Source: Bacteroidaceae bacterium (lineage in GTDB: Bacteria; Bacteroidota; Bacteroidia; Bacteroidales; Bacteroidaceae). Taken from it: a DNA stretch of 64,000 nucleotides. The stretch lies in contig JAKSLL010000006.1 in the NCBI GenBank assembly GCA_024401215.1, positions 26,608-90,607 on the forward strand, given 5' to 3'. The notes under the pieces are model-generated. The model had not been told where the DNA came from and ran no database searches. It worked only from the letters and a program-made list of their open reading frames with translations. Positions within the stretch are counted from its first letter, which is position 1. Each line of letters opens with the position of its first letter. A program made the position numbers and the translations under genes. Below are positions 1 to 64,000 of this stretch, piece by piece.

Positions 1-101
1 TTTTTGTATTGATTATGCGTAATATTGATAGTGATTTTTGTTTGCTTTTTTGTGTCAAATAGAAAGAAATTGGAATATTAATGACAAACTTTGTGTGAAA
101 T

Positions 102-575
102 ATGAAAGTTTCGCTGCTTCTTGTTGGAAAGACTGTAAATAAACATTTTGTAGAATTGATCGATGAGTATGCTGGCCGTGTGAAGCATTACATTGGTTTT
201 GAAATTGTCACCATTCCTGAATTGAAAAATACTAAAAACCTATCCGTTGATCAGCAGAAACAAATGGAAGGTGAATTGATACTTAAACAGTTACAGTCTG
301 GAGATTATGTTGTGCTTCTTGATGAACATGGGAAAGAATTTAGAAGTATAGAGTTCTCTAAATATATGGAACAGAAGATGCTTTCGGTGAACAAGCGTCT
401 TGTGTTTGTAATAGGTGGACCTTATGGTTTCTCTCAGGATGTTTATGGTAAAGCAAATGAGAAAATTTCGTTGAGCAAGATGACTTTCTCACACCAGATG
501 ATAAGATTGATTTTCGTTGAACAGCTATACAGAGCGATGACGATAATGAAGGGTGAACCTTATCATCATGAATGA
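102..575 (+). CDS. rlmH: 23S rRNA (pseudouridine1915-N3)-methyltransferase RlmH
   Basis: This SPOUT-class methyltransferase uses S-adenosylmethionine to methylate pseudouridine 1915 in helix 69 of 23S rRNA, on assembled ribosomes. The 157-aa protein has the usual family length. It begins MKVSLLLVGKT and carries the glycine-rich SAM-binding knot motif FVIGGPYGFS near residues 103-112. It ends with the conserved tail LYRAMTIMKGEPYHH. The ATG at 102 gives the canonical N-terminus. The gene stands alone; its promoter is probably at the left edge of the window, but I see no clear TAnnTTTG element. Confidence 0.97.
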   Translation: MKVSLLLVGKTVNKHFVELIDEYAGRVKHYIGFEIVTIPELKNTKNLSVDQQKQMEGELILKQLQSGDYVVLLDEHGKEFRSIEFSKYMEQKMLSVNKRLVFVIGGPYGFSQDVYGKANEKISLSKMTFSHQMIRLIFVEQLYRAMTIMKGEPYHHE

Positions 576-1038
576 TACCGACTTCTGCTTTTCCCCTTTC
601 ATAAATACACCTTTTATATTCTCAAAGCGAAACGACGTAAACATCAGTTGCTTTGGCTCGTAATGTATAGATGCTTTAGCAGCGTCGAGTAAATATACTC
701 TGCATCGTCAGGTTTTTGTACTCGAAAAGTCATGTCCTTGTATGCTTGTTTTGTCTTTGTGATATTCTCTATCAGCAGTTGTTTCGTTGCTGTTGAAATT
801 CGTATTGTTTAAAAACAAAGAGTGGCAACTAACTTCACAGTCAGTTACCACTCGCTTTAAATTCTTACATTATTCTCACCTTTACCAAAAAGAAATTAAG
901 CTACCAAGTGAATCTTGGTCTATATTTTTTTGCCGCAAAATAGCCTGGAATGTTATCGATAGATGAAAGCATAACATTCCCTTAGTGCCTATTCTACTGA
1001 ATATGCTTCATTAAAAGTTGTATAATTTTTGTGGGGGA
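576..1038. other. Intergenic region, 463 bases, no gene
   Basis: I find no convincing coding sequence here on either strand. The only clear structure is the hairpin at 820-853, which lies between the convergent ends of rlmH and the SPOR lipoprotein gene. Confidence 0.7.
811..853 (-). terminator. Intrinsic terminator of the SPOR gene
   Basis: GAGTGGCAACT (820-830) pairs with AGTTACCACTC (843-853) through one G-T wobble. On the minus strand the stem is followed by a T-rich tract (TTTGTTTTT, 811-819). It therefore best fits termination of the lipoprotein gene ending at 1039, though it could also stop readthrough from rlmH. Confidence 0.6.
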
Positions 1039-1569
1039 TTAGTATGTGCGATAGAGCAGCCATGCGTCAGGGTATGTGCCCTTGAGCTGATCGCGTAGGC
1101 TGACAGCTGCAGCGCGGTCGTCGAATGTAGCAGCGATTACTCGATACATTCCTGTTTCTGGATTCTGAGCAACTTGTGCAGAATATCCCTTTGAAACGAG
1201 AGTGTTGCGAAGATTGTTTGCATTGTCAATCTTTGAGAATGAACCACAAACGACGTTGAATGACTTGATTGTGCCACCATTCATTACGTTGAGGCGCTCT
1301 TGCTTGTCGTTATTTTTGTTTTCAACTACAGGGGTGTAAGACTGAGTTGTTTGAGTTGTCTGAGTTGTAGTTGTAGTAGTTGTTGTTACAGGAGAAACAA
1401 CTGGTGTTATAGCAACAGGAGTGGTTGTTTGCTGGCTATGAGAATTCTCCATTTCTTGAGCTTTAGCTTTCTCGTATGCTTTTTTATAACTGCTTTCTGA
1501 TGATGTTTTGCAAGAAGTGAATGCTAATACAGAAACGATTGCAATTCCTATTAAAAGAATCTTTTTCAT
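1039..1569 (-). CDS. SPOR domain-containing lipoprotein
   Basis: A 176-aa envelope protein. The N-terminus is a lipoprotein signal (MKKILLIGIAIVSVLAFTSC) with the lipobox cysteine at residue 20. Residues about 45-85 are a low-complexity Thr/Gln/Val linker (TTTTTTTTQTTQTTQ), as expected of an extended periplasmic spacer. The C-terminal ~75 residues form a SPOR domain, which in known members binds denuded glycan strands of peptidoglycan, often at the division septum. A role in cell-wall association is inferred from the domain only. The gene is monocistronic, between rlmH (convergent) and an HU-like gene on the same strand. Confidence 0.85.
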   Translation of the reverse strand: MKKILLIGIAIVSVLAFTSCKTSSESSYKKAYEKAKAQEMENSHSQQTTTPVAITPVVSPVTTTTTTTTQTTQTTQSYTPVVENKNNDKQERLNVMNGGTIKSFNVVCGSFSKIDNANNLRNTLVSKGYSAQVAQNPETGMYRVIAATFDDRAAAVSLRDQLKGTYPDAWLLYRTY

Positions 1570-1896
1570 AGATGTTTTTTGTAGAATTTTATTTTCCGTA
1601 GTTAATGATTGCTTTACATCTTTTATGTTGATTCTTGATGTAGAATGAATCCTTAAACTACTCTTTGAATAATGTTTTGAATATTTAATTAGTTTTCTCT
1701 TTATTTCTCGTTTCGTAGTCCCTTCGTTTTGTTCGTGAAAGTTCTATGAAAGTTGAATGTTCTTTTTTGATTAGTACGCAGATTATGTTCGGTCATGTTC
1801 TGCGTGCTTTTTTTGTTATTTAGACTTTCTTTTGTGTTTATCCAGCAAATTGTTCGGTCTTTATTCGCCAGGAATATTATTCACAATTGATTTTAG
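1570..1896. other. Intergenic region, 327 bases
   Basis: The region lies between two minus-strand genes and should hold the SPOR gene promoter, but no TAnnTTTG element is evident. It contains a plus-strand terminator-like hairpin (1774-1814) that no annotated gene explains. Confidence 0.6.
1774..1814 (+). terminator. Plus-strand intrinsic terminator with no upstream gene
   Basis: GTACGCAGA (1774-1782) pairs with TCTGCGTGC (1799-1807), with one G-T wobble, and is followed at once by eight or nine T residues. The genes on both sides are on the minus strand, so the transcript it would end is unknown. On the minus strand the stem has no T tail. Confidence 0.6.
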
Positions 1897-2283
1897 TTAT
1901 TTCTTGACTTTTTCGAAGCTTGAATTCATCACGGTTTTTTTCAGGCTTACTGCTGAGCGGAAATTTATGCTCTTTACTCTGACAGAAGGTGCCCTCAATT
2001 CGTCTTCTTTGTCCACAACTTTGCTTTCTGCTGACAAAGAGAATGTGCCAAGTCCGTCAATATAGACATTGTAGCCGTCCATGAGACAATTCGCAACCGA
2101 GCTTGATATGGCTTCTATAGCCGCACGAAGATCCGCCACGGTCAATGTACATCCCGCAGCGATTTCACGGCACAAGCTTGTTGTGTCTATCGTTCCCTTC
2201 GTGACAACTTGCGCATAAAATCCGCTTCTTGGATTTTTGCTGATGTTGTCTTTCATCGGCGTTAATCTGTAAGGAATGCTCAT
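1897..2283 (-). CDS. HU-related DNA-binding protein
   Basis: A 128-aa member of the histone-like family seen in many copies in Bacteroidales (the HU-related group, longer than classical HU of ~90 aa). It begins with a family-specific extension (MSIPYRLTPMKDN, residues 1-13). The HU body follows, with the helix pair at about 35-70 and the beta-arm start YNVYIDGLGTFSLSAES at about 71-87. These proteins bind and bend DNA in the nucleoid; the targets of this one are unknown. Its promoter appears to be the minus-strand TACCTTTG at 2403-2410, giving a leader of about 110 bases. Confidence 0.8.
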   Translation of the reverse strand: MSIPYRLTPMKDNISKNPRSGFYAQVVTKGTIDTTSLCREIAAGCTLTVADLRAAIEAISSSVANCLMDGYNVYIDGLGTFSLSAESKVVDKEDELRAPSVRVKSINFRSAVSLKKTVMNSSFEKVKK

Positions 2284-2402
2284 TGGTTTTGTCGGTATTG
2301 TATTATCTTTAGATTTCTTTTCTCTTTGCTTTAGACCTTTTTTATTTTTGCTCTAAGTCTTTTTTTATTTAACTCTACACATTCTTTTCAAAAGGTCTAC
2401 TG

Positions 2403-2410
2403 CAAAGGTA
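2403..2410 (-). promoter_or_regulatory. -7 promoter element for the HU-like gene
   Basis: On the minus strand the sequence reads TACCTTTGCA, a perfect match to the Bacteroidetes -7 consensus TAnnTTTG. The -33 element is weak: TTTG occurs only 24 bases upstream. Confidence 0.55.
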
Positions 2411-2661
2411 TGACTATTTTTGATATAATCAGTTCAAATGATTGTAAAAAAATGTTAAATCCCTTAAAAAACTATGTTTGTATGTTGAAAAGTAGTAATT
2501 TTGACATCGATTTCAGCGATTTGATGAAGTGAGGGTGTTGCTTTTGAACTGGTTTGGTTGTTCCTGAAGAGCATATAAGCCACATAGTCTATAGCTGCTT
2601 TGGTTGTTTAATCAGGTATCTCTTGAAATCAATTATAGCTGATGATCATAGATTTGAAAAA

Positions 2662-2669
2662 TAAATTTG
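2662..2669 (+). promoter_or_regulatory. -7 promoter element for the YtxH gene
   Basis: TAAATTTG matches TAnnTTTG. Transcription would start near 2676. That excludes the upstream in-frame ATG at 2667 and supports the ATG at 2697 as the translation start. Confidence 0.5.
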
Positions 2670-2696
2670 TGTAACAATCTTAAAGAATTAAGCATT

Positions 2697-2939
2697 ATGA
2701 AAAAATGTAATTGTTTTGCACTTGCAGCAGCATTTGTTGGCGGTGCGGTAGCTGGAGCAACATTAGGTCTTCTTTTTGCTCCTGAGAAAGGTGAAGATCA
2801 GCGTGCAAAGATTAAGGCTGCTCTCGATAAGCGTGGATTGAAGCTCGACAAGGAGTCTTTTGAGAAGCTTGTTGAGGAAATCAAACAAGTTGGAAGAAAG
2901 CCAGAGGCTGTTCCTGCTGAGGATTTCGATGCAGAATAA
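2697..2939 (+). CDS. YtxH domain-containing small protein
   Basis: An 80-aa protein with one N-terminal hydrophobic, glycine/alanine-rich segment (residues about 5-27), the conserved LLFAPEKGEDQR motif of YtxH/gas-vesicle-like proteins, and a charged amphipathic tail. The family is often stress-induced and membrane associated; its biochemical role is unknown. The ATG at 2697 is preferred over 2667 because it gives the usual MKK-hydrophobic start and lies downstream of the predicted transcription start. It is followed by a holin-like membrane protein and another small protein, a trio that recurs in Bacteroidales. Confidence 0.8.
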   Translation: MKKCNCFALAAAFVGGAVAGATLGLLFAPEKGEDQRAKIKAALDKRGLKLDKESFEKLVEEIKQVGRKPEAVPAEDFDAE

Positions 2940-3147
2940 GTCATATTGAAGGCATTTGAAACGTCTCTATTGTCATTTTCATCATTAGTGTCATGACGTA
3001 TGAGTTACGCTTGATGATGTTGCAGGAGATAGTCGAAAATGTTAAGTCTTTTTATTTGATAAGGTGAATTTCGAAATGTCCTTATTATTTATGTATCGTG
3101 CGTACATATTTAATATAGTGGACAGAGTAGTTTAAAGTAATTGGCTT

Positions 3148-3600
3148 ATGCTATACAGTGATAATACGAGTAGGTTGAAAGACGATATTCGTAGCATTCT
3201 GTACAACTTGGAGCGTTATCTTCGTCTTGAGGCGGTTGATAAGCTTACAGTAGTTTGTACTTGCCTGATAGTAGGTGCGATAATTTTCGCACTTGCCACC
3301 AGTGCGATATTCTTCTTGTGTAATGGACTTGTCAAGTCGATAACTTTGCTTACAGGCAGCGAGATGATAAGTTATTATATTGTCGGCGGTTCGTTGATCC
3401 TGCTGATGGTAATTTTGTGTGCTTGCAGAAAGTGGATTATTGAAACACAGCTTGTTAAGGTGTTCAGCAAATCAATACTTGAAGTGCCAAGTTTGACCAA
3501 CCAGTATGCTGCAAGGAAAGATAAGGCAGATGAGATACATAAGCTTGCAGAGACGCTTTCCCGTGAGCTTGATGAGTATGAGGAAGGAGGTCGCAAATGA
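3148..3600 (+). CDS. Phage holin-like (holin superfamily 6) membrane protein
   Basis: A 150-aa protein with a charged amphipathic N-terminus (residues 1-30), two hydrophobic segments (about 33-60 and 73-95), and a cytoplasmic charged C-terminus rich in Glu/Lys. It matches the general layout of the putative Actinobacterial holin-X/holin 3_6 family, found in many non-phage chromosomes. Despite the name there is no evidence of lysis function here. Its last codon overlaps the next gene's ATG (ATGA at 3597-3600), so the two are probably translationally coupled. Confidence 0.75.
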   Translation: MLYSDNTSRLKDDIRSILYNLERYLRLEAVDKLTVVCTCLIVGAIIFALATSAIFFLCNGLVKSITLLTGSEMISYYIVGGSLILLMVILCACRKWIIETQLVKVFSKSILEVPSLTNQYAARKDKADEIHKLAETLSRELDEYEEGGRK

Positions 3601-3833
3601 AAAAGTATAGTTCTTTAGAGCAGATTCGCGAGGATAAGCAGAAGTCTCTTGACAAGATGGATAGAGGTGTGGAAAGGCTTAAGAGCGATGTGCGTGATTG
3701 TTTCTTGCCCTCAAATAGCATATTTTTTGAGTCATCAAACAAATACATGAACTATTTGGGGTATGCAATCTCTGCCTACAAGACTGCTACGAACGTTAAA
3801 GGGATTGTTAATTTCTTTAAGAAAATCTTTTAG
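3597..3833 (+). CDS. Small hypothetical protein of the YtxH/holin cluster
   Basis: A 78-aa basic protein (MKKYSSLEQIREDKQKSLDKMDRG at the N-terminus is charged and probably helical). It has a weakly hydrophobic stretch near residues 52-63 and ends VNFFKKIF. I do not recognise a named domain. It starts within the stop codon of the holin-like gene and is followed by a strong terminator, so it is the last gene of this three-gene unit. A peripheral membrane role alongside its neighbours is inferred from context only. Confidence 0.75.
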   Translation: MKKYSSLEQIREDKQKSLDKMDRGVERLKSDVRDCFLPSNSIFFESSNKYMNYLGYAISAYKTATNVKGIVNFFKKIF

Positions 3834-3854
3834 AGCAACTTGTATGAGAAAGAC

Positions 3855-3893
3855 AAAAAGCGCTTGTAATGAAGTTTACAAGCGCTTTTTTTT
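3855..3893 (+). terminator. Strong intrinsic terminator
   Basis: A perfect 14-bp stem (3855-3868 with 3877-3890; core AAGCGCTTGTA) has an 8-base loop and is followed by a T tract. It ends the YtxH/holin unit. Its last T residues overlap the -33 element of the recR promoter. Confidence 0.9.
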
Positions 3894-3921
3894 GTCGTGC
3901 CATCGAAAATTGCTAACTTTG
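3891..3921 (+). promoter_or_regulatory. recR promoter
   Basis: TTTG (3891-3894), a 19-base spacer and TAACTTTG (3914-3921) match the Bacteroidetes -33/-7 consensus exactly. Transcription should start near 3928, about 50 bases before the recR ATG. Confidence 0.8.
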
Positions 3922-3976
3922 CATTCCAAATGCCAATTCGTGCACACTGCAAATAGAATAAAAGGAAAAAGAGAAA

Positions 3977-4594
3977 ATGAATCAACAGTATTCTTCTGCA
4001 TTGCTTGAGCGAGCTGTTGATGAGTTTGCTAAGCTTCCGGGTATAGGTAGAAAGTCTGCGATGCGACTTGTTCTGCACATGCTTCGTCTTGATGTGGATA
4101 AGGTTGACGGATTCAGCAATTCTATCTCAACATTACGTCATAATGTCAATTATTGTCGTGTGTGTCACAACATAAGTGATGAGGAGGTGTGCCAGATATG
4201 CTCTAATCCAAACAGAAATGCAGCGCAGATTTGTGTGGTAGAGAATATTCAAGATGTGATGGCAATAGAGCATACTCAGCAGTACAGGGGATTGTATCAT
4301 GTGCTTGGTGGTGTGATTTCTCCTATGGATGGAGTAGGCCCGGGTGAGCTTCAGATAAGCAGTCTTGTTGACAGGGTGTCGGCAGGCGGGATTGACGAGG
4401 TGATACTCGCATTGAGTTCAACGATGGAGGGCGATACCACTAACTTCTTTATATTTAGAAAGCTGGCGCCATTCCCTGAAGTGAAGCTGAGCATATTGGC
4501 GAGAGGTTTGAGTATAAACGACGAGCTTCAATATACTGATGAAGTTACTCTCGGACGATCGTTAGTAAACCGTGTGCCATTCACGGGAAAGTAG
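3977..4594 (+). CDS. recR: Recombination mediator protein RecR
   Basis: RecR works with RecO and RecF to load RecA on gapped single-stranded DNA. The 205-aa protein has the standard length and order: an N-terminal helix-hairpin-helix ([13 protein letters not shown], about 19-31), a four-cysteine zinc finger (CRVC near residue 57 and CQIC near 69), and a TOPRIM domain starting [13 protein letters not shown]. The [11 protein letters not shown] loop and the Walker-like C-terminus are also intact. It has its own promoter overlapping the upstream terminator. Confidence 0.97.
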
Positions 4595-4681
4595 TATTAC
4601 GATAAAAAGCTTATATCTTCTTCGCATTTTGTATGCAATGGTATTGAAGAGGAATAATAGAAATTGATTTAAGAATAAGTG

Positions 4682-5137
4682 ATGGAAAATCAGATAAAAA
4701 AATTGTTGGCAACACTTAAGATTGAGGTTATTATTGTGTGGGTTTTATCTGCAGCGACCTATCTGCTTGGTGCTTTTTCTGTTATCCCAACAGGCTTGAT
4801 AGAGCCCAAATCTCAAGATGAATACATTTGGAATGTTTGTTTTGTGTCAGTACTGCTTATTGCCGTGCCTGGTTCAATGCTTATGTTCAAACTTAATACA
4901 ACCAAGAACCTCCGTCGCATGAATAAAGACGAGGCGCTTCAGTCGTATCATATCTGGAGTGCAGTTAGGCTTGGCATGATTTGGCTTGCTGTTGAGTGTG
5001 GAATAGTTACATACTTCGTTTGTGTTGGTATGACAGGATTATTTGGGGCTTTGATAGCCTTTATTTTCACATTCATGTGCTGGCCGTCTCGAAGTAAAAT
5101 TGATGCTTACTTGGACAATCTGAATAATGACAATTGA
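4682..5137 (+). CDS. Hypothetical four-helix membrane protein
   Basis: A 151-aa inner-membrane protein with four predicted hydrophobic segments (about residues 15-36, 54-72, 98-116 and 117-135). The connecting loop after the second segment is basic (NTTKNLRRMNKDEA). I do not recognise a named family. The ATG at 4682 is preferred over the in-frame GTG at 4679. The gene lies between recR and a GT2 glycosyltransferase and may be cotranscribed with the latter (43-base gap). Confidence 0.75.
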   Translation: MENQIKKLLATLKIEVIIVWVLSAATYLLGAFSVIPTGLIEPKSQDEYIWNVCFVSVLLIAVPGSMLMFKLNTTKNLRRMNKDEALQSYHIWSAVRLGMIWLAVECGIVTYFVCVGMTGLFGALIAFIFTFMCWPSRSKIDAYLDNLNNDN

Positions 5138-5180
5138 TGCAGGTAAGCATTTTCAATGACGTGTAATATTAGCTGATTCA

Positions 5181-6350
5181 ATGAAATTATCCATAGTCAT
5201 CGTAAACTATAATGTACGCTACTACCTTGAGCAATGTCTGCTTTCGGTAGAGAAAGCTCTTTGCGGCATTTGTAGTGAAGTGTTTGTTGTGGATAATAAT
5301 AGTGTTGACCACTCAGTGGATTATCTGAAGGCGAAATTTCCATGGGTTCGTTACATTGAGAATAAGAAGAATGTGGGATTCTCGAGTGCTAACAACCAAG
5401 CCATTAGAGAGGCGAGAGGCGAATACGTTCTTCTGCTAAATCCAGACACATTCATTGGTGAGCGAACGCTTCGCGAATGCATAGACTTTATGGATAAGAC
5501 CCCGCAGGCAGGAATGTGCGGTGTCAGCATGCTGAAAGTCGATGGTTCTTTTGCTCCAGAATCTCGCAGAGGAATACCGACGCCATTCACTTCTTTCTGT
5601 AAGATGTCAGGCCTTGGGGCTTTGTTCCCTAAGAGCAGATTGTTTGGCAGATACTATATGCAGTATCTCAACAAGCAGGCAATCAATCCTATAGAGATTG
5701 TGAGTGGCGCATTTATGTTTATAAGGAAAGAGGCGCTGGATAAAGTAGGCTTGCTGGATGAGACTTTCTTCATGTATGGGGAGGATATAGACTTGAGCTA
5801 CAGAGTGCTTAAGGCTGGTTATCAGAATTACTATCTGCCGACGCATATCCTGCATTATAAGGGCGAGAGTACGAAGAAGCATTCTTTGAAATATGTAAAT
5901 GCGTTCTATAATGCGATGATAATATTCTTCCGCAAGCATTTCGCTCATTACAGTTTCCTGTATTCCATTCCAATCACACTTGTCATTGTCTTGAAGGGGG
6001 CGATGGCATACATATTTGGAAAAGTGAAGAGAATGTCGGCAAAGAAACAGGAAATGGAGAAGTTCAAGTTCTTGATTGTCAGCGATGGACAGAATCTTGC
6101 CGACATGAAGAGAATAGCAGAAGACCACCGTTTCAGTTACGATGTGTTTCACTCTCGTCTTGGTGACATGCCAAGTACGGATGTGCTGTATCGTGATTAC
6201 GACTATATTGTTTTCGACACCAGTCGTTATCCGTTCAGCTCAATACTTGAGTTTTTCCGACACGATGACCCTGATCGTCATCGTCCGTTTATTGCAACGT
6301 ACATTCCAAGCAATAAGTCGATAATGACCTTTCAGGGCCCATTGAATTAG
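5181..6350 (+). CDS. Glycosyltransferase family 2 (rhamnosyltransferase-like)
   Basis: The 389-aa protein has an N-terminal GT-A domain (residues 1-~240). It starts MKLSIVIVNYNV, with the sugar-nucleotide loop VFVVDNNSVDHS, a DxD-type motif LLLNPDT (about 92-98), and the acceptor-side motif FFMYGEDIDLSYR (about 196-208). A hydrophobic segment follows (about 259-281). The last ~100 residues are an extra domain that is not part of the catalytic fold. The family resembles dTDP-rhamnosyl- and related transferases that act on cell-surface glycans. The donor and acceptor cannot be read from sequence. Confidence 0.88.
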   Translation: MKLSIVIVNYNVRYYLEQCLLSVEKALCGICSEVFVVDNNSVDHSVDYLKAKFPWVRYIENKKNVGFSSANNQAIREARGEYVLLLNPDTFIGERTLRECIDFMDKTPQAGMCGVSMLKVDGSFAPESRRGIPTPFTSFCKMSGLGALFPKSRLFGRYYMQYLNKQAINPIEIVSGAFMFIRKEALDKVGLLDETFFMYGEDIDLSYRVLKAGYQNYYLPTHILHYKGESTKKHSLKYVNAFYNAMIIFFRKHFAHYSFLYSIPITLVIVLKGAMAYIFGKVKRMSAKKQEMEKFKFLIVSDGQNLADMKRIAEDHRFSYDVFHSRLGDMPSTDVLYRDYDYIVFDTSRYPFSSILEFFRHDDPDRHRPFIATYIPSNKSIMTFQGPLN

Positions 6351-6436
6351 TTCGCAAAGCAACGCAGCGTTTGCGGGTAACGATAGATAGCGTTAAAAGA
6401 TAATATAAGTTAAAGAAATAATAAAATCACATATAT

Positions 6437-7288
6437 ATGTTACGCATTGCAGTTCAATCAAAAGGTCGTCTTTTCGAAGACACAATGGATCTCCTCAAGG
6501 AGACAGGTATAAAAGTCAGTTCAAGTAAGCGCACTCTTCTTGTGCAGTCATCAAACTTCCCACTCGAGGTTCTTTTCCTCCGTGATGATGATATTCCTCA
6601 GACTGTTGCTGATGGTGTTGCTGATATTGGTATTGTTGGTGAGAATGAGTTTGTAGAGCGCAATGAAGAGGCTGATATCGTAAAGCGTCTTGGTTTCAGT
6701 AAGTGCCGCATCTCTCTTGCTATCCCTAAGGCCATCGACTATCCTGGCGTAGAGTGGTTCAATGGAAAGAAGATCGCAACCTCTTACCCTGTGATCCTCC
6801 GCAAGTTCATGGAGGAGAAGGGCGTGAAGACTGACATCCATGTCATTCAGGGTTCTGTAGAGATAGCTCCAGGCATCGGACTTGCTGATGGTATCTTTGA
6901 CATTGTAAGTTCAGGTTCTACACTTGTAAGCAATAACTTGAAAGAGGTTGAAGTTGTGATGCAGAGCGAGGCTCTTCTCATCGGTAACAAGAATCTCGAT
7001 GATGAGAAGAAGGCCATCCTTGAACAGCTTTTATTCCGTATCGAATCTGTGCTTATAGCAGACGGCAAGAAGTATGTTCGTATGAATGCTCCTAAGTCTC
7101 GCTTAGCAGAAATCGTGAAAGTTCTTCCAGGCTTGAAGAGCCCAACAATCATTCCTCTTGCAGATGAGGAGTGGTGCTCTGTACACGCTGTTCTTGACGA
7201 GAAGCACTTCTGGGAGATTGTAGGTCAGCTTAAGGCTCTTGGTGCAGAAGGCATCCTTGTCACTCCAATAGAGAAGATGATATTGTAA
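6437..7288 (+). CDS. hisG: ATP phosphoribosyltransferase, long form
   Basis: HisG catalyses the first committed step of histidine synthesis, joining ATP and PRPP to give phosphoribosyl-ATP. At 283 aa this is the long, homohexameric form. The catalytic part (residues 1-~205) starts MLRIAVQSKGRL and contains the PRPP-binding segment near DIVSSGSTLVSNNLKE. The C-terminal ~75 residues are the regulatory ACT-like HisG_C domain, ending LGAEGILVTPIEKMIL, which mediates histidine feedback inhibition. It is the first gene of hisGDCB; a 237-base gap with a dispersed repeat separates it from hisD. Confidence 0.96.
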   Translation: MLRIAVQSKGRLFEDTMDLLKETGIKVSSSKRTLLVQSSNFPLEVLFLRDDDIPQTVADGVADIGIVGENEFVERNEEADIVKRLGFSKCRISLAIPKAIDYPGVEWFNGKKIATSYPVILRKFMEEKGVKTDIHVIQGSVEIAPGIGLADGIFDIVSSGSTLVSNNLKEVEVVMQSEALLIGNKNLDDEKKAILEQLLFRIESVLIADGKKYVRMNAPKSRLAEIVKVLPGLKSPTIIPLADEEWCSVHAVLDEKHFWEIVGQLKALGAEGILVTPIEKMIL

Positions 7289-7342
7289 GTCATTGTCTTT
7301 TTGCTTGACACTTGATTAGTACAGATGAATGTTAATTAAGAA

Positions 7343-7476
7343 TACAAGTTTCGTTTGCTCCACTATTTGTGGAGTTAAAAGGTAGTTGAAGTGAAGTTAA
7401 AAGGTAGTTGAAGTGACAAATGTCCGTATATGGTAAATGTACCTTTTACTCCGAACGAGCTCCTCTCTTTAACTCC
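7343..7476 (+). repeat. Dispersed ~140-bp repeat, copy 1
   Basis: This is the first of four related copies (others at 32715-32862 minus, 36926-37065 plus and 41260-41317 partial). Shared parts, in order, are ACAAGTTTCG, a CTCCAC...GTGGAG hairpin, repeated GTTAAAGGGTAGTT-like units, GACAAATGTC, and ACTCC...CTTTAACTCC, which can pair back to the first arm. It sits 54 bases after the hisG stop codon in the same orientation as hisG. It contains one extra internal GTTAAAAGGTAGTTGAAGT unit compared with copy 3. Confidence 0.8.
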
Positions 7477-7525
7477 TAAAACTGAGTAAGTTGCAAAGCG
7501 AAAGTTGAATTAAGAATACTCAATT

Positions 7526-8809
7526 ATGAACATCATAAAATATCCAAATAAGGCAGAGTGGCAGTCGCTGCTTGAACGCCCACATCGTGATGCCTCTGAA
7601 CTTAGAGAGACGGTGAAGACTGTTCTTGACAAGATTCAGCAGGAGGGCGATGCTGCTGTGAAGGAATTTGAACTCAAGTTTGACAAGGTTGCATTGTCTG
7701 ACCTTGCTGTGACAGACGCCGAAATGGCAGAGGCTGAGGCTCTTGTGCCTCAGGAGCTTATGGACGCCCTTGTTCTTGCCCATTCAAACATTGAGAAATT
7801 CCATGCATCACAGAAATTTGAAGGTGAGAAGATTGAGACAGCGCCAGGCGTTGTATGTTGGCAGAAGTCTGTAGCTATTGAGAAGGTGGGTCTTTATATA
7901 CCAGGTGGTACGGCGCCTCTCTTCTCGACGGTATTGATGCTTGCCACTCCGGCGAAGATTGCTGGATGTAAAGAGATTGTTCTATGCACTCCTCCAAACC
8001 GCGAAGGGAAGGTCAATCCTGCTATTCTTATGGCAGCAAAGGTTGCTGGCGTGAGCAAGATTTTCAAGGCTGGCGGCGTTCAGGCTATAGGTGCAATGGC
8101 ATACGGAACAGAGTCGGTGCCAAAGGTTAGCAAAATCTTTGGTCCTGGAAATCAGTTTGTCATGGCGGCAAAACAGCAGGTCAGCCTGCATGAGGTGGCT
8201 ATTGACATGCCTGCAGGACCAAGCGAAGTTGCTGTTGTTGCCGACGATTCTGCTAATCCAGCTTTTGTTGCTGCCGATCTTCTTTCACAGGCAGAGCATG
8301 GCATTGACTCGCAGGTCATTATGATAACAACTTCAGAGGCTATGGCTGAAAAGGTGAATGCTGAGGTTGACCGTCAGCTGGCATTGCTCCCTCGCAAAGA
8401 GATTGCTGAGAAGTCGCTTCAATATTCTAAGCTTATCATTGTGAAGGATGTGGAGGAGTCTATAGAGATAACAAATGAATATGCTCCAGAACATCTTATC
8501 CTTGCTGTAGATGACTATATGTCGTTTGCTGATAGGGTGGTGAATGCAGGTTCTGTCTTCCTTGGCAATTATTCGTGTGAGAGTGCTGGCGATTACGCTT
8601 CAGGCACCAACCACACTCTCCCTACTTCTGGTTACGCAAAGGCGTATAGCGGAGTGAATCTCGACAGTTTCTGTCGTAAGATAACATTCCAGGAGTTGTC
8701 GGCAGAGGGAATTCGCAGCATAGGACGTGCTGTTGAGCTTATGGCAGCTGCAGAACAGCTTGATGCTCATAAGAATGCAATGACAGTACGTCTGGAATCT
8801 CTTGATTAA
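7526..8809 (+). CDS. hisD: Histidinol dehydrogenase
   Basis: HisD oxidises L-histidinol to L-histidine in two NAD-dependent steps at a zinc site. The 427-aa protein has normal length. It shows the GLYIPGGTAPLFSTVLML cofactor segment (about 113-130), the GPGNQFVMAAKQ motif, the zinc/catalytic region LLSQAEHGIDSQVI with the metal-ligand histidine, and the active-site stretch EYAPEHL. The tail motif SAGDYASGTNHTLPTSG is also intact. The gene is second in hisGDCB and 47 bases upstream of hisC. Confidence 0.97.
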   Translation: MNIIKYPNKAEWQSLLERPHRDASELRETVKTVLDKIQQEGDAAVKEFELKFDKVALSDLAVTDAEMAEAEALVPQELMDALVLAHSNIEKFHASQKFEGEKIETAPGVVCWQKSVAIEKVGLYIPGGTAPLFSTVLMLATPAKIAGCKEIVLCTPPNREGKVNPAILMAAKVAGVSKIFKAGGVQAIGAMAYGTESVPKVSKIFGPGNQFVMAAKQQVSLHEVAIDMPAGPSEVAVVADDSANPAFVAADLLSQAEHGIDSQVIMITTSEAMAEKVNAEVDRQLALLPRKEIAEKSLQYSKLIIVKDVEESIEITNEYAPEHLILAVDDYMSFADRVVNAGSVFLGNYSCESAGDYASGTNHTLPTSGYAKAYSGVNLDSFCRKITFQELSAEGIRSIGRAVELMAAAEQLDAHKNAMTVRLESLD

Positions 8810-8855
8810 CAGTATGCATCTACTTATAATTGTTGTCTGATAAATAGCAATAACG

Positions 8856-9899
8856 ATGAAACCACTTTCAGAATTGACTCGCCCAAACATTTGGGCACTT
8901 AAACCATATAGCTGTGCGCGTGATGAGTTCAAAGGCATGAAGGCTGATGTTTTTCTTGATGCAAACGAGAATCCTCACTCAGCACCAATCAACCGTTATC
9001 CAGATCCGCTTCAGGAAGAGCTCAAGCAGATGATTTCACCTCTCAAGGGGGTGCCTGAGCAAAACATCTTTCTTGGCAACGGTTCGGATGAGGCAATCGA
9101 CTTGCCTTTCCGCATCTTCTGCCGTCCAGGAGTAGATAATGTTGTTGCCATCGACCCTACATACGGAATGTATGAGGTGTGTGCGGATGTCAATGATGTT
9201 GAATACCGCAAGGTTCCTCTCGATGAGAAGACTTACGACATGGATCCTGACAAGTTGCTTGCAGCTGCGGATGAGAACACTAAGATAATCTTCATCTGTT
9301 CTCCTAATAATCCAACAGGCAATGCTTTTGCGCCAGAAAAGATAATCAAGGTAGTGACAGAATTCCAAGGTATCGTCATCGTTGATGAGGCATATTCAGA
9401 ATTCTCCTCTCAGAAGCCAATGCGCCAGCTGATAGCTGAATACCCTAATCTTATTGTTCTCAACACGTTCAGTAAGGCATGGGGTGCTGCCGCTATTCGC
9501 TTAGGTATGGCATTTGCTAATGAAGAGATTATCGGATTGTTCAATAAGGTGAAATATCCTTATAATGTTAACAAGCTGACTCAGGAGAAGGCAAAGGACA
9601 TCCTCTCTGATGTTACTCTGCTTCAGCGTCACATCAATCTCATTCTTGAAGAGCGTGAGCATCTGATGAAGTCTGTGGCAATGCTTCCTTGCTGCAAAAG
9701 CATTTATCCTACAGATGCCAATTTCTTCCTTGCAAAGATGTCGGATGCGACATCCATATACCAATATCTCATACAGAAGGGAATTGTTGTTCGCAATCGC
9801 AACAAGGTGAATCTTTGCGGCAACTGCCTGCGCATCACTATTGGTACAAAAGACGAGAACACTAAATTATTAGCAGCACTCAGACAATATCACGACTAA
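8856..9899 (+). CDS. hisC: Histidinol-phosphate aminotransferase
   Basis: A PLP-dependent class II-fold aminotransferase that converts imidazole-acetol phosphate and glutamate to histidinol phosphate. The 347-aa protein is typical. It shows the substrate-site N-terminus LDANENP, the [13 protein letters not shown] region, [21 protein letters not shown] and the PLP-lysine motif [15 protein letters not shown] (lysine near residue 209). The C-terminal CLRITIGT motif is present. Its stop codon directly abuts the hisB ATG, implying cotranslation. Confidence 0.96.
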
Positions 9900-10967
9900 A
9901 TGAAACAAGCATTATTTATTGACCGCGATGGCACAATCCTTGTTGAGCCAGAGGATGAACAGATTGACTCTTTCGAGAAGTTTCAGTTTGTTCCTGGTGT
10001 GATTCGCAATCTCAATTTCATCCGTACAAAGCTTGATTTTGAGTTTGTTATGGTTAGCAATCAGGACGGTCTTGGCACAGACAGCTATCCAGAGCCTGAT
10101 TTCTGGCCAACGCATAACCTTATGCTTAACACGCTGAAGAGCGAGGGAGTGGAGTTTGACGACATCCTCATCGACAGAAGTTTCCCAGAGGACAATCTGC
10201 CTACTCGCAAGCCGGGCACAGGAATGTTGACCAAGTATCTTGCTGGTGATTATGATCTTGCTAATAGCTATGTGATTGGCGACCGCCAGACAGATAAGCA
10301 GTTGGCGGTAAATCTCGGATGCAAATATCTTATCCTTGGTGATAATGTGCAGTCTTGGGATGAGATTACAGAGATACTCTTTGCTGGCGAGCGTACAGCT
10401 TCAGTAAGGCGTACGACGAAGGAGACAGATATTGACATCCGACTCAATCTTGACGGCACAGGGCAGTGTGACATAAACACAGGACTTGGCTTCTTCGATC
10501 ACATGCTCGAACAGATTGGCAAGCATGGCAGTATAGACTTGTTCATCCATGTGAATGGCGACCTTAATGTTGATGAGCATCATACTATTGAGGATACGGG
10601 AATAGCACTTGGCGAGTGTATCGGCAAAGCGTTGGGCGACAAGCGAGGAATAGAGCGTTATGGCTATTGTCTTCCTATGGATGATTGTCTCTGCTCTGTC
10701 GCACTTGACTTTGGCGGTCGTGCATGGCTCATCTGGGATGCAGAGTTTAAGCGTGAGTATGTTGGTGACATGCCTACAGAGATGTTCCATCATTTCTTTA
10801 AGTCATTCAGCGACGTAGCACGCATGAACCTGAACATCAAAGCAGAAGGTGATAACGAGCATCATAAGATAGAAGGAATATTCAAGGCTCTAGCACGAAG
10901 CATAAAGATGGCTGTTAAGAGAGATATCTATAAGTTCCAGTTGCCAAGTTCGAAAGGAATGCTGTAA
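9900..10967 (+). CDS. hisB: Bifunctional histidinol-phosphatase / imidazoleglycerol-phosphate dehydratase
   Basis: This is a fused enzyme catalysing the sixth and eighth steps of the pathway. Residues 1-~165 are a HAD phosphatase with the nucleophile motif FIDRDGTI (about 6-13) and zinc-loop region. Residues ~170-355 are the IGPD domain, with the duplicated metal-binding motifs [14 protein letters not shown] and [14 protein letters not shown], and FHHFFKS / [11 protein letters not shown] in the second half. The ATG follows the hisC TAA with no gap. A long dyad with seven T residues follows the stop (10995-11054). Confidence 0.97.
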
Positions 10968-10994
10968 AATAGCGGCATAAAACTCAATATTCAG

Positions 10995-11054
10995 CACAAA
11001 GGTTTCAGAGATAACATATAGCATTGTTTTTCTTTGGAACCTTTGTGTTTTTTT
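10995..11054 (+). terminator. Terminator after the his genes
   Basis: CACAAAGGTTTC (10995-11006) pairs with GGAACCTTTGTG (11036-11047), with one G-T wobble, around a 29-base loop. Seven T residues follow (11048-11054). The T tract runs into the proposed start codon of the next gene. Confidence 0.65.
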
Positions 11055-12810
11055 GCCATTGATTAAGATAAAGAAAATATATAATGTGTTTTGTGTCATC
11101 GGGATGATAATCTCGATGGTGGTTTGCTATTTGTCTATAAGCCAGACAGATGAATTGGATTATTATCGAACAGAAAGCGCAAATGCATTATACCTTGTGA
11201 CTGCTGATGCTGACTCTGCCGATGCTGTAAGTGCTAATGTCTCTTTGCCAATAACGAAATTGTTGAAAGGGAACAAGCACATAAAGAATCGTTATATAGT
11301 TTCTCAATTTTCAAAGTCTTATTCCTATTGGGTGTATAGCACATTCGTTCGCCTTGATTACCCGGAAAGCGAGTCTGCTGTTGAGAAAGAGATGAACGAC
11401 CGACTTGATATGCTGAGAGCAAGGAGCCAAGCCCAATCGCTAATGTTTAAGGGACTGAAGATGAAGCTTGTGCCTGAAAAGGATGTTCTTTCTAATGAGA
11501 AGACTATTGTAAAGAAGAAGAGCGATATGGATTTTGCCCTGTCAGTCTTTTCCTTGGCATTGCTGCTTATATCTGCTATCTCGTTCATTACAGTTTCGAT
11601 GACGGAGGCACCGTCGCAGATGAAGAAACTGAATACGCTGATGGTTCTTGGCGTCACAAAATGGAGTGTTCGCAGAGATATCATCATTCAGAAACTGTCT
11701 ATGACAGGCATTGCTTTGCTGGTTTCCATTTTTACTATTGCTGTGATTGACAACCTTGGCGTTCTTGACAGTCCGCTTTCTAAAAGCATAAGCATTACCG
11801 ACAATGGTAATCTGATAATACTTGCTGGATTGGCAGTGTTCTCATTGGCAACAGGCATATTATCAGGGTTTTATCCCGCTGTATATTCTACTCATTTCCC
11901 TCTTTCAATGATTCTCAAAGGACGTTTTGCTTTGTCAAGAATGGGAAGGCGACTTCGTTCGTTGATGTTGTTTTTGCAATTCACAGCGTGCTTTTTAGTG
12001 ATGCTTTATTTTGGTATTATTGTTTTGCAGAATTACTCTCTTACAAACTCCGATTTCAAGTTTCCTATAGAGAATATGGTGTATTCAAAAGTGACATCTA
12101 TACTTTCGGAGTCAGACAAAGAGACGCTAAAAAAATCCCTCACCCGGGTGAAAGGTGTTGAATGCGTTGTGATTTCTAAATCTCTTACTGACATATACTC
12201 GCAAGCTAAGGAAGACTATTCGTCAGACAAGACACAGCAATTTGTGATTGTTCGCTTAGTTGATAATGTTGACAGGCGGGCGGTGTGTAAGGCTATGTTC
12301 AGAAGCTTGTTGGAATTATATGGCATGGAAGAGTATTACACGGATGAGGGTGAGGCAGAAATGATGTACGGATTCAAAGGCTTTGATGAAACAATAGGAG
12401 CGATATATTCTGCTGAACTGAATTTTGCGAGAAAGACAATGTGGCTTGCTATTTGCTGTATAGTCATAACTTTGTTTGGTGTCTTTTCCATCACAATGAT
12501 AGAACGCCGCTATATGCTTCGTAATACAGCAATACGCCGCGTGATAGGAATGACAAGACTGGAGATATTGATGATTCAGATAAAGCATTACGCCTTCCTT
12601 CTCGCTATAAGTGCGGTCGTGGGAATGACATCCGCAAAGTTTCTTGCAGATGTGTGGCTTTCATCGTTCAACAATGTGATTACTGTGCCTTTATGGCTGT
12701 ATGTCTTGGTGTTTTTGGTGCTTTCGCTGCTTGTATTCTTGTCGATAACAGCGCAAAACATAAAGCTTGCAGTAGATGATTTGCCACAGGCAATCAAGTA
12801 TGACAATTGA
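11053..12810 (+). CDS. FtsX-family ABC transporter permease
   Basis: A 585-aa inner-membrane protein. Hydrophobic segments lie at about residues 12-29, 163-185, 214-236, 252-275, 305-327, 455-480, 511-530 and 548-570. That is two FtsX/MacB-type four-helix halves, each with an extracytoplasmic loop (about 30-160 and 330-455). With the ATPase directly downstream it forms a MacB/LolCDE-like exporter or mechanotransducer; the substrate is unknown. The start is uncertain. The reading frame opens downstream of a terminator, TTG at 11053 keeps the first helix whole, and the next ATG (11104) would cut it. The stop is 14 bases before the ATPase ATG. Confidence 0.8.
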   Translation: MPLIKIKKIYNVFCVIGMIISMVVCYLSISQTDELDYYRTESANALYLVTADADSADAVSANVSLPITKLLKGNKHIKNRYIVSQFSKSYSYWVYSTFVRLDYPESESAVEKEMNDRLDMLRARSQAQSLMFKGLKMKLVPEKDVLSNEKTIVKKKSDMDFALSVFSLALLLISAISFITVSMTEAPSQMKKLNTLMVLGVTKWSVRRDIIIQKLSMTGIALLVSIFTIAVIDNLGVLDSPLSKSISITDNGNLIILAGLAVFSLATGILSGFYPAVYSTHFPLSMILKGRFALSRMGRRLRSLMLFLQFTACFLVMLYFGIIVLQNYSLTNSDFKFPIENMVYSKVTSILSESDKETLKKSLTRVKGVECVVISKSLTDIYSQAKEDYSSDKTQQFVIVRLVDNVDRRAVCKAMFRSLLELYGMEEYYTDEGEAEMMYGFKGFDETIGAIYSAELNFARKTMWLAICCIVITLFGVFSITMIERRYMLRNTAIRRVIGMTRLEILMIQIKHYAFLLAISAVVGMTSAKFLADVWLSSFNNVITVPLWLYVLVFLVLSLLVFLSITAQNIKLAVDDLPQAIKYDN

Positions 12811-12824
12811 AGATTTGCGAATAT

Positions 12825-13496
12825 ATGATAAAATTTGAAAATATAAGAAAGGAATTTCCAACTACCTTATGTCTGCGCGATGTGAATCTTGAAGTCGGCG
12901 ATGGCGAGTTCGTGGCTATTATGGGACCTTCTGGTTCGGGAAAGACTACGATGCTCAACATCCTCGGTTTGCTTGACACGCCTACTGAAGGCAGGCTTTT
13001 GATTGACGGACAGGATATGTATGCACTCTCTGAAAATGAAAGGACATATTTTCGCCGTAAGAATTTAGGATTTGTATTTCAATCGTTTAACCTGATTGAT
13101 GACCTTACTGTATTTGAGAATGTCGAGCTTCCTCTGAAACTTCTTGGCTATCCTGCAAATGAGCGTAGGAAGCTTGTGAATGAAATGTTAGGTCGTCTAA
13201 ATATCAGCCATCGCACGAAGATGTATCCAGCAGAGCTGTCGGGCGGACAGCAACAGAGAGCAGCCATCGCACGAGCTGTGATATCAAAGCCTAAATTGCT
13301 TCTTGCCGATGAACCTACTGGCAATCTCGATTCAAAGCAGGGGCAGGAGGTTATGCATTTGCTTTCTGAACTTCATGACACGCTTCATGCCACAATAGTA
13401 ATGGCGACACATAATCGCCGCGATGCAGATTATGCTGACCGTGTTATCGAAATGTTTGATGGAAGAGTAGTTGGAAACTCACATTCCATCCATTAG
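12825..13496 (+). CDS. ABC transporter ATP-binding protein (MacB/LolD type)
   Basis: A 223-aa ATPase that powers the adjacent FtsX-type permease. It has Walker [10 protein letters not shown] (about 37-45), the Q-loop VFQSFN, the signature LSGGQQQR, Walker [14 protein letters not shown] and the switch histidine in MATHN. The ATG at 12825 is chosen ([11 protein letters not shown]). The longer frame from 12807 needs a TTG inside the permease stop region. Its last 53 bases overlap, tail to tail, the end of the histidine kinase gene on the other strand. Confidence 0.92.
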
Positions 13497-14250
13497 TGTT
13501 TGCTGGCAGCAGTTCGATGCTTCCGCCTGATATTGTCATTATTTGGCGGCATAAGCTGAGTCCGATGCCGTTGCCTGTCTTCTTGGTGGTGAAGAATGGC
13601 ACGAAAATCTCCTTCTGCTCTTCTTCTGAGATTGTTTTGCCATTGTTTGCAATAACAATTCTCAAAGGGTTGTTGTTATATTGGTAAGCAGAGATATGGA
13701 TTTTTGTTGCTGATGCTTCTATGGCGTTTTTCACTATATTTATAATTATCTGACGGATAAGATTTGGGTCTGCATAGAGCGTTAAGGCATGAGGTTCTAT
13801 GCTTGTTGTTATTTCCACCAGTTCAGAATATTTTGTGATGCCACTTATCAGGTCGCTGACGAGAATATGCTCAGGTTGAGGCTGTTGGAGAGAGGAAAAC
13901 TTCCGATAGCTGTCCACAAAAGAGCATAAACCCTCAGATGTGTCATGTATGGCTTTTATTCCGTCATAGTATTCGGATTTCTTTATCTCTTCCTCTTGCA
14001 TGAAAGTGTCGCTGAGGGAAACTATAGGAGCAAGCGAATTCATAATTTCATGGGTGAGTATTCGTGTGAGTTTCTCCCATGATGCCATCTCTATATTTTG
14101 ACGCTGTTCTTGCATCATTTCCAGCATCTTGTTTATTGTCTCCCTTGCAGCTCGCTCGCCTGGCATGAGTCCTTTTGTGGGCAGTCTGAAAGAGAAATCG
14201 CCATTTTTTATGGCTTCAAGAACTAATGGGTATTGTGAAGTGTCAAACAT
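13444..14250 (-). CDS. Short soluble sensor histidine kinase
   Basis: A 268-aa kinase with no transmembrane segment or obvious sensor domain. Residues 1-~55 resemble the linker before the dimerisation helix. The H-box is LTRILTHEIMNSLAPI (phospho-histidine near residue 67). The catalytic HATPase part has the N-box NIVKNAIEAS, then FVPFFTTKKTGNGIGL (F and G2 boxes). It resembles the C-terminal half of NtrY-like kinases of Bacteroidetes, which normally have membrane and PAS domains. A stop codon lies three codons upstream, so the gene is not longer. The regulator gene lies upstream on the same strand. Confidence 0.85.
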   Translation of the reverse strand: MFDTSQYPLVLEAIKNGDFSFRLPTKGLMPGERAARETINKMLEMMQEQRQNIEMASWEKLTRILTHEIMNSLAPIVSLSDTFMQEEEIKKSEYYDGIKAIHDTSEGLCSFVDSYRKFSSLQQPQPEHILVSDLISGITKYSELVEITTSIEPHALTLYADPNLIRQIIINIVKNAIEASATKIHISAYQYNNNPLRIVIANNGKTISEEEQKEIFVPFFTTKKTGNGIGLSLCRQIMTISGGSIELLPANTNGWNVSFQLLFHQTFR

Positions 14251-14312
14251 ATTAAATCAAGCAGAGGTGTGAGAAATATAGGCGCTACATATTGTGCCAC
14301 CTATTGTTTTGG

Positions 14313-14428
14313 GGGTGTTCTATAAATTAGTTTGACTCTTTTTAGACTATCGCAAGCGATAGACAAACAGATGTCAAGCAAACATGCCGAATGGATTTGA
14401 ACGCTTAAACTAATTCGTAGAACATCCC
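14313..14428. repeat. MITE-like inverted-repeat unit between regulator and kinase
   Basis: Two arms of about 21 bases (14313-14333 and 14407-14428; core AATTAGTTT / AAACTAATT plus TGTTCTA / TAGAACA) face each other across 73 bases. A smaller palindrome CTATCGCAAGCGATAG (14347-14362) lies inside. The right arm encodes the last residues of the response regulator. A related arm start, GGGGGTGTTC, also occurs at 14954-14963 next to the regulator start. Confidence 0.5.
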
Positions 14429-14943
14429 TTTAGTTTGTTATATAGCGTCTGTCTGCTGATGCCCAAAAGGTCAGCTGCCAATTTCAAATTTCCGTGACAT
14501 TTATCAACAGCGCCTTTTATATGCGCCTCCTCCATCTCTTGAAGTGGCTGCACCTCTGTCTGCTTGTCAATGCATGAAGTGAGTGCTTGTACCAGTTTCT
14601 CGTTATCCCATGGCTTGACAACAAAATCTGATGCACCTCGCTTCAACGCTTTTACTGCAAGTTCAATGTCGGCATAGGCGGTGAAGAGCACAACGGGTGT
14701 TTGTGGATGCTCCCTCTTGATATTGTCGAGCCAGAACAATCCTTCATTGCCAGTGTTCAATCCAAAGGCGAAATTCATGTCGAGCAGGACGACACTCACG
14801 TCTTCCTGCGACATTGTTTGTAATATGGTGTCGGGCGAATTGAGGGTGATAACTTTCTCGAAAGTCTTTTTGAGAAGGTATTTCAGCGAAATCAATACGC
14901 TCTGATTATCATCTACTATGAGAACAGTTTTGTACATCTGCAT
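14410..14943 (-). CDS. Response regulator, receiver plus Fis-type HTH, no AAA+ domain
   Basis: The ~177-aa regulator has an N-terminal receiver domain. The acidic pair is in VLIVDDN, the phospho-acceptor Asp in VVLLDMNF, the Thr/Ser switch in LFTAYAD and the Lys in VVKPW. A short linker leads directly to a Fis-like helix-turn-helix (CHGNLKLAADLLGISRQTLY). Sequence relatives in Bacteroidetes are mostly NtrC-type and carry a sigma-54 AAA+ domain between these parts. Here it is absent, giving the RegA/PrrA layout. ATG at 14943 or 14937 is likelier than the TTG at 14964. The partner is the soluble kinase downstream. Confidence 0.87.
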   Translation of the reverse strand: MQMYKTVLIVDDNQSVLISLKYLLKKTFEKVITLNSPDTILQTMSQEDVSVVLLDMNFAFGLNTGNEGLFWLDNIKREHPQTPVVLFTAYADIELAVKALKRGASDFVVKPWDNEKLVQALTSCIDKQTEVQPLQEMEEAHIKGAVDKCHGNLKLAADLLGISRQTLYNKLKGCSTN

Positions 14944-15038
14944 ATTGTTTTTGGGGGTGTTCAATGTCGTAAACCAGCAATGTAATAAAATGCCAGCTCA
15001 GCAAAAAGTGCTGAACATCTGCTTTTTGTATGATATTG

Positions 15039-15046
15039 CAAATGTA
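15039..15046 (-). promoter_or_regulatory. -7 promoter element for the response regulator
   Basis: The minus strand reads TACATTTG, matching TAnnTTTG, and would give a leader of about 90 bases before the ATG at 14943. No good -33 element is visible. Confidence 0.5.
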
Positions 15047-15183
15047 CGCATTTTTTTGCTAAGTAAGTGAAGAAATTTATTTTTAGTGTTTAAGAAATCC
15101 TAAATCCAAAGGGTTTGAAATTGTAAGTCAGCTATTCCTATGACTGGTCGTTATGTTGTGAGATTTATCATAGTTCTTCTCCG

Positions 15184-15223
15184 TGTCTAATTACTGGACA
15201 CGAAAATGTCTAATATTTGGACA
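15184..15223. promoter_or_regulatory. Tandem operator-like dyads, TGTC-N9-GACA twice
   Basis: Two 17-base dyads, TGTCTAATTACTGGACA (15184-15200) and TGTCTAATATTTGGACA (15207-15223), are repeated 23 bases apart. They lie between the divergent promoters of the response regulator (15039) and the TonB gene (15273). Such dyads fit binding by a dimeric Fis-type HTH regulator, so the neighbouring regulator is the obvious candidate. Confidence 0.6.
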
Positions 15224-15272
15224 CGTTTATAGAATCTGTAAAGATAGTAAAAGGTGATGCTGTGGGTCTCGC

Positions 15273-15280
15273 TACATTTG
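15273..15280 (+). promoter_or_regulatory. -7 promoter element for the TonB gene
   Basis: TACATTTG matches TAnnTTTG and lies about 40 bases upstream of the ATG at 15320. The -33 region is poor, which would suit an activated promoter given the dyads 50-90 bases upstream. Confidence 0.55.
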
Positions 15281-15319
15281 CAATGTCAAAAGAAATACTA
15301 ACATCTAAAACATTGCATT

Positions 15320-16033
15320 ATGGAGATTAAGAAATCATTAAGTGCTGATATAGAAGGCACACGAAACACTCATTTGTTTATCGGGTCAATCTTTGGTCTT
15401 GCAGTTCTTTACGCTTGTTTTGAATACACAACTCGGGAGTATGTGGAGAAAGATACCGTATTCTCTGCTGTGTCTTTTAATGACGACCAAGACGTGATAC
15501 CTATCACTCAGCAGATATTCACCATGGCTCCTCCTCCAAAGATGGATATCCCTAAAGTGGCAGAACTTCTTGATATTGTTGAGAATAACATGGATATTGT
15601 TGAAGAGAACATCGTCAGTACAGAGTCTTTTGATGAACCAATACAAGGTCCTGTTTCTTCTGCCTCTGGCCCTGTCTCTCGCGCTCCAGTTATGAAGATG
15701 GAGGAAATAGATGAAGACGATGTGTTTGAGAATGTTGAGCATGGGCCAGAGTTTCCGGGAGGCGAAAAGGCGCTTATGATTTGGCTGAGCAAGAATCTGA
15801 AATATCCAGCAGTAGCGGCAGAGCAGGGCATTCAAGGAAGGGTGTATGTGCAGTTTATCGTCAATAAGGACGGTTCAATTGTTGATGCAAAAGTTTCCAA
15901 GTCTTCTGACCCTTTGCTTGATAAGGAAGCCCTTCGTGTTGTTTCGTCTATGCCGAAGTGGAAACCTGGCAGACAGAATGGAAAATTTGTAAGAGTGAAA
16001 TACACCCTTCCCGTTGTATTCCGTTTGGCATGA
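15320..16033 (+). CDS. Energy transducer TonB-family protein
   Basis: A 237-aa envelope protein with a short cytoplasmic N-terminus, one transmembrane helix (about residues 20-36), and a Pro/Glu/Ser-rich periplasmic linker (60-145). The C-terminal TonB domain begins near PEFPGGEKALMIWLSKNLKY and has the core motif QGIQGRVYVQFIVNKDGSI. It ends in the hydrophobic strand KYTLPVVFRLA. Such proteins couple ExbBD energy to TonB-dependent outer-membrane receptors. No exbB/exbD or receptor gene is adjacent. Tandem dyads upstream suggest control by the neighbouring two-component system. Confidence 0.92.
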   Translation: MEIKKSLSADIEGTRNTHLFIGSIFGLAVLYACFEYTTREYVEKDTVFSAVSFNDDQDVIPITQQIFTMAPPPKMDIPKVAELLDIVENNMDIVEENIVSTESFDEPIQGPVSSASGPVSRAPVMKMEEIDEDDVFENVEHGPEFPGGEKALMIWLSKNLKYPAVAAEQGIQGRVYVQFIVNKDGSIVDAKVSKSSDPLLDKEALRVVSSMPKWKPGRQNGKFVRVKYTLPVVFRLA

Positions 16034-16110
16034 TGAAAAATCGGAAATTGACATTTGATAATTAATGTTTTGATGTAACTTGTTAATACACATTTGTATA
16101 TAAAAAATAG

Positions 16111-16150
16111 AAGGTGTTGAAAGTATGACTTTTAACACCTTTTAACTTTT
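16111..16150. terminator. Bidirectional terminator
   Basis: AAGGTGTTGAAAGT (16111-16124) pairs with ACTTTTAACACCTT (16128-16141) through one G-T wobble. T-rich sequence follows on both strands, so it serves the TonB gene and the convergent small gene at 16191. Confidence 0.75.
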
Positions 16151-16190
16151 AACAAATGGGGTCCTCTTCCCCCTTGTCGCAGAAAGCTGA

Positions 16191-16469
16191 TCAGTCTGCT
16201 CTGAAAGTTATTACTTCGCCGTCTCTTGTGTTTTTGATAGCGGGAATCTCCCAATCGACAGTTCCAAGCTCGTATGTGTCAATCCCTGTTTCAGAGTAAT
16301 AGCTGTCGGTCTCTATACCTATGGTGAACTGGTCGTAATCAATTATCTGCTTGCCTGGATATAGAGTCTGAAGTTTGTCAACAGCTGCTCTGTGGCATTT
16401 GTCGATTTCCTCTTCATCGTCGTCAAGCATAAATTTTCTAAATATGAAGATGTTTTCACCTTGTTCCAT
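16191..16469 (-). CDS. Small acidic hypothetical protein
   Basis: A 92-aa, probably cytoplasmic protein. It is rich in Asp and Glu (a DDDEEEID run near residues 16-23) and has several Tyr residues, with no signal peptide or membrane segment. I do not recognise the family. A textbook promoter (16503-16534) 27 bases upstream of the start and a terminator after it support a real, separately transcribed gene. Confidence 0.75.
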   Translation of the reverse strand: MEQGENIFIFRKFMLDDDEEEIDKCHRAAVDKLQTLYPGKQIIDYDQFTIGIETDSYYSETGIDTYELGTVDWEIPAIKNTRDGEVITFRAD

Positions 16470-16502
16470 ATTAATTGATAGCTCTTTTTGTTAATATCAC
16501 TA

Positions 16503-16534
16503 CAAAAATACAATAATTAGTGTGCGTGAACAAA
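16503..16534 (-). promoter_or_regulatory. Promoter of the small acidic protein gene
   Basis: On the minus strand TTTG (16531-16534), a 20-base spacer and TATTTTTG (16503-16510) match the consensus. It is divergent from the DUF456 promoter at 16554. Confidence 0.65.
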
Positions 16535-16553
16535 TTATGTGAAGAAAATGTTT

Positions 16554-16561
16554 TATCTTTG
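16554..16561 (+). promoter_or_regulatory. -7 promoter element for the DUF456 gene
   Basis: TATCTTTG followed by C matches the -7 consensus and predicts a start near 16568, about 46 bases before the ATG at 16614. Confidence 0.6.
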
Positions 16562-16613
16562 CGACAAAAGGAGATGAATGAATCCCCGCCATCATTAAAA
16601 ATAAAGTATAAAT

Positions 16614-17129
16614 ATGAGAGAATTGACAAATCAAGATATAATGTTTATCATAGCAGGCGTGCTCAATGTTGTTGGCATTGTCGGCTCGTTTGTGCCTGCC
16701 CTGCCTGGCCCTCCTCTGGCTTTGGCAGCAATGATACTTTGCTGTGTTGCATACCCTTCTACAATAATGATTGTTCTTACTGTCATGATGGCATTGCTTG
16801 TTGTGGCGTTGGCAATCACCGATTATCTTGCTCCGGGCTATATGGCGAAGAAGGCAGGAGGAAGCAAGAGAGCAGAGTGGGGCGCAAATATTGGTTTGTT
16901 CATTGGCCTGTTCTTCTTGCCTTGGGGTATTGTGATTGGACCTTTCGTTGGTGCATTTATTGGTCAGATTTCAGAGTATTCAGGCGAATTTGAATGGAAG
17001 AAATCTTTCGTTGTGGCGAGCTACACGCTCATGTCGCTTTTGGTCACATCCTTTTTTAAGTTTATGGCATGTCTGCTTATGCTTGCAATCTGTATAGTGG
17101 ATGTTGTGATATATTATTACAATTTATAA
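16614..17129 (+). CDS. DUF456 family membrane protein
   Basis: A 171-aa inner-membrane protein with about five hydrophobic segments. The repeated glycine-rich family hallmarks are present: GIVGSFVPALPGPPLALAAM (about 21-40), a central loop (ITDYLAPGYMAKKAGGSKRA), and LFFLPWGIVIGPFVGAFIGQ. The family is widespread and of unknown function. The gene has its own promoter and a strong terminator, so it is monocistronic. Confidence 0.9.
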   Translation: MRELTNQDIMFIIAGVLNVVGIVGSFVPALPGPPLALAAMILCCVAYPSTIMIVLTVMMALLVVALAITDYLAPGYMAKKAGGSKRAEWGANIGLFIGLFFLPWGIVIGPFVGAFIGQISEYSGEFEWKKSFVVASYTLMSLLVTSFFKFMACLLMLAICIVDVVIYYYNL

Positions 17130-17138
17130 GCAGAGTGA

Positions 17139-17181
17139 AAAAATTAGCCGCATCGTTGAATCATCGATGCGGCTAATTTTT
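17139..17181. terminator. Bidirectional intrinsic terminator
   Basis: A perfect 17-bp stem (17139-17155 with 17165-17181; core TTAGCCGCATCG) has A/T tails on both sides. It separates the convergent DUF456 and esterase genes. Confidence 0.9.
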
Positions 17182-17185
17182 GTTT

Positions 17186-18277
17186 CTACCAATTCATGAG
17201 ATTTTTGAGGTATGCGGTAAGTTCATTTGCCATCACCTCGTGTTGAGCATAACTTGGATGCCAGTCTGCTCCGTAACCGAGAGAACCATCTTGAGGCGTG
17301 ATATCGAAGCGGTACACTTCGTTGTCGCCGCTCTTGTGCGCTTCTTCCACAACCTTGTTCATCGAACTCTTGGCAAGCTCCAATGACTCGCCGCCCATCA
17401 TGCTTCCGCTGAGCAATACAATCTTTGCGTTGGCATAATGGTTGCGCACCTGTTTGTAGAGGTTGCGGTAGCCATTGAGCAGCAGCTTAGGATCTGCTCC
17501 GTCTGTTGATGTGTCGTTAGTGCCAAGATTGATGCAGACAACCTGTGGAGTGAATCGAGAGAAATCCCACTGATACTTCTCGTTATAAAGAAGTGTATGG
17601 GTGTATTCTGTGTTCATGTTGATTTTGTCTCCTGTGCGTGGGCCGTTATAGTTGCGGTACACTCCAATGCCTGAGCGAGCCACAACGAGATGCAATGCGT
17701 TGAGGTTGCGTGCTGTGCGAGCTGCATAGGTGTAGTAGTGGTTTGAAGTCTCATCCATGAAGTGATACATCTTGTCAGAGGCTTCGACACCATATCCGCA
17801 AGTGATGGAGTTGCCAATGAACTCGATGGTGCGCTCAGGCAGATTCTGTACAGGAGCGAGCGACTCTCCCTTGTCAACGATGAAGCCGCGGAACTCAGGC
17901 AGACGCTCATATCCCTCATTCACATACATCACCATAGCTTGGTGAGTTCCCTTTGGAAGACCTGCGGCGAGAGAGATTACTGAGTCGTTCTCGCTGTTGA
18001 AACACACCTTGAAAGCCTCGCATCCGTCGATAGATGCCATGAAATATCCAGACTTAGGCTTCGCCATCATCTTGAGAGATGTGCCGTTGAAGCCTGTGCG
18101 TATCTGTACGCCAGGGAAGGTGAATACTGGTCGTTCCGGGTTGCTGTTTTCTGTTCTTCCGATTATCTTGATGTTGCCGTCTGTAGGTTTTATCACCGTG
18201 CCGAAAGGTGCTATTGTCTGAGCAGAGACGTTTAATGCTGCAAGGAGTGTAAATGCAGCTGTAATATATTTCTTCAT
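17186..18277 (-). CDS. Secreted SGNH/GDSL esterase, carbohydrate esterase 2-like
   Basis: A 363-aa exported enzyme with signal peptide MKKYITAAFTLLAALNVSAQ. An N-terminal beta-sandwich (about 25-145) precedes the SGNH hydrolase domain. Block I is FIGNSITCGYG (Ser near residue 157), followed by NLGTNDTS and the Asp-His end motif DWHPSY. This two-domain layout and the GNSITCGYG motif match CE2 acetylxylan esterases, which remove acetyl groups from xylan. It lies 77 bases after a GH51 arabinofuranosidase on the same strand, consistent with arabinoxylan debranching. The ATG at 18277 is chosen because it starts the signal peptide. Confidence 0.85.
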   Translation of the reverse strand: MKKYITAAFTLLAALNVSAQTIAPFGTVIKPTDGNIKIIGRTENSNPERPVFTFPGVQIRTGFNGTSLKMMAKPKSGYFMASIDGCEAFKVCFNSENDSVISLAAGLPKGTHQAMVMYVNEGYERLPEFRGFIVDKGESLAPVQNLPERTIEFIGNSITCGYGVEASDKMYHFMDETSNHYYTYAARTARNLNALHLVVARSGIGVYRNYNGPRTGDKINMNTEYTHTLLYNEKYQWDFSRFTPQVVCINLGTNDTSTDGADPKLLLNGYRNLYKQVRNHYANAKIVLLSGSMMGGESLELAKSSMNKVVEEAHKSGDNEVYRFDITPQDGSLGYGADWHPSYAQHEVMANELTAYLKNLMNW

Positions 18278-18354
18278 ATTTTTAGATGTATAATGGCTGT
18301 TCGTATGCACAGCCGTCATTCTCTCAACCATATTTTAGGGTTGGTTGGAGGATA

Positions 18355-20829
18355 TTATTTCTTTTTTGAGTTTTTCTTTATCTTTATTGTCACCACAGAA
18401 TATGCAGGGATTTTCACTTCAAACTGGTTGCTTATCGTGATTGTCTTTGTCTCGTTCACCTCCCAGTTGCGCTGGTTAGGATTCTTCTCGCTTGCAAGCA
18501 CGTCCATGTTTGCTGTTGTGAGATAATCCTTCATGATGTCTTCCTGGCCAAGATTTACGGTCATGGCAGCCTCTTTTGGCAGGAGGCTTACAAACTTCAG
18601 ATAGATGTCGCCTGTCTTGCTGTCGCGAACAACAGACTTGTCTATGCGCTCCTTAATCTTGCCTATTTCTGAGTTGCGGTTTTCGCTGGCGTTGCTATAA
18701 CTTACAGAGAGGTCGGAGTAGATGTACTCATCGCCAGCATTCTGTCCGAATGCACGTTGCACATAATAGTTTGCTGTAGGCTTTATTTCCGTGTTGTTGA
18801 AATAGATGAGGTCGGGATTCCAGCTTGTGTGACCTTCTTTTGCAAGGAGAGGTGCGTAAGATGACATTATGACAACATCGGCATTGCGCTCAACATTAGT
18901 GAGATAGGCAGCCTCAACGAGTGCGTTTGTCACGTTGTTGCCTTTCGACGCCCATTCTCCGAGATACACTTTTGTGCCTTTGCGGTCGTAGTTGTCGTAG
19001 AAGTCACGATGTGAGAAATACCATGATGGGGAGTTGTAGTAATGCTCGTCAACCACCTCTATGTTATGCTTCTTGGCCTCTCGCCATCCATATTCGTAGT
19101 CGCTGCCTTCCCAGAATGGTCCAACTGTGCCCACGACAGTAATCTCTGGATGAGCCTTCTTGATGCCGTCGATGAGGAAGAGGTATCGCTCAAGGAACAC
19201 ATCGCTGATGAGGTCTTCATTTCCTATGCCGAGGTATTTCATGTTGAATGGGGCTGGGTGACCAGCTTTGGCGCGAATTTGTGCGAGTGGTGATGTCTTT
19301 GCATCGCCGTTAGCCCATTCGATGAGGTCAAGCAGCTCTTGCAGGTAGCTCTCCATTGTGAGAGGCTTGCCGTTGTATGTGTATGGTGATGGTTTGCCGT
19401 TAAGGTCTTTCTCAAAAGGAATGCCTCCCTGCTGTCCAGCTCCGCCTTTCCAAGAGTTTTGGCATGGCACGCCAGCAGCAAGCACAGGCAGAGGCTCTGC
19501 CCCCATGTCTTCGCAGAATTGGAAATATTCGTGGAATCCGAGTCCGCGTGTCTGGTGGTAGCTCCAGATGTTCATGTCTGGCTGACGCTCCCACAGTTCG
19601 CCCACAGTAGCCTGCCAATGATAGATGTTGTCGATGCCTTGTCCGTGTGTGGCGCATCCTCCAGGGAAGCGTACAAACTTAGGGTGAAGGTCAGCAATGG
19701 TTTCTGCAAGATCTCTCCTCAATCCGTTAGCATGACCCTTATATGTGTCTTTTGGCATGAGGGATATGAAGTCGATGTGCATAGAGCCTGCCTGAATAGG
19801 TTCGATGACAAGCTGAGCCTTAGCTGCAGACTTAGAAGCTGTCAGTACTGCTTTGTGCTGCTTCCAGTCGTCGCTCGCTTTGATTACTGTCGACGCTATG
19901 TACTCGCCGTTTTCCACAAGGCTCACTTTGATGGCGCCTATGCCTCTGGCAAAGAGTGAGAGGTTGTATTTAGCCTTTTCTTTGATGGCTATACCGTCCC
20001 ATCCTTCGTTGGTCACTTTTGCGCCTTTAGATGTGGTGTTCAGCACAAGATAATGTGGGTTGTTCTTATGAATAGGGGTGTTGGTGCCTATGCTCCATGT
20101 TGTGCCTTCGCCGTCAAGCTTCCATGCTGTTAAGGAGTTCCATTCGCGTCGGTCGTCAGACGAATACTCAAAGTCGCGGTTTTGAATCAGTTCGGCATAA
20201 AGTCCTCCGTCAGCAGCATAACTTATGTCTTCGAAGAATATGCCCATCAAGTCGGGAGAGATAGCCTTGCTGTCGTTCAAGTTGACATCAAGCTTCATGG
20301 TTATGTCCTTAGCGTTGCTGGCAATAGACTTGCCCTCGCTGATGAAGTCGATACGCTCTTTTGCACCATTTGCCTGTGCTTTAATTTGCTTTGCGAGCAA
20401 TGCCTCAAGTCCTGAATATGGAATGCGGATTATGTTATTCTCCGATGCCTTTTTCTGTTGCTCTACAACGTCCTTAAACTTCTCCTTGTCGATGTAAGGG
20501 TAGTCTTGCGGTTTCCAGAGGGCGAAATCCTCAGAACATGTTGTGGCAATCTGCCCATTGTTGAGATTTGGTATGAAAGTTGCCTTGTAAAGTCCCTTTT
20601 CATAAGACAATACAGGGTAGAAGAGCTTTTTCTCGCTGCCCCATGTGCCATAGTCGCTCTCGAAGAGATTGCACTCTATGCGTGTCCAGTGCTTCTTGTC
20701 GATGGAGTATGCGATTTTGAAATCTCGTGTGCCATTCTTGCTGTCTGGTCGCACATAAACCGAATCGGGATGATTGGCGAATGCTGATGCAGAAGTGGCG
20801 AGTAGGGCTGTTAACAGTAAATGTTTCAT
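18355..20829 (-). CDS. Alpha-L-arabinofuranosidase, GH51
   Basis: The 824-aa secreted hydrolase (signal peptide about residues 1-18) removes arabinofuranosyl side chains from arabinoxylan or arabinan. Residues ~20-175 are an extra N-terminal beta-rich region. Residues ~180-360 contain the start of the GH51 part (GIFFEDISYAADGGLYAEL) and a CBM-like insert. The catalytic barrel has RFPGGC (about 387-392), the acid/base Glu in GIGNEDL (about 538) and a likely nucleophile in YLGEWASKG (about 625). The C-terminus is a beta-sandwich. It is the first gene of a two-gene unit with the CE2-like esterase. Confidence 0.93.
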   Translation of the reverse strand: MKHLLLTALLATSASAFANHPDSVYVRPDSKNGTRDFKIAYSIDKKHWTRIECNLFESDYGTWGSEKKLFYPVLSYEKGLYKATFIPNLNNGQIATTCSEDFALWKPQDYPYIDKEKFKDVVEQQKKASENNIIRIPYSGLEALLAKQIKAQANGAKERIDFISEGKSIASNAKDITMKLDVNLNDSKAISPDLMGIFFEDISYAADGGLYAELIQNRDFEYSSDDRREWNSLTAWKLDGEGTTWSIGTNTPIHKNNPHYLVLNTTSKGAKVTNEGWDGIAIKEKAKYNLSLFARGIGAIKVSLVENGEYIASTVIKASDDWKQHKAVLTASKSAAKAQLVIEPIQAGSMHIDFISLMPKDTYKGHANGLRRDLAETIADLHPKFVRFPGGCATHGQGIDNIYHWQATVGELWERQPDMNIWSYHQTRGLGFHEYFQFCEDMGAEPLPVLAAGVPCQNSWKGGAGQQGGIPFEKDLNGKPSPYTYNGKPLTMESYLQELLDLIEWANGDAKTSPLAQIRAKAGHPAPFNMKYLGIGNEDLISDVFLERYLFLIDGIKKAHPEITVVGTVGPFWEGSDYEYGWREAKKHNIEVVDEHYYNSPSWYFSHRDFYDNYDRKGTKVYLGEWASKGNNVTNALVEAAYLTNVERNADVVIMSSYAPLLAKEGHTSWNPDLIYFNNTEIKPTANYYVQRAFGQNAGDEYIYSDLSVSYSNASENRNSEIGKIKERIDKSVVRDSKTGDIYLKFVSLLPKEAAMTVNLGQEDIMKDYLTTANMDVLASEKNPNQRNWEVNETKTITISNQFEVKIPAYSVVTIKIKKNSKKK

Positions 20830-20917
20830 TTGTAGTATTTGGGTTAGTATGAAATATTAGTATAGTAATATAGTAAAAGTCATTACTATAATGATATTGT
20901 TTTTCTCAATAATTCAA

Positions 20918-20949
20918 CAAAATTAGCGAAAGAAAACGATACTGCCAAA
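20918..20949 (-). promoter_or_regulatory. Promoter of the GH51 gene
   Basis: On the minus strand TTTG (20946-20949), a 20-base spacer and TAATTTTG (20918-20925) form a consensus promoter, with a leader of about 80 bases before the ATG. Confidence 0.65.
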
Positions 20950-21008
20950 TATTACTGCGTTTATCTGCAAATATGGTAGTGAATACTTGATTTGTGCCTC
21001 TGTATGTC

Positions 21009-21206
21009 GGTGTTATGACAGATATTCTAAATGTAGCGTACCTTTGCCCTTTGAAAGCTTAGGTGTCAACTTTTTCAGTGCTAACCGCGGGGTACTGTCA
21101 ACTAAATCAGGACGCATTCAAGGCAAGTGTCAACCTGAGCAGTATTAACTAATGAATGTGTCAACTAAAACCAGTACCATACAGGTGTTATGGTTGATAT
21201 TCTAAA
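21009..21206. repeat. Direct repeats enclosing four phased GTGTCAACT motifs
   Basis: GGTGTTATG-N3-GATATTCTAAA occurs at 21009-21031 and 21184-21206. Between them GTGTCAACT or a one-base variant recurs at 21063, 21095, 21127 and 21158, spaced 32, 32 and 31 bases. A CAGT or CAGG follows most copies a few bases downstream. The multiple end-like sites resemble the repeated terminal sites of some insertion sequences, but no transposase is present. Confidence 0.6.
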
Positions 21207-21218
21207 CAGCAAATAAAA

Positions 21219-21273
21219 ATGCTTTATGTTGCAAGTGTAACATGCCTTGTGTAACACTTGCAACATAAAGCAT
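21219..21273 (-). terminator. Long-stem terminator of the lipoprotein gene
   Basis: ATGCTTTATGTTGCAAGTGT (21219-21238) is perfectly complementary to 21254-21273, around a 15-base loop. On the minus strand the stem is followed by TTTTTATTT, so it fits termination of the lipoprotein gene ending at 21355. Related GTAACAC/TGTTAC units continue to about 21310. Confidence 0.75.
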
Positions 21274-21354
21274 GTAACACTTGTAACACGCCGTATGTTA
21301 CGCTTGCAACAGTTAAGTGCAGTAAGTGGACTAATGCTTACAGAAGTACTGAAT

Positions 21355-21780
21355 TTAATTCTCGTCTTCGTCTGTATTTGGAGTTATAACCAATAGGGTA
21401 GCTTTTGCTTCTTGAGGAACATCGAAAAGCACCTTGCCTATTGTGTATGAAATCTTTGAATTGAATGTAATTGTGTATCTGCCAGGCTTAGATGGTGCGG
21501 CAAATTTCACTTTTGTTGGTAAAGAAGAGGTATGGTTTTTGTTGCGGTAGAGGATTCTGCCGTCATCGCATGTGATATTTTGTTCGTAAAAATAGTAATC
21601 CTTGCCTTTTTCTTGGAAAGTAACAGTAATAGCAACTGAGTCTTCAGGATAGCATGTTGATGGCGACAGTTCTAAGTCGTTGAATGTTGGTAATGTACCT
21701 GTTCCATCGATGTCGTCGTCACAGCTCACCATAGCGAAGGCAGCAACAAGCATGAAGAGTGAATAGAAGATATTTTTCAT
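21355..21780 (-). CDS. Small hypothetical lipoprotein
   Basis: A 141-aa protein with a lipoprotein signal (MKNIFYSLFMLVAAFAMVSC; lipobox Cys at residue 20) followed by acidic residues (DDDID), the usual sorting context for surface lipoproteins in Bacteroidetes. The body looks like a beta-sandwich, possibly Ig-like (PEDSVAITVTFQEKG and PGRYTITFNSK). Function is unknown. It has its own divergent promoter and a long-stem terminator. Confidence 0.8.
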   Translation of the reverse strand: MKNIFYSLFMLVAAFAMVSCDDDIDGTGTLPTFNDLELSPSTCYPEDSVAITVTFQEKGKDYYFYEQNITCDDGRILYRNKNHTSSLPTKVKFAAPSKPGRYTITFNSKISYTIGKVLFDVPQEAKATLLVITPNTDEDEN

Positions 21781-21861
21781 TGTTTTTATAATATAATGTT
21801 ATAGTGGCGTTTGTATGTGTTGGAAAAGAAGAAAACACACTCAATGCCGAGTAATTTTGTG

Positions 21862-21890
21862 CAAAGTTATTGAAATTTGTTGAAAAACAA
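21862..21890 (-). promoter_or_regulatory. Promoter of the small lipoprotein gene
   Basis: The minus strand has TTG (21888-21890), an 18-base spacer and TAACTTTG (21862-21869). It interleaves with the divergent ribE promoter, so the two may compete for polymerase. Confidence 0.6.
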
Positions 21891-21899
21891 TTATCTTTG
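21870..21899 (+). promoter_or_regulatory. ribE promoter
   Basis: TTG (21870-21872), a 19-base spacer and TATCTTTG (21892-21899) fit the consensus. The predicted start is near 21906, about 74 bases before the ATG. No FMN-riboswitch-like structure is evident in this short leader. Confidence 0.65.
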
Positions 21900-21979
21900 C
21901 ATATATTTAACAATTACGGTCGATTCAAAGCGTTGTAACTTGCATGAGATGCATGCTTTGTAATATTACAATTTTAATT

Positions 21980-22582
21980 ATGTTTAGCGGTATAGTCGAA
22001 GAATTTGCAACAGTTGTTGCTATAGAGAAGGAGCAAGAGAATATGCATTTCACACTCACTTGCTCGTTTGTTGATCAACTCAAGATAGATCAAAGTGTTG
22101 CGCATAATGGCGTATGTCTGACGGTTGTGAAAATCTTTGATAACAAGTATGTTGTTACAGCCATGAAGGAGACACTCATGAAGAGTAATCTTGGTTTGCT
22201 GAAAGTTGGTGATAAGGTGAATGTGGAGCGTTCGATGATGATGAATGGTCGTCTTGACGGGCATATAGTGCAGGGTCATGTGGATCAGACAGCAGAGTGC
22301 GTGGAGAAGATTGACCAGCAGGGAAGCTACACATATACATTTAAGTATGTGTTCGATAAGGAGATGGCGAAGAAAGGTTATATGACGGTTGACAAGGGTA
22401 GTGTGACTGTTAACGGCGTGTCACTCACAGTATGCAATTCTACAGATGACAGTTTTCAGGTTAATATCATTCCATATACATACGAGCATACCAACTTCCA
22501 TCAGATACAAGTCGGCACAAAGGTGAATCTCGAGTTCGATATTATTGGAAAGTATATTGCTCGCATTCAAAGCTTTGAGTAA
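21980..22582 (+). CDS. ribE: Riboflavin synthase, alpha chain
   Basis: The enzyme dismutates two 6,7-dimethyl-8-ribityllumazine molecules to riboflavin. At 200 aa it has standard length and two lumazine-binding barrels. The first starts MFSGIVEEFATVV and contains VAHNGVCLTVVK and GRLDGHIVQGHVD. The second contains VTVNGVSLTVCN and the IIPYTYEHTNF motif. The ATG at 21980 gives the canonical MFSGI start; the longer frame from 21944 does not. An SGNH lipoprotein gene follows after 5 bases and is probably cotranscribed. Confidence 0.95.
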   Translation: MFSGIVEEFATVVAIEKEQENMHFTLTCSFVDQLKIDQSVAHNGVCLTVVKIFDNKYVVTAMKETLMKSNLGLLKVGDKVNVERSMMMNGRLDGHIVQGHVDQTAECVEKIDQQGSYTYTFKYVFDKEMAKKGYMTVDKGSVTVNGVSLTVCNSTDDSFQVNIIPYTYEHTNFHQIQVGTKVNLEFDIIGKYIARIQSFE

Positions 22583-22587
22583 ATAAC

Positions 22588-23259
22588 ATGGCGGCTTATA
22601 TGAGAAAGCTTTTGTTCCTTATATGTGTGCTGGCACTCCATGCTTGTACGTCAAGCAAGGTGCTGAATGTGATAGGCGACTCTTATGTTGCCAACCACAA
22701 ATGCCCGAAAGAAGAGACGTGGCATGCTAAGATGGCAATGGAGCTTGGATACACATATAATAATTATGGGCGCAATGGGTCGAGCATAGCCTTTGACCGT
22801 ACTCATGACGGCAAGTATAACTTTGGCCCTGCGATGTGGGTGCGATACAAGGACATGGATCCGAAAGCTGATTATGTCTTGATAGTGGCAGGTCATAATG
22901 ATGCAAACAAATGTGGTGAGAATGCTGATTCGCTGAAGATGTTTGCCGACTCGCTTGAAGTGTTACTGACTGGTATTGAACGCCATTGCCCTAAGGCGAA
23001 GATAGGTTTTGTCTCTCCTTGGTATGTGGATAGTCCTGGCTTTGAGCCAGTATGCAGCATTATCGAAGAAGTGTGCTTGCGCCATAAGATACCTGTGATG
23101 ATGAATTACGATTCAGCATGTGTGGTAAAGGTTCGTGATGATGATTTCAGGAAGAAGTATTTCCAAAAGCCTGAAGACAAGGCTCATCTCAATGCAAAGG
23201 GGCATGACTTGTTTCTCCCTTATGCAAAAGAGTGGTTTGAGAAGAACGTGAAGAAGTAG
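22588..23259 (+). CDS. SGNH/GDSL hydrolase lipoprotein
   Basis: The 223-aa protein has a lipoprotein signal ending LALHAC. The SGNH blocks are VIGDSYVANH (nucleophile Ser near residue 32), the block II Gly region NNYGRNGSS, the block III GHNDAN, and the C-terminal Asp-x-x-His-like DKAHLNAKGHDLF. It should be a periplasmic or surface esterase; the substrate is unknown. The ATG at 22600 (fifth residue) is an equally good start. It sits 5 bases after ribE and is followed by a strong terminator. Confidence 0.85.
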   Translation: MAAYMRKLLFLICVLALHACTSSKVLNVIGDSYVANHKCPKEETWHAKMAMELGYTYNNYGRNGSSIAFDRTHDGKYNFGPAMWVRYKDMDPKADYVLIVAGHNDANKCGENADSLKMFADSLEVLLTGIERHCPKAKIGFVSPWYVDSPGFEPVCSIIEEVCLRHKIPVMMNYDSACVVKVRDDDFRKKYFQKPEDKAHLNAKGHDLFLPYAKEWFEKNVKK

Positions 23260-23314
23260 AAAGTATCTCATGCTTGCAATATACACTTGCTTTTGTGCAA
23301 AAAAACGTGCGTTT

Positions 23315-23357
23315 GAGAGTGAAATCCTTTGCGAATGAAGGGTTTCACTCTCTTTTT
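23315..23357 (+). terminator. Strong intrinsic terminator
   Basis: A 15-bp stem (23315-23329 with 23338-23352; core GAGAGTGAAA / TTTCACTCTC, one G-T wobble) with an 8-base loop is followed by five T residues. It ends the ribE-SGNH unit. Confidence 0.9.
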
Positions 23358-23364
23358 ATAAAAA

Positions 23365-23400
23365 AACGTACGTTAAATTCATTGGTTTTTATTACTTTTG
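23365..23400 (+). promoter_or_regulatory. ilvD promoter region with palindrome
   Basis: TACTTTTG (23393-23400), followed by C, is a -7 match. The perfect palindrome AACGTACGTT (23365-23374) covers the expected -33 position. A near copy, AACGTGCGTT, lies at 23304-23313. A repressor or activator site is possible. Confidence 0.5.
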
Positions 23401-23413
23401 CATCGTTTTTGGA

Positions 23414-23445
23414 CCTTTCTCTTGCAGCGAGAGAGGTGCTTTTTT
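23414..23445 (+). terminator. Terminator-like hairpin in the ilvD leader
   Basis: CCTTTCTC (23414-23421) pairs with GAGAGAGG (23429-23436), one G-T wobble, and six T residues follow at 23440-23445. It starts only a few bases after the predicted transcription start. It could be an attenuator, a second terminator for upstream transcripts, or a 5'-end stabilising hairpin. Confidence 0.5.
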
Positions 23446-23509
23446 GTCGCAGTAAGCTAAATTGTCGTTATTGTGGCAGGATAAAATTGATAAAAAGATT
23501 CTAACATAT

Positions 23510-25312
23510 ATGAAACATCAGTTACGTAGTGCAGTATGCACAGAAGGTCGCCGTATGGCAGGTGCCCGTGCTCTTTGGGTAGCCAACGGTATGAAGCGTG
23601 AGCAGTTTGGCAAGCCAATCATTGCTATTGTAAATTCATTCACTCAGTTTGTGCCAGGTCACACTCATCTTCACGAAATCGGTCAGATTGTGAAGGCTGA
23701 GATAGAAAAGCTCGGTTGCTATGCAGCAGAGTTTAACACAATTGCTGTGGATGACGGTATTGCAATGGGACACGACGGTATGCTTTACTCTCTCCCTTCA
23801 CGCGACATCATAGCGGACTCTGTTGAGTATATGGTTAACGCACACAAGGCAGACGCTATGGTGTGCATCTCTAACTGCGACAAGGTTACTCCTGGTATGC
23901 TCATGGCTGCTATGCGCCTCAATATCCCTGCTGTGTTTGTAAGCGGTGGCCCTATGGAGGCAGGTAAGGTGAACGGCGAGAATGCCGACCTTATCACAGC
24001 AATGATCAAGGGTGGTGACCCAACAGTCAGCGACGAGGAACTTGCTGTTGTTGAGCATAGTGCATGCCCTGGTTGTGGTGCATGCTCTGGTATGTTTACA
24101 GCAAACTCTATGAACTCTCTTACTGAGGCTCTTGGCTTCTCTCTTCCAGGCAATGGTTCAATCCTTGCAACTCACGTTAACCGTGTTCAGCTCTTCAAGG
24201 ATGCTGCAAAGATTATCGTGAAGAATGCCATGGCTTACTATGAAGATGGCGATGAGTCAGTTCTTCCTCGTTCAATAGCTACACGTCAGGCATTCCTCAA
24301 CGCAATGACTCTTGACATTGCTATGGGTGCTTCAACAAATACTGTTCTTCACCTCCTCGCTGTTGCTCAGGAGGGTGGTGTTGACTTCAAGATGACAGAC
24401 ATCGACCAGCTTTCACGCAAGGTGCCATTCCTCTGCAAGCTCGCTCCAAACTGGCAGAAATACTCTATCCAGGAGGAGAACCGTGCAGGTGGTATCCTTG
24501 GCATCATGGGTGAGCTTGCTAAGGGCGACCTTCTCGACCTCACTTGCAAGCGTGTGAACGGCTCAACTCTTGGTGAAGATATCAAGAAGTACAGCATCAC
24601 AGGTGATACTATCGACCCAGAGGCTGACCGCATCTACCACTCAGCTCCTGCTGGCAAGTTCTCAACTAAGATGGGTTCACAGGACACACGTTGGGAGTCA
24701 CTTGACACAGACCGTGAGAATGGATGTATTCGTGACATCGAGCATGCTTACACAAAGGACGGCGGTATGGCTGTTCTCTTTGGTAACATTGCACAGGATG
24801 GCTGTGTGGTGAAGACTGCTGGTGTTGCTCCTGAGCTTTGGCATTTTGAAGGTCCTGCAGTATGCTTCGACTCACAGGAAGACGCTTGCGAGGGCATCCT
24901 CGGAGGCAAGGTGAAGAAGGGCGACTGCGTAGTCATCACTCACGAAGGTCCTAAGGGTGGTCCTGGTATGCAGGAGATGCTTTACCCTACATCTTATATA
25001 AAGAGTATGCACATGGGTAAGGAATGTGCCCTCATCACAGACGGACGTTTCTCTGGTGGTACTTCGGGTCTTTCTATCGGTCACATCTCTCCAGAGGCAG
25101 CATCTGGCGGCAATATCGGCAAGATCAAGGATGGCGACATTATCGTTATCGATATCCCTTCACGTTCAATCAATGTGAAGCTTTCTGACGAGGAACTTGC
25201 AGCTCGTCCACAGCAGCCACTCAAGCGCAACCGTGTTGTGTCAAAGGCTCTTCGTGCTTATGCTCAGAGTGTGGCAAGTGCAGATAAGGGTGGCGTGAGG
25301 ATTATTGATTGA
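23510..25312 (+). CDS. ilvD: Dihydroxy-acid dehydratase
   Basis: IlvD dehydrates 2,3-dihydroxy-isovalerate and -methylvalerate to the 2-keto acids of valine and isoleucine synthesis, using an iron-sulfur cluster. The 600-aa protein shows [10 protein letters not shown] with a cluster Cys, the [18 protein letters not shown] cluster motif (about 185-203), the [11 protein letters not shown] region and the C-terminal [15 protein letters not shown]. The ATG at 23510 matches the family start; the frame open from 23462 is leader. Its TGA overlaps the first base of the inverted repeat that separates it from ilvB. Confidence 0.97.
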
Positions 25313-25344
25313 TGACCCCCTCCCAGCCTCCCCGAGGGGAGGAG
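25312..25344 (+). repeat. Left 33-bp inverted repeat of the DUF559 unit
   Basis: The repeat starts ATGACCCCCTCCCAGCC and contains the palindrome CCTCCCCGAGGGGAGG. Its reverse complement recurs at 25853-25885 with a single mismatch. The first base is the last base of the ilvD stop codon. Confidence 0.85.
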
Positions 25345-25361
25345 AAGAAAGACACCATAGG

Positions 25362-25394
25362 TTGGATTGTACGATAACTTGGATTGTACGATAA
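25362..25394 (+). repeat. 16-bp tandem direct repeat
   Basis: TTGGATTGTACGATAA occurs twice (25362-25377 and 25379-25394) with one base between, just before the DUF559 pseudogene ATG. Confidence 0.8.
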
Positions 25395-25408
25395 ATTAGT
25401 ATCCAAAG

Positions 25409-25783
25409 ATGGTAAACAAAAGCTACGTTACTGCTGATCCCGCTTTGTATTCCTTGCTCCACGAGTGGGCGAGAGAGAACAAAAAACATCAAACAGAAGC
25501 AGAATGTGTCCTTTGGGAGCATTTATGAGCGAAACGTCTGGGCAAGAAATTTAACAGACAGCATGTAATTGAGCAGTATATTCTAGATTTTGTGTGTCTT
25601 GAAGAAAAGCTTGTTATTGAGGTTGATGGTGGTTATCATTCTCAACCACAGCAAAAGATGTTAGACAAACAGCGTTCAGAGCATCTCGAAGCGATGGGAT
25701 TTACAGTCATTCGCTTTGACAATGACAAGATAATGGAAGAAATAGATAAGGTTTTAAAAGAAATTTGTAGATATATTTTCTGA
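25409..25783 (+). pseudogene. DUF559 endonuclease-like protein, one in-frame stop
   Basis: A single frame of 125 codons encodes a DUF559 protein (Vsr/restriction-endonuclease-like fold). Codon 40 is TGA (25526-25528), where relatives have Arg in the motif LW-x-x-LR-x-x-x-LG. Before the stop, residues include TEAECVLWEHL. After it the frame continues AKRLGKKFNRQHVIEQYILDF, with catalytic-type LVIEVDGGYH and a C-terminus VIRFDNDKIMEEID. Everything except the stop is intact, so inactivation looks recent (CGA to TGA would suffice). Function in DNA transactions is inferred from the fold. It is enclosed by inverted repeats at the ilvD/ilvB junction. Confidence 0.85.
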
Positions 25784-25784
25784 A

Positions 25785-27566
25785 ATGAATAAAGATAGTA
25801 ATATGACACCCGATAACACTGTATCAGCGTCTATTGATAATGTGTCTTCCAACTCCTCCCCTCGGGGAGGCCGGGAGGGGGTCATTACCGGTGCAGAAGC
25901 ACTGATGCGCGCATTGGAGCATGAAGGTGTGGATGTCCTCTTCGGATATCCTGGTGGTTCCATCATGCCTACATACGATGCGCTCTACGATCATAAGCAG
26001 TCTCTCAATCATATTCTTGTTCGTCACGAACAGGGTGCAGTACACGCTGCTCAGGGCTATGCTCGTGTCAGCGGAAAGGTGGGTTGTGCCATTGTTACAA
26101 GTGGTCCTGGTGCAACAAATACAATCACAGGTATTGCTGACGCTATGATAGACTCAACACCTATGGTTGTCATTTGCGGTCAGGTGGGTGTTGCTATGCT
26201 TGGCACAGATGCTTTCCAGGAGGTTGATGTCGTTGGCGTTACACAGCCTATATCAAAGTGGAGCTACCAGATTCGTCGTGCGGAGGATGTTGCTTGGGCT
26301 GTGGCTCGTGCTTTCTATGTGGCAAAGAGTGGCCGTCCGGGTCCTGTTGTTCTTGACTTTGCTAAGAATGCTCAGACAGGAATGGTGGATTTTGAACCAG
26401 CAAAGGTGGATTTCATCCGCAGCTATAACCCATATCCAAATGTAAAGCAGGATGTTGTTGAGGCTGCAGCTAAGATGATTAACAACAGCGTCAAGCCATT
26501 TGCTTTGCTTGGTCAAGGTGTGGAACTTGCTGGCGCTCGTGAAGAGGTTCAGGCTTTCTTGGAAAAGGCACAGATTCCTTTTGGCACTACATTCCTCGGA
26601 CTTAGTGATATGCCTTCTGACCATAGTCTCAACAAGGGTATTCTTGGAATGCATGGAAATTTGGGACCAAACGTGATGACAAACAAGTGCGACCTCTTGA
26701 TTGCTATCGGTATGCGTTTTGATGACCGTGTGACAGGTAACCTTGCAACTTATGCAAAGCAGGCAAAGATTATACATTTTGATATTGATGCTTCTGAGTT
26801 CAACAAGAACGTGAAGATTGACCTTGCTGTACATGGCGACTGCAAAGCAACAATTCCTGCTGTTACTGCGCTTCTTGATGAGGCAAAGCATGATGCATGG
26901 ATTGAAGGATTTAAGCCTTACGAGGAGAAAGAGTTTAATAAGGTGATAGATAAGGCAATCAATCCTGCTGATGGTCCTCTCCTTATGGGAGAGGTTGTTC
27001 GCAAGGTGAGTGAAGCAGCTAACAATGAGGCAATCATGGTTACTGATGTCGGTCAGAATCAGCTCTTTGCGTGTCGTTACTTTAAGTTCACAAAGCCACG
27101 CTCTGTAGTGACATCTGGTGGACTTGGCACTATGGGCTTCGGACTTCCTGCAGGCATTGGTGCTACCTTTGGCGCTCCTGACCGTACTGTGTGCGTGTTC
27201 TGTGGCGACGGTGGTCTGCAGATGACAATTCAGGAACTTGGAACAATAATGGAGCAGGGTGCGCCTGTCAAGATAATACTCTTGAACAATAACTTCCTCG
27301 GTAATGTTCGTCAGTGGCAGGAGATGTTCTTCAGCCATCGCTATTCTTTCACTCCGATGACAAATCCTGATTATGAGCTTATTGCCAAAGGATATGGAAT
27401 ACCATCAAAGACAGTCATTGAGCGCAAGGATCTTGATGCCGCTATTCAGGAGATGCTCAGCACACCTGGACCTTATCTCTTGCAATGCGCAATCAAGGAA
27501 GAAGACAATGTGCTTCCAATGACACCTCCAGGTGCAAACATCGACGAAATGCTTCTTGAAGTATGA
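25785..27566 (+). CDS. ilvB: Acetolactate synthase, large catalytic subunit
   Basis: This TPP-dependent enzyme condenses pyruvate to acetolactate or, with 2-ketobutyrate, to acetohydroxybutyrate. The 593-aa protein has the pyrimidine-binding domain (ALEHEGVDVLFGYPGGS, catalytic Glu in HEQGAVHAAQGYAR), a central FAD domain, and the pyrophosphate domain with the Mg/TPP motif GDGGLQMTIQELGTI...NNN. The family core begins at residue ~34 (ITGAEALMRAL). The first 33 residues are an atypical extension partly encoded by the right arm of the DUF559 unit. The stop overlaps ATGA of a short upstream extension to ilvN. Confidence 0.96.
   Translation: MNKDSNMTPDNTVSASIDNVSSNSSPRGGREGVITGAEALMRALEHEGVDVLFGYPGGSIMPTYDALYDHKQSLNHILVRHEQGAVHAAQGYARVSGKVGCAIVTSGPGATNTITGIADAMIDSTPMVVICGQVGVAMLGTDAFQEVDVVGVTQPISKWSYQIRRAEDVAWAVARAFYVAKSGRPGPVVLDFAKNAQTGMVDFEPAKVDFIRSYNPYPNVKQDVVEAAAKMINNSVKPFALLGQGVELAGAREEVQAFLEKAQIPFGTTFLGLSDMPSDHSLNKGILGMHGNLGPNVMTNKCDLLIAIGMRFDDRVTGNLATYAKQAKIIHFDIDASEFNKNVKIDLAVHGDCKATIPAVTALLDEAKHDAWIEGFKPYEEKEFNKVIDKAINPADGPLLMGEVVRKVSEAANNEAIMVTDVGQNQLFACRYFKFTKPRSVVTSGGLGTMGFGLPAGIGATFGAPDRTVCVFCGDGGLQMTIQELGTIMEQGAPVKIILLNNNFLGNVRQWQEMFFSHRYSFTPMTNPDYELIAKGYGIPSKTVIERKDLDAAIQEMLSTPGPYLLQCAIKEEDNVLPMTPPGANIDEMLLEV
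25853..25885 (-). repeat. Right 33-bp inverted repeat, inside ilvB
   Basis: This is the reverse complement of 25312-25344 with one mismatch. In the ilvB frame it encodes residues about 23-34 (SSPRGGREGV), so a mobile-element end forms part of the annotated protein. Confidence 0.85.
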
Positions 27567-27685
27567 AACGAACTAAACGAACTTTCGGAGGACAATGTGG
27601 CGAATGCACATCATGCGGAAAATGCGACAGAGTGCTGAATCGCGACAAGGCTCCAGCCCGAGAAATAATAAAAGAAACTCCCGTA

Positions 27686-28243
27686 ATGGAACAAGATAAA
27701 GAAATAAAATTATACACATTCCTCATTTACTCAGAGAATATAGCAGGACTTCTCTCTCAGATTTCCGCTGTGTTTACTCGTCGTCAGGTAAATATCGAGT
27801 CACTCAATGTATGTGCAAGCAGCACTCCGGGCGTTCATAAGTACACGGTAACTGCAAATTGCGATGAAGAGATGGCAATGATGCTTGTCAAGCAGATGGA
27901 GAAGAAGATTGATGTGCTTCAGGCATTCTATTTTACTGATGATGAGATATTCATCAATGAAACATGTCTGCTGAAGGTGAGCACGCCAGTTATGCTTGAT
28001 GATCATAACATAAGCCGCATTGTGCGTATGTTCAACGCTCGTATCGTTGAGGTCAATCCTACATTCGCAACAATAGAGAAGACAGGAATGACATCCGACA
28101 TTCTTGCTCTCTTCGACAGCCTTAATGCAATCCCGGGCTGTGTGCTTCAGTTCGTACGTTCTGGTAGGATAGCAGTCACAAAGTCAAAGATTGAACGACT
28201 TGACAACTATCTTGCGCAGCGAGAGAAGGAGAGACAGGGGTAG
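27686..28243 (+). CDS. ilvN: Acetolactate synthase, small regulatory subunit
   Basis: The regulatory partner of IlvB. Residues ~8-80 form an ACT domain (YTFLIYSENIAGLLSQISAVF, which binds feedback valine in relatives), followed by a second ferredoxin-fold domain (~85-165). The 185-aa product from ATG 27686 matches the family length and start. An upstream in-frame ATG at 27563 overlaps the ilvB stop (ATGA) and would add 41 residues with a CX2CX2CX2C motif. I cannot exclude that form. ilvC follows after 135 bases. Confidence 0.92.
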   Translation: MEQDKEIKLYTFLIYSENIAGLLSQISAVFTRRQVNIESLNVCASSTPGVHKYTVTANCDEEMAMMLVKQMEKKIDVLQAFYFTDDEIFINETCLLKVSTPVMLDDHNISRIVRMFNARIVEVNPTFATIEKTGMTSDILALFDSLNAIPGCVLQFVRSGRIAVTKSKIERLDNYLAQREKERQG

Positions 28244-28245
28244 GG

Positions 28246-28259
28246 CTGCAAGCTTGCAG
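28246..28259. repeat. Perfect palindrome after ilvN
   Basis: CTGCAAGCTTGCAG is a perfect 14-base palindrome three bases after the ilvN stop, in the 135-base ilvN-ilvC gap. Confidence 0.6.
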
Positions 28260-28345
28260 TTTCTGTCTTAATCTATGGCTGCAGCTTTTCAGCAGCATCT
28301 GTAGTACATAACATGTGAATTAATAATATACATTATATTAAACCC

Positions 28346-28361
28346 GCAGAGCATGCTCTGC
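28346..28361. repeat. Perfect palindrome before ilvC
   Basis: GCAGAGCATGCTCTGC is a perfect 16-base palindrome 17 bases upstream of the ilvC ATG, a position where it could act as an operator or an mRNA structure affecting translation. Confidence 0.6.
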
Positions 28362-28378
28362 ATAATACAAAAATCAAA

Positions 28379-29422
28379 ATGGCAAAAATGAATTTTGGTG
28401 GCGTTATCGAAGAGGTAATGACACGTGAAGAATTCCCACTCGACAAGGCTCGTGAAATCCTTAAGGACGAGACTATCGCAGTTATCGGTTATGGTGTTCA
28501 GGGTCCTGGTCAGGCTTGTAACCTCCGTGACAACGGTTTCAACGTAATCGTTGGTCAGCGTCAGGGCAAGACTTTTGAGAAGGCTATCGCTGACGGTTGG
28601 GTACCAGGTGAGACTCTCTTCTCTATCGAAGAGGCAGCTGACAAGGCTACAATCGTAATGTGTCTCCTCTCAGACGCAGCAGTAATGTCTGTATGGCCTA
28701 CACTCCAGAAGTACCTCACTCCTGGTAAGGCTCTTTACTTCTCTCACGGTTTCGCAATCACTTGGTCAGACCGCACAGGTTGTGTTCCTGCTAAGGACAT
28801 CGACGTTATCATGGTTGCTCCTAAGGGTTCAGGTACATCACTCCGTACTATGTTCCTCGAGGGTCGTGGTCTTAACTCTTCATACGCAGTTTACAACGAT
28901 GCTACAGGCAAGGCTCTCGATCGTACTCTTGCTCTCGGTATCGGTATCGGTTCTGGTTACATGTTCGAGACTACATTCCAGCGTGAGGCAACTTCTGACC
29001 TCACAGGTGAGCGTGGTTCTCTCATGGGTGCTATCCAGGGTCTCCTCCTCGCTCAGTATGAGGTGCTCCGTGAGAACGGTCACACTCCATCTGAGGCATT
29101 CAACGAGACAGTTGAGGAGCTCACTCAGTCACTCATGCCACTCTTCGCTCAGAAGGGTATGGACTGGATGTACGCTAACTGCTCTACAACAGCACAGCGT
29201 GGTGCTCTCGACTGGATGGGCCCATTCCACGATGCTTGCAAGCCAGTTGTTGAGAAGCTTTACAACTCTGTTAAGACTGGTAACGAGGCTCAGATTTCTA
29301 TCGATGCAAACTCTAAGCCTGACTACCGCGTAGGTCTTGAGAAGGAGCTTAAGGCTCTCCGTGAGTCTGAGATGTGGCGCACAGCTGAGGTTGTTCGTCA
29401 GCTCCGTCCAGAGAACAACTAA
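28379..29422 (+). CDS. ilvC: Ketol-acid reductoisomerase
   Basis: IlvC isomerises and reduces acetolactate or acetohydroxybutyrate to the dihydroxy acids used by IlvD. The 347-aa protein has the Rossmann motif GYGVQGPGQ (about 38-46), the cofactor-specificity loop GQRQGKT, and the knotted C-terminal domain with the Mg ligands in ATSDLTGERGSLMG and NETVEELTQ. Codon use is unusually uniform (CTC, GGT, TCA favoured), suggesting high expression. It ends with a clear terminator. Confidence 0.97.
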   Translation: MAKMNFGGVIEEVMTREEFPLDKAREILKDETIAVIGYGVQGPGQACNLRDNGFNVIVGQRQGKTFEKAIADGWVPGETLFSIEEAADKATIVMCLLSDAAVMSVWPTLQKYLTPGKALYFSHGFAITWSDRTGCVPAKDIDVIMVAPKGSGTSLRTMFLEGRGLNSSYAVYNDATGKALDRTLALGIGIGSGYMFETTFQREATSDLTGERGSLMGAIQGLLLAQYEVLRENGHTPSEAFNETVEELTQSLMPLFAQKGMDWMYANCSTTAQRGALDWMGPFHDACKPVVEKLYNSVKTGNEAQISIDANSKPDYRVGLEKELKALRESEMWRTAEVVRQLRPENN

Positions 29423-29446
29423 TAGATTGTTCTAAATACAAATACC

Positions 29447-29479
29447 TTATCCCCAGAAGTCTTTGATTTCTGGGGATAA
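29447..29479 (+). terminator. Intrinsic terminator after ilvC
   Basis: TTATCCCCAGAA (29447-29458) pairs perfectly with 29468-29479, followed by CTATTTTAAATT. It closes the ilv genes. Confidence 0.8.
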
Positions 29480-29611
29480 CTATTTTAAATTCTTATCTCT
29501 TAATCCATACTTGTTACCCCTTTATTGTATTGTGAAATGTTAAAAAATGCAAGTTGTTAATAGCCTTTATGTGCAAAATGAGTACTAAAAATCATCTTTT
29601 CTATCATTTTG

Positions 29612-29643
29612 TTTGTATAACAATGTTAATTTGTGTAATTTTG
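29612..29643 (+). promoter_or_regulatory. Promoter of the WecG-family gene
   Basis: TTTG (29612-29615), a 20-base spacer and TAATTTTG (29636-29643) match the consensus. Confidence 0.7.
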
Positions 29644-29756
29644 CACAAGAATTATTGGTGTTAGTTTTTCATTCCTGTTTTCTAAAAGTTATTATTGAAG
29701 ATAATTCCTAATATTAGAGGATGGTTTAGTTTTAACTTATTACTGCTATTATATAG

Positions 29757-30557
29757 ATGATATCTATCCGTGTACTAGATTTGTTGGAGAGCAAAAGCAA
29801 ACTGACAACATTACCAGAGGGGAAACTCCTCATAAATACGATTAATGCATATTCATACAACAATGCTCGACATGATGAATTGTTTGAAGAAGCATTGATG
29901 AAAGGTGATGTGCTTATACCTGACGGCATAAGCATAGTACATGCGTGTCGTTTTTTGCATTATGTTAAGACAAGGCCAAAAGAGAGAATTGCAGGTTGGG
30001 ATTTGTTCGCTTTTGAAATGAAGAAATTGAATGGTGCCGTATATGACGCAACTCAAACAGAATCAGATAATGAGATGCCATTCTGGAAGAAGATGAACCC
30101 CGACAGACAAAAGCCTGTTGTCATGTTCATAGGCTCAAGTAAGAGAGTGTTAGACTCTATCGTTGAGAATGCAGCATATTTCTATCCTAATCTTGAGGTT
30201 AAGACTTATTCTCCTCCTTTCAAACCGATATTCACTGTTGAGGATAACCGAAATATTGTTAATGCAATAAATGCTATTGATCCTGACCTCTTATGGATAG
30301 GAATGACAGCACCAAAGCAGGAAAAATGGACATATTCTCAATGGGACAAACTCAACATACATTGTCATGTAGGAACAATAGGCGCTGTCTTTGACTTCTT
30401 TGCAGGCACTCGTAAACGTGCGCCGAAAGTTATGCAGAAGACAGGTTTTGAATGGCTGTACCGACTTTTAAGCGAGCCAAAACGTATGTGGCGTAGATAT
30501 ATAATAGGTAATGTTGAGTTTGTCATATATATTTTGCGTGAGAAGCTTGGATTTTAA
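29757..30557 (+). CDS. WecG/TagA/CpsF family glycosyltransferase
   Basis: A 266-aa membrane-surface transferase of the GT26 family, which typically adds a second sugar (such as ManNAc-derived residues) to a lipid-linked GlcNAc. Family motifs are present: NTINAYSYNNA (about 28-38), LIPDGISIVHA, the WIGMTAPKQEKW motif and VGTIGAVFDFFAGTRKRAP. The C-terminus is amphipathic and basic (KRMWRRYIIGN), as in membrane-docked relatives. It lies 11 kb from the polysaccharide locus, which lacks such an enzyme. It is cotranscribed with the next gene (21-base gap). Confidence 0.92.
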   Translation: MISIRVLDLLESKSKLTTLPEGKLLINTINAYSYNNARHDELFEEALMKGDVLIPDGISIVHACRFLHYVKTRPKERIAGWDLFAFEMKKLNGAVYDATQTESDNEMPFWKKMNPDRQKPVVMFIGSSKRVLDSIVENAAYFYPNLEVKTYSPPFKPIFTVEDNRNIVNAINAIDPDLLWIGMTAPKQEKWTYSQWDKLNIHCHVGTIGAVFDFFAGTRKRAPKVMQKTGFEWLYRLLSEPKRMWRRYIIGNVEFVIYILREKLGF

Positions 30558-30578
30558 TGTGGTTACGAAAAGGGTACA

Positions 30579-31721
30579 ATGTCAAACGAACTACTTGAAT
30601 TATTGCAGATTTCACTTGGAAACAAAGAGCATTTCTCTTCCCCAGTAAAAGAGGAAGGGTGGCGTGCTCTGTATGAGGAGTCGTTATTGTATTCTGTAGT
30701 AGGTATTGCTTATGTTGGCATGTTAAGACTGCATGCCGCATCGTGTGCAGATGTAAGCTATGTGCCTCATTCCAAACAGCTGCTTGTTGAATGGTCTGTT
30801 CAGGTAAATGCCATACGTGAGGGCAATCGTATAGCAGACTGGCAGAGCTGTAAGGTGTTGAAGAGCTTCAAGAAGAAAGGCTTTGATGGATGCCTTTTAA
30901 AAGGTCAGGGCAATGCGCTTATGTATGACATTGCTGTCATTGGTGGAGAGCATGTGAATCTTGGCGAATATCGTACAAGCGGCGATATAGATGTGTGGAT
31001 AGGTGGCTCTCATGGATCAGTATATGAGTATGTTAAAAGCGTATGTCAGCCAAGCGCAATGATGTATAACCATACAGATTTCCCCGTTAGAGATGATATG
31101 GACATAGAAGTTCATATACGTCCTACATATATGAACAATCCTATACATAACAGCAGGCTTCAGCGATGGTACTCAGAGCGTGAGTTCGTTCAGATCAATA
31201 ACATTAGTTCTTTGGGTGATGGTGAATGTGCCATTCCTGAAGTATCGTTCAATGCCGTCTATCAGCTGTCGCATCTTTACAAACATCTGTTCACTACAGG
31301 CATATCCCTTCGTCAGCTTGTCGATTACTATTTTGTGCTTAAAAGGCTGTCAGAGCAAGATTCCGAATCACGCATTGAAGTGATGCGTGTGATAAAAAAT
31401 GTTGGAATGGCAGATTTCGCTGCCGCGGTAATGTGGATTATGACGCATTTCTTTGCAATGCCCGAGTCTTTCATGCTTTGCAAGCCAGATGAAGTGAGGG
31501 GGACTATGCTTATCGAAGAAATGGAGAGGACAAACGCCGACCTTCTTGCTGGCATTGGTGTAGGAGAAGATACAGGCAGAAACTATTGGCGAAGAGTTGC
31601 CAGTGAACAGAAGCGCAACTGGCGACTCCTCGCATATTATCCGTCAGAAGTATTATGCAAGCCTGTCTTTGCGGTGTTCCATTTCTTCTGGCGCAAACTA
31701 AACCTTGTCAGTCGTGAATGA
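30579..31721 (+). CDS. Nucleotidyltransferase-fold family protein (NTP_transf_5)
   Basis: A 380-aa protein with the polymerase-beta-like motifs of the NTP_transf_5 family. These are LLKGQGNALMYD (about 107-118), the metal-binding TSGDIDVWIG (about 131-140, GD-x-D) and the third acidic residue in MDIEVHIRP. The C-terminal half is helical. Members are common next to surface-glycan genes in Bacteroidetes; substrate and reaction are not established. Its last 24 bases overlap the convergent oxidoreductase gene. Confidence 0.85.
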   Translation: MSNELLELLQISLGNKEHFSSPVKEEGWRALYEESLLYSVVGIAYVGMLRLHAASCADVSYVPHSKQLLVEWSVQVNAIREGNRIADWQSCKVLKSFKKKGFDGCLLKGQGNALMYDIAVIGGEHVNLGEYRTSGDIDVWIGGSHGSVYEYVKSVCQPSAMMYNHTDFPVRDDMDIEVHIRPTYMNNPIHNSRLQRWYSEREFVQINNISSLGDGECAIPEVSFNAVYQLSHLYKHLFTTGISLRQLVDYYFVLKRLSEQDSESRIEVMRVIKNVGMADFAAAVMWIMTHFFAMPESFMLCKPDEVRGTMLIEEMERTNADLLAGIGVGEDTGRNYWRRVASEQKRNWRLLAYYPSEVLCKPVFAVFHFFWRKLNLVSRE

Positions 31722-32702
31722 TGCGTCGTCCATAGGGTAGTGTACACCCCATTCTTTGCGCAGCGCATCCATCTGTCGCATTATTGACAGCGTCTCTTCG
31801 TGAGGCATCATTGGTGATTCCAATAATCTCTCCTCTAAACATCGCTTGCATTCAAGTACTTGATATTCATATCCATTTACCATGTCTGCAGGACGTTCGA
31901 CGCGTTCAACGAGTTCGTAGTTACGCCATACTTCGATAAGCTCCGGACAGTTCACATTGTCCACACGGATGTAGCCGTCAGTACCGCAGATTATGCCTTG
32001 TCGGTCATTCAGGGTGAGGCATCCTGCCTGCAGATTTGCCATACGTCCGTCGGCATAGCTGAGCGAAATGCTTTCCATCATATCCATGCCCGTCTCTCCT
32101 AAATGACAGTTTGTGACTGTGCGAGCGATATCCGTGCCGAAATACATCCGTGCGAAATTCAGCACATAGACACCAAGGTCAAGCAATGCGCCGCCACAAA
32201 GTTCTGGTCTTATGATGCGTTCCTTATTTTCCATCATATAGCAGAGTGTTGCAGTAAGGATGCGTGGCTCGCCGATAATTCCGCTGTTCATCAATTCTTT
32301 CACCTTATGTGACAATGGCATGTAGCGTGTCCAGATAGCCTCGGTTATGAACACATTGCGTTCGTGAGCCATCCTTATCAGTTCTTCAGCCTCGCGTTCG
32401 TTAGCTGTGAACGCCTTTTCTACAAGCACAGCCTTGCCATGTTCTATAGCTAATTTGGCATGCTGATAATGATGCGAATGAGGAGTAGCTACATACACGA
32501 GATCCACGTCATTGTCACAAACGAGTGCTTCATAGCTTCCGTAAGCCTTCTTGATTCCATAAGCAGCAGCAAACTCCTTGGCCTTAGTTTCTGAACGAGA
32601 TGCTATTGCTATGACTTCCGCATTGCTTAGAGGTGCTAAAGCCTCTGCCATCTTATTGGCAATCCATCCTGCGCCAATAATACCTACCTTGATCTTTTCC
32701 AT
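31698..32702 (-). CDS. Gfo/Idh/MocA family oxidoreductase
   Basis: A 334-aa NAD(P)-dependent dehydrogenase of sugar or sugar-like substrates. The Rossmann motif is VGIIGAGWIANKMAEAL (about 5-21). The catalytic Lys motif reads VEKAFTAN (variant of EKP), and the C-terminal alpha/beta domain is complete. The substrate cannot be assigned. It is downstream of the CobW-type GTPase on the same strand, separated by a dispersed repeat. Confidence 0.9.
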   Translation of the reverse strand: MEKIKVGIIGAGWIANKMAEALAPLSNAEVIAIASRSETKAKEFAAAYGIKKAYGSYEALVCDNDVDLVYVATPHSHHYQHAKLAIEHGKAVLVEKAFTANEREAEELIRMAHERNVFITEAIWTRYMPLSHKVKELMNSGIIGEPRILTATLCYMMENKERIIRPELCGGALLDLGVYVLNFARMYFGTDIARTVTNCHLGETGMDMMESISLSYADGRMANLQAGCLTLNDRQGIICGTDGYIRVDNVNCPELIEVWRNYELVERVERPADMVNGYEYQVLECKRCLEERLLESPMMPHEETLSIMRQMDALRKEWGVHYPMDDASFTTDKV

Positions 32703-32714
32703 AGTTGATTATAC

Positions 32715-32862
32715 TTTCGCTTTGGGGTAGTTAAAGAGGAGTTATCGCTTCGCTTGGAGTTAAAGGGACATTTGCTATGTCGGACATTTGTCACTTTAAC
32801 TACCCTTTAACTTCTCTTTAACTGCCCATTAACTCCACAACAAGTGGAGCGAAACTTGTATA
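32715..32862 (-). repeat. Dispersed ~140-bp repeat, copy 2
   Basis: Reverse-oriented copy, starting 8 bases after the stop of the minus-strand GTPase gene. It is closest to copy 3: ACAAGTTTCG, CTCCACTTGTTGTGGAG, GTTAAAGGGTAGTTAAAG, GACAAATGTCCG and AGCGAAGCGATAACTCCTC are shared in order. Confidence 0.85.
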
Positions 32863-32869
32863 GTTTATA

Positions 32870-34216
32870 TTAAATCTTAGCGATACAAGAATCCAATTCC
32901 TTCTTTATCAACTGTTTGTCGAGTTTCTGGCCGATAAACACGAGCTTCTGCATTCTGTCGCCGTAAGTCTCATCCCAGTCGCGCTTCAGTCCAGGTTCAG
33001 CCTCCATGAGTCGAGCGAGTTCATCTTCCGGCATTGTTGCATACCACTGACCAGCATTGCGCAGAGACACCTGCTTGCCTGCCTGCTCGAAAACATAGCA
33101 GATATGAGTCTCGTCAGCGAAATAGCAGATGCCCTTGGCACGGATGATATTCTTAGGCCATCGCTTTGCCACAAACTCATCAAAGAGTGTGAGGTCGAAA
33201 GGCTTTCGCTGGTAATATACATAAGTGCCGATGCCATACTCCTCAGCTTCTCCCTCGCCGTGGTGGTGATGATGGTGGCAGCAGCAATGAGGGTCATCGC
33301 ATTCGCCGTCATGGTGGTGATGGTGGTGGTGATGCTCATGTTCGTCCTCATCATGGTGATGATGGTGCTCATGTTCATCGTCATCGTGATGGTGATGATG
33401 GCAGCTGCAATTAGGACCGTCACACTCATCGTCATGGTGGTGATGTTCATGTTCATCCTCCTCATCCTCATCGAGTTCGTCAATATGCTTCTCTATCTCC
33501 TTGATCCATGATGCCGAACCTGCCACCTCGTCGAAATTGAACGCAGCGGTGCCAATAAGCTTGTTGAAATCCACATCGCAGAAATCACATTCTATAATCT
33601 CAGCCTTAGGTTGAATGGCGCGGATTATAGAGCGTATGCGTCCCAGTTCATCCTTGGTAACTTCCGAAGCTTTATTGAGAAGTATGGTGTTGCAGAACTC
33701 AATCTGTTGTATGATAAGGTTCTCAATATCATCTTCTTCCAACTTCTTGCTTGTGAGACTCTCGCCGCTATTGAACTCGTCTTTCATGCGGAGAGCGTCA
33801 ACGACAGTTACAATGCTGTCGAGCATAGGCACGCCATCGGCAATAACCTCCTGCACCATAGAAGGGATGGAGCAAATCGTCTGAGCTATTGGTGCTGGCT
33901 CGCATATACCGCTTGCTTCTATGACGATGTAGTCGAAACGGTGCTGCTTTGTGATGTCAGTAAGCTGTTCAACGAGATCCATCTTCAGAGTGCAGCATAT
34001 ACATCCATTTTGGAGAGCCACAAGACTCTCGTCTTTTTTTCCAACGATGCCGCCCTGCTGGATAAGTTCTGCGTCAATATTCACCTCGCCGATATCATTC
34101 ACGATGACAGCAAACTTGATGCCCTGCTTGTTTGTTAATATACGATTTAAAAGTGTTGTCTTTCCGCTTCCTAAATAACCTGTGAGCAGAAGAACAGGAA
34201 TTGTTTTTATAGTCAT
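32870..34216 (-). CDS. CobW/COG0523 GTPase with His-rich metal-binding insert
   Basis: A 448-aa G3E GTPase. It has Walker A LLTGYLGSGKTTLLN (about 10-24), the metal-binding CICC in QNGCICCTL (about 72-76), switch Glu/Asp motifs and a C-terminal CobW_C domain (about 345-430). Residues ~246-330 form an insert of alternating His, Asp, Glu and Cys (three HHHHH-type clusters and two CDGPNCSCHH / CDDPHCCCHH motifs). This pattern is typical of zinc chaperone or zinc-storage GTPases (ZNG/YeiR-like). The client enzyme is unknown. The His stretch produces long spurious reading frames in other frames. Confidence 0.92.
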   Translation of the reverse strand: MTIKTIPVLLLTGYLGSGKTTLLNRILTNKQGIKFAVIVNDIGEVNIDAELIQQGGIVGKKDESLVALQNGCICCTLKMDLVEQLTDITKQHRFDYIVIEASGICEPAPIAQTICSIPSMVQEVIADGVPMLDSIVTVVDALRMKDEFNSGESLTSKKLEEDDIENLIIQQIEFCNTILLNKASEVTKDELGRIRSIIRAIQPKAEIIECDFCDVDFNKLIGTAAFNFDEVAGSASWIKEIEKHIDELDEDEEDEHEHHHHDDECDGPNCSCHHHHHDDDEHEHHHHHDEDEHEHHHHHHHHDGECDDPHCCCHHHHHHGEGEAEEYGIGTYVYYQRKPFDLTLFDEFVAKRWPKNIIRAKGICYFADETHICYVFEQAGKQVSLRNAGQWYATMPEDELARLMEAEPGLKRDWDETYGDRMQKLVFIGQKLDKQLIKKELDSCIAKI

Positions 34217-34223
34217 TTTTTTG

Positions 34224-34272
34224 AGTTTTTAAGTTTTAAAGTTCTTAAGTTTTTAAGTTTTAAAGTTCTTTA
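34224..34272. repeat. 24-bp tandem duplication
   Basis: AGTTTTTAAGTTTTAAAG plus TTCTT occurs twice back to back (34224-34247, 34248-34272) just upstream of the GTPase gene. It is followed by degenerate AAGTTAAAG units to about 34337. Confidence 0.7.
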
Positions 34273-34379
34273 CATAAGTTTTGTTTCACTTGATATGGAA
34301 GTTCAAGAAGTTAAGGAAGTTAAAGGAGTTAAAGACGTTACTGTCGCTGCTGGTGTCGTTTTTAACTTCCCCAAGTTTT

Positions 34380-34449
34380 CGCCTTTCGTATTTCGTATTT
34401 CGTAATTCGTAATTCGTAATTCGTAATTCGTCTTTCGTCTTTCGTCTTT
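34380..34449. repeat. Heptamer tandem repeat, ten units
   Basis: Ten consecutive 7-base units of the form CGYNNTT (CGCCTTT, CGTATTT twice, CGTAATT four times, CGTCTTT three times) run without interruption. The last unit overlaps the stop codon of pepD. Confidence 0.9.
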
Positions 34450-35890
34450 ACAATTTCTCAAGTATGTCAAGAATATGTTTCCATACCATTTCCACAGTAG
34501 GGATGAGCAGCGCTTCGTCAGGCGAGTGAACACCTCGGAGGGTAGGACCTATACTTATCATGTCAAGTCCTGGGTTCTTCTCCTTGAAAAGTCCGCATTC
34601 CAGTCCAGCGTGTATGGCTTTCACCTTCGGTTCTTTGCCGAAGAGGCTCTTGTAAGAGTCTGTCGCCACCTTCAGCAGCTTAGAATCAGGGTTTGGTTTC
34701 CATCCTGGGTATCCGTCGCCAGTTTTCACCTCTGCACCGATAAGGCTGAAAGTTGCAGCCACAGCATCCGACATTGCCACCCTCTGACTGCCTATTGATG
34801 AGCGTTGTGAAGTTACAATCACCATCTTGTCATCAACAAAATGCACACTTGCAAGATTGCTGCTTGTCTCTACAAGACCTGGCAGGTCGATGCTCATCTC
34901 ATACACGCCGTTATGTACAGCCATCAGAGCGTTGACAATCTGTGCAGCCTGTTCCTTCTCTATGCACTCTTCAATGTCGAGCACACTTTCGAGGAAGAAC
35001 CTCACACCAGTCTCATCTTTGTATTCCTCTTCAAATTCCGAAGCAAAGATGTTGAAGTCCACTCTTACGTCCTCCTTCTTGTCGAAAGGCACAGCAATGA
35101 CAGCCTCAGCCTGTCGAGGTATGGCATTGTGCAGATTGCCTCCTTGCAGATCCACGAGTCGGAGGTCATACTTCTGCATCTCCTTGTATATGAATCGAAT
35201 GATTGCCTTTATGGCATTTGCCCTATGTTTGTTTATGTCATCTCCTGAATGTCCTCCTCTCAGCTTATCCACGCTGATGTGCATAGCGAAAAAGCTCTTT
35301 CTTAATGGCTCCTTCTTCAGGTTGAGCGTAATCTCTGTGTTTGCGCCTCCTGCGCATCCCACAAAAATCTCTCCTTCATCCTCGCTGTCAAGATTCAGCA
35401 GATACTTGCCGCTGAAAAATCCTGGTTTCAAGGCAAAAGCCCCAGTAAGCCCTGTCTCCTCATCAACGGTGAACAGGCATTCTATTGGTCCGTGTTTCAC
35501 AGTCTTGTCGGTGAGGAGTGCCATCTCCATTGCCACGCCGATGCCGTCGTCTGCCCCAAGAGTAGTGCCCTTTGCTTTCATCCAGTCGCCGTCGATGAAT
35601 GTCTCGATTTCGTCGTTTTCAAAGTCTATCTCGCGGTCGCTGGTTTTCTCGCACACCATGTCCATGTGGCTCTGAAACACCACCGTAGGTCTGTCTTCCA
35701 TTCCTGGAGTGGCATCCTTGGTGATGAGCACATTGCCAACTTCATCGACTTTATATTGTAGATTGTTATCTTCGGCGAATCTCTGAAGAAAAGCAATTAC
35801 CTTTTCCTCCTTTTTAGAGGGGCGGGGCACCTTGTTCAGCATGCTGAAATAATCAAATACAAGTTGCGGTTTTGTATTTTTATTGCCCAT
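34448..35890 (-). CDS. pepD: Aminoacyl-histidine dipeptidase (M20 family)
   Basis: A 480-aa cytoplasmic zinc peptidase that hydrolyses Xaa-His and other dipeptides. The metal-site motifs are all present: VVFQSHMDMVCE (His ligand, about residues 70-81), GADDGIG (bridging Asp), DEETGLTGA (catalytic Glu-Glu), LNLDSEDEGE, and the C-terminal His in KAIHAGLECG. A lid/dimerisation domain lies in the middle. The stop codon lies in the first unit (in gene direction) of a heptamer tandem repeat. Confidence 0.95.
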   Translation of the reverse strand: MGNKNTKPQLVFDYFSMLNKVPRPSKKEEKVIAFLQRFAEDNNLQYKVDEVGNVLITKDATPGMEDRPTVVFQSHMDMVCEKTSDREIDFENDEIETFIDGDWMKAKGTTLGADDGIGVAMEMALLTDKTVKHGPIECLFTVDEETGLTGAFALKPGFFSGKYLLNLDSEDEGEIFVGCAGGANTEITLNLKKEPLRKSFFAMHISVDKLRGGHSGDDINKHRANAIKAIIRFIYKEMQKYDLRLVDLQGGNLHNAIPRQAEAVIAVPFDKKEDVRVDFNIFASEFEEEYKDETGVRFFLESVLDIEECIEKEQAAQIVNALMAVHNGVYEMSIDLPGLVETSSNLASVHFVDDKMVIVTSQRSSIGSQRVAMSDAVAATFSLIGAEVKTGDGYPGWKPNPDSKLLKVATDSYKSLFGKEPKVKAIHAGLECGLFKEKNPGLDMISIGPTLRGVHSPDEALLIPTVEMVWKHILDILEKL

Positions 35891-35979
35891 TATTCCTTAA
35901 TTTTTAATGTGTTTAGTTGATTTTTGTATAAATAAGGTTAAAAAATATCGTTTTATATGGGGGACAAAATTTTAACACT

Positions 35980-35987
35980 TATCTTTG
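35980..35987 (+). promoter_or_regulatory. -7 promoter element for the small membrane protein
   Basis: TATCTTTG followed by C matches the consensus and lies about 35 bases before the ATG at 36022. Confidence 0.55.
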
Positions 35988-36021
35988 CATAGAAATTTGA
36001 CAACAAAGTTAATAATAAAAG

Positions 36022-36240
36022 TTGGAAACAATAATCATTACATCCATTTTTTGTGTCATCATCATAGCATTTTGTATGCTTTTCCTCTGTGTCCGTCTTA
36101 TCTTCAAAAAGAACGGTCGCTTTGTCAAGACACATGTGAGTCAGTCAAAAGCAATGCGACAGAGGGGTGTGACTTGTGTGCAAAGTCAGGATTTTGCCAT
36201 GCGCCACAAGTCGCGATTTGCTGTGAGTGAGAAGTCGTGA
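36022..36240 (+). CDS. Small single-pass membrane protein
   Basis: A 72-aa protein with one hydrophobic N-terminal helix (about residues 4-27, ending in RLIFKKNGRF). A basic, Ser/Gln-rich cytoplasmic tail contains HVSQSKAMRQRGVTCVQSQD. Similar short proteins occur in other Bacteroidales genomes, but the function is unknown. Promoter spacing supports expression. It precedes the Skp-like lipoprotein by 40 bases and may share a transcript. Confidence 0.7.
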   Translation: METIIITSIFCVIIIAFCMLFLCVRLIFKKNGRFVKTHVSQSKAMRQRGVTCVQSQDFAMRHKSRFAVSEKS

Positions 36241-36280
36241 CACATAATCTCCAGCTTCGATAAACAGAAAAAACTAAAAT

Positions 36281-36919
36281 ATGAAGAAAATTACACTTGT
36301 CCTTTCTGGACTTATGATGATTGCAGCTTCTGCAGCCATCTGCTCATGTGACAAAACAGGTAAAAGTGAAGAAGTGAAAAAAGCAGGCGCAGAACCTGAA
36401 GCCGTCGTTTCTAAGGCAGCAGCAGGTTCGTCATATAAGATTGCTTTCGTACAGATTGACACACTCACTTCACAGTATCAGAAGTGCAAGGATCTTGAGG
36501 AGGAATTCAAGAAGAAGCGTGCTAATGCAGAGTCAACAATTCAGCAGAAGGGTAAGAGCTTTGCTTCTCAGATGCAGGAATTCCAGCGTAAGTACCAGAG
36601 CAACCAGTACACTCAGCCGCAGTTTGAGCAGGAGCAGGCACGTCTCCAAAAGCTTCAGCAGGACCTCCAGGAACTTGAGGCTCGTCTCTCAAATTCTCTT
36701 CAGGAGGAGTATCAGAAAGAGTTCCAGGCACTTACTGACACAATCCAGAACTTCACAAAGTCATACGCTAAGGAGAAGAATTATGACTTCATCCTCTGCA
36801 AGTCATCAGGTATCGACAATGTCCTCTATGCTAACGAGGCATACGATGTGACAGAAGAAGTTGTTAACGCCCTCAACAAGCGTTACTCAAAGAGTGCATC
36901 TAAAGATTCAAAGAAATAA
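36281..36919 (+). CDS. Skp/OmpH-family periplasmic chaperone lipoprotein
   Basis: A 212-aa protein with a lipoprotein signal ending AAICSC (Cys near residue 23) and a short Ala/Glu-rich linker. The Skp/OmpH domain (~50-205) begins KIAFVQIDTLTSQY and is dominated by a long coiled coil rich in Gln, Lys and Glu, forming the tentacles that hold unfolded outer-membrane proteins. The C-terminal strand (YDFILCKSSGIDNVLYAN) closes the body. Lipidated Skp-like proteins are common in Bacteroidetes. A dispersed repeat follows 6 bases after the stop. Confidence 0.9.
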   Translation: MKKITLVLSGLMMIAASAAICSCDKTGKSEEVKKAGAEPEAVVSKAAAGSSYKIAFVQIDTLTSQYQKCKDLEEEFKKKRANAESTIQQKGKSFASQMQEFQRKYQSNQYTQPQFEQEQARLQKLQQDLQELEARLSNSLQEEYQKEFQALTDTIQNFTKSYAKEKNYDFILCKSSGIDNVLYANEAYDVTEEVVNALNKRYSKSASKDSKK

Positions 36920-36925
36920 TATTTA

Positions 36926-37065
36926 ATACAAGTTTCGTAAGGCTCCACTTGTTGTGGAGTTAAAGGGTAGTTAAAGAGAAGTTAAAGTGACAAATGTCTG
37001 ACAAGGCAAACGACTCTTTTACTCCGAGCGAAGCGATAACTCCTCTTTAACTCCACTTTAACTCC
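36926..37065 (+). repeat. Dispersed ~140-bp repeat, copy 3
   Basis: Full copy in the orientation of the upstream gene, starting 6 bases after its stop. The first arm GGAGTTAAAG can pair with CTTTAACTCC near the end, and CTCCACTTGTTGTGGAG forms a local hairpin. Confidence 0.85.
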
Positions 37066-37365
37066 CCCAACAGATGAGGGTTTGTTATCTTGGTGACTCA
37101 TAGGGCGTTGCTTCGTAATGCTTTCTGGCTTTTACTGCGAAAGTAGAAGATGTTATATCATTTAAAAGGGTGGATTCCAATCAGGAGTCTGCTCTTTTTT
37201 ATACCTGCCATAACATAAACTTGATGACCGATGTAATACGTGTTACACATTGAGTATGTTGAGGGCAAGGCTTGGAGATGACGTTTGGTGTGGATTTCAG
37301 TTTTTCTCTACACTTTTAAAATCATTTTCTCTATTAAAAATCACTTATTTTTATATAAAAATACG

Positions 37366-37373
37366 TAACTTTG
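37366..37373 (+). promoter_or_regulatory. -7 promoter element, probably for the 410-aa protein gene
   Basis: TAACTTTG matches the consensus. No good -33 is visible, and the leader to the ATG at 37670 would be about 290 bases. Confidence 0.4.
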
Positions 37374-37669
37374 TCCTCAAATTATAGAGGGTTCAATACT
37401 TTGAGCCTTCCTATGTTTCGTTTGTCATGTTTTTGATAAATTGACAAGCTGTAAGACGTATTTTGTAAATATTTGATACTCAGTATAATATATTTATATT
37501 GAGGAGTGTGTTTTATCCTATTTCGTTAACGTCTGAATACCAGTTTTTTCCACTTTCTCCGACGATGGTCTTTAGATGAAAGCGCCACTTGGAAATTACA
37601 ATTGGGGTGGATTCATGTTTTTATCAAAGTACAGCTTGAATAAATTTTATTACCAACTTATCATTCGTT

Positions 37670-38902
37670 ATGCAAAACAACAACATTAATCCTTTCTCTC
37701 GTGGTTGGGAGATTGTAAAAGCCCTAAACACCGGAGTTCCTACCATCTCCTCCGTCGAAGCGCGTAAGCTTCTGGCAGAATATGCCCGACTCATGCAACT
37801 TCCTGCATCTATAAGCGAAAGCGCACGCGGCTTGCATTCTGCAATCTTGTCAGTAGCCGTGAAGATGGCGCAAGTCTATCCAGACTTTCACTTTGTCCCA
37901 TTTCTCAGTCTTTGGGGCTTAGAGCATCTCCGTCCAGAAGATAGCGAACAGCAGACAGACAAGACTGGCAAAAGATTCCCATCCGTCGTTGAACGGATGG
38001 CGAAATCCTATGCTTACAGCCTTCTCTTCCATCCAGGAGAGCATCTCGAATCAGAACTTGAGGCTCTCCTTGTTGGTCACATACAGCGTAAAGGCTATAT
38101 CTTCTCATCTCCGCAATCAACGGACATCGCCCACACATTTCTTGCCACTCGCACCTTCACAACCGAAGTGCGTGGTCGTAAAATGGTGTTTGTCACACTT
38201 CTGTCACCCGACGGCATAGAAATATCTGCGGAGGTTCATACACTCACAACATATCAGAAATTCAACTATAACGCCATTCCTGGCACTCTCTTCTCCGTCA
38301 TTCTACGCACCTCCGACAGCGGCAGCATGCGTATTGAGGCTGCCATCCCATCTACTTTGCAGCAGATAGACGGCATCTTCCAGACAGGTATAGGCTATGT
38401 GGAGAGCATCGACAGCAGTCATAAGCATCTGCATATCTATGACAGTTACTCACGCCATCTTGTTGCTATGCAAGATGGGTTTATCCATGATGGCGACAGG
38501 GTGGTGTCAGCAAGAAACATAGGCACAGGCACCTTCCTAAAGATTCTGCCTGTCATCCCTCGTGAAGGAAAATTCAAAAGTGCGATAATCCTCAAACAGC
38601 TGTCCTTTGACGAAGGAGCAGCAGCTTTTGGCTATCGCAAAGCTCGAATCACCTATGTGGATAAGCAGAAAGGGTGGTGTTCGTGGGAGCTGCTTCCTGG
38701 TGAGTCACCCATCATTGAAGACGGCACAACATCGCCGTCCTTCACCCAAGGCTACATCTCCCAGCATATACTTTCCGACATCGACATCAATCAGCTGTCG
38801 GTAGGCACGGAGACAAGCCTCATCACCTTCCTCAAACGCGGCAAAGATGGCGAGAAACATCCGTATGTGGTGAATTGCAAATTTGATTTGTTAAGTAGGT
38901 AA
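37670..38902 (+). CDS. Unrecognised 410-aa protein
   Basis: I do not recognise this protein. It has no signal peptide or membrane segment. Residues 1-~110 look helical (EARKLLAEYARLMQ). Residues ~140-410 look beta-rich, with possible OB-like or small-barrel repeats around 185-230, 250-300 and 330-400. The sequence is more C-rich than the genes that follow. The 3' end (bases 38842-38879) is part of a perfect 38-bp direct repeat. In the second copy the frame would read on to an alternative short C-terminus. This suggests rearrangement, or a paralogue family in the genome. Confidence 0.7.
   Translation: MQNNNINPFSRGWEIVKALNTGVPTISSVEARKLLAEYARLMQLPASISESARGLHSAILSVAVKMAQVYPDFHFVPFLSLWGLEHLRPEDSEQQTDKTGKRFPSVVERMAKSYAYSLLFHPGEHLESELEALLVGHIQRKGYIFSSPQSTDIAHTFLATRTFTTEVRGRKMVFVTLLSPDGIEISAEVHTLTTYQKFNYNAIPGTLFSVILRTSDSGSMRIEAAIPSTLQQIDGIFQTGIGYVESIDSSHKHLHIYDSYSRHLVAMQDGFIHDGDRVVSARNIGTGTFLKILPVIPREGKFKSAIILKQLSFDEGAAAFGYRKARITYVDKQKGWCSWELLPGESPIIEDGTTSPSFTQGYISQHILSDIDINQLSVGTETSLITFLKRGKDGEKHPYVVNCKFDLLSR
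38842..38879 (+). repeat. 38-bp direct repeat, left copy
   Basis: The repeat begins CAAAGATGGCGAGAAACATC and lies in the last codons of the 410-aa protein gene. An identical copy is at 40797-40834, 1955 bases away, beyond the ATPase/TOPRIM pair. Confidence 0.9.
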
Positions 38903-39009
38903 TCAAAATTCGTTCGACCTGTACCATGCATTTACGGGATGGGAAACTTTAGTAATAATTAAGTGAACTTAATAGAAGTAACAATCTACAAAATCGAAAC
39001 TTTCATTTT

Positions 39010-40065
39010 ATGATTCAAATCAAAAATATAAATATACATAGATTTAGAGGTATAAAAGATCTGTCACTAAACAATCTTAAGCCTATTACAATATTTTTAG
39101 GAGAAAATAGTGTTGGTAAAAGTACAGTACTTGAATCGCTATTTGTAGTGACAGGACCTAGTAATCCTTTCATATCTATTAGAGTAACAGCTATTAGAGC
39201 ACACGGAGCTATTGGGTTAAAAGATGTCAACTATATGTTCTATGATAGCGATTTTTCGCAGATTCCAACTTTTGAAGCTATATTGAACACGAATGAGCGT
39301 AGACAAATATCTTTATATCCAGATTATTCGATAGACGAGTCATCTACTACAGATGATCTTTCTTCTTTAGGGAATAATAATCATTTAATCACAGGAATAA
39401 ATTGTAAGTTTGAATTATCTTCAGATCATGGTACTTATTCAGGTGAGTCATCTTTTATTCGTAATCAAGAAGGTAAGCTGGAGCCTCACATTGACTCGAA
39501 GTATCGTGAAACAATAGAGAGTGTATCATTATCTTCGTATAACACCCCTGGTTCATTGATAGATGAGTATGATGCATTAGTTAAGGCTGGCAAAAAGGAA
39601 ATAATTCTTAAGGCATTAGAATGTTTTGATGATCGTATTTCTGCAATCGAGTCGACTAAAGAAGGATTATTCATTGCGTATAAGCATCTTCAGAAAATGG
39701 TTCCTTTAAGTATGGCAGGAGATGGAATTCAAAAATACTTAAGTATAGCATTACGAGCATATCTTCCGTCAACAGACATCATTATAATAGATGAAATAGA
39801 GAACGGACTCCACTTCTCTGCACATCAAAAATTATGGAAATGTATTTTAGAGGCAGCAAGAGATCTTGGGAAACAGTTCTTCATTTCAACTCATAATCAG
39901 GAAACTCTCAAGTGTCTTGCTACATTTGTTGGCGAGTTAGAAAGTACAAGTCAATTAATAAGTATAATTACACTTGCACGTGATAAAGAAGCCATTGAAC
40001 CATATTACTTATCGGGGTTCGGATTAAGTGGTGCTATGGAAAATGATGTTGAGATTAGACAATAG
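39010..40065 (+). CDS. AAA family ATPase (AAA_15/AAA_21, OLD-like)
   Basis: A 351-aa ABC/SMC-type ATPase. The N-terminus INIHRFRGIKDLSLNNLKPI is typical of RecF/OLD-like ATPases. Walker A is FLGENSVGKSTVLE (about 29-42), the signature-like region is SMAGDGIQKYLSIALRAY, Walker B is IIIIDEIENGLHFSA (about 258-272), and the switch His is in FISTHNQETL. A TOPRIM-like protein gene follows 6 bases later. The pair matches the general plan of PARIS, AbiL and split OLD anti-phage modules, so a defence role is inferred. It is AT-rich compared with the gene before it. Confidence 0.88.
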   Translation: MIQIKNINIHRFRGIKDLSLNNLKPITIFLGENSVGKSTVLESLFVVTGPSNPFISIRVTAIRAHGAIGLKDVNYMFYDSDFSQIPTFEAILNTNERRQISLYPDYSIDESSTTDDLSSLGNNNHLITGINCKFELSSDHGTYSGESSFIRNQEGKLEPHIDSKYRETIESVSLSSYNTPGSLIDEYDALVKAGKKEIILKALECFDDRISAIESTKEGLFIAYKHLQKMVPLSMAGDGIQKYLSIALRAYLPSTDIIIIDEIENGLHFSAHQKLWKCILEAARDLGKQFFISTHNQETLKCLATFVGELESTSQLISIITLARDKEAIEPYYLSGFGLSGAMENDVEIRQ

Positions 40066-40071
40066 TTCTGT

Positions 40072-40692
40072 ATGAAAGCAATAATATTAGTAGAAGGTGA
40101 TTCTGATAAGAATTTGATAAAGCAGTATTGCGAAAAGCTACAGAAAGATGGTACTCTAAGTTCTGAGATAGATTTTGATGTACAGACGGTGAAGGGTTGG
40201 ACAACATTAGATTCCGATGGAGGCGAATCCTTTAGAAATATGCTCAAAAGGAATAAAGAAGGGAAAAATCTTTTGATATTTGATGCCGACCAAGATCCTG
40301 AGACGCGCAGAGCTGAAATTCTGTTATGGAAAAATAGATACCAAATGGATTTTGAACTATTCTTATTTCCAAATAATACAGAACCTGGTGCAGTTGAAAC
40401 ATTGTTAGAGAGAATTATCAATCCGGCGAACAAGTGTGTAATTGAATGTTGGCACGAATATGAGAGACTCTTGGAGAAACAGATTATTCCATGGAAATCT
40501 CCACAGCAGCCCACATGCCCTTCTGAAAAATCAAAAATTTATGGCTATCTTGAGGCTTTAGTTGGAACAACAAAACCAGAGAAAGAAAAGATTAAGGATA
40601 AGAACAGAAACTTTACAGAAGTTAATCATTGGGATTTAGAAGCAGAAGGTATAATTCCATTACGAGATTTCCTTGTTTCAAATCTTCAGTGA
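40072..40692 (+). CDS. TOPRIM-like partner protein (DUF3226-like)
   Basis: A 206-aa protein with the order of a minimal TOPRIM fold. The acidic glycine motif is ILVEGDSDKNLIKQY (Glu near residue 7) and the metal motif LLIFDADQDPE carries two aspartates (about 67-77). Then come FPNNTEPGAVETLLERII and a C-terminal stretch with EKSKIYGYLEAL, as in DUF3226-type proteins. In related two-gene systems the TOPRIM protein is the nuclease or effector held by the ATPase. A 58-base piece of its gene is duplicated at 41401-41459. Confidence 0.82.
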   Translation: MKAIILVEGDSDKNLIKQYCEKLQKDGTLSSEIDFDVQTVKGWTTLDSDGGESFRNMLKRNKEGKNLLIFDADQDPETRRAEILLWKNRYQMDFELFLFPNNTEPGAVETLLERIINPANKCVIECWHEYERLLEKQIIPWKSPQQPTCPSEKSKIYGYLEALVGTTKPEKEKIKDKNRNFTEVNHWDLEAEGIIPLRDFLVSNLQ

Positions 40693-40796
40693 TCCCCAAA
40701 AACTTTTCTTCTAACACCAAAAGGTGGAAGATTCAATTTAATTTTATCGGAGAAGAGTATGGGCAAAATTTGCCTACACAGCCGCCTGAAGACTCA

Positions 40797-40846
40797 CAAA
40801 GATGGCGAGAAACATCCGTATGTGGTGAATTGCACTTTTTCAAGAT
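40797..40846 (+). pseudogene. Remnant of the 3' end of a 410-aa-protein-like gene
   Basis: Bases 40797-40834 are identical to 38842-38879. The reading frame continues for a few codons (C-T-F-S-R) to a TGA. Nothing upstream resembles the rest of the gene, so it is either the displaced original 3' end or the relic of a deleted paralogue. Confidence 0.6.
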
Positions 40847-40896
40847 GAATAGTTACTCAAGAAGTTGCAACAGCTAAAGTTAAGGAATTTAAAAAC

Positions 40897-41045
40897 ACTC
40901 ATCACTCGTCACAAACAGCCTTTAACTGACTGTAAATCGGAACGATACGACTGTGACGAGTGTGTGACGAGTTGCAAACAACTCATCACGGTGTTAAACG
41001 CTTAAATTTCAGTTGTTTACAGGCGGATTGTGACGAGTGACGAGT
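40897..41045. repeat. TGACGAG inverted and direct repeats
   Basis: ACTCATCACTCGTCACA (40897-40913) faces TGTGACGAGTGACGAGT (41029-41045), 16 of 17 bases complementary. Between them GTGACGAGTTG-CAAA-CAACTCATCAC (40964-40989) forms a hairpin, and TGTGACGAGTG occurs at 40952-40962. Confidence 0.7.
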
Positions 41046-41153
41046 TATTTGCAAAATTCATTCATACTGTTAAAGTGACACTTTAGTACTGGTCGTATTC
41101 ATTTCCACAGAACAATCAAGCACGGTTCTTATATGACAAAAATGTCTCGCAAA

Positions 41154-41252
41154 GTGAATACTGTCATTCAGTTCAAGTGAATAGTGTCATTCATGCCGTG
41201 TGAATAATGTCATTCACGCCAGCAGCATAATATCATTCACGCTAAGTGAATA
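41154..41252. repeat. 23-bp palindromic iterons
   Basis: The unit GTGAATA-N-TGTCATTCA starts at 41154, 41177, 41200 and (degenerate) 41223, with a partial fifth GTGAATA at 41246, so the spacing is exactly 23 bases throughout. The third unit extended by one C (GTGAAT-N6-ATTCAC) is a perfect dyad. Confidence 0.85.
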
Positions 41253-41259
41253 TAAAGCA

Positions 41260-41317
41260 ACTTGTTGTGGAGTTAAAGGGTAGTTAAAGGGACGAATGTC
41301 TGTATATGGTGTCGTCC
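41260..41317 (+). repeat. Dispersed repeat, copy 4 (partial)
   Basis: It retains ACTTGTTGTGGAGTTAAAGG, GTAGTTAAAG, GACGAATGTCTG and TATATGGT but lacks the right half. It is followed by sequence related to the leader of the 410-aa protein gene. Confidence 0.75.
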
Positions 41318-41400
41318 TATGAGTTCGTTCAATCCGGATGGCATGGAGATGACAGTTAGTGGTGGATTTCTGCTTTTGTTTATACTTTAAGTGCTGGACG

Positions 41401-41459
41401 AAATCTTTTGATATTTGATGCAGACCAAGATCCAGAGATGCGCAGAGCAGAAATTTCTG
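41401..41459 (+). pseudogene. Fragment of a TOPRIM-like gene
   Basis: These 59 bases match 40266-40323, inside the intact TOPRIM-like gene, with about four substitutions and one inserted base. They cover the LLIFDADQDPE metal motif. No start, end or reading frame remains. Confidence 0.85.
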
Positions 41460-41604
41460 TCGGAAATTGAATTGATAAGACAATGAAAGAAAGTAGATTC
41501 TGATAATTTCTTTTTATTCTTTTAAATTTCATTCAGTTAATAGAACGCAGAATGCGAGCTATCTTTTTTACATCCTTTTTATATTCTAAATATCTATTAT
41601 CAAA

Positions 41605-42609
41605 TTGAAACGTGATATATCAATAGACATACTTAAATGCTTTGCAGCTATAATCATAACAAATAGCCACATGGAGATGCTATATGGCGATTATAGCGTA
41701 CTTGCCACAGGAGGAGCTATAGGCGATGCACTTTTCTTTTTCTGTTCTGGCTATACTCTTTTTCTTGGACGTGATGCCGACTTCTTCAATTGGTACAAGC
41801 GTCGAATAAATCGTATATATCCTACGGTATTTGCGTGGGTGCTTATAGCATCTATTATGGGTTGGCAAGATTGGGAACATCGTGGAATGGCAGACATTCT
41901 CATCAATGGTGGTGGTTGGTTTGTCACTTGCATCATGATTTACTATGTACCGCTATGGTTCATTAAGCGATTCGCAAAGAATTATTTAGGCATTGTTATG
42001 TCTATTGTTATTGCTTGTATATTTATTTGGTATTATACAATTGGAATTGATGATGTTTTAGGCACAAACAATATCTATGGAGCATGTTATTTCAAATGGG
42101 TGCATTATTTCATTTTTATGTTATTAGGCTCCATTGTAGGATTGAACAGATCTAAAGAGACAGGACTTGTTGATTCTAATACAAAACAATCATCGATTAA
42201 GACCGTCAAGAACATAGTTTTTCTTTTGCTAAGTGTTGCTTCTTTCTATGCACTCTGCTGGTTTAAAAACAAAGAAGGCTACTTCGATTATTTACAGATG
42301 TTGTCATTACTCCCATTAGCAGGAGTGTGTTATTTCTTTCATTCTCTGTGTAGTTCACAGATTATGGCTAAACTCTATAATACGAAACTAACAGGCACTT
42401 GTATCAAATTCATAGGTGGTTTATGTCTTGAAATATATCTTGTACAATATCCACTTTTAACAGATAAGATGAATTCAATTTTCCCTCTGAATTTATTTGT
42501 AATGTTTTTAATCATTGTTGTATCAGCTTATTTGTTACGTTGTATAGCAAGAATATGGCAGCAAACTTTTGCAAGTGGGGATTTTTGTATGATGAAAATA
42601 ATGAAATGA
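41605..42609 (+). CDS. Acyltransferase family 3 membrane protein
   Basis: A 334-aa O-acyltransferase of the AT3/OafA type with about ten hydrophobic segments. The family start is RDISIDILKCFAAIIITNSH (catalytic-type His near residue 22), and the Arg-rich loop is YKRRINRIYPTVFAW (about 64-78). Such proteins transfer acetyl groups from the cytoplasm to surface sugars. The start appears to be TTG at 41605 because no ATG precedes the conserved N-terminus. It is the first gene of the polysaccharide locus, after the decayed region. Confidence 0.85.
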   Translation: MKRDISIDILKCFAAIIITNSHMEMLYGDYSVLATGGAIGDALFFFCSGYTLFLGRDADFFNWYKRRINRIYPTVFAWVLIASIMGWQDWEHRGMADILINGGGWFVTCIMIYYVPLWFIKRFAKNYLGIVMSIVIACIFIWYYTIGIDDVLGTNNIYGACYFKWVHYFIFMLLGSIVGLNRSKETGLVDSNTKQSSIKTVKNIVFLLLSVASFYALCWFKNKEGYFDYLQMLSLLPLAGVCYFFHSLCSSQIMAKLYNTKLTGTCIKFIGGLCLEIYLVQYPLLTDKMNSIFPLNLFVMFLIIVVSAYLLRCIARIWQQTFASGDFCMMKIMK

Positions 42610-42652
42610 AACGAAAAGGATGGTTGTTTAAATGTAAAGAAAAAAGGGTATA

Positions 42653-43648
42653 ATGCAATTATTATATATAATACTAAAACTTTTGAGAAAAATTCATATC
42701 ATATACAATCAGATTGTTTATTTGTGGAAAGATCGCAATGTTATAGAACAAACTAAACAATATCAAAAATATGTAGAATTATTTGATCAATCTGCGAATG
42801 ATTATGTTCGAGAACTATTACACACAGGAAAGCCTTGTATGGTATCAAAATTTGGTGGCTTTGAGTTGTCGCATCTCGTACAACAAATTTATTTAGAAAA
42901 GGACACTTATACTTTAAAAGATTATTGGGATTATATTATAGAAAAGAAAGGAAATTTATGGTGGCCAACAGGAGTTGATTATTTGTGTCGTAACGCAGGT
43001 TTTTTCCCAAATGATCAAAATCTTTTAAAAAAGTATTTTCAAGTAAATTATCAAGCCATAAAAATGATTGATGTGTTAGGTTCGTATTTGGAAGATGAAA
43101 AGCATTTTGAGAAAGAACTAGTGCATGCAAAACGAATAAATTTGGATGGTTATTATGCACCATTCTTATTCAATAATCCATGGACAAAAGAATTAAAAGG
43201 GAAAAGAGTTCTTGTTATCCATCCATTTTCAGATGATATAAAATCACAATATGAAAAGAAAGAACTTCTGTGGAAAGATAAAGACATTCTACCAGAATTC
43301 AAACTAATCACATATCGTTCTGTTCAATCGATGTTAGGAATTAAAACAGAATTTAATACGTGGTTTGATGCTCTTCAAAAGATGGAAGATGATATTTCAA
43401 AAATTGAATTCGATGTTGCATTAATTGGATGTGGCGCCTATGGAATGCCTTTGGCTGGTTTTGTTAAATCTTTAGGCAAACAAGCAATTCACACAGCAGG
43501 ATGGACGCAGATATTATTTGGTATAATAGGAAAAAGATGGGAAGATGATTCTCGAATGGATAAATATATTAATGAATACTGGATTCATCCATCGCCCTCG
43601 AACATTCCTGAAGAGGCTAAAAAAATAGAAGGAGGTTGTTATTGGTAA
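42653..43648 (+). CDS. GT-D-fold family glycosyltransferase-like protein (DUF1792-like)
   Basis: A 331-aa protein resembling the GT-D/DUF1792 group. It has the motif CMVSKFGGFELSHL (about 62-75, in place of the usual R-F/Y-G-x-x-E), a central VLVIHPFSDDIKSQY and the C-terminal FDVALIGCGAYGMPLAGFVK with KQAIHTAGWTQILFGI. It begins with an amphipathic helix. It would transfer a sugar within the polysaccharide repeat unit; donor and acceptor are unknown. It ends within the start region of the next gene. Confidence 0.75.
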   Translation: MQLLYIILKLLRKIHIIYNQIVYLWKDRNVIEQTKQYQKYVELFDQSANDYVRELLHTGKPCMVSKFGGFELSHLVQQIYLEKDTYTLKDYWDYIIEKKGNLWWPTGVDYLCRNAGFFPNDQNLLKKYFQVNYQAIKMIDVLGSYLEDEKHFEKELVHAKRINLDGYYAPFLFNNPWTKELKGKRVLVIHPFSDDIKSQYEKKELLWKDKDILPEFKLITYRSVQSMLGIKTEFNTWFDALQKMEDDISKIEFDVALIGCGAYGMPLAGFVKSLGKQAIHTAGWTQILFGIIGKRWEDDSRMDKYINEYWIHPSPSNIPEEAKKIEGGCYW

Positions 43649-43650
43649 AA

Positions 43651-44847
43651 ATGAAGAGGATAGCTATTTTTGGAGCATTGCCAACTAGTACAAATATGGG
43701 AGTACAGGCATTGGCATATAGTTCTTATTATATTATCGAAAAGGCTCTACAAGAGTTGAATATTGAAGGTCAAATATCGTTTAGAGACGATTTGTCATTA
43801 CATACAATACTTGACTATTATGAAAGAAAGATTGAAGTTGATGTGTTACCTTCTTATGTAGGTCAAGGATTAAGAGGATTAGCACGAAGGATAAAGCATT
43901 GGCGTGGTTATAACAAAGCGCTTAATGTTGATATTGTATTTGACATTACTGGAGGTGATAGTTTTACAGATATTTATGGAGATGAAAGGTTTAATAATAT
44001 GTGTTTAGTCAAAGAACATTATAAAAAGCATAATGTAAAGTATGTTTTACTACCTCAAACCATAGGCCCGTTCTCCTCAAAAAATGCGTTGAGAGCCAAA
44101 CAAATTATGCAAAAATGCGAATTTGTATTTGCGCGAGATGCTCAAAGTATGTCAAAACTAAAAGAGTATAAGATTGAAAAATCAAAAGAATTAATAGATG
44201 TCGCATTTTTCTTACCATTTGTAAAGAAAGATAAGTTTAACATAGATAAGAAAATCCATGTAGGATTAAACATTTCTGCATTATTATGGAATGGAGGTTA
44301 TACGAAAGACAATCAGTTTGGTCTTTCTCTTGATTATAAAAAGACTATATTGGAACTGATATCCTATTTCTTATCACAAGAAGAGGTCGTCTTGCATCTT
44401 ATAACACATGTGATAGGTTTTTCGTATGATGATGTAGAGAATGACTATTCAATATGCAAGAAAATATATGAAGAGTATAATTCAAACAGAATGCGACTTG
44501 CACCGATGCCTTACAACCCAATAGAAATTAAGAGTTATATCTCAAGGCTTGATTTTTTTGTAGGTGCAAGAATGCATGCGACTATAGCTTCTTTTTCTAC
44601 AGGTGTTCCAGTTGTACCAATGGCTTATAGTCGCAAATTCAATGGACTTTTTATTGATACTCTAGGACATGAATATTTGGCAGATTTAAAAAAGGATGAC
44701 CAAAGCAAAGTCATTAAAACAATTAAGCGGGCATTTGACTATAGGGATAGTATTGCAAAGAAACAAAAATCGACAATAGAAACTTTAGTAGAAGAGAAAA
44801 AGCAATTAATTATAGAATCTGTAAAAGAAATATTAATAGAATGTTAG
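43651..44847 (+). CDS. Polysaccharide pyruvyltransferase family protein
   Basis: A 398-aa cytoplasmic protein of the CsaB/WcaK family, which adds ketal-linked pyruvate from PEP to a sugar. It shows the N-terminal FGALPTSTNMGVQALAYSS, FDITGGDSFTDIYG (about 89-102), YVLLPQTIGPF, FARDAQSM and the C-terminal GARMHATIASFSTGVPVVPM. The ATG at 43651 is used; the longer frame from 43636 needs TTG. Its stop overlaps the start of a nitroreductase-like gene. Family members also include sugar transferases, so pyruvylation is likely but not certain. Confidence 0.88.
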   Translation: MKRIAIFGALPTSTNMGVQALAYSSYYIIEKALQELNIEGQISFRDDLSLHTILDYYERKIEVDVLPSYVGQGLRGLARRIKHWRGYNKALNVDIVFDITGGDSFTDIYGDERFNNMCLVKEHYKKHNVKYVLLPQTIGPFSSKNALRAKQIMQKCEFVFARDAQSMSKLKEYKIEKSKELIDVAFFLPFVKKDKFNIDKKIHVGLNISALLWNGGYTKDNQFGLSLDYKKTILELISYFLSQEEVVLHLITHVIGFSYDDVENDYSICKKIYEEYNSNRMRLAPMPYNPIEIKSYISRLDFFVGARMHATIASFSTGVPVVPMAYSRKFNGLFIDTLGHEYLADLKKDDQSKVIKTIKRAFDYRDSIAKKQKSTIETLVEEKKQLIIESVKEILIEC

Positions 44848-45794
44848 GAGGATTTAGATTATATTGGAAAATAGCATACAATATCTTAATAAGTTATTGG
44901 TATGATTTTAGATACGCTATTAAATATTCACATTCTCTTACTACTAATGAAGATACCAAATTAGCTGTTATTATGCTTCATATGCATGGATTAGAAAAAG
45001 GATTATCATTTAGTAATAAAAAACAAGGATGGGGAAAGGATAAAAGTTTAGAAACAGCTAATTTAATTAAACAATATATTAAAAAAAATGGACGAAATGA
45101 AGTAATAGAGGTGGCGATTAATATTTTAGCTGCATACATAAATGATCCGTTTTCTTCTAAAGACGACCAAGTTGTTAATTCAATAAAATCATTGATAAAA
45201 GAGAATATTGATGTGATAAAACCAATAAACCAAGTAGGAGGTGTTAAAAATATATCTAAGCCTTCTTTTGAGTTTAATTATGATCAACTTCATGATTTTA
45301 TTTCAAAAAGATCATCAGTAAGAAACTTCTCAAAAAAGCCAATTACAGAAGAAGAATATATCAATGCAATTCGTATTGCAGAATTGTCTCCATCAGCATG
45401 CAATCGTCAAACATGTAGAGTATATCATTTTCACACACCAGAGATGATTGACGAGATTCTTGAATTACAAAAAGGTGATCAAGGTTGGTGTCGCAATTGT
45501 ACTAGTTTATTTATTATAACATCAAAAGCTCCATTTTTTAATGCAGAATATGAGCGTTACGAACCATATATAGATGGTGGCATTTTTAGCATGAATTTTG
45601 TATATGGACTTCATATTCAGCAAATAGCATCTTGTTATAAAATGTATGTACGTGACCCTATAGTTGATGAGGGTATAAGAAAGATAACAAATATACCTAA
45701 TAATGAGATACCAATTATTTGTATTTTAGCAGGACATTATAAAGACGAGGAAATAAAATCACCTCTTTCTCATAGAATAGATATTGTCAAATAG
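44841..45794 (+). CDS. Nitroreductase-family protein in the polysaccharide locus
   Basis: A 317-aa protein. Residues ~1-145 are a helical N-terminal region without obvious membrane segments, containing HMHGLEKGLSF. Residues ~150-317 are an FMN-dependent nitroreductase domain with SKRSSVRNFSKKPI (FMN phosphate-binding Arg/Ser), ELSPSACNRQTCRV and a C-terminal ICILAGHYKDEE. The redox step it performs is unknown. Relatives occur next to pyruvyltransferase-family genes in other surface-glycan loci, so it may modify a sugar or the pyruvyl donor. It overlaps the previous gene by 7 bases. Confidence 0.85.
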   Translation: MLGGFRLYWKIAYNILISYWYDFRYAIKYSHSLTTNEDTKLAVIMLHMHGLEKGLSFSNKKQGWGKDKSLETANLIKQYIKKNGRNEVIEVAINILAAYINDPFSSKDDQVVNSIKSLIKENIDVIKPINQVGGVKNISKPSFEFNYDQLHDFISKRSSVRNFSKKPITEEEYINAIRIAELSPSACNRQTCRVYHFHTPEMIDEILELQKGDQGWCRNCTSLFIITSKAPFFNAEYERYEPYIDGGIFSMNFVYGLHIQQIASCYKMYVRDPIVDEGIRKITNIPNNEIPIICILAGHYKDEEIKSPLSHRIDIVK

Positions 45795-45802
45795 TTAATA
45801 TA

Positions 45803-46903
45803 ATGAAGAAATTTCGAACAATTGCTATATATTTACCTCAATATCATCGTACAAAAGAAAATGATGAATGGTGGGGACAAGGGTTTACAGAGTGGACAAA
45901 TGTGACAAAAGCAAAACCAAGATTTCGTGGTCATTACCAACCGCATCTTCCTAAACAATTCGGTTTTTATGATTTGCGTGTACCTGAAGCATTAGAAGAA
46001 CATGCTACTTTTGCTAAAGAATATGGGATAGATGGGTTTTGTTTCTATCATTATTGGTTTAGTGGAAAACTTATGTTAGAGTTTCCTTTGGAACAGATGT
46101 TAAAGAGGAAGTCTCCCAATTTCCCCTTTATGATTTGTTGGGCTAATGGAGACTGGAATGCAGCTTGGACGGGGAATGACAACAAAATTCTTCTCAAACA
46201 AGAGTATTCTGATGACGATGATAGAGCTCATTTCAAATATTTACTTCCTTTTTTTCTTGATTCTAGATATATACGGATTGATGGTAAACCTGTCATAAGC
46301 ATTTATCGTTCTTTTTTGAATCCAAATATTGAGCATTCTCTTGAAATTTGGAGAGAAGAGGCAAGAAAAGTTGGAATGGAATTATATATATGTAGAATGG
46401 AGAGTATGGGGAGAGAAGGAATTGAATATATGAAAGGTTTTGACGCAGGAATTGAATTTCAACCTCATAATCATAATGGTTTTATGAAACAATATGAGAA
46501 GTGGTTTTATATTATTCAGTCAAAATTGCATAAATTGTCTAAGAAAATAGAGAATAAACCACTTTTGTTTCCTTATGATAAATATGTTGAATTTCAGGAA
46601 ACTCGGGAATATCCTACTGACTATAAATATTATCCTGCAGTTACTCCATCGTGGGATAATTCTGCCAGAAAAGGTAAGTTGTCATTTTTCGCGTTTACGG
46701 GTAGTACACCTGCTTTGTATGGAAGATGGCTAAAAAATGTTTTGACGAAATTCTCTCCATACTCAAAAGAAGAAAATCTTGTTTTTATTAATGCTTGGAA
46801 TGAATGGGCAGAAGGTAACCATTTGGAACCCGATCAAAAGTGGGATTTAGGATATCTCGAAGCAACAAAAGATGTTATAGATAAATTTAACAAAGAACTT
46901 TAA
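45803..46903 (+). CDS. WbsX-like glycosyltransferase / GH99-like domain protein
   Basis: A 366-aa protein of the WbsX family (GH99-like TIM barrel). Typical features are IAIYLPQYHRTKENDEWWG (about 7-25), FTEWTNV, GIDGFCFYHYWFSGK (about 75-89), MICWANGDWN and the C-terminal NAWNEWAEGNHLEPD. WbsX-like proteins are found in O-antigen and capsule clusters and are thought to act as transferases or trimming enzymes. The next gene starts inside its stop codon (TAATG). Confidence 0.9.
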   Translation: MKKFRTIAIYLPQYHRTKENDEWWGQGFTEWTNVTKAKPRFRGHYQPHLPKQFGFYDLRVPEALEEHATFAKEYGIDGFCFYHYWFSGKLMLEFPLEQMLKRKSPNFPFMICWANGDWNAAWTGNDNKILLKQEYSDDDDRAHFKYLLPFFLDSRYIRIDGKPVISIYRSFLNPNIEHSLEIWREEARKVGMELYICRMESMGREGIEYMKGFDAGIEFQPHNHNGFMKQYEKWFYIIQSKLHKLSKKIENKPLLFPYDKYVEFQETREYPTDYKYYPAVTPSWDNSARKGKLSFFAFTGSTPALYGRWLKNVLTKFSPYSKEENLVFINAWNEWAEGNHLEPDQKWDLGYLEATKDVIDKFNKEL

Positions 46904-48348
46904 TGGCGAAATCAATAAAGACAAACTATATATTCCAAGTTATAAGTAATGTGACAGGATTCTTGTTCCCAATGATAACATTTCCGTATGTTTCTCGAGT
47001 CTTGGGGGCAGAGAGTTTGGGTGAACTTGGATTTTATGGTTCTATCGTTGGATATGTACAGTTATTTTCTTCTTTAGGAATTGCAACCTATGCAATGCGT
47101 GAAGTTGCAAAAATTAGAGAAAATACGAAAGAATTATCGAATATAACTACCGAAATATTATCTTTGCATATAATTTTGTCGTTAATAGGTTACATTGCTA
47201 TTATCGTATTAGGTTTTTTTTTACCACAGATAACGGATAAGACTCTTTTCTTTATTAGTAGCCTTAGTATTTTTTTTAATGCAATAGGTGTAAGTTGGTT
47301 TTATAATGGGGTTGAGGAATTTAAATTCATTACAATTAGAGCTCTTATTGTTAGATGTTTATCTTTAATAGCTTTGTTTGTTTTTGTACATGATACGAAT
47401 GATCTTTTAATATATGCTATTTTAAATATATTAGCAACAGTGGGAAACAATATGTTCAACTTTATTCGTTTGTGGAAATATGTTGAACTTAAAAGTGTAG
47501 TCTTGCACAAATTGAATTTGTTTAGACATATAAAACCATTGCTTCATGTGTTTATGTTAACTTTGTCAGTTAACATATATTTTAATTTAGATCAAACTAT
47601 GTTAGGTTTTCTCAGCAATACTGAAGCTGTTGGTTATTATGCTGCATGTATTAGGTTAAATCATATGATAATGTGGACTACATTGTCAGTTACAGCTGTT
47701 TTAGCTCCTAGACTATGTAATTTAGTGGAAAATAATAGAGATGAATTTTATAGAATTTCGAAGAAAGGGATAAATGCCATTCTATTCATTGCTCTTCCAG
47801 TGTCTAGTTTAGTATTTATTCTCGCAAAACCAATAATCAATTTGTTTTGTGGAGATGAATATGAACCTTCAATTTGTACTCTTCAAATATTGACTCCTAT
47901 ACTGATTTTTGGATGTGTCTCGAATTTTCTTAGCAATATTTTATATTCTATGAATAAAGTGAATCAAACTATTATTGCTACAACAAGTGGGGCTTTAATG
48001 AATATGATTTTTAACTTTTGGTTAATTCCACAATATGCTCAGTATGGTGCTGCAATATCTAGCCTTATAGCTGAATTAATAGTTTTTTCAATTATGGCTT
48101 TATTCACTATAAAGGTTGTTTGTATTCCTATTTTTGAAAAAGAAAACTATAAAATAATTGTACTGACTGTTATCCTTGTAATATTCGCATGTATTGGAGT
48201 AAATATTATTCCTGATAATAATTTTATTTCATTAATTTTAGGTGCTGGTTTTGGAATAGCAGCAGCGATTTTGTATGCATACATATCAAAACTTGAACTC
48301 TTATTAGATATTATTTTTTATATTAAAAATAAACTTGTATTCAAATAG
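46903..48348 (+). CDS. wzx: Wzx-type oligosaccharide flippase
   Basis: A 481-aa integral membrane protein of the MOP/polysaccharide transporter family with about 12-14 hydrophobic segments. The N-terminus has the family signature FLFPMITFPYVSRVLGAESLG (about 20-40 overall) and a cytoplasmic REVAKIRENTKEL loop. It flips the undecaprenyl-linked repeat unit across the inner membrane. The presence of Wzx with a Wzy-like protein indicates a Wzx/Wzy-dependent pathway rather than an ABC exporter. Confidence 0.93.
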   Translation: MAKSIKTNYIFQVISNVTGFLFPMITFPYVSRVLGAESLGELGFYGSIVGYVQLFSSLGIATYAMREVAKIRENTKELSNITTEILSLHIILSLIGYIAIIVLGFFLPQITDKTLFFISSLSIFFNAIGVSWFYNGVEEFKFITIRALIVRCLSLIALFVFVHDTNDLLIYAILNILATVGNNMFNFIRLWKYVELKSVVLHKLNLFRHIKPLLHVFMLTLSVNIYFNLDQTMLGFLSNTEAVGYYAACIRLNHMIMWTTLSVTAVLAPRLCNLVENNRDEFYRISKKGINAILFIALPVSSLVFILAKPIINLFCGDEYEPSICTLQILTPILIFGCVSNFLSNILYSMNKVNQTIIATTSGALMNMIFNFWLIPQYAQYGAAISSLIAELIVFSIMALFTIKVVCIPIFEKENYKIIVLTVILVIFACIGVNIIPDNNFISLILGAGFGIAAAILYAYISKLELLLDIIFYIKNKLVFK

Positions 48349-48359
48349 TATCTTAACAA

Positions 48360-49598
48360 ATGCAGCTACAATATTATTTGTTAATTCTATTGGTATGGAG
48401 TTGTCGTTTTTATGGAATTAAGTATTTTAATATTTTCTTTACTGATGACAATTCAATATATTATTTCTTATTTTTTCAATATATAGGGATATATTATTAT
48501 AAAACAAAAAATATAGGATTAGAACGTGCCGCCTTTTGTATCCCTTATAGCACATATTTCAGAGGAGTAAAATTTCTTTATGCAGGTTTATTTATGTCTA
48601 CTATTTCTCCATTAATAGATATAAATCAAATGCCAATACATGGGATATGGGTTATTCGAGAGGTCTTAATTGGTTTTTTCTTATTATATACATTGTACAT
48701 AATACGTCCTTCGAAGTATTCTATTTATAAATCACTGTATTATTATTTTATAATATACGTTATTATTGCTGTAATTAACTATTTTATTCCTAATATGTTG
48801 TACGAAGATGTCTCATATGAAATGGAATATTGGGAATCCAAATATGACAAAATATTTGCTTTTATTCCTCCTGGAGGTATGTATGTTTGTATCTTTATGT
48901 GTGTTGAGATTGGTAAATGCATAAAAAGATTTACAATGAAATCTTTTTGTATAATTACACTTTGTTTGATCTTTGTTTTTATGGATCAAAATAGAACTTT
49001 CTTATTTCCATCTTTAATTGTTTATATTATTGGATTATTGACATATAAAACAGAGACAAAAAGGAAACAATTAGTTTTGAATCTTGTTGTAATGTTATTC
49101 GTTTTATTCCTTATTTTAGTGATGAGAGAATCTATGGAATATTTGTTCGAAGAAACTGTTGACAATATGAATGATTCAGGTGGATATCGTCTCATTGCAT
49201 GGAATTATCTAACTGATACATCTCATTATACATGGTATCGATGTATTTTCGGTAGAGGGTGGTATTCTCTCAATATATCTGATTATTATATGAAGTTAGG
49301 AATGAACAAGATTTTTTTGTCAGATGTTGGAATGTTTTCTTTTTGGTTTGTTTATGGATTGTTAAGTACTTTAACTATAATTTATTATTATTTAAATTCG
49401 ATTTTAAGGAAACGATTTCCATTATATTTACGTCTATTTTCATTAATAAGTATATTTGCAAGTTTTACTGTATTGTATTATCAAGATTTTTATAAAATAA
49501 CATTTTTTGTTATATTTTATTATTTATATCATTTAGAATTGACAAATTTCAAAAAGAGATATGAAGGAAATAGTATCTGTATTGATGCCTGTTTTTAA
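48360..49598 (+). CDS. wzy: Wzy-like polysaccharide polymerase
   Basis: A 412-aa very hydrophobic, Tyr/Ile/Phe-rich protein with about ten membrane segments and a large extracytoplasmic loop near residues 255-320 (NMNDSGGYRLIAWNYL and IFGRGWYSL). The GGYRLIAW / GRG combination is typical of O-antigen ligase/polymerase proteins. Sequence is otherwise poorly conserved, as is usual for Wzy. Location next to the flippase supports the call. Its end overlaps the next gene by 38 bases. Confidence 0.75.
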   Translation: MQLQYYLLILLVWSCRFYGIKYFNIFFTDDNSIYYFLFFQYIGIYYYKTKNIGLERAAFCIPYSTYFRGVKFLYAGLFMSTISPLIDINQMPIHGIWVIREVLIGFFLLYTLYIIRPSKYSIYKSLYYYFIIYVIIAVINYFIPNMLYEDVSYEMEYWESKYDKIFAFIPPGGMYVCIFMCVEIGKCIKRFTMKSFCIITLCLIFVFMDQNRTFLFPSLIVYIIGLLTYKTETKRKQLVLNLVVMLFVLFLILVMRESMEYLFEETVDNMNDSGGYRLIAWNYLTDTSHYTWYRCIFGRGWYSLNISDYYMKLGMNKIFLSDVGMFSFWFVYGLLSTLTIIYYYLNSILRKRFPLYLRLFSLISIFASFTVLYYQDFYKITFFVIFYYLYHLELTNFKKRYEGNSICIDACF

Positions 49599-50472
49599 GA
49601 CTTGTTATTTGTCGAAAGCAATTCAATCAATACTCAATCAAACTGTATCTGATTTTGAGTTGATAATTGTTAATGATAAATCTCCAGAAGATGTTGATAC
49701 TATTGTATCTTCATTTTGTGATTCAAGAATCAGATATTATACAAATGAGGAGAACATAGGTAATAAAGATATTGTTGCTAACTGGAATAAATGTCTGAGT
49801 TATGCTAAAGGTGAATATTTTTGTTTGATATGTGATGATGATTGTTATGCTCCTACATTTTTAGAAGAAATGTTGAGATTGGCAAAACAATATCCTCAAT
49901 GTAATGTGTTTCGTTCTGGAGTACAGATTGTTGATAAGGCAGAGAATGTATATGACTACTATCCTTCTTCTCCTGAATGGGAGTGTTCTGAAGATTATAT
50001 GTGGCATGTTTTTAGAGGGTATCGATGCCAGACTGTATCTGAATGGTTTTATCGTCGTCAACCTATAGTTGATTTAGGAGGTTATGTTTCTCTTCCTTTA
50101 GCTTGGTATAGCGATTTTCTGACAACTTTCAAATTATCTCTTAAAGGTGGAATTGTATCTACTTCAAAACATCTTGTTTCTTTCCGAATGAGTGGCGAAA
50201 ATATTACATCTCAACTTGATTCTCGTTCTCGTGTTAAGATGGAGTCTTCTCGCCTGTTTGAGGTAGAAGTTACAAAGATGATCAATGACAATCACTTTAA
50301 AAAGGCAGAAATACTTTATCCTTTATTGTCTAAATATATGAAGGAGAAAAGATCTTTTGTTCTTGGAACATGTAAATTAGCAGATGTTTGGTATTTCTTT
50401 AATAATAGAAATAAATATAACATATCAATTAAGATGCTTATTAAGTCATTCTTTTATAGAATAATTAGATGA
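49561..50472 (+). CDS. Glycosyltransferase family 2
   Basis: A 303-aa GT-A enzyme: VSVLMPVFKTCYLSKAIQSIL (about 4-24), nucleotide-binding LIIVNDKSPED, and metal motif YFCLICDDDCYAP (about 88-100, DDD). The acceptor region includes PLAWYSDFLTTFKLS. It adds one sugar of the repeat unit; specificity is unknown. It begins inside the polymerase gene and ends overlapping the next ATG by 4 bases. Confidence 0.9.
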   Translation: MKEIVSVLMPVFKTCYLSKAIQSILNQTVSDFELIIVNDKSPEDVDTIVSSFCDSRIRYYTNEENIGNKDIVANWNKCLSYAKGEYFCLICDDDCYAPTFLEEMLRLAKQYPQCNVFRSGVQIVDKAENVYDYYPSSPEWECSEDYMWHVFRGYRCQTVSEWFYRRQPIVDLGGYVSLPLAWYSDFLTTFKLSLKGGIVSTSKHLVSFRMSGENITSQLDSRSRVKMESSRLFEVEVTKMINDNHFKKAEILYPLLSKYMKEKRSFVLGTCKLADVWYFFNNRNKYNISIKMLIKSFFYRIIR

Positions 50473-51443
50473 TACTAAAATTGTTATACCTTCCTATAAA
50501 AATGTTAAATTGTTTTTGTTTTTATGCCAAACATTTTTCAATTGTTATAGCTTGGTATAAGACTATAGACATTTTAACTAGTAGATACCCTAATTCTTCT
50601 ATAAGTCAGCGAGTATCTATAAAAATGCAACAATCCATACTCTCATACTTGAAGAAAAAGTATTCGGATGAAATAAAACACATTGCAGAAGAAATTTCTT
50701 CTATAGAGCCTAAACCTGTTGAAAATCCTAATATCTGGCAATGTTGGTGGCAAGGAACTAATAATCTTGAAGGTATTACAAAAATTTGTACTAATTCTGT
50801 TAAAAATAATTCTGGAAAATATTCTGTTATTTTGTTATCTTGGAGGAATTATGAGAAATATGTTAATATTCCAGAAATAATAATAAAAAAGCATAAGAAA
50901 GGAAAGATAACTTTAACAGAACTCACAGACATAATGCGAATGAATCTTCTATTTCAAAATGGAGGTTTATGGTTAGATACAACAATGCTTGTAACACAGC
51001 CAATATCAAAGGATAATATTGAATTACCTTTTTATACTTGTAGAGAAGAATGTCGTGATCACTCTTATGTAAGTGATTATAGATGGAATACATCATGCAT
51101 TGGAGGACAGAAAAATAATCCATTGTTTGGATTTGTCGCAAAGATGTTTGAAGTCTATTGGACACATGAAGACGAGCTAATAGATTATTATTTGTTTGAT
51201 TATTTGATTGAATTAGGTTATGAGTATGTAGAATCAATTAGAAATGAGATAGACAATCTTCCGTTAAACAATCCTAATAAGCACAGTATGCAAGATAAAC
51301 TCAACCAAACATATAATGAAATTGATTGGATACAACTTTTGAATAATACGAAGTTTTTTAAGCTATCAAGGAAAGTTGATTACCAAAACGAAATAAACGG
51401 ACATCGAACTTTTTACAAATATTTGTCAGAAAAATATTCATAA
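50469..51443 (+). CDS. Capsular polysaccharide synthesis glycosyltransferase (GT32-like)
   Basis: A 324-aa protein of the Caps_synth family, related to GT32. It has IWQCWWQGTNN (about 88-98), the Arg-Asn core TLTELTDIMRMNLLFQNGG, and the catalytic DxD-like GGLWLDTTMLVT. It is probably a transferase for galactosyl or mannosyl residues, but specificity cannot be read. It overlaps both neighbours by a few bases (ATGA at 50469; shared base at 51443). Confidence 0.88.
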   Translation: MILKLLYLPIKMLNCFCFYAKHFSIVIAWYKTIDILTSRYPNSSISQRVSIKMQQSILSYLKKKYSDEIKHIAEEISSIEPKPVENPNIWQCWWQGTNNLEGITKICTNSVKNNSGKYSVILLSWRNYEKYVNIPEIIIKKHKKGKITLTELTDIMRMNLLFQNGGLWLDTTMLVTQPISKDNIELPFYTCREECRDHSYVSDYRWNTSCIGGQKNNPLFGFVAKMFEVYWTHEDELIDYYLFDYLIELGYEYVESIRNEIDNLPLNNPNKHSMQDKLNQTYNEIDWIQLLNNTKFFKLSRKVDYQNEINGHRTFYKYLSEKYS

Positions 51444-52711
51444 TGAAGATAATACTTATAACGAGTTTCACTCCTACATCTGACAATTTTCGTGGTCCTT
51501 CAGCAATGATGTATCATTTCTTTAAGGACAGGCCTGATAATTGTGAAGTAAAAATATTTACAACCAATTGGAATGGAGTTTCAAGAGAATTAATTGAGAA
51601 AAGCAATAAGGAATTGAATACCGAGATTATTGTATTAAAGGATGACTTGTATAATTATTTACATAGAAGACATACTTTCGCTGAACTTAGAATAAAGCTT
51701 GGTATTGATAAATATTACGGGCAATCAAATTATAGACTAACATCATCCGTATTAAATGAAATAAAAGCTTTCGAACCTGATTTTATATGGGTATATGGAG
51801 AAGACAAAACAACAATAATAAAGCAATTGGTAAATGATTATAAAGTGCTTGTTGCTGGTTATGATTGCTTCCCTCTTCACTATAATAGATTGCTTCAAAA
51901 TCCTTATTGTTTTTTGTCACAAGATAATTACAATAAATATTTGTACGAATATAAAGTTGCAATACATCGAGAATTAGCTTTGCGAGATATGTCTTGCAAG
52001 TATTTTGATGTTGGTATTGCTGATCGTAATATGTTTGAGGTCATTACAGGGCGTAAAGATGCAAAGTTTTATCCTCATCCTCATTATAATGTTTACGATA
52101 AAACTATTGATTTTGACAAAGAGAAATTATCTGTGTTGATTTCTGGTAAGTTAGATGAATATACATGGAGTGATGCAACAAAGTTAATATACTCATTATG
52201 TTCTGACAGAACACTTCAAGATAAATATATATTTACTTTTTTAGGGAGTGGATGGGATGAATACGCTGATAAATTAAATAAAAGTGGTTATGAGGTGAAA
52301 AACGTAAAGTGGGTTGAAATTTATGCTGAAGAAGTAAAAAAACACGATATTCAGATATTTCCAATTTCTGTTGGTTCGGGTACAAAAGGTAAAGTTCTTG
52401 ATGCTTTGTGTATGGGACTGTTATGTATTGGTAGTAAAATCGCAATGGAGAATATTTTTGTTAAGAATGCTCACTCTTGTTATGAGTATAAAAATGTCAA
52501 TGATGTTATAGAAATACTTAAAGAGGTGTATTTAGACAAAAGCAAATCAAGAAAGATTGCCGAGCAGGGACGCGCTCTTGCTCTCAAATGGCATTCTCCA
52601 CAACGCATATTCTCTATTATATGTAAAGATATGGTAGATTGTGATGAATATGATGGAGTATTAGAATATAAAGAAGTGTTACGCTCATTAGATAGGCAAA
52701 ATGATTTTTAA
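51443..52711 (+). CDS. Glycosyltransferase, GT-B fold (family 4-like)
   Basis: A 422-aa GT-B protein. The N-terminal domain begins IILITSFTPTSDNFRGPSAM, with a Gly-poor acceptor loop. The C-terminal domain contains the strand-loop ISGKLDEYTW, FTFLGSGWDEYADKL and the donor-binding QIFPISVGSGTKGKVLDALCMG (where classical GT4 has E-x7-E). The family is divergent and specificity is unknown. It overlaps the MBOAT gene by 11 bases. Confidence 0.82.
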   Translation: MKIILITSFTPTSDNFRGPSAMMYHFFKDRPDNCEVKIFTTNWNGVSRELIEKSNKELNTEIIVLKDDLYNYLHRRHTFAELRIKLGIDKYYGQSNYRLTSSVLNEIKAFEPDFIWVYGEDKTTIIKQLVNDYKVLVAGYDCFPLHYNRLLQNPYCFLSQDNYNKYLYEYKVAIHRELALRDMSCKYFDVGIADRNMFEVITGRKDAKFYPHPHYNVYDKTIDFDKEKLSVLISGKLDEYTWSDATKLIYSLCSDRTLQDKYIFTFLGSGWDEYADKLNKSGYEVKNVKWVEIYAEEVKKHDIQIFPISVGSGTKGKVLDALCMGLLCIGSKIAMENIFVKNAHSCYEYKNVNDVIEILKEVYLDKSKSRKIAEQGRALALKWHSPQRIFSIICKDMVDCDEYDGVLEYKEVLRSLDRQNDF

Positions 52712-54143
52712 TTCATTTCAATTTCTTTGGCTTTTCCCAATAATATTTGTAATATATTATTGTATAAGTTGGATTTGTGGAAGAGGAACACAAGGAAAAG
52801 TAAGTAATACACTTCTACTTCTTGTATCTTATGCTTTATACATACAATGGGAGCCTTGGTGTGCGCTTGTATTGTTATGGGTAACTTTTATTACTTATAT
52901 TGGAGCCAGAGCTATTTCAAAACATATTTTGTATGGTAAATCTATATTATGGATTTGTGTGGTTTTAGGAATATCTCCTTTACTTATATTTAAATATAAC
53001 AATTTTGCAATAGAGACTCTTAACTCATTATTGAGTATTTCATCAGTCATTCGTCTTGAAGGTCTAAATTGGGCTATTCCGATAGGTATCTCTTTTTTCT
53101 CATTTCAAGCAGTAGGATATTTGATAGATGTTTATAAAAAGAAAATATCTGCAGAGAAGAACTTCTTGAATTATGCACTTTTTGTAAGTTTCTTTCCGCA
53201 AATAATGTCTGGGCCAATATCACGAGCAGAAGATTTGCTGCCACAGATTAAAGCGAAGCGAACATTTGATTATAGTAAAGCTGTTCAAGGATTGAAATGG
53301 TTGTTATGGGGAATGTTTTTGAAAGTTGTGATGGCAGATCGTTTGGGAATCTATGTGGATAGTGTATATAACAACTATGTTTATCAGTCGGGATTGTCTT
53401 GTTTTGTTGCTTCGCTTTGTTATACGATGCAAATATATGGGGATTTTGCAGGTTATTCTCTGATGGCTATTGGAGTAGGGCGTTTGATGGGTTTTGACTT
53501 AGTGAATAACTTCAATCGTCCATATTTTGCAAGTAGTATTGCAGAATTTTGGAAGAAATGGCATATTTCGCTCACTCGTTGGCTTACTACATATATTTAT
53601 ATAGGTCTTGGTGGTAATAAATGCTCAAAAGTTCGCCAGTATTTTAATATAATGATAACATTCCTTGTCAGTGGAATTTGGCATGGAGCAAATTGGACAT
53701 TCATACTGTGGGGCATTATGCATGGACTGTTACAATGTTTTGAAAAGTTTTTCGGCATTGATCCAAAGGGGAAATATTATGGTTTATTAGAATCAAAATT
53801 TTTTTTAAGGTCTTTACGTGTTCTCTGTACATTCTTGCTTGTTAATTTTGCTTGGATATTATTCAGACTGCCATCAATAGAAGTAACAGAAATTGTATTT
53901 AAGAAAATATTTCTCTTAGAAGGTAATGGCCTCTTTTTACCTAATAATTCTGCAATTGGATTTATGATAATTTCACTATCTATTGTTATTGGAAAAGAAG
54001 TCTGTGAAGAGTATTTCCCGAAAATACAGTTGTATAATAATAAGAATGCTATAGTAAGATGGGGAAGTTATATCATCACTTGTATAATTATTATGCTTTG
54101 TGGAGTCTTTGATTCTGGACAGTTCATTTATGTTAAGTTTTAG
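52701..54143 (+). CDS. MBOAT-family O-acyltransferase (AlgI-like)
   Basis: A 480-aa membrane protein with about ten helices. It has the family start FNSFQFLWLFPIIFVIYY, the mid motif FPQIMSGPISRAEDLLPQ (about 171-188), FNRPYFASSIAEFWKKWHISL, and the catalytic His in FLVSGIWHGANWTFILWG (about 321-338). AlgI-type proteins pass acyl groups across the inner membrane for O-acylation of exported polysaccharide. The next gene encodes a likely SGNH partner. Confidence 0.95.
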   Translation: MIFNSFQFLWLFPIIFVIYYCISWICGRGTQGKVSNTLLLLVSYALYIQWEPWCALVLLWVTFITYIGARAISKHILYGKSILWICVVLGISPLLIFKYNNFAIETLNSLLSISSVIRLEGLNWAIPIGISFFSFQAVGYLIDVYKKKISAEKNFLNYALFVSFFPQIMSGPISRAEDLLPQIKAKRTFDYSKAVQGLKWLLWGMFLKVVMADRLGIYVDSVYNNYVYQSGLSCFVASLCYTMQIYGDFAGYSLMAIGVGRLMGFDLVNNFNRPYFASSIAEFWKKWHISLTRWLTTYIYIGLGGNKCSKVRQYFNIMITFLVSGIWHGANWTFILWGIMHGLLQCFEKFFGIDPKGKYYGLLESKFFLRSLRVLCTFLLVNFAWILFRLPSIEVTEIVFKKIFLLEGNGLFLPNNSAIGFMIISLSIVIGKEVCEEYFPKIQLYNNKNAIVRWGSYIITCIIIMLCGVFDSGQFIYVKF

Positions 54144-54162
54144 TTAATAACGACTCGAAAAA

Positions 54163-55041
54163 ATGATTAAGTTTATAAAGAAACTGTTGTTATTTTCTAT
54201 TATTATGGTTGTCGTGGATTTCTGCGTAGGGCAAATCTTCTCTTTATTGACTAAAACAGCTAAAAGTGGTGATACTGCCCGCAATGAATATATTGCAAAT
54301 AGGGTAAATGCGGATGTCCTAATTTTCGGTTCCTCTCGAGCAATGCATCATTATGTACCAGATATTCTTGAGGATAGTCTAGGGATGAGTTGTTATAATT
54401 GTGGACAAGATGGGAATGGTATAGTGTTATTTCTTGCAAGATATAGAATCTTATCAGAACGATATCAACCGAAAATTATAATTTATGATATTGAACCAGA
54501 ATTCGATATGTTCAAAGGGGATAATCATAAATATATAGATTTGATAAAAACTTACTATTCTCCAGAGGTTGAAGGTTTAGTAGATGATATTGATTGTTAT
54601 GAAAAATACAAATTGCATTCACAAATGTATAGGTTTAACGGAAAAGTAATACAAATATTTGCTGATAATCTGATAAGTACATACCAGGATAATAAAGGGT
54701 ATCGACCGATGTTTGGAACATTAGAGTATTCCGTAGAAGATGATATGTCTAGTACTATAAAAGATATAGATTCTTTAAAACTAAAGTGTTTTGAAGAATT
54801 GATGATAGATTGTCAAGGAAAAACAGACTTGTATTTGGTTGTATCTCCTATGTTTATGAAACAAAATAGAGATAGATTTTTAAAGATAAAAGAGTTGAGC
54901 GAGAAGTATCAAGTTCCTTTCTTTGACCATTTTTCTGATGAACTTTTCCTACACAAAAATGTTTTTTTCGTAGATTCTTACCATCTGAATGATGATGGGG
55001 CAAAAAAATTCACTTCGTTAATGGTAAAGGAACTGAAATGA
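54163..55041 (+). CDS. SGNH-like membrane-anchored partner of the MBOAT protein
   Basis: A 292-aa protein with one N-terminal signal-anchor (about residues 8-30), followed by an extracytoplasmic SGNH-type domain. Block I is LIFGSSRAMHHYVP (Ser near residue 58). YNCGQDGNGIV may be block II, and the Asp-His pair is in FVDSYHLNDDGAKKF near the end. Pairing with an MBOAT gene mirrors AlgI with AlgJ/AlgX or DltB with DltD. It probably completes transfer of the acyl group to the polysaccharide in the periplasm. It overlaps the next gene by 4 bases. Confidence 0.8.
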   Translation: MIKFIKKLLLFSIIMVVVDFCVGQIFSLLTKTAKSGDTARNEYIANRVNADVLIFGSSRAMHHYVPDILEDSLGMSCYNCGQDGNGIVLFLARYRILSERYQPKIIIYDIEPEFDMFKGDNHKYIDLIKTYYSPEVEGLVDDIDCYEKYKLHSQMYRFNGKVIQIFADNLISTYQDNKGYRPMFGTLEYSVEDDMSSTIKDIDSLKLKCFEELMIDCQGKTDLYLVVSPMFMKQNRDRFLKIKELSEKYQVPFFDHFSDELFLHKNVFFVDSYHLNDDGAKKFTSLMVKELK

Positions 55042-56081
55042 AAAAAATAAATGTCAGTATAATAATTCCATGCTATGGAGTTGAGAAATATCTTAATAGA
55101 TGTTTGTGTTCAATAGTGAATCAGACACTCAAAAATATAGAAATAATTCTTGTTGATGACGGTAGTCTTGATAAAGTTCCTTCGATGTGTGATGATTGGG
55201 AAAAAAAGGATTCACGTATTAAAGTCATTCATAAAGAGAATGGAGGCCTTGGCTTTGCACGTAATAGTGGACTTGAAATTGCTTCTGGCGACTTTATTGC
55301 TTTCGTAGATAGTGATGATTATGTTGAGTTAGATATGTATGAAAAGCTATATAATGAAGCTGTAAAGGAAAATGCAGATGTTGTATTTTGTGGATTCAAG
55401 AATGAAACAAAGAAAGGTAAATGGCAGGAAAGAAAAGAAGTAGTACAAAATGAAGTGCTTGCAAACAATAAAGATATTCAAAACTTTATGCTTGACATGG
55501 TAGCTTGCGCTCCTTATGTGCCTGTTGAGAGAAAATATCAAATGTCAGTCTGGCATAGTATATATAAAAGAAGTGTTATTGTAGATAACAAGATTAGGTT
55601 TTATTCGGAAAGAGAAATCGTATCGGAAGATATTCCTTTTCAAATCGATTTTCTGAAAAAGTGTAATAAGTTAGTATACATTCCGCAAGCTTTCTATTAT
55701 TATTGCTTGAATGCTAAATCATTAACAGCTACATATAAAACAGAAAAGTTTGAAGGATTCAAACGACTTAGGAGTTTGTTATTGACGAAGTTAGAGAATA
55801 CAGAAGGTGGAAGTGATAGAGTTAATAGATTGTTTATTGGTTATGTAAGATCTGATTTGTTCAATTTACTTAACTCAAATAGAACTGATTCCGATTCTAT
55901 ATTAAAGAACATAATGAATGATGATATATGGGATACTATTAAGATACAATATGATGCTTCTTATTTATCTATGTATCCTCGAATCATTTACAAATTGATA
56001 GTTTTAAGAAAAACTTTTTTGTTGAAAATGATTATTAGTTTTATAAGTGTAATGAAAAAAGTTAAACTACATAATGACTAA
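55038..56081 (+). CDS. Glycosyltransferase family 2
   Basis: A 347-aa GT-A protein with the classical start VSIIIPCYGVEKYLNRCLCSI (about 5-25), ILVDDGSLD, HKENGGLGFARNSGLEIASG (about 68-87) and the metal motif IAFVDSDDYVE (about 91-101). The C-terminal third is helical and basic, with an amphipathic tail that may contact the membrane. Specificity is unknown. It begins within the stop codon region of the SGNH gene and overlaps the next start by 8 bases. Confidence 0.93.
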   Translation: MKKINVSIIIPCYGVEKYLNRCLCSIVNQTLKNIEIILVDDGSLDKVPSMCDDWEKKDSRIKVIHKENGGLGFARNSGLEIASGDFIAFVDSDDYVELDMYEKLYNEAVKENADVVFCGFKNETKKGKWQERKEVVQNEVLANNKDIQNFMLDMVACAPYVPVERKYQMSVWHSIYKRSVIVDNKIRFYSEREIVSEDIPFQIDFLKKCNKLVYIPQAFYYYCLNAKSLTATYKTEKFEGFKRLRSLLLTKLENTEGGSDRVNRLFIGYVRSDLFNLLNSNRTDSDSILKNIMNDDIWDTIKIQYDASYLSMYPRIIYKLIVLRKTFLLKMIISFISVMKKVKLHND

Positions 56082-56625
56082 ACAAGAACTTAAAAATACA
56101 ATTCTTGAAGACCTTAAACGCTTTGATGGACAAAAGCCAGGCTTGAAAGACTTTATTTTGAAAAATGAATCTTTTTTTATATGGCAATATATTGAACATT
56201 TGAGACATGTTGAGTATTATACAAGCAAAAGTGGATTAAGTAAATTGGCTTATTTTTGGCATTGGTATTGGCTAAAACAACTACAATTTAGACTTCATTA
56301 TGCTATATATCCAAATACTATCGGTTCTGGTTTTAGAATTTATCATATAGGAAATTATACCCATGTTGGACCGAAAGTGAGAATTGGGAAAAACTGTACA
56401 ATGGTATCGGGAGTTGTATTTGGTAATAGAAATGAAGAGAATGAAAATTGTCAGGTCATTGTTGGAGATAATTGTTATTTTGGACTTGATTGCAAGATTC
56501 TTGGTTCTGTTCATATTGGAAATAATGTCACAATAGGAGCAAATGCTGTAGTAACTAAAGATATACCAGATAATGCTGTTGTGGTTGGGGTCCCTGCCAA
56601 AATAATAAGATATACGACAGAATAA
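56074..56625 (+). CDS. Left-handed beta-helix acyltransferase, serine acetyltransferase-like
   Basis: A 183-aa protein. Residues ~1-85 are helical (WHWYWLKQLQFRLHYAIYPN). Residues ~90-180 are hexapeptide repeats forming a left-handed beta-helix (IGSGFRIYHIGNYTHVGPKV, and IGNNVTIGANAVVTKDIPDN). This is the CysE/LbH_SAT layout, but in glycan loci such proteins usually acetylate sugars. A polysaccharide O- or N-acetyltransferase is more likely than cysteine synthesis. Confidence 0.88.
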   Translation: MTKQELKNTILEDLKRFDGQKPGLKDFILKNESFFIWQYIEHLRHVEYYTSKSGLSKLAYFWHWYWLKQLQFRLHYAIYPNTIGSGFRIYHIGNYTHVGPKVRIGKNCTMVSGVVFGNRNEENENCQVIVGDNCYFGLDCKILGSVHIGNNVTIGANAVVTKDIPDNAVVVGVPAKIIRYTTE

Positions 56626-56627
56626 TT

Positions 56628-57182
56628 ATGTTCAATTTTTTGATAAAAATAAGCCTTGTTCCATCTTTTTTATGGGATTTCATTTGGGCTCCAATTTGGA
56701 AAAAATGTATGAAGCGTTGTGGTAAAGGTGTTTATCTTCGCCCAATGTTGTCTGATATAAAAGGTTTGAATAATCTTTCAATAGGAGATGGAACTTCAAT
56801 ACCTAAAGGTTCCACCTTTTATTGTACTCGCGCTTCACTAACAATAGGTAATAAAGTTATATTTGGTCCAAATCCGACAATTATTACTGGAGATCATCGT
56901 ATAGATGTAATAGGTAAACATTTGATCGATGTTACAGATGATGAAAAACGTCCAGAAGATGATGCACCTGTGGTTATTGAAGATGGAGTTTGGTGCGGCG
57001 CTAATGTCACTATATTAAAAGGAGTAACAATCGGAAGAGGATCCATAGTTGCTGCAGGTGCAGTAGTCACTAAGTCATGTGAGCCATATTCTATTATAGG
57101 TGGGGTTCCTGCAAAGCTCATTAAGATGAGGTTTACTCCAGAACAGATAATTGAACACGAAAGATTGTTGGAAGGGAAATGA
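56628..57182 (+). CDS. Left-handed beta-helix acyltransferase (WbbJ/LacA type)
   Basis: A 184-aa protein with an N-terminal hydrophobic/aromatic stretch and hexapeptide repeats from about residue 45 to 165. These include IGDGTSIPKG, IGNKVIFGPNPTIITGDHRI (with the catalytic-type His) and the C-terminal GAVVTKSCEPYSIIGGVPAK. It is a maltose/galactoside O-acetyltransferase-like enzyme expected to use acetyl-CoA on a sugar of the repeat unit. Two bases separate it from the preceding acyltransferase; it overlaps the next gene by 4. Confidence 0.9.
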   Translation: MFNFLIKISLVPSFLWDFIWAPIWKKCMKRCGKGVYLRPMLSDIKGLNNLSIGDGTSIPKGSTFYCTRASLTIGNKVIFGPNPTIITGDHRIDVIGKHLIDVTDDEKRPEDDAPVVIEDGVWCGANVTILKGVTIGRGSIVAAGAVVTKSCEPYSIIGGVPAKLIKMRFTPEQIIEHERLLEGK

Positions 57183-58240
57183 CGAAGGTTTTGGTTGTTG
57201 CTACATCTCGCAAAACTCGTGGTGGCATAACTTCTGTTGTTAAAGCTCACGAGACAGGGGAGCAATGGACAAAATATCAATGTGTTTGGATTCAAACTCA
57301 TAGGGATGGGGCAACATGGAGAAAGATATTGTATTTTATATTCTCTTTAATTCAATATATATTTCTGTTACCATTTTATGATATTGTTCATATACATATA
57401 GCAACAACAGCTTCTGCTAAAAGAAAGAAGTGGTTTTACAAGTTTGCAAAAATGGTGGGTAAGAAAATTATTTTTCATTTTCATCCGTCAAATGAGAAAT
57501 TCCTCTATGAAGTGAATGTTGCAAATTTGTATAGAGAATTGTTTGGTGGAGCTGATAAGGTGTTGGTTCTCAGTAATCAATGGAAGCGTTGGTTAAGTGA
57601 TGCGTTAGGTGAAGGTGTATGGATGGATAAGATAGATGTTTTATATAATCCTTGTCCAATAGTAAATAGAGACTATTGTAAAAAACAGAAGCAAATATTA
57701 TATGCAGGAACATTGTTAAAACGTAAGGGGTATGATGTGCTGCTTAAAGCTTTTGCAAAGATTGCGGTAAAACATCCAGACTGGAATGTCGCTTTTGCTG
57801 GTAATCCTTATTTGAAAGAGGGAATCAATGAGTTGGAAGATGGAAAGAGGATTGCAAGGGAATGTGGGATTGAATGCCAGGTGGATTGGCTTGGTTGGGT
57901 AAGTGGGGAAGAAAAAGAGAAAGTGTTCAATGAGTCAAGCATATATTGTCTTGCAAGTGATGGAGAAGGGTTTCCTATGGGGGTGTTAGATGCATGGGCT
58001 TATGGTATTCCATGTGTTGTCACTCCTGTAGGTGGTATTCCTGATATAGTGCGAGATGGAGTTGAAGGTTTGATATTTCCTGTTGGGGATGTTGATGCTC
58101 TTGCTATAGCTTTGGATAGGTTGATAGAATCAAAAGAACTGCGTGAAAGTATCGTTAGTGCTACTGATGAGTATGTGAAAAAGACTTTTAACGTTGATAT
58201 AATAAATCACCAATTAGATGAAATCTATGAAAAGGTTTAA
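57179..58240 (+). CDS. Glycosyltransferase family 4
   Basis: A 353-aa GT-B enzyme. The N-terminal domain has VVATSRKTRGGITSVV and the lipid-acceptor-type helix DIVHIHIATTASAKRKKWFY. The C-terminal domain has ILYAGTLLKRKGYDVLLKAF (about 178-197), WLGWVSGEEK and the donor motif LASDGEGFPMGVLDAWAYG (E-x7-D variant), then TPVGGIPDIVRDG. It acts at the membrane face on lipid-linked intermediates; the sugar is unknown. Confidence 0.93.
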   Translation: MTKVLVVATSRKTRGGITSVVKAHETGEQWTKYQCVWIQTHRDGATWRKILYFIFSLIQYIFLLPFYDIVHIHIATTASAKRKKWFYKFAKMVGKKIIFHFHPSNEKFLYEVNVANLYRELFGGADKVLVLSNQWKRWLSDALGEGVWMDKIDVLYNPCPIVNRDYCKKQKQILYAGTLLKRKGYDVLLKAFAKIAVKHPDWNVAFAGNPYLKEGINELEDGKRIARECGIECQVDWLGWVSGEEKEKVFNESSIYCLASDGEGFPMGVLDAWAYGIPCVVTPVGGIPDIVRDGVEGLIFPVGDVDALAIALDRLIESKELRESIVSATDEYVKKTFNVDIINHQLDEIYEKV

Positions 58241-58309
58241 GCAAATACTTCCAAATATTGAAATTAGATGAGGAGTTTTAGTGTGTGAAATCATTTAATT
58301 TTTTGATAT

Positions 58310-59335
58310 ATGAATTTTTTAAATTTAAATGTACTTAAAGCAATATCTATTATTGGTATTATTATAGCTCATTGCTTTTTACAATTAAATTATGAATGTT
58401 TTGGTAGGTTTTGTGCTTATCTATTTGTACAAATTTTTTTTGCTACATCTGCATTTCTATTAGGGTTAAAATACGGATATAATCCAATTAAAATGGAATT
58501 TCTATGGAAAAGGTGGAGACGTCTATCTTGTGTGTACTATCCTTTTTTGTTGATTTCTATTTTATCACTTTGGGGATTAGGTCAAACAATAAATGTCCAA
58601 GATATAATTTCACATATAACTTATACTAATTACATTCTTCAATATCAAATATGTGGAGTTTCTTTTGGTCATTTATGGTACATATCAATGCAGATGATAT
58701 GTTATATAATGATTACAATAATATGTATGCCTGTTTTGTTTGGAATTACGAGTAAATTAGTTGATAGCATTGGTAAAATATTTTGTTTTGTATTGTTTGT
58801 ATTGATAATCTCTTATGTATTTACTTTACTTAAGATACCATGTAGAATTCCTATTGTATTATCTTCATATCTTGTAATATTCTTACGTGCAAAAGTAATA
58901 TTGAATTGGTTTGACAAATGTAGAGTTAATAAAAAGAAAAATGTATATATATGGGCGTTGTTTTTGATTTTTAATTCTATAACTCTTCTTCTTTTCTTTT
59001 ATTGGAATTTAAATGACAAACTATTGATTAGAGATGTTTTAGTATTTATTACTTCTTGTTGTTGGATGGTTTTATTTATGGTGCCATTAAGGAGCTTGAC
59101 AGGTGGAAATGTAATAGGATTTGTGTCAGGTATATCTTTTGAAATATATCTCGTGCATCATCCATTTGTATTAGGTCAATTCTCATGGTTTAACGAAAGT
59201 AATGGGACTGGAAATATATACTTGAATGTAATATGTCTGCCAATACTAATTGTAATTTTGGCATGGTTGTTAAATATAATTGGGAAATTTGTATCAAGTC
59301 TTTTTGCAAGTAAGAAAGAAATTTTAGAGAAATAA
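58310..59335 (+). CDS. Acyltransferase family 3 membrane protein
   Basis: A 341-aa AT3-type protein with about ten helices. It begins NLNVLKAISIIGIIIAHCFL (His near residue 21), with the Arg-rich loop WKRWRRLSCVYYPFLL (about 66-81) and the late motif ISFEIYLVHHPFVLG typical of the family. It would O-acylate a surface sugar. It is the first of three adjacent AT3 genes. The sequence is strongly AT-rich. Confidence 0.85.
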   Translation: MNFLNLNVLKAISIIGIIIAHCFLQLNYECFGRFCAYLFVQIFFATSAFLLGLKYGYNPIKMEFLWKRWRRLSCVYYPFLLISILSLWGLGQTINVQDIISHITYTNYILQYQICGVSFGHLWYISMQMICYIMITIICMPVLFGITSKLVDSIGKIFCFVLFVLIISYVFTLLKIPCRIPIVLSSYLVIFLRAKVILNWFDKCRVNKKKNVYIWALFLIFNSITLLLFFYWNLNDKLLIRDVLVFITSCCWMVLFMVPLRSLTGGNVIGFVSGISFEIYLVHHPFVLGQFSWFNESNGTGNIYLNVICLPILIVILAWLLNIIGKFVSSLFASKKEILEK

Positions 59336-59376
59336 GTTGTATGTAATTTCTTTGAATAGATATAAACATCCTTCTC

Positions 59377-60447
59377 ATGGAGTTCCTATTGAAAAAGCAA
59401 AGGCAAAGGCAGAGATATTTAGATGTTCTTCGAGGAATTGCCATTTTCCTTGTGGTGTTTGGGCATATAGTGCATGTACCAATGATGAGGGTGTATATCT
59501 ATGGATTTCACATGCCTTTGTTTTTCTTTCTGTCAGGTTTCTTCTTGAAGAGGGAGAAGATGCTGAATTTGGGGAGTTTCGCTGTGTCGAAGGTGAAGAG
59601 TGTGGTGGTTCCTTTTGTCATTTTATATCTGGCGACTTTTGTGTATTGGGTGGTTGTTGAGAGGCATGTGAGAGGTGCTGAATTGTCGGTGTGGAGTCAG
59701 CTGGTGGGATTAGTGTATGGCACATATAACAGAGACTATATGCATTTTAACTCGGCGCTGTGGTTCCTGCCTTGTCTCTTTACGATGCAGATGATTTACG
59801 CTGTGGTGGTGAGGCTGAGGCGATGGTGGGCTATAGCGGGTGTGATGCTTGTGCTTAATTGTATTGGACTTGCATTTCGTGAGTATTTAGGTGTTTTGCC
59901 TTGGGGGATTTGCGCAGCAATGATAGGAGGTGTGTTTTTGTGTATGGGGAATCTGATGCGACCTTTGATAGAGAAGATTAAGTGCGGAGGATGGGTGTTG
60001 ATAGGTATTGCAGTTTTGTGCATTGTGGTACAGGTGTTGCTGTTGCCTGTGTCTGTATTTAATCTGTCGAGTTTGAAGTTTTATTATCCTTATATGTACA
60101 TTCCTGTTGCTGTGGTTGGCATATTTGTATATTTCTGTATTGCGAAGGTGATAGGGCATAATAGGGTGATAGAATGGATGGGTGTGAATTCGCTTGTGAT
60201 ATTTGGTTTTCAAGAGCCTGTTTTTAGAGCGGTACTATATGGGGTTAGTAAGGTGAGTGGATTTGAGTTGGAGATGATGAGGACTAATATATATATGTGT
60301 CTGCTATGTACTGCGCTGGCGATAGGGGCGATGTGGCCATTGACGAAGGTAAGGAAGCCTTTTGTAAATCTTATATGTGGATTTTTGAGTACATTTTGGG
60401 GAGAAAAAAATGGGATTGGACACGATCAGAATTCTTTGTGTTCTTGA
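59377..60447 (+). CDS. Acyltransferase family 3 membrane protein (distinct composition)
   Basis: A 356-aa AT3 protein with RQRYLDVLRGIAIFLVVFGH (His near residue 30), GFHMPLFFFLSGFFLKRE, the loop KSVVVPFVILY and LWFLPCLFTMQMIYAVV. About ten membrane segments are visible. Its codons are clearly richer in G (GTG, GGG, AGG) than the AT3 genes on both sides, suggesting a separate origin. An unrelated frame covers its first 280 bases and is not a gene. Confidence 0.87.
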   Translation: MEFLLKKQRQRQRYLDVLRGIAIFLVVFGHIVHVPMMRVYIYGFHMPLFFFLSGFFLKREKMLNLGSFAVSKVKSVVVPFVILYLATFVYWVVVERHVRGAELSVWSQLVGLVYGTYNRDYMHFNSALWFLPCLFTMQMIYAVVVRLRRWWAIAGVMLVLNCIGLAFREYLGVLPWGICAAMIGGVFLCMGNLMRPLIEKIKCGGWVLIGIAVLCIVVQVLLLPVSVFNLSSLKFYYPYMYIPVAVVGIFVYFCIAKVIGHNRVIEWMGVNSLVIFGFQEPVFRAVLYGVSKVSGFELEMMRTNIYMCLLCTALAIGAMWPLTKVRKPFVNLICGFLSTFWGEKNGIGHDQNSLCS

Positions 60448-60588
60448 AAATTGTAGTATAGTAAAATTGAAGAGCAATAATTTCTTTTTGATATAGATTG
60501 CTCATCGTAATGTTTTGATGGATGTACTTGGTGCAACCTCCAACGTTTATGAATTACAAACATAATCAGTAAGACAAAATTTGTATTG

Positions 60589-61614
60589 ATGAAAAAAAGA
60601 ACACATTATCTTGATAACATTTGTTGTGTATTAATTGTTCATATGATATATACATATCATATATCATATACATGTGGAAGCGACATGCCTGTATGTTTTT
60701 CTTTTATTTGGACTGCTTTTTCCTTTTTTATGACTTGGTTCTTTTATAAAGGAGGAATGGTGCATAAAGAGATTGGTTCAAAAGATTTAATAAATAAATC
60801 TTTTTATAGACTTATTGTTCCATATATAGTTTTTCTTATAATAGGTATCTTTATTGAGTGTTTTATTAAATGTAGAAGTTCTGAAGGGTTTCATTTTATA
60901 CCATTTATAAAGGAGGAAATTTCGTTGTTGTTCTTAACTTCTACCATACGACCAACTGGAGCCTCTTGGTTCTTACTTTCATTGTTTGTGTCAAGAATAG
61001 TGTTTAATTTTTTGTATCATAGAATACATCCTTTGTTTATAACTGTTCTTTTTATATGTGTTTCTTATGTGATTTTTTTGATGACTAACAATGGATGGAT
61101 TTACGAGATAAAAATATTTAATTACCATTCTCATATATTCATTCCAACATTTTATGTGGGAAATATGTGTCTTGGATTGTCTATTTATAGTTTAGGTTAT
61201 TATATGAAAGAAAAACAGTTCGATAAAATAATATTTATAGTTTCTCTTTTCGTTTTCTTTGCGAAATTTTTGATTCCATCTCAAATCGATTTTAGAGTTA
61301 ATGAACCAATAGAAGGAAATTATATTTTAGCCATGCTTTACAATGTATCTGGCTGTGTCGTGATAAATAATATATTTAAACGGTATTTAAATCGAAAAAT
61401 TATGTTTTTAACCTATGTAGGAAAGAATTCAATGATTTATTATCTTGTTCACTATCCTATTATATTTATAGTATCGACATCATATTGGGCTCCATTCTAT
61501 AATTATTCTTACTGGATTAGATTTATAATTTTATCATTTATAGTTACATTTGTGTTAATTATTGCAGATTTCATTTTTAGGAACAAAAAGTTTAGATTCG
61601 TTATTGGTGGCTGA
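60589..61614 (+). CDS. Acyltransferase family 3 membrane protein
   Basis: A 341-aa AT3-like protein: RTHYLDNICCVLIVHMIYTY (His near residue 19), FFYKGGMVHKEIGSKD, the loop NKSFYRLIVPYIVFL, RPTGASWFLLSLFVSRIVF and the late YVGKNSMIYYLVHYPIIFI. About ten helices are present. The ATG at 60589 is used rather than the TTG one codon earlier. It is AT-rich, unlike the gene before it, with a 141-base gap between them. Confidence 0.85.
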   Translation: MKKRTHYLDNICCVLIVHMIYTYHISYTCGSDMPVCFSFIWTAFSFFMTWFFYKGGMVHKEIGSKDLINKSFYRLIVPYIVFLIIGIFIECFIKCRSSEGFHFIPFIKEEISLLFLTSTIRPTGASWFLLSLFVSRIVFNFLYHRIHPLFITVLFICVSYVIFLMTNNGWIYEIKIFNYHSHIFIPTFYVGNMCLGLSIYSLGYYMKEKQFDKIIFIVSLFVFFAKFLIPSQIDFRVNEPIEGNYILAMLYNVSGCVVINNIFKRYLNRKIMFLTYVGKNSMIYYLVHYPIIFIVSTSYWAPFYNYSYWIRFIILSFIVTFVLIIADFIFRNKKFRFVIGG

Positions 61615-61683
61615 ATTTAGTAAAATAAAGTTTAATAGTATATTAAGTTGTGATGTGGTTTTCTGAGCCTTAAAAAGTGTGAA

Positions 61684-63024
61684 ATGGTTAATAAGAATAA
61701 GATTATTATGTTGAAGATACTTGTTAATTCATACACATGCTGCCCGAATATGGGTTCTGAGCAAGGAATGGGGTGGAATTGGATAGTGTCATTGGCGCGT
61801 TACTGCGTGATGTATGTGATAACAGAAGGCGAGTATCGTGGAGAGATTGAGGCGTGGATGCGTGATGCTGATAATGCTGATGTGGCGAAGAATATACATT
61901 TCTATTATTTACCTATAGGAGGTGATGATGAGGCTGAGTGTGATAAGATTAGAAAGATGTGCTGGAATCAGGGCGACTGGCGTTTCTATAAGTATTATAA
62001 GGAATGGCAGAAAAAGGTTGCTGATAAGGCTAAGAGTATAATAAATGATGAGGAAAGGAAGGTTCTGTCAGGAGAAACGGATCATGGGATTGATGTGCTT
62101 CATCAATTGAATATGATTGGATTTCGTGAACCAGGATTTTTGTGGAAAGTGTCGGAGGAGACGGAAATTCCTTTTGTGTGGGGACCTGCTGATGCGAAAG
62201 AAAAGTTCCCTGTACAATATGCAATAGATGCCGGGATTAAAACTAAGGCATTTTTAAGATTGAAAAATGCAATTACAGCATGGCAACTGAAACACGATAA
62301 ACGTGTGCATGCAGCAGCAAGACAAGCTAATATTATTCTTGCTGCATCAAGTAATTCTGTTGAGTCATTCCAGAAGTATATGAATAAGGAAAGTGTGTTG
62401 ATGAATGAGACAGGATGCGCTATGGTAAACAGAATCAGTAAAGAAAATGAATCAAATGTAAGATTACAAAAGTTTGACATTCTGTGGGTTGGGAAGATGG
62501 ATTTTAGAAAGCAGCTAGGGGTGGCATTGAAGACTGTTGCTGTAATCCCAAATGATAATATCTGTCTTCATATTATAGGAGGAGGTGATGTGTCGCAATA
62601 TAAGTTTCTTGCTAAAAGTTTAGGAATTGAAGATAGAATTGTATGGCATGGTGTGGTGTCTCATTATGAAGTTCAAAGTTTGATGCATAAAGCTCATGTT
62701 TTACTTTTTACAAGTGTGGCAGAAGGTACACCTCATGTTGTTTTAGAGGCTTTTGCCAATGGATTGCCTGTTGTGTGCCATGATACTTGTGGACAAGGTG
62801 ATTCTGTAAATGATAAGGTAGGAATAAAGATTCCTCTGTCAAATCCAGAACAGTCGGTAAAGGATTTTGCATCTGCAATTGAGTCTTTATATAATGATAG
62901 AGAAAGACTTAAACAGATGAGTGATAATTGTTATGTGCATGCAGAAGAGCTAAGCTGGGACAACAAGGCTAAGCAGATGGTGCATCTATACGAGGAAGCC
63001 ATCAAAAAGAATATGCGTAACTGA
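61684..63024 (+). CDS. Glycosyltransferase family 4
   Basis: A 446-aa GT-B protein, possibly starting at the second ATG (61708), which gives the usual MLKILVNSYTCCPNMGSEQG. The acceptor domain contains IDVLHQLNMIGFREPGFLW and PFVWGPADAKEKFP. The donor domain has DILWVGKMDFRKQLGVALK (about 262-280), IVWHGVVSHYEVQSLM and the E-x7-E motif FTSVAEGTPHVVLEAFANG. It is the last gene of the polysaccharide locus. The sequence is closer to core-genome composition than the genes in the middle. Confidence 0.92.
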   Translation: MVNKNKIIMLKILVNSYTCCPNMGSEQGMGWNWIVSLARYCVMYVITEGEYRGEIEAWMRDADNADVAKNIHFYYLPIGGDDEAECDKIRKMCWNQGDWRFYKYYKEWQKKVADKAKSIINDEERKVLSGETDHGIDVLHQLNMIGFREPGFLWKVSEETEIPFVWGPADAKEKFPVQYAIDAGIKTKAFLRLKNAITAWQLKHDKRVHAAARQANIILAASSNSVESFQKYMNKESVLMNETGCAMVNRISKENESNVRLQKFDILWVGKMDFRKQLGVALKTVAVIPNDNICLHIIGGGDVSQYKFLAKSLGIEDRIVWHGVVSHYEVQSLMHKAHVLLFTSVAEGTPHVVLEAFANGLPVVCHDTCGQGDSVNDKVGIKIPLSNPEQSVKDFASAIESLYNDRERLKQMSDNCYVHAEELSWDNKAKQMVHLYEEAIKKNMRN

Positions 63025-63030
63025 TGATGT

Positions 63031-63063
63031 CATCTCCAAATGGTGCTTCACCACTTGGAGATG
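63031..63063 (+). terminator. Hairpin after the polysaccharide locus
   Basis: CATCTCCAAATGGTG (63031-63045) pairs with CACCACTTGGAGATG (63049-63063) with one mismatch. There is no T tract, so it may protect the transcript 3' end or act as a weak terminator. Confidence 0.45.
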
Positions 63064-63167
63064 GTAATTGGCGATAAACGAATAAACACCATTCGACAAT
63101 AACATGTTTATTGAGACTGCTTGAACTAATTTTGATCACCTACTTAACAATTTTTTTGCAATAAAGT

Positions 63168-63198
63168 TTTGTTGATTAGTCTTTTATGAATATCTTTG
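63168..63198 (+). promoter_or_regulatory. Promoter of the Rpn-family gene
   Basis: TTTG (63168-63171), a 19-base spacer and TATCTTTG (63191-63198) fit the consensus. The start would be near 63205, about 30 bases before the ATG. Confidence 0.75.
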
Positions 63199-63234
63199 CA
63201 ATGAAGATAAGTAGAACCTAAAAAGAAGAAAGCC

Positions 63235-64000
63235 ATGTTACAAGTTGCAAACCCTATTTACGACATTGTGTTCAAGTACATCATGGAGGATGAACGCATT
63301 GCCAAGACAATTCTCTCCGCTCTGTTGAAAAAGGAAGTGGTGGAAGTCAAGATACGCCGCAACGAGTATGCCAACACCACCCGTGACACGCTATCCATAT
63401 TCCGCATCGACTTCGGTGCTCGCGTGCTTGAGAATGATGGCACTACGCATCTTGTGCTCATCGAACTGCAGAAAACATGGCTTGAAACGGAGACTCTGCG
63501 CTTCCGCCAGTACCTTGGTGCCCACTATGCCAACCCAGAGAACATCAACAAGGAAGATCGACATGGCTATGCCATACCGATGGTCACCGTTTATCTGCTT
63601 GGCCACAAGGTAGGCGAAATAGAGGAGCCTATCCTTTATGTAAATCACAAGCACTACGACTATTACGGCAACGAGGTGACCAAGGGACTGCCAAACGCTT
63701 TTGTTGACAGTCTGACGCACGACAGCATCATCGTGCAGATTCCGCGTCTGCACGGCCAGCTCCATAATCGTCTTGAGAATGTGCTCAACGTGTTTGATCA
63801 GTCACGCAAACAGGAGAGCAACCAGCAGATTCTGATGATAGACGAGAATCTGTACTCTGACAATGATGAGGTTCTCTACATCCTGCGCAAGCTGAAGGAG
63901 GCTGCCTCTGACAGCAAGCTGCGCCACGACATGAACGTGGAGGACGAATATTTCAGCGCCATCGAGAAGCGAGACACAGAGATTCTCATGCGTGATAAGA
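63235..64000 (+). CDS. Rpn/PD-(D/E)XK nuclease family transposase-like protein, cut by the window end
   Basis: The frame opens at ATG 63235 and is uninterrupted to the last base (255 codons), so the C-terminus is missing. It starts MLQVANPIYDIVFKYIMEDE, typical of the Rpn family. The nuclease core is IFRIDFGARVL...LVLIELQKTW (Asp and E-x-Q/K, residues about 62-85). GAHYANPENINKED and an Asp/Glu-rich helical region follow. Rpn proteins are recombination-promoting nucleases related to transposases and occur in many copies in Bacteroidetes. Codon use is markedly more GC-rich than the preceding locus. Confidence 0.9.
   Translation, partial: MLQVANPIYDIVFKYIMEDERIAKTILSALLKKEVVEVKIRRNEYANTTRDTLSIFRIDFGARVLENDGTTHLVLIELQKTWLETETLRFRQYLGAHYANPENINKEDRHGYAIPMVTVYLLGHKVGEIEEPILYVNHKHYDYYGNEVTKGLPNAFVDSLTHDSIIVQIPRLHGQLHNRLENVLNVFDQSRKQESNQQILMIDENLYSDNDEVLYILRKLKEAASDSKLRHDMNVEDEYFSAIEKRDTEILMRDK

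Follow-up and report, generated by a model that had tools for sequence, protein, structure and literature searches.

The armed nuclease unit between ilvD and ilvB

Between ilvD and ilvB, the 64,000-nucleotide stretch of DNA analysed here (the window) carries a unit of 574 bp in which a DUF559 nuclease gene is the sole gene enclosed by a pair of inverted arms (Table 1). A first-pass annotation had noticed 33-bp inverted repeats with one mismatch around this gene, and our reading of the two segments (25312-25344 and 25853-25885, reverse complements) reproduced both the coordinates and the mismatch count; the pair can be lengthened to 44 nt that are 91% alike, and the palindrome noted within each arm proved to be a perfect one of 16 bp. 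The arm score of the unit (32) was the highest over 98 window positions of the same geometry, the runner-up reaching 12, and the best of 200 Markov-shuffled pairs scored 13. Only a tandem repeat and one DUF559 gene had been described between the arms: both are present, but the repeat is 17 nt at 82% and not 16 bp, the gene is broken, and the ilvB frame opens before the right arm. This frame starts one base past the DUF559 stop and crosses the right arm in frame, its leader of 33 residues replacing the short start found in relatives.

Table 1. Features of the unit and its neighbours, in window positions
Feature	Position	Strand	Remark
ilvD (dihydroxyacid dehydratase), upstream neighbour	23462..25312	+	stop codon meets left arm; 23462 comes from mechanical ORF calling, and translation may really begin further in
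Left arm, terminal inverted repeat	25312..25355	.	first bases inside the ilvD stop codon
Left-arm palindrome, perfect, 16 bp	25327..25342	.	sequence reading
Near-tandem repeat, 17 nt, two copies, 82% alike	25354..25387	+	
DUF559 (PD-(D/E)XK, Vsr/EDxHD-like) nuclease gene	25409..25783	+	118.5 bits; in-frame TGA 25526-25528
ilvB (acetolactate synthase) frame	25785..27566	+	33-residue leader from the unit and its arm
Right arm	25842..25885	.	translated within the ilvB frame
Right-arm palindrome, perfect, 16 bp	25855..25870	.	sequence reading

The match of the gene to the DUF559 profile (PF04480) lies well above the curated cut-off of 20.6 bits. Because of its single in-frame TGA, the window copy is probably inactive, judging from its sequence; despite this stop it retains E15, D43, E54, D56, G57 and H60, all of which are invariant across 29 aligned relatives. 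In the genus of the source genome, 32 of the 35 full-length DUF559 copies have the domain without an internal stop. Both Foldseek (E = 2.3e-4) and a sequence profile (E = 4.4e-7) match DUF559 to the homing endonuclease I-Bth0305I (PDB 3r3p), the only homing enzyme among three Foldseek matches at E ≤ 0.001, and these matches assign the nuclease to the homing-family fold.

The first-pass annotation had suggested looking for empty sites in related strains, and these were found at ilvD-ilvB in 29 of the 29 other species examined; of 41 matching genomes, 30 yielded the locus, the source genome among them, so that the ilvB unit is present in one of 30 species. At the leuC junction, 23 of 30 had neither unit nor arm-like remnant by eye. 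Comparison thus shows loci at which relatives lack the unit. By eye, the listed junctions showed no flanking target-site duplication, and the native start regions of ilvB and leuC are replaced by the unit, not duplicated.

Matched arms and sites of related units

That the arms are tied to DUF559 genes and do not lie at random with respect to them is borne out in the genus, where 28 of the 35 full-length genes have matching flanks (score ≥16), compared with 51/600 mismatched flank pairs and 1/123 shifted windows; the 35 units occupy 15 loci, and the counts, including shared loci, are therefore not independent. Not counted among these 35 are three fragments (L046-L048) and the matches L032-L034, which are weak or have long frames. 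Among 80 named loci, the best 80 of 577 from one peptide pattern, 27 of 34 stand-alone loci reached 16 (37/400 mismatched, 2/126 shifted), as did 23 of 45 fused loci (frame ≥300 aa, some of which simply continue into the following gene), L337 being too short for scoring. The order-level figure is 17 of 29 loci at ≥16, with fused loci counted in and no control. Outside Bacteroidota, 14 of 18 loci scored ≥20 (13/306 mismatched, 0/54 shuffled) and the other four had no arms; the 18 came from a set of 39 plasmid records, and some are closely related to each other (four Deinococcus, two Picosynechococcus and two from one Sphingomonas strain). The pairing of nuclease and matched arms was found in four phyla, and comparison shows that gene and arms form a matched pair at many loci.

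Within each unit the left arm matches the right, and the sequence varies between units. The more alike two nucleases are, the more alike their arms tend to be (rho 0.229, p 0.001; 514 pairs from separate loci, L022 excluded). The arms have a C-rich/G-rich composition, and many have GACCC- or GCCCC-like ends. The GTAG and CGTC superfamilies of REPs have an unpaired GTAG or CGTC tag at one end of the palindrome; a CATTGCGAG-type core, looked for in this connection, occurred in seven of the loci examined, one of them (L263) within 300 nt of DUF559, with no pattern. A phage origin and a plasmid origin were both rejected: 3 of 50,697 phage records held a relative, and of the plasmid records 39 of 72,556 did, 14 of the 30 listed exceeding 1 Mb. 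Among DUF559 copies from cyanobacteria, two adjoin DUF1156 genes and one adjoins BREX pglX.

Units are placed where two genes meet or, in frame, within host proteins, and the host frame therefore stays open. The stop of the upstream gene lies -19 to +28 nt from the left arm in 33/35 genus units (12/525 random positions) and within 4 nt of it in 18/35 (1/525), while in 20 of the 35 a frame crosses the right arm into a host enzyme. DUF559 was also found in frame within LeuRS, RecG, UvrD and other proteins. The LeuRS site shows occupied, empty and decayed states: the frame is open in 21 occupied rows and 30 nt long in four empty ones, the rows having been picked for DUF559 or long open frames. 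A less biased figure is 18 of the 145 LeuRS frames in the order, these 18 being ≥1000 aa and checked in part for DUF559. The AlphaFold model of the whole LeuRS with nested DUF559 was poor (mean pLDDT 62.2, pTM 0.36), and we draw from this prediction only that the nested stretch is modelled with secondary structure like that of the stand-alone model. The LeuRS rows require at least three changes, gains or losses, and tsaC holds different nuclease lineages at one site (one origin in 0% of bootstrap trees); such recurrent use of the same sites favours target-site specificity. The first reading had not picked up that the gene is broken, that units form translational fusions or lie in frame within proteins, or that they extend beyond Bacteroidota.

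Gene-less arms and dispersed hairpins

Arms also occur without the gene. In the source genome we counted 26 hairpins, four of them in its two units, compared with none in the control, and across genomes the number ranged from 0 to 94 (0 to 5 in the control). The median was 40.5 in genomes with DUF559 and 4 in those without, although nine of 23 genomes lacking a full-length stand-alone DUF559 still had 22-50 hairpins (these being MAGs, some incomplete). The main hairpin pattern lay within 350 nt of 19/35 DUF559 units and of 0 of the 25 matches to Y1 (RAYT family) in this genus, the better of which have other palindromes. Close inverted doublets were present in 9 of 52 fetched stretches; at the L173 doublet the neighbouring gene varies between species, so the junctions were read directly and not by expected gene order. 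The site downstream of leuD is empty or carries a single arm or a doublet, in frame, depending on the species. Here and at the LeuRS site, in-frame palindromes in host ORFs with empty orthologues resemble those of Rickettsia palindromic elements (RPEs). In its gene-less copies and its inverted doublets, the element thus bears out the likeness to REP-RAYT systems, with a different protein, that the first-pass annotation had drawn.

When unit arms were compared with dispersed copies, those of the window unit gave 19 for their own genome and 20 for a neighbour species, and those of L010 gave 12 and 44, while the arms of L016, L025 and L037 had no good match among the dispersed hairpins. The repeats of the own genome were clearly the best match only for L035 and L044, and not for L008, L016, L025 or L037, in a comparison of ten units from four genomes with hairpins chosen by one pattern, 14 of them from the own genomes.

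Proposed nature of the element and its alternatives

Taken together, these comparisons are best read as pointing to a selfish element of REP/RPE-like kind, of which the ilvD-ilvB unit is probably one copy among many. The 574-bp unit would be a broken copy of a single-nuclease element between matched palindromic arms, spread by its own nuclease, an account to which we give somewhat better than even chances. Of the mobility proposed at first, the matched arms, empty sites and gene-less copies stand by comparison; movement itself was never observed. We infer that the nuclease recognises its own arm type, perhaps also a conserved target sequence, and would cut there, whereupon repair would copy or move the armed segment elsewhere in the manner of homing endonucleases; gene-less arm pairs could be moved in trans, as RAYTs presumably do with REPINs. 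Since the arms can be translated, and the unit often provides a start codon beside its own stop, an important gene would tolerate the insertion and read through the element, and the nuclease would afterwards be free to decay while the reading frame is kept. The broader proposition, on which we are evenly divided, is that DUF559 serves as the dedicated spreader of a class of palindromic repeats that extends across bacteria and is separate from the REPs driven by RAYTs. The element would then be autonomous, could live as a nuclease domain nested in frame in an essential host protein with its translated arms as linkers, and would shed gene-less REP/RPE-like copies.

We know of no strand-transfer chemistry for DUF559, which therefore could not transpose alone, and the ilvD-ilvB unit contains no DDE, HUH or recombinase enzyme of the kind that marks classical IS/MITE elements. 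Movement could nonetheless resemble that driven by RAYTs if a single-stranded intermediate bounded by the two arms arose at replication forks, with DUF559 nicking only and strand transfer left to host or other factors, in effect a REPtron with another enzyme. The gene-less doublets do look like REPINs; as single strands, one of them (130 nt) has a strong fold (z -6.38) and an L010 arm stretch a fair one (z -2.26). Many unrelated loci carry units. We nevertheless consider this unlikely, since DUF559 stands alone between the window arms, where a REPtron would have its Y1/HUH gene, these arms fold no better than shuffles (z -0.84 and 0.23), the repeated use of the tsaC and LeuRS sites speaks for target specificity, and the better RAYT-family matches of the genus bear other palindromes.

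DUF559 could also be an ordinary repair or defence nuclease around which an independent palindromic repeat recombined by chance. Caulobacter VsrA, a DUF559 protein, is proposed as a mismatch-repair enzyme linked to 5mC mismatch repair in the part of its description consulted (PMC12907096), hairpins occur in genomes without DUF559, and the cyanobacterial copies have DUF1156 and BREX neighbours. Chance association is made decidedly improbable by arms that match within a unit, differ between units and follow the nuclease lineage, by the proximity of the hairpin pattern to DUF559 and not to Y1 matches, by armed copies nested within unrelated enzymes, and by recurrence of the pairing in four phyla. 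More improbable still is that the units are ancient insertions, inherited and lost many times and now immobile in the genus. Many do sit at orthologous loci, as expected of old vertical inheritance, with locus-specific clades for argC, carB and mnmA (100%, 98% and 92% of bootstrap trees), and the window copy is broken; but the ilvB unit is confined to one of the species examined, different lineages hold tsaC, and nearly all full-length genus copies are free of stops in the domain. Finally, an attenuator of ilvB translation, formed by the hairpins and the upstream frame, would suit their position directly upstream in the operon and the DUF559 stop that abuts the start of the ilvB frame, yet is hardly credible given the empty site in every relative examined, similar units within coding sequence, no terminator-like site in a scan, and a single Rfam match in 25000-26300 at 20 bits against a gathering score of 45.

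If the selfish-element reading is true, DUF559 would become a candidate mover of palindromic repeats for which no transposase of their own has been described: of two large superfamilies of tagged REPs, one apparently has no such enzyme according to the abstract of PMC3733652, and no enzyme is named for RPEs in the consulted portion of a review (PMC10969869). The nuclease-palindrome pair in four phyla makes this question assayable, as cutting by DUF559 of its own arm type or of an empty site. It would also suggest a way for selfish DNA to survive free of splicing, at a gene joint, with a supplied start codon, or translated inside an enzyme such as LeuRS, and it offers a working hypothesis for genes whose annotation goes no further than 'endonuclease domain-containing protein', as well as for unusual leaders at the N-terminus of annotated enzymes and inserts within them.

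In light of known systems, we note that REPtrons, as far as the sections of PMC3733652 consulted describe them, likewise comprise short dispersed palindromes, solitary or as inverted dimers and some within genes, with the gene flanked by cognate repeats and more repeats where it is present, the match between flanks and dispersed repeats of one genome being clear here for two of ten units (L035 and L044). Here, however, a PD-(D/E)XK nuclease takes the place of the Y1/HUH transposase, the arms are of the C-rich/G-rich type described above, and the gene unit sits at gene joints or in frame. A term search of the RepRanger paper (PMC12306157) gave nothing for RAYT, nuclease, Vsr or Prevotella. The RPEs share palindromes translated in frame within unrelated metabolic genes, but their inserts are of ~150 bp with no encoded enzyme named in what the same review excerpt covers (PMC10969869), whereas here the arms enclose a nuclease gene, which can likewise be in frame. 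With EDxHD/Vsr-fold homing endonucleases such as I-Bth0305I the element shares fold, profile match and a conserved gene site found occupied, empty or decayed; it differs in its enclosing palindromic arms, in the additional dispersal of arms that lack the gene, and in that we identified neither intron nor intein at its units. Caulobacter VsrA has the same DUF559 domain and, in the portion of PMC12907096 consulted, is responsible for a DNA-damage response in cells, but is read there as acting in mismatch repair, with a cytosine methyltransferase as its partner.

The unit between ilvD and ilvB

The inverted arms that the first-pass annotation had described around the DUF559 nuclease gene of the window are real: they match over 33 nt with one mismatch (44 nt, 91%, when extended), each contains a 16-bp palindrome, and their arm score (the match between left-flank and right-flank repeats) is 32, against 12 for the next best of 98 window positions scanned. 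The left arm begins within the ilvD stop codon, and the ilvB frame opens one base past the DUF559 stop and then reads through the right arm. The same annotation had considered the unit possibly mobile, and the empty sites that it looked to were indeed found: all 29 other species of the genus examined (of 41 genomes with a match, 30 yielded the locus) lack the unit at this junction, and we count the site as empty in them because the ilvD-ilvB gap is 12-162 bp and holds no unit. In the window, the unit has taken the place of the short native start of ilvB; the DUF559 copy there is probably dead, yet supplies the start of the ilvB frame. CTAG-containing short repeats (AACTAGA-like), some of them arrayed, occur in the otherwise empty gap of many relatives.

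Features of the window unit and loci (L handles, fetched loci) with related observations
Feature	Position or loci	Remark
DUF559 frame	25409-25783	interrupted by TGA at 25526-25528
CTAG-repeat gaps	L080-L084, L086, L088, L093-L095, L099-L101	ilvD-ilvB junctions of relatives
LeuD-fusion rows	L353-L355, L361, L364, L365	downstream site empty in L355, L364, L365; single arm in L353, L354; doublet in L361
Y1 genes with own repeats	L220-L223, L225, L226, L228, L240, L241	

Matched arms, nuclease lineage and gene-less hairpins

The genome itself (234 contigs, completeness 93.6%, contamination 7%) holds three DUF559 genes, at ilvB, leuC and uxuA, each with GC-rich flanking repeats. DUF559 was matched in 25 of 45 genus genomes, 22 of which have a full-length stand-alone copy. 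An arm score of at least 16 was reached by 28 of the 35 full-length genus copies (13 of 15 loci), compared to 51/600 mismatched pairs from different loci and 1/123 shifted windows; L021, L022, L026, L028, L038, L039 and L043 fell below, at 12-14. Orientation is mostly inverted, with the direct repeat scoring higher in L009, L013, L017, L024 and, marginally, L026. At the order level, 17 of 29 loci reached 16, fused loci counted in, as did 27 of 34 stand-alone genes in named Bacteroidota (79 of 80 loci scored, the 80 being the best of 577; controls 37/400 mismatched, 2/126 shifted). In Cyanobacteria, Deinococcota and Proteobacteria, 14 of 18 loci scored at least 20, compared to 13/306 mismatched and 0/54 shuffled controls, and three of these sit within operons: between sufB and sufC, between paaD and paaZ, and between two transhydrogenase genes. 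On S. meliloti pSymB (1-2103) a DUF559 gene lies within inverted repeats scoring 102, the core of which presumably resembles rhizobial intergenic mosaic elements.

Arm sequence differs strongly between units, while both arms of one unit match. Arm similarity tracks nuclease similarity (rho 0.375, 561 pairs; rho 0.229 for the 514 different-locus pairs; permutation p 0.001 for each), these being raw similarities that still include the shared ancestry of the genomes. The tsaC-site units L030 and L031 have arms in common with L044, their nearest relative in the tree, which lies at another locus. As a control, the main hairpin was near 19 of 35 DUF559 units but near none of the genus's 25 Y1 (RAYT-family) matches, several of which are weak or partial; the better ones are flanked by palindromes of other kinds. 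These data argue that the arms belong to the nuclease. The RAYT-like Y1 genes have palindromic repeats of their own around them, distinct from these and either inverted or direct (see table).

Hairpins of the form CTCCCC-N-GGGGAG also occur away from the gene: 26 in the genome itself (4 within the ilvB and leuC units; reversed control, 0) and 0-94 per genome across the 45 (control, 0-5). Their median was 40.5 in the 22 genomes with a full-length stand-alone DUF559 versus 4 in the 23 without (p 1e-4, treating genomes as independent of kinship), although 9 of these 23 have 22-50 hairpins, and a test of whether dispersed hairpins fit the arms of a unit in their own genome was positive only in part (clearly for L035 and L044, of ten units). 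Among 52 stretches fetched from three neighbour species, 9 contain a close pair, at spacings of 59-246 nt; the pairs are inverted as far as their ends show and take the form of REPINs. One site downstream of leuD varies by species between empty, single arm and doublet, its frame open in all three states. Some members of the genus have LeuD joined in one frame with the next, membrane-protein-like stretch, with arms and doublet at the joint. The leuC joint carries gene-less arm-like or decayed stretches in L109, L111, L116 and L130, and the full unit or nothing in other species.

Placement at gene joints and within proteins

Of the 35 genus units, 33 have the stop of a long upstream frame between -19 and +28 nt from the left arm, versus 12 of 525 random positions outside units, and 18 have it no more than 4 nt away, versus 1 of 525 (by locus, 14/15 and 10/15). 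In 20 of 35 units the downstream gene is entered by a frame that opens before the right arm and reads across it; 16 of the 20 have their start at -4 to +1 relative to the DUF559 stop. The ten downstream genes examined with Pfam encode an aconitase family protein (LeuC), semialdehyde dehydrogenase (ArgC-like), carbamoyl-phosphate synthase, an MnmA-like tRNA-modifying enzyme, Sua5/YrdC, UxuA, nucleotidyl transferase, acetolactate synthase, Clp ATPase and a phosphoglucomutase-type enzyme.

Besides these joints, DUF559 occurs in frame within LeuRS (two sites), RecG, UvrD, methylmalonyl-CoA mutase, a CCA-adding-type enzyme, MazG and GH31, and forms the end of GcpE. For the editing-domain site of LeuRS, the 21 occupied rows hold 426-726 nt, divisible by 3 and stop-free, an openness partly selected by choosing rows for DUF559 or long frames, and four empty rows hold 30 nt. 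In a less biased count across the order, 18 of 145 LeuRS frames have at least 1000 aa and 121 have 850-1000 aa. The LeuRS-site rows are not one clade, implying at least three gains or losses; neither are the tsaC-site units. Degenerate DUF559 occurs without an intact ExDG-H motif in two of the 21 occupied rows, L342 and L344, and is retained in frame at the second LeuRS site in L343, L346 and L347, as if these domains were domesticated or neutral relics. The LeuRS of L336 carries three more solitary arms, in frame.

Enzyme, mechanism and known systems

The protein model of L010, one of the units (mean pLDDT 85.9, 29 rows in the alignment), matches the solved structure of an endonuclease-like protein, 3hrl, and that of the homing endonuclease I-Bth0305I (3r3p, E 2.3e-4), with a weak match to E. 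coli Vsr (1vsr, E 0.015); a sequence profile also matches 3r3p (E 4.4e-7). A Caulobacter DUF559 protein is reported to be required for the DNA-damage response upon methyltransferase loss (PMC12907096), which makes cutting of cellular DNA by the family probable. At the level of sequence, our comparisons document arms that match each other, units at many loci, sites that are empty, arms without the gene, placement in frame and decay. DUF559 would cut DNA at the arms or the target, and repair after cutting would spread the element. We prefer such homing-like copying to RAYT-like transposition on three grounds: the fold, the recurrence of units at particular sites in host genes, and the absence of a strand-transfer domain. 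Movement in trans is favoured by the doublets.

The likeness to REP-RAYT drawn by the first-pass annotation holds for how the unit works, yet our tests place it outside the REP-RAYT elements; it also works like Rickettsia palindromic elements but, unlike them, carries a gene. To a specialist, the armed DUF559 element might be a new kind. Flanking repeats were absent as a topic from the titles and abstract openings of open-licence PMC papers mentioning DUF559. One paper reports palindromes inside genes, and CGTC repeats apparently without a dedicated transposase (PMC3733652). On the cyanobacterial plasmids L370, L375 and L376, DUF559 genes adjoin BREX pglX or DUF1156 genes, and a defence neighbourhood is therefore possible for some family members.
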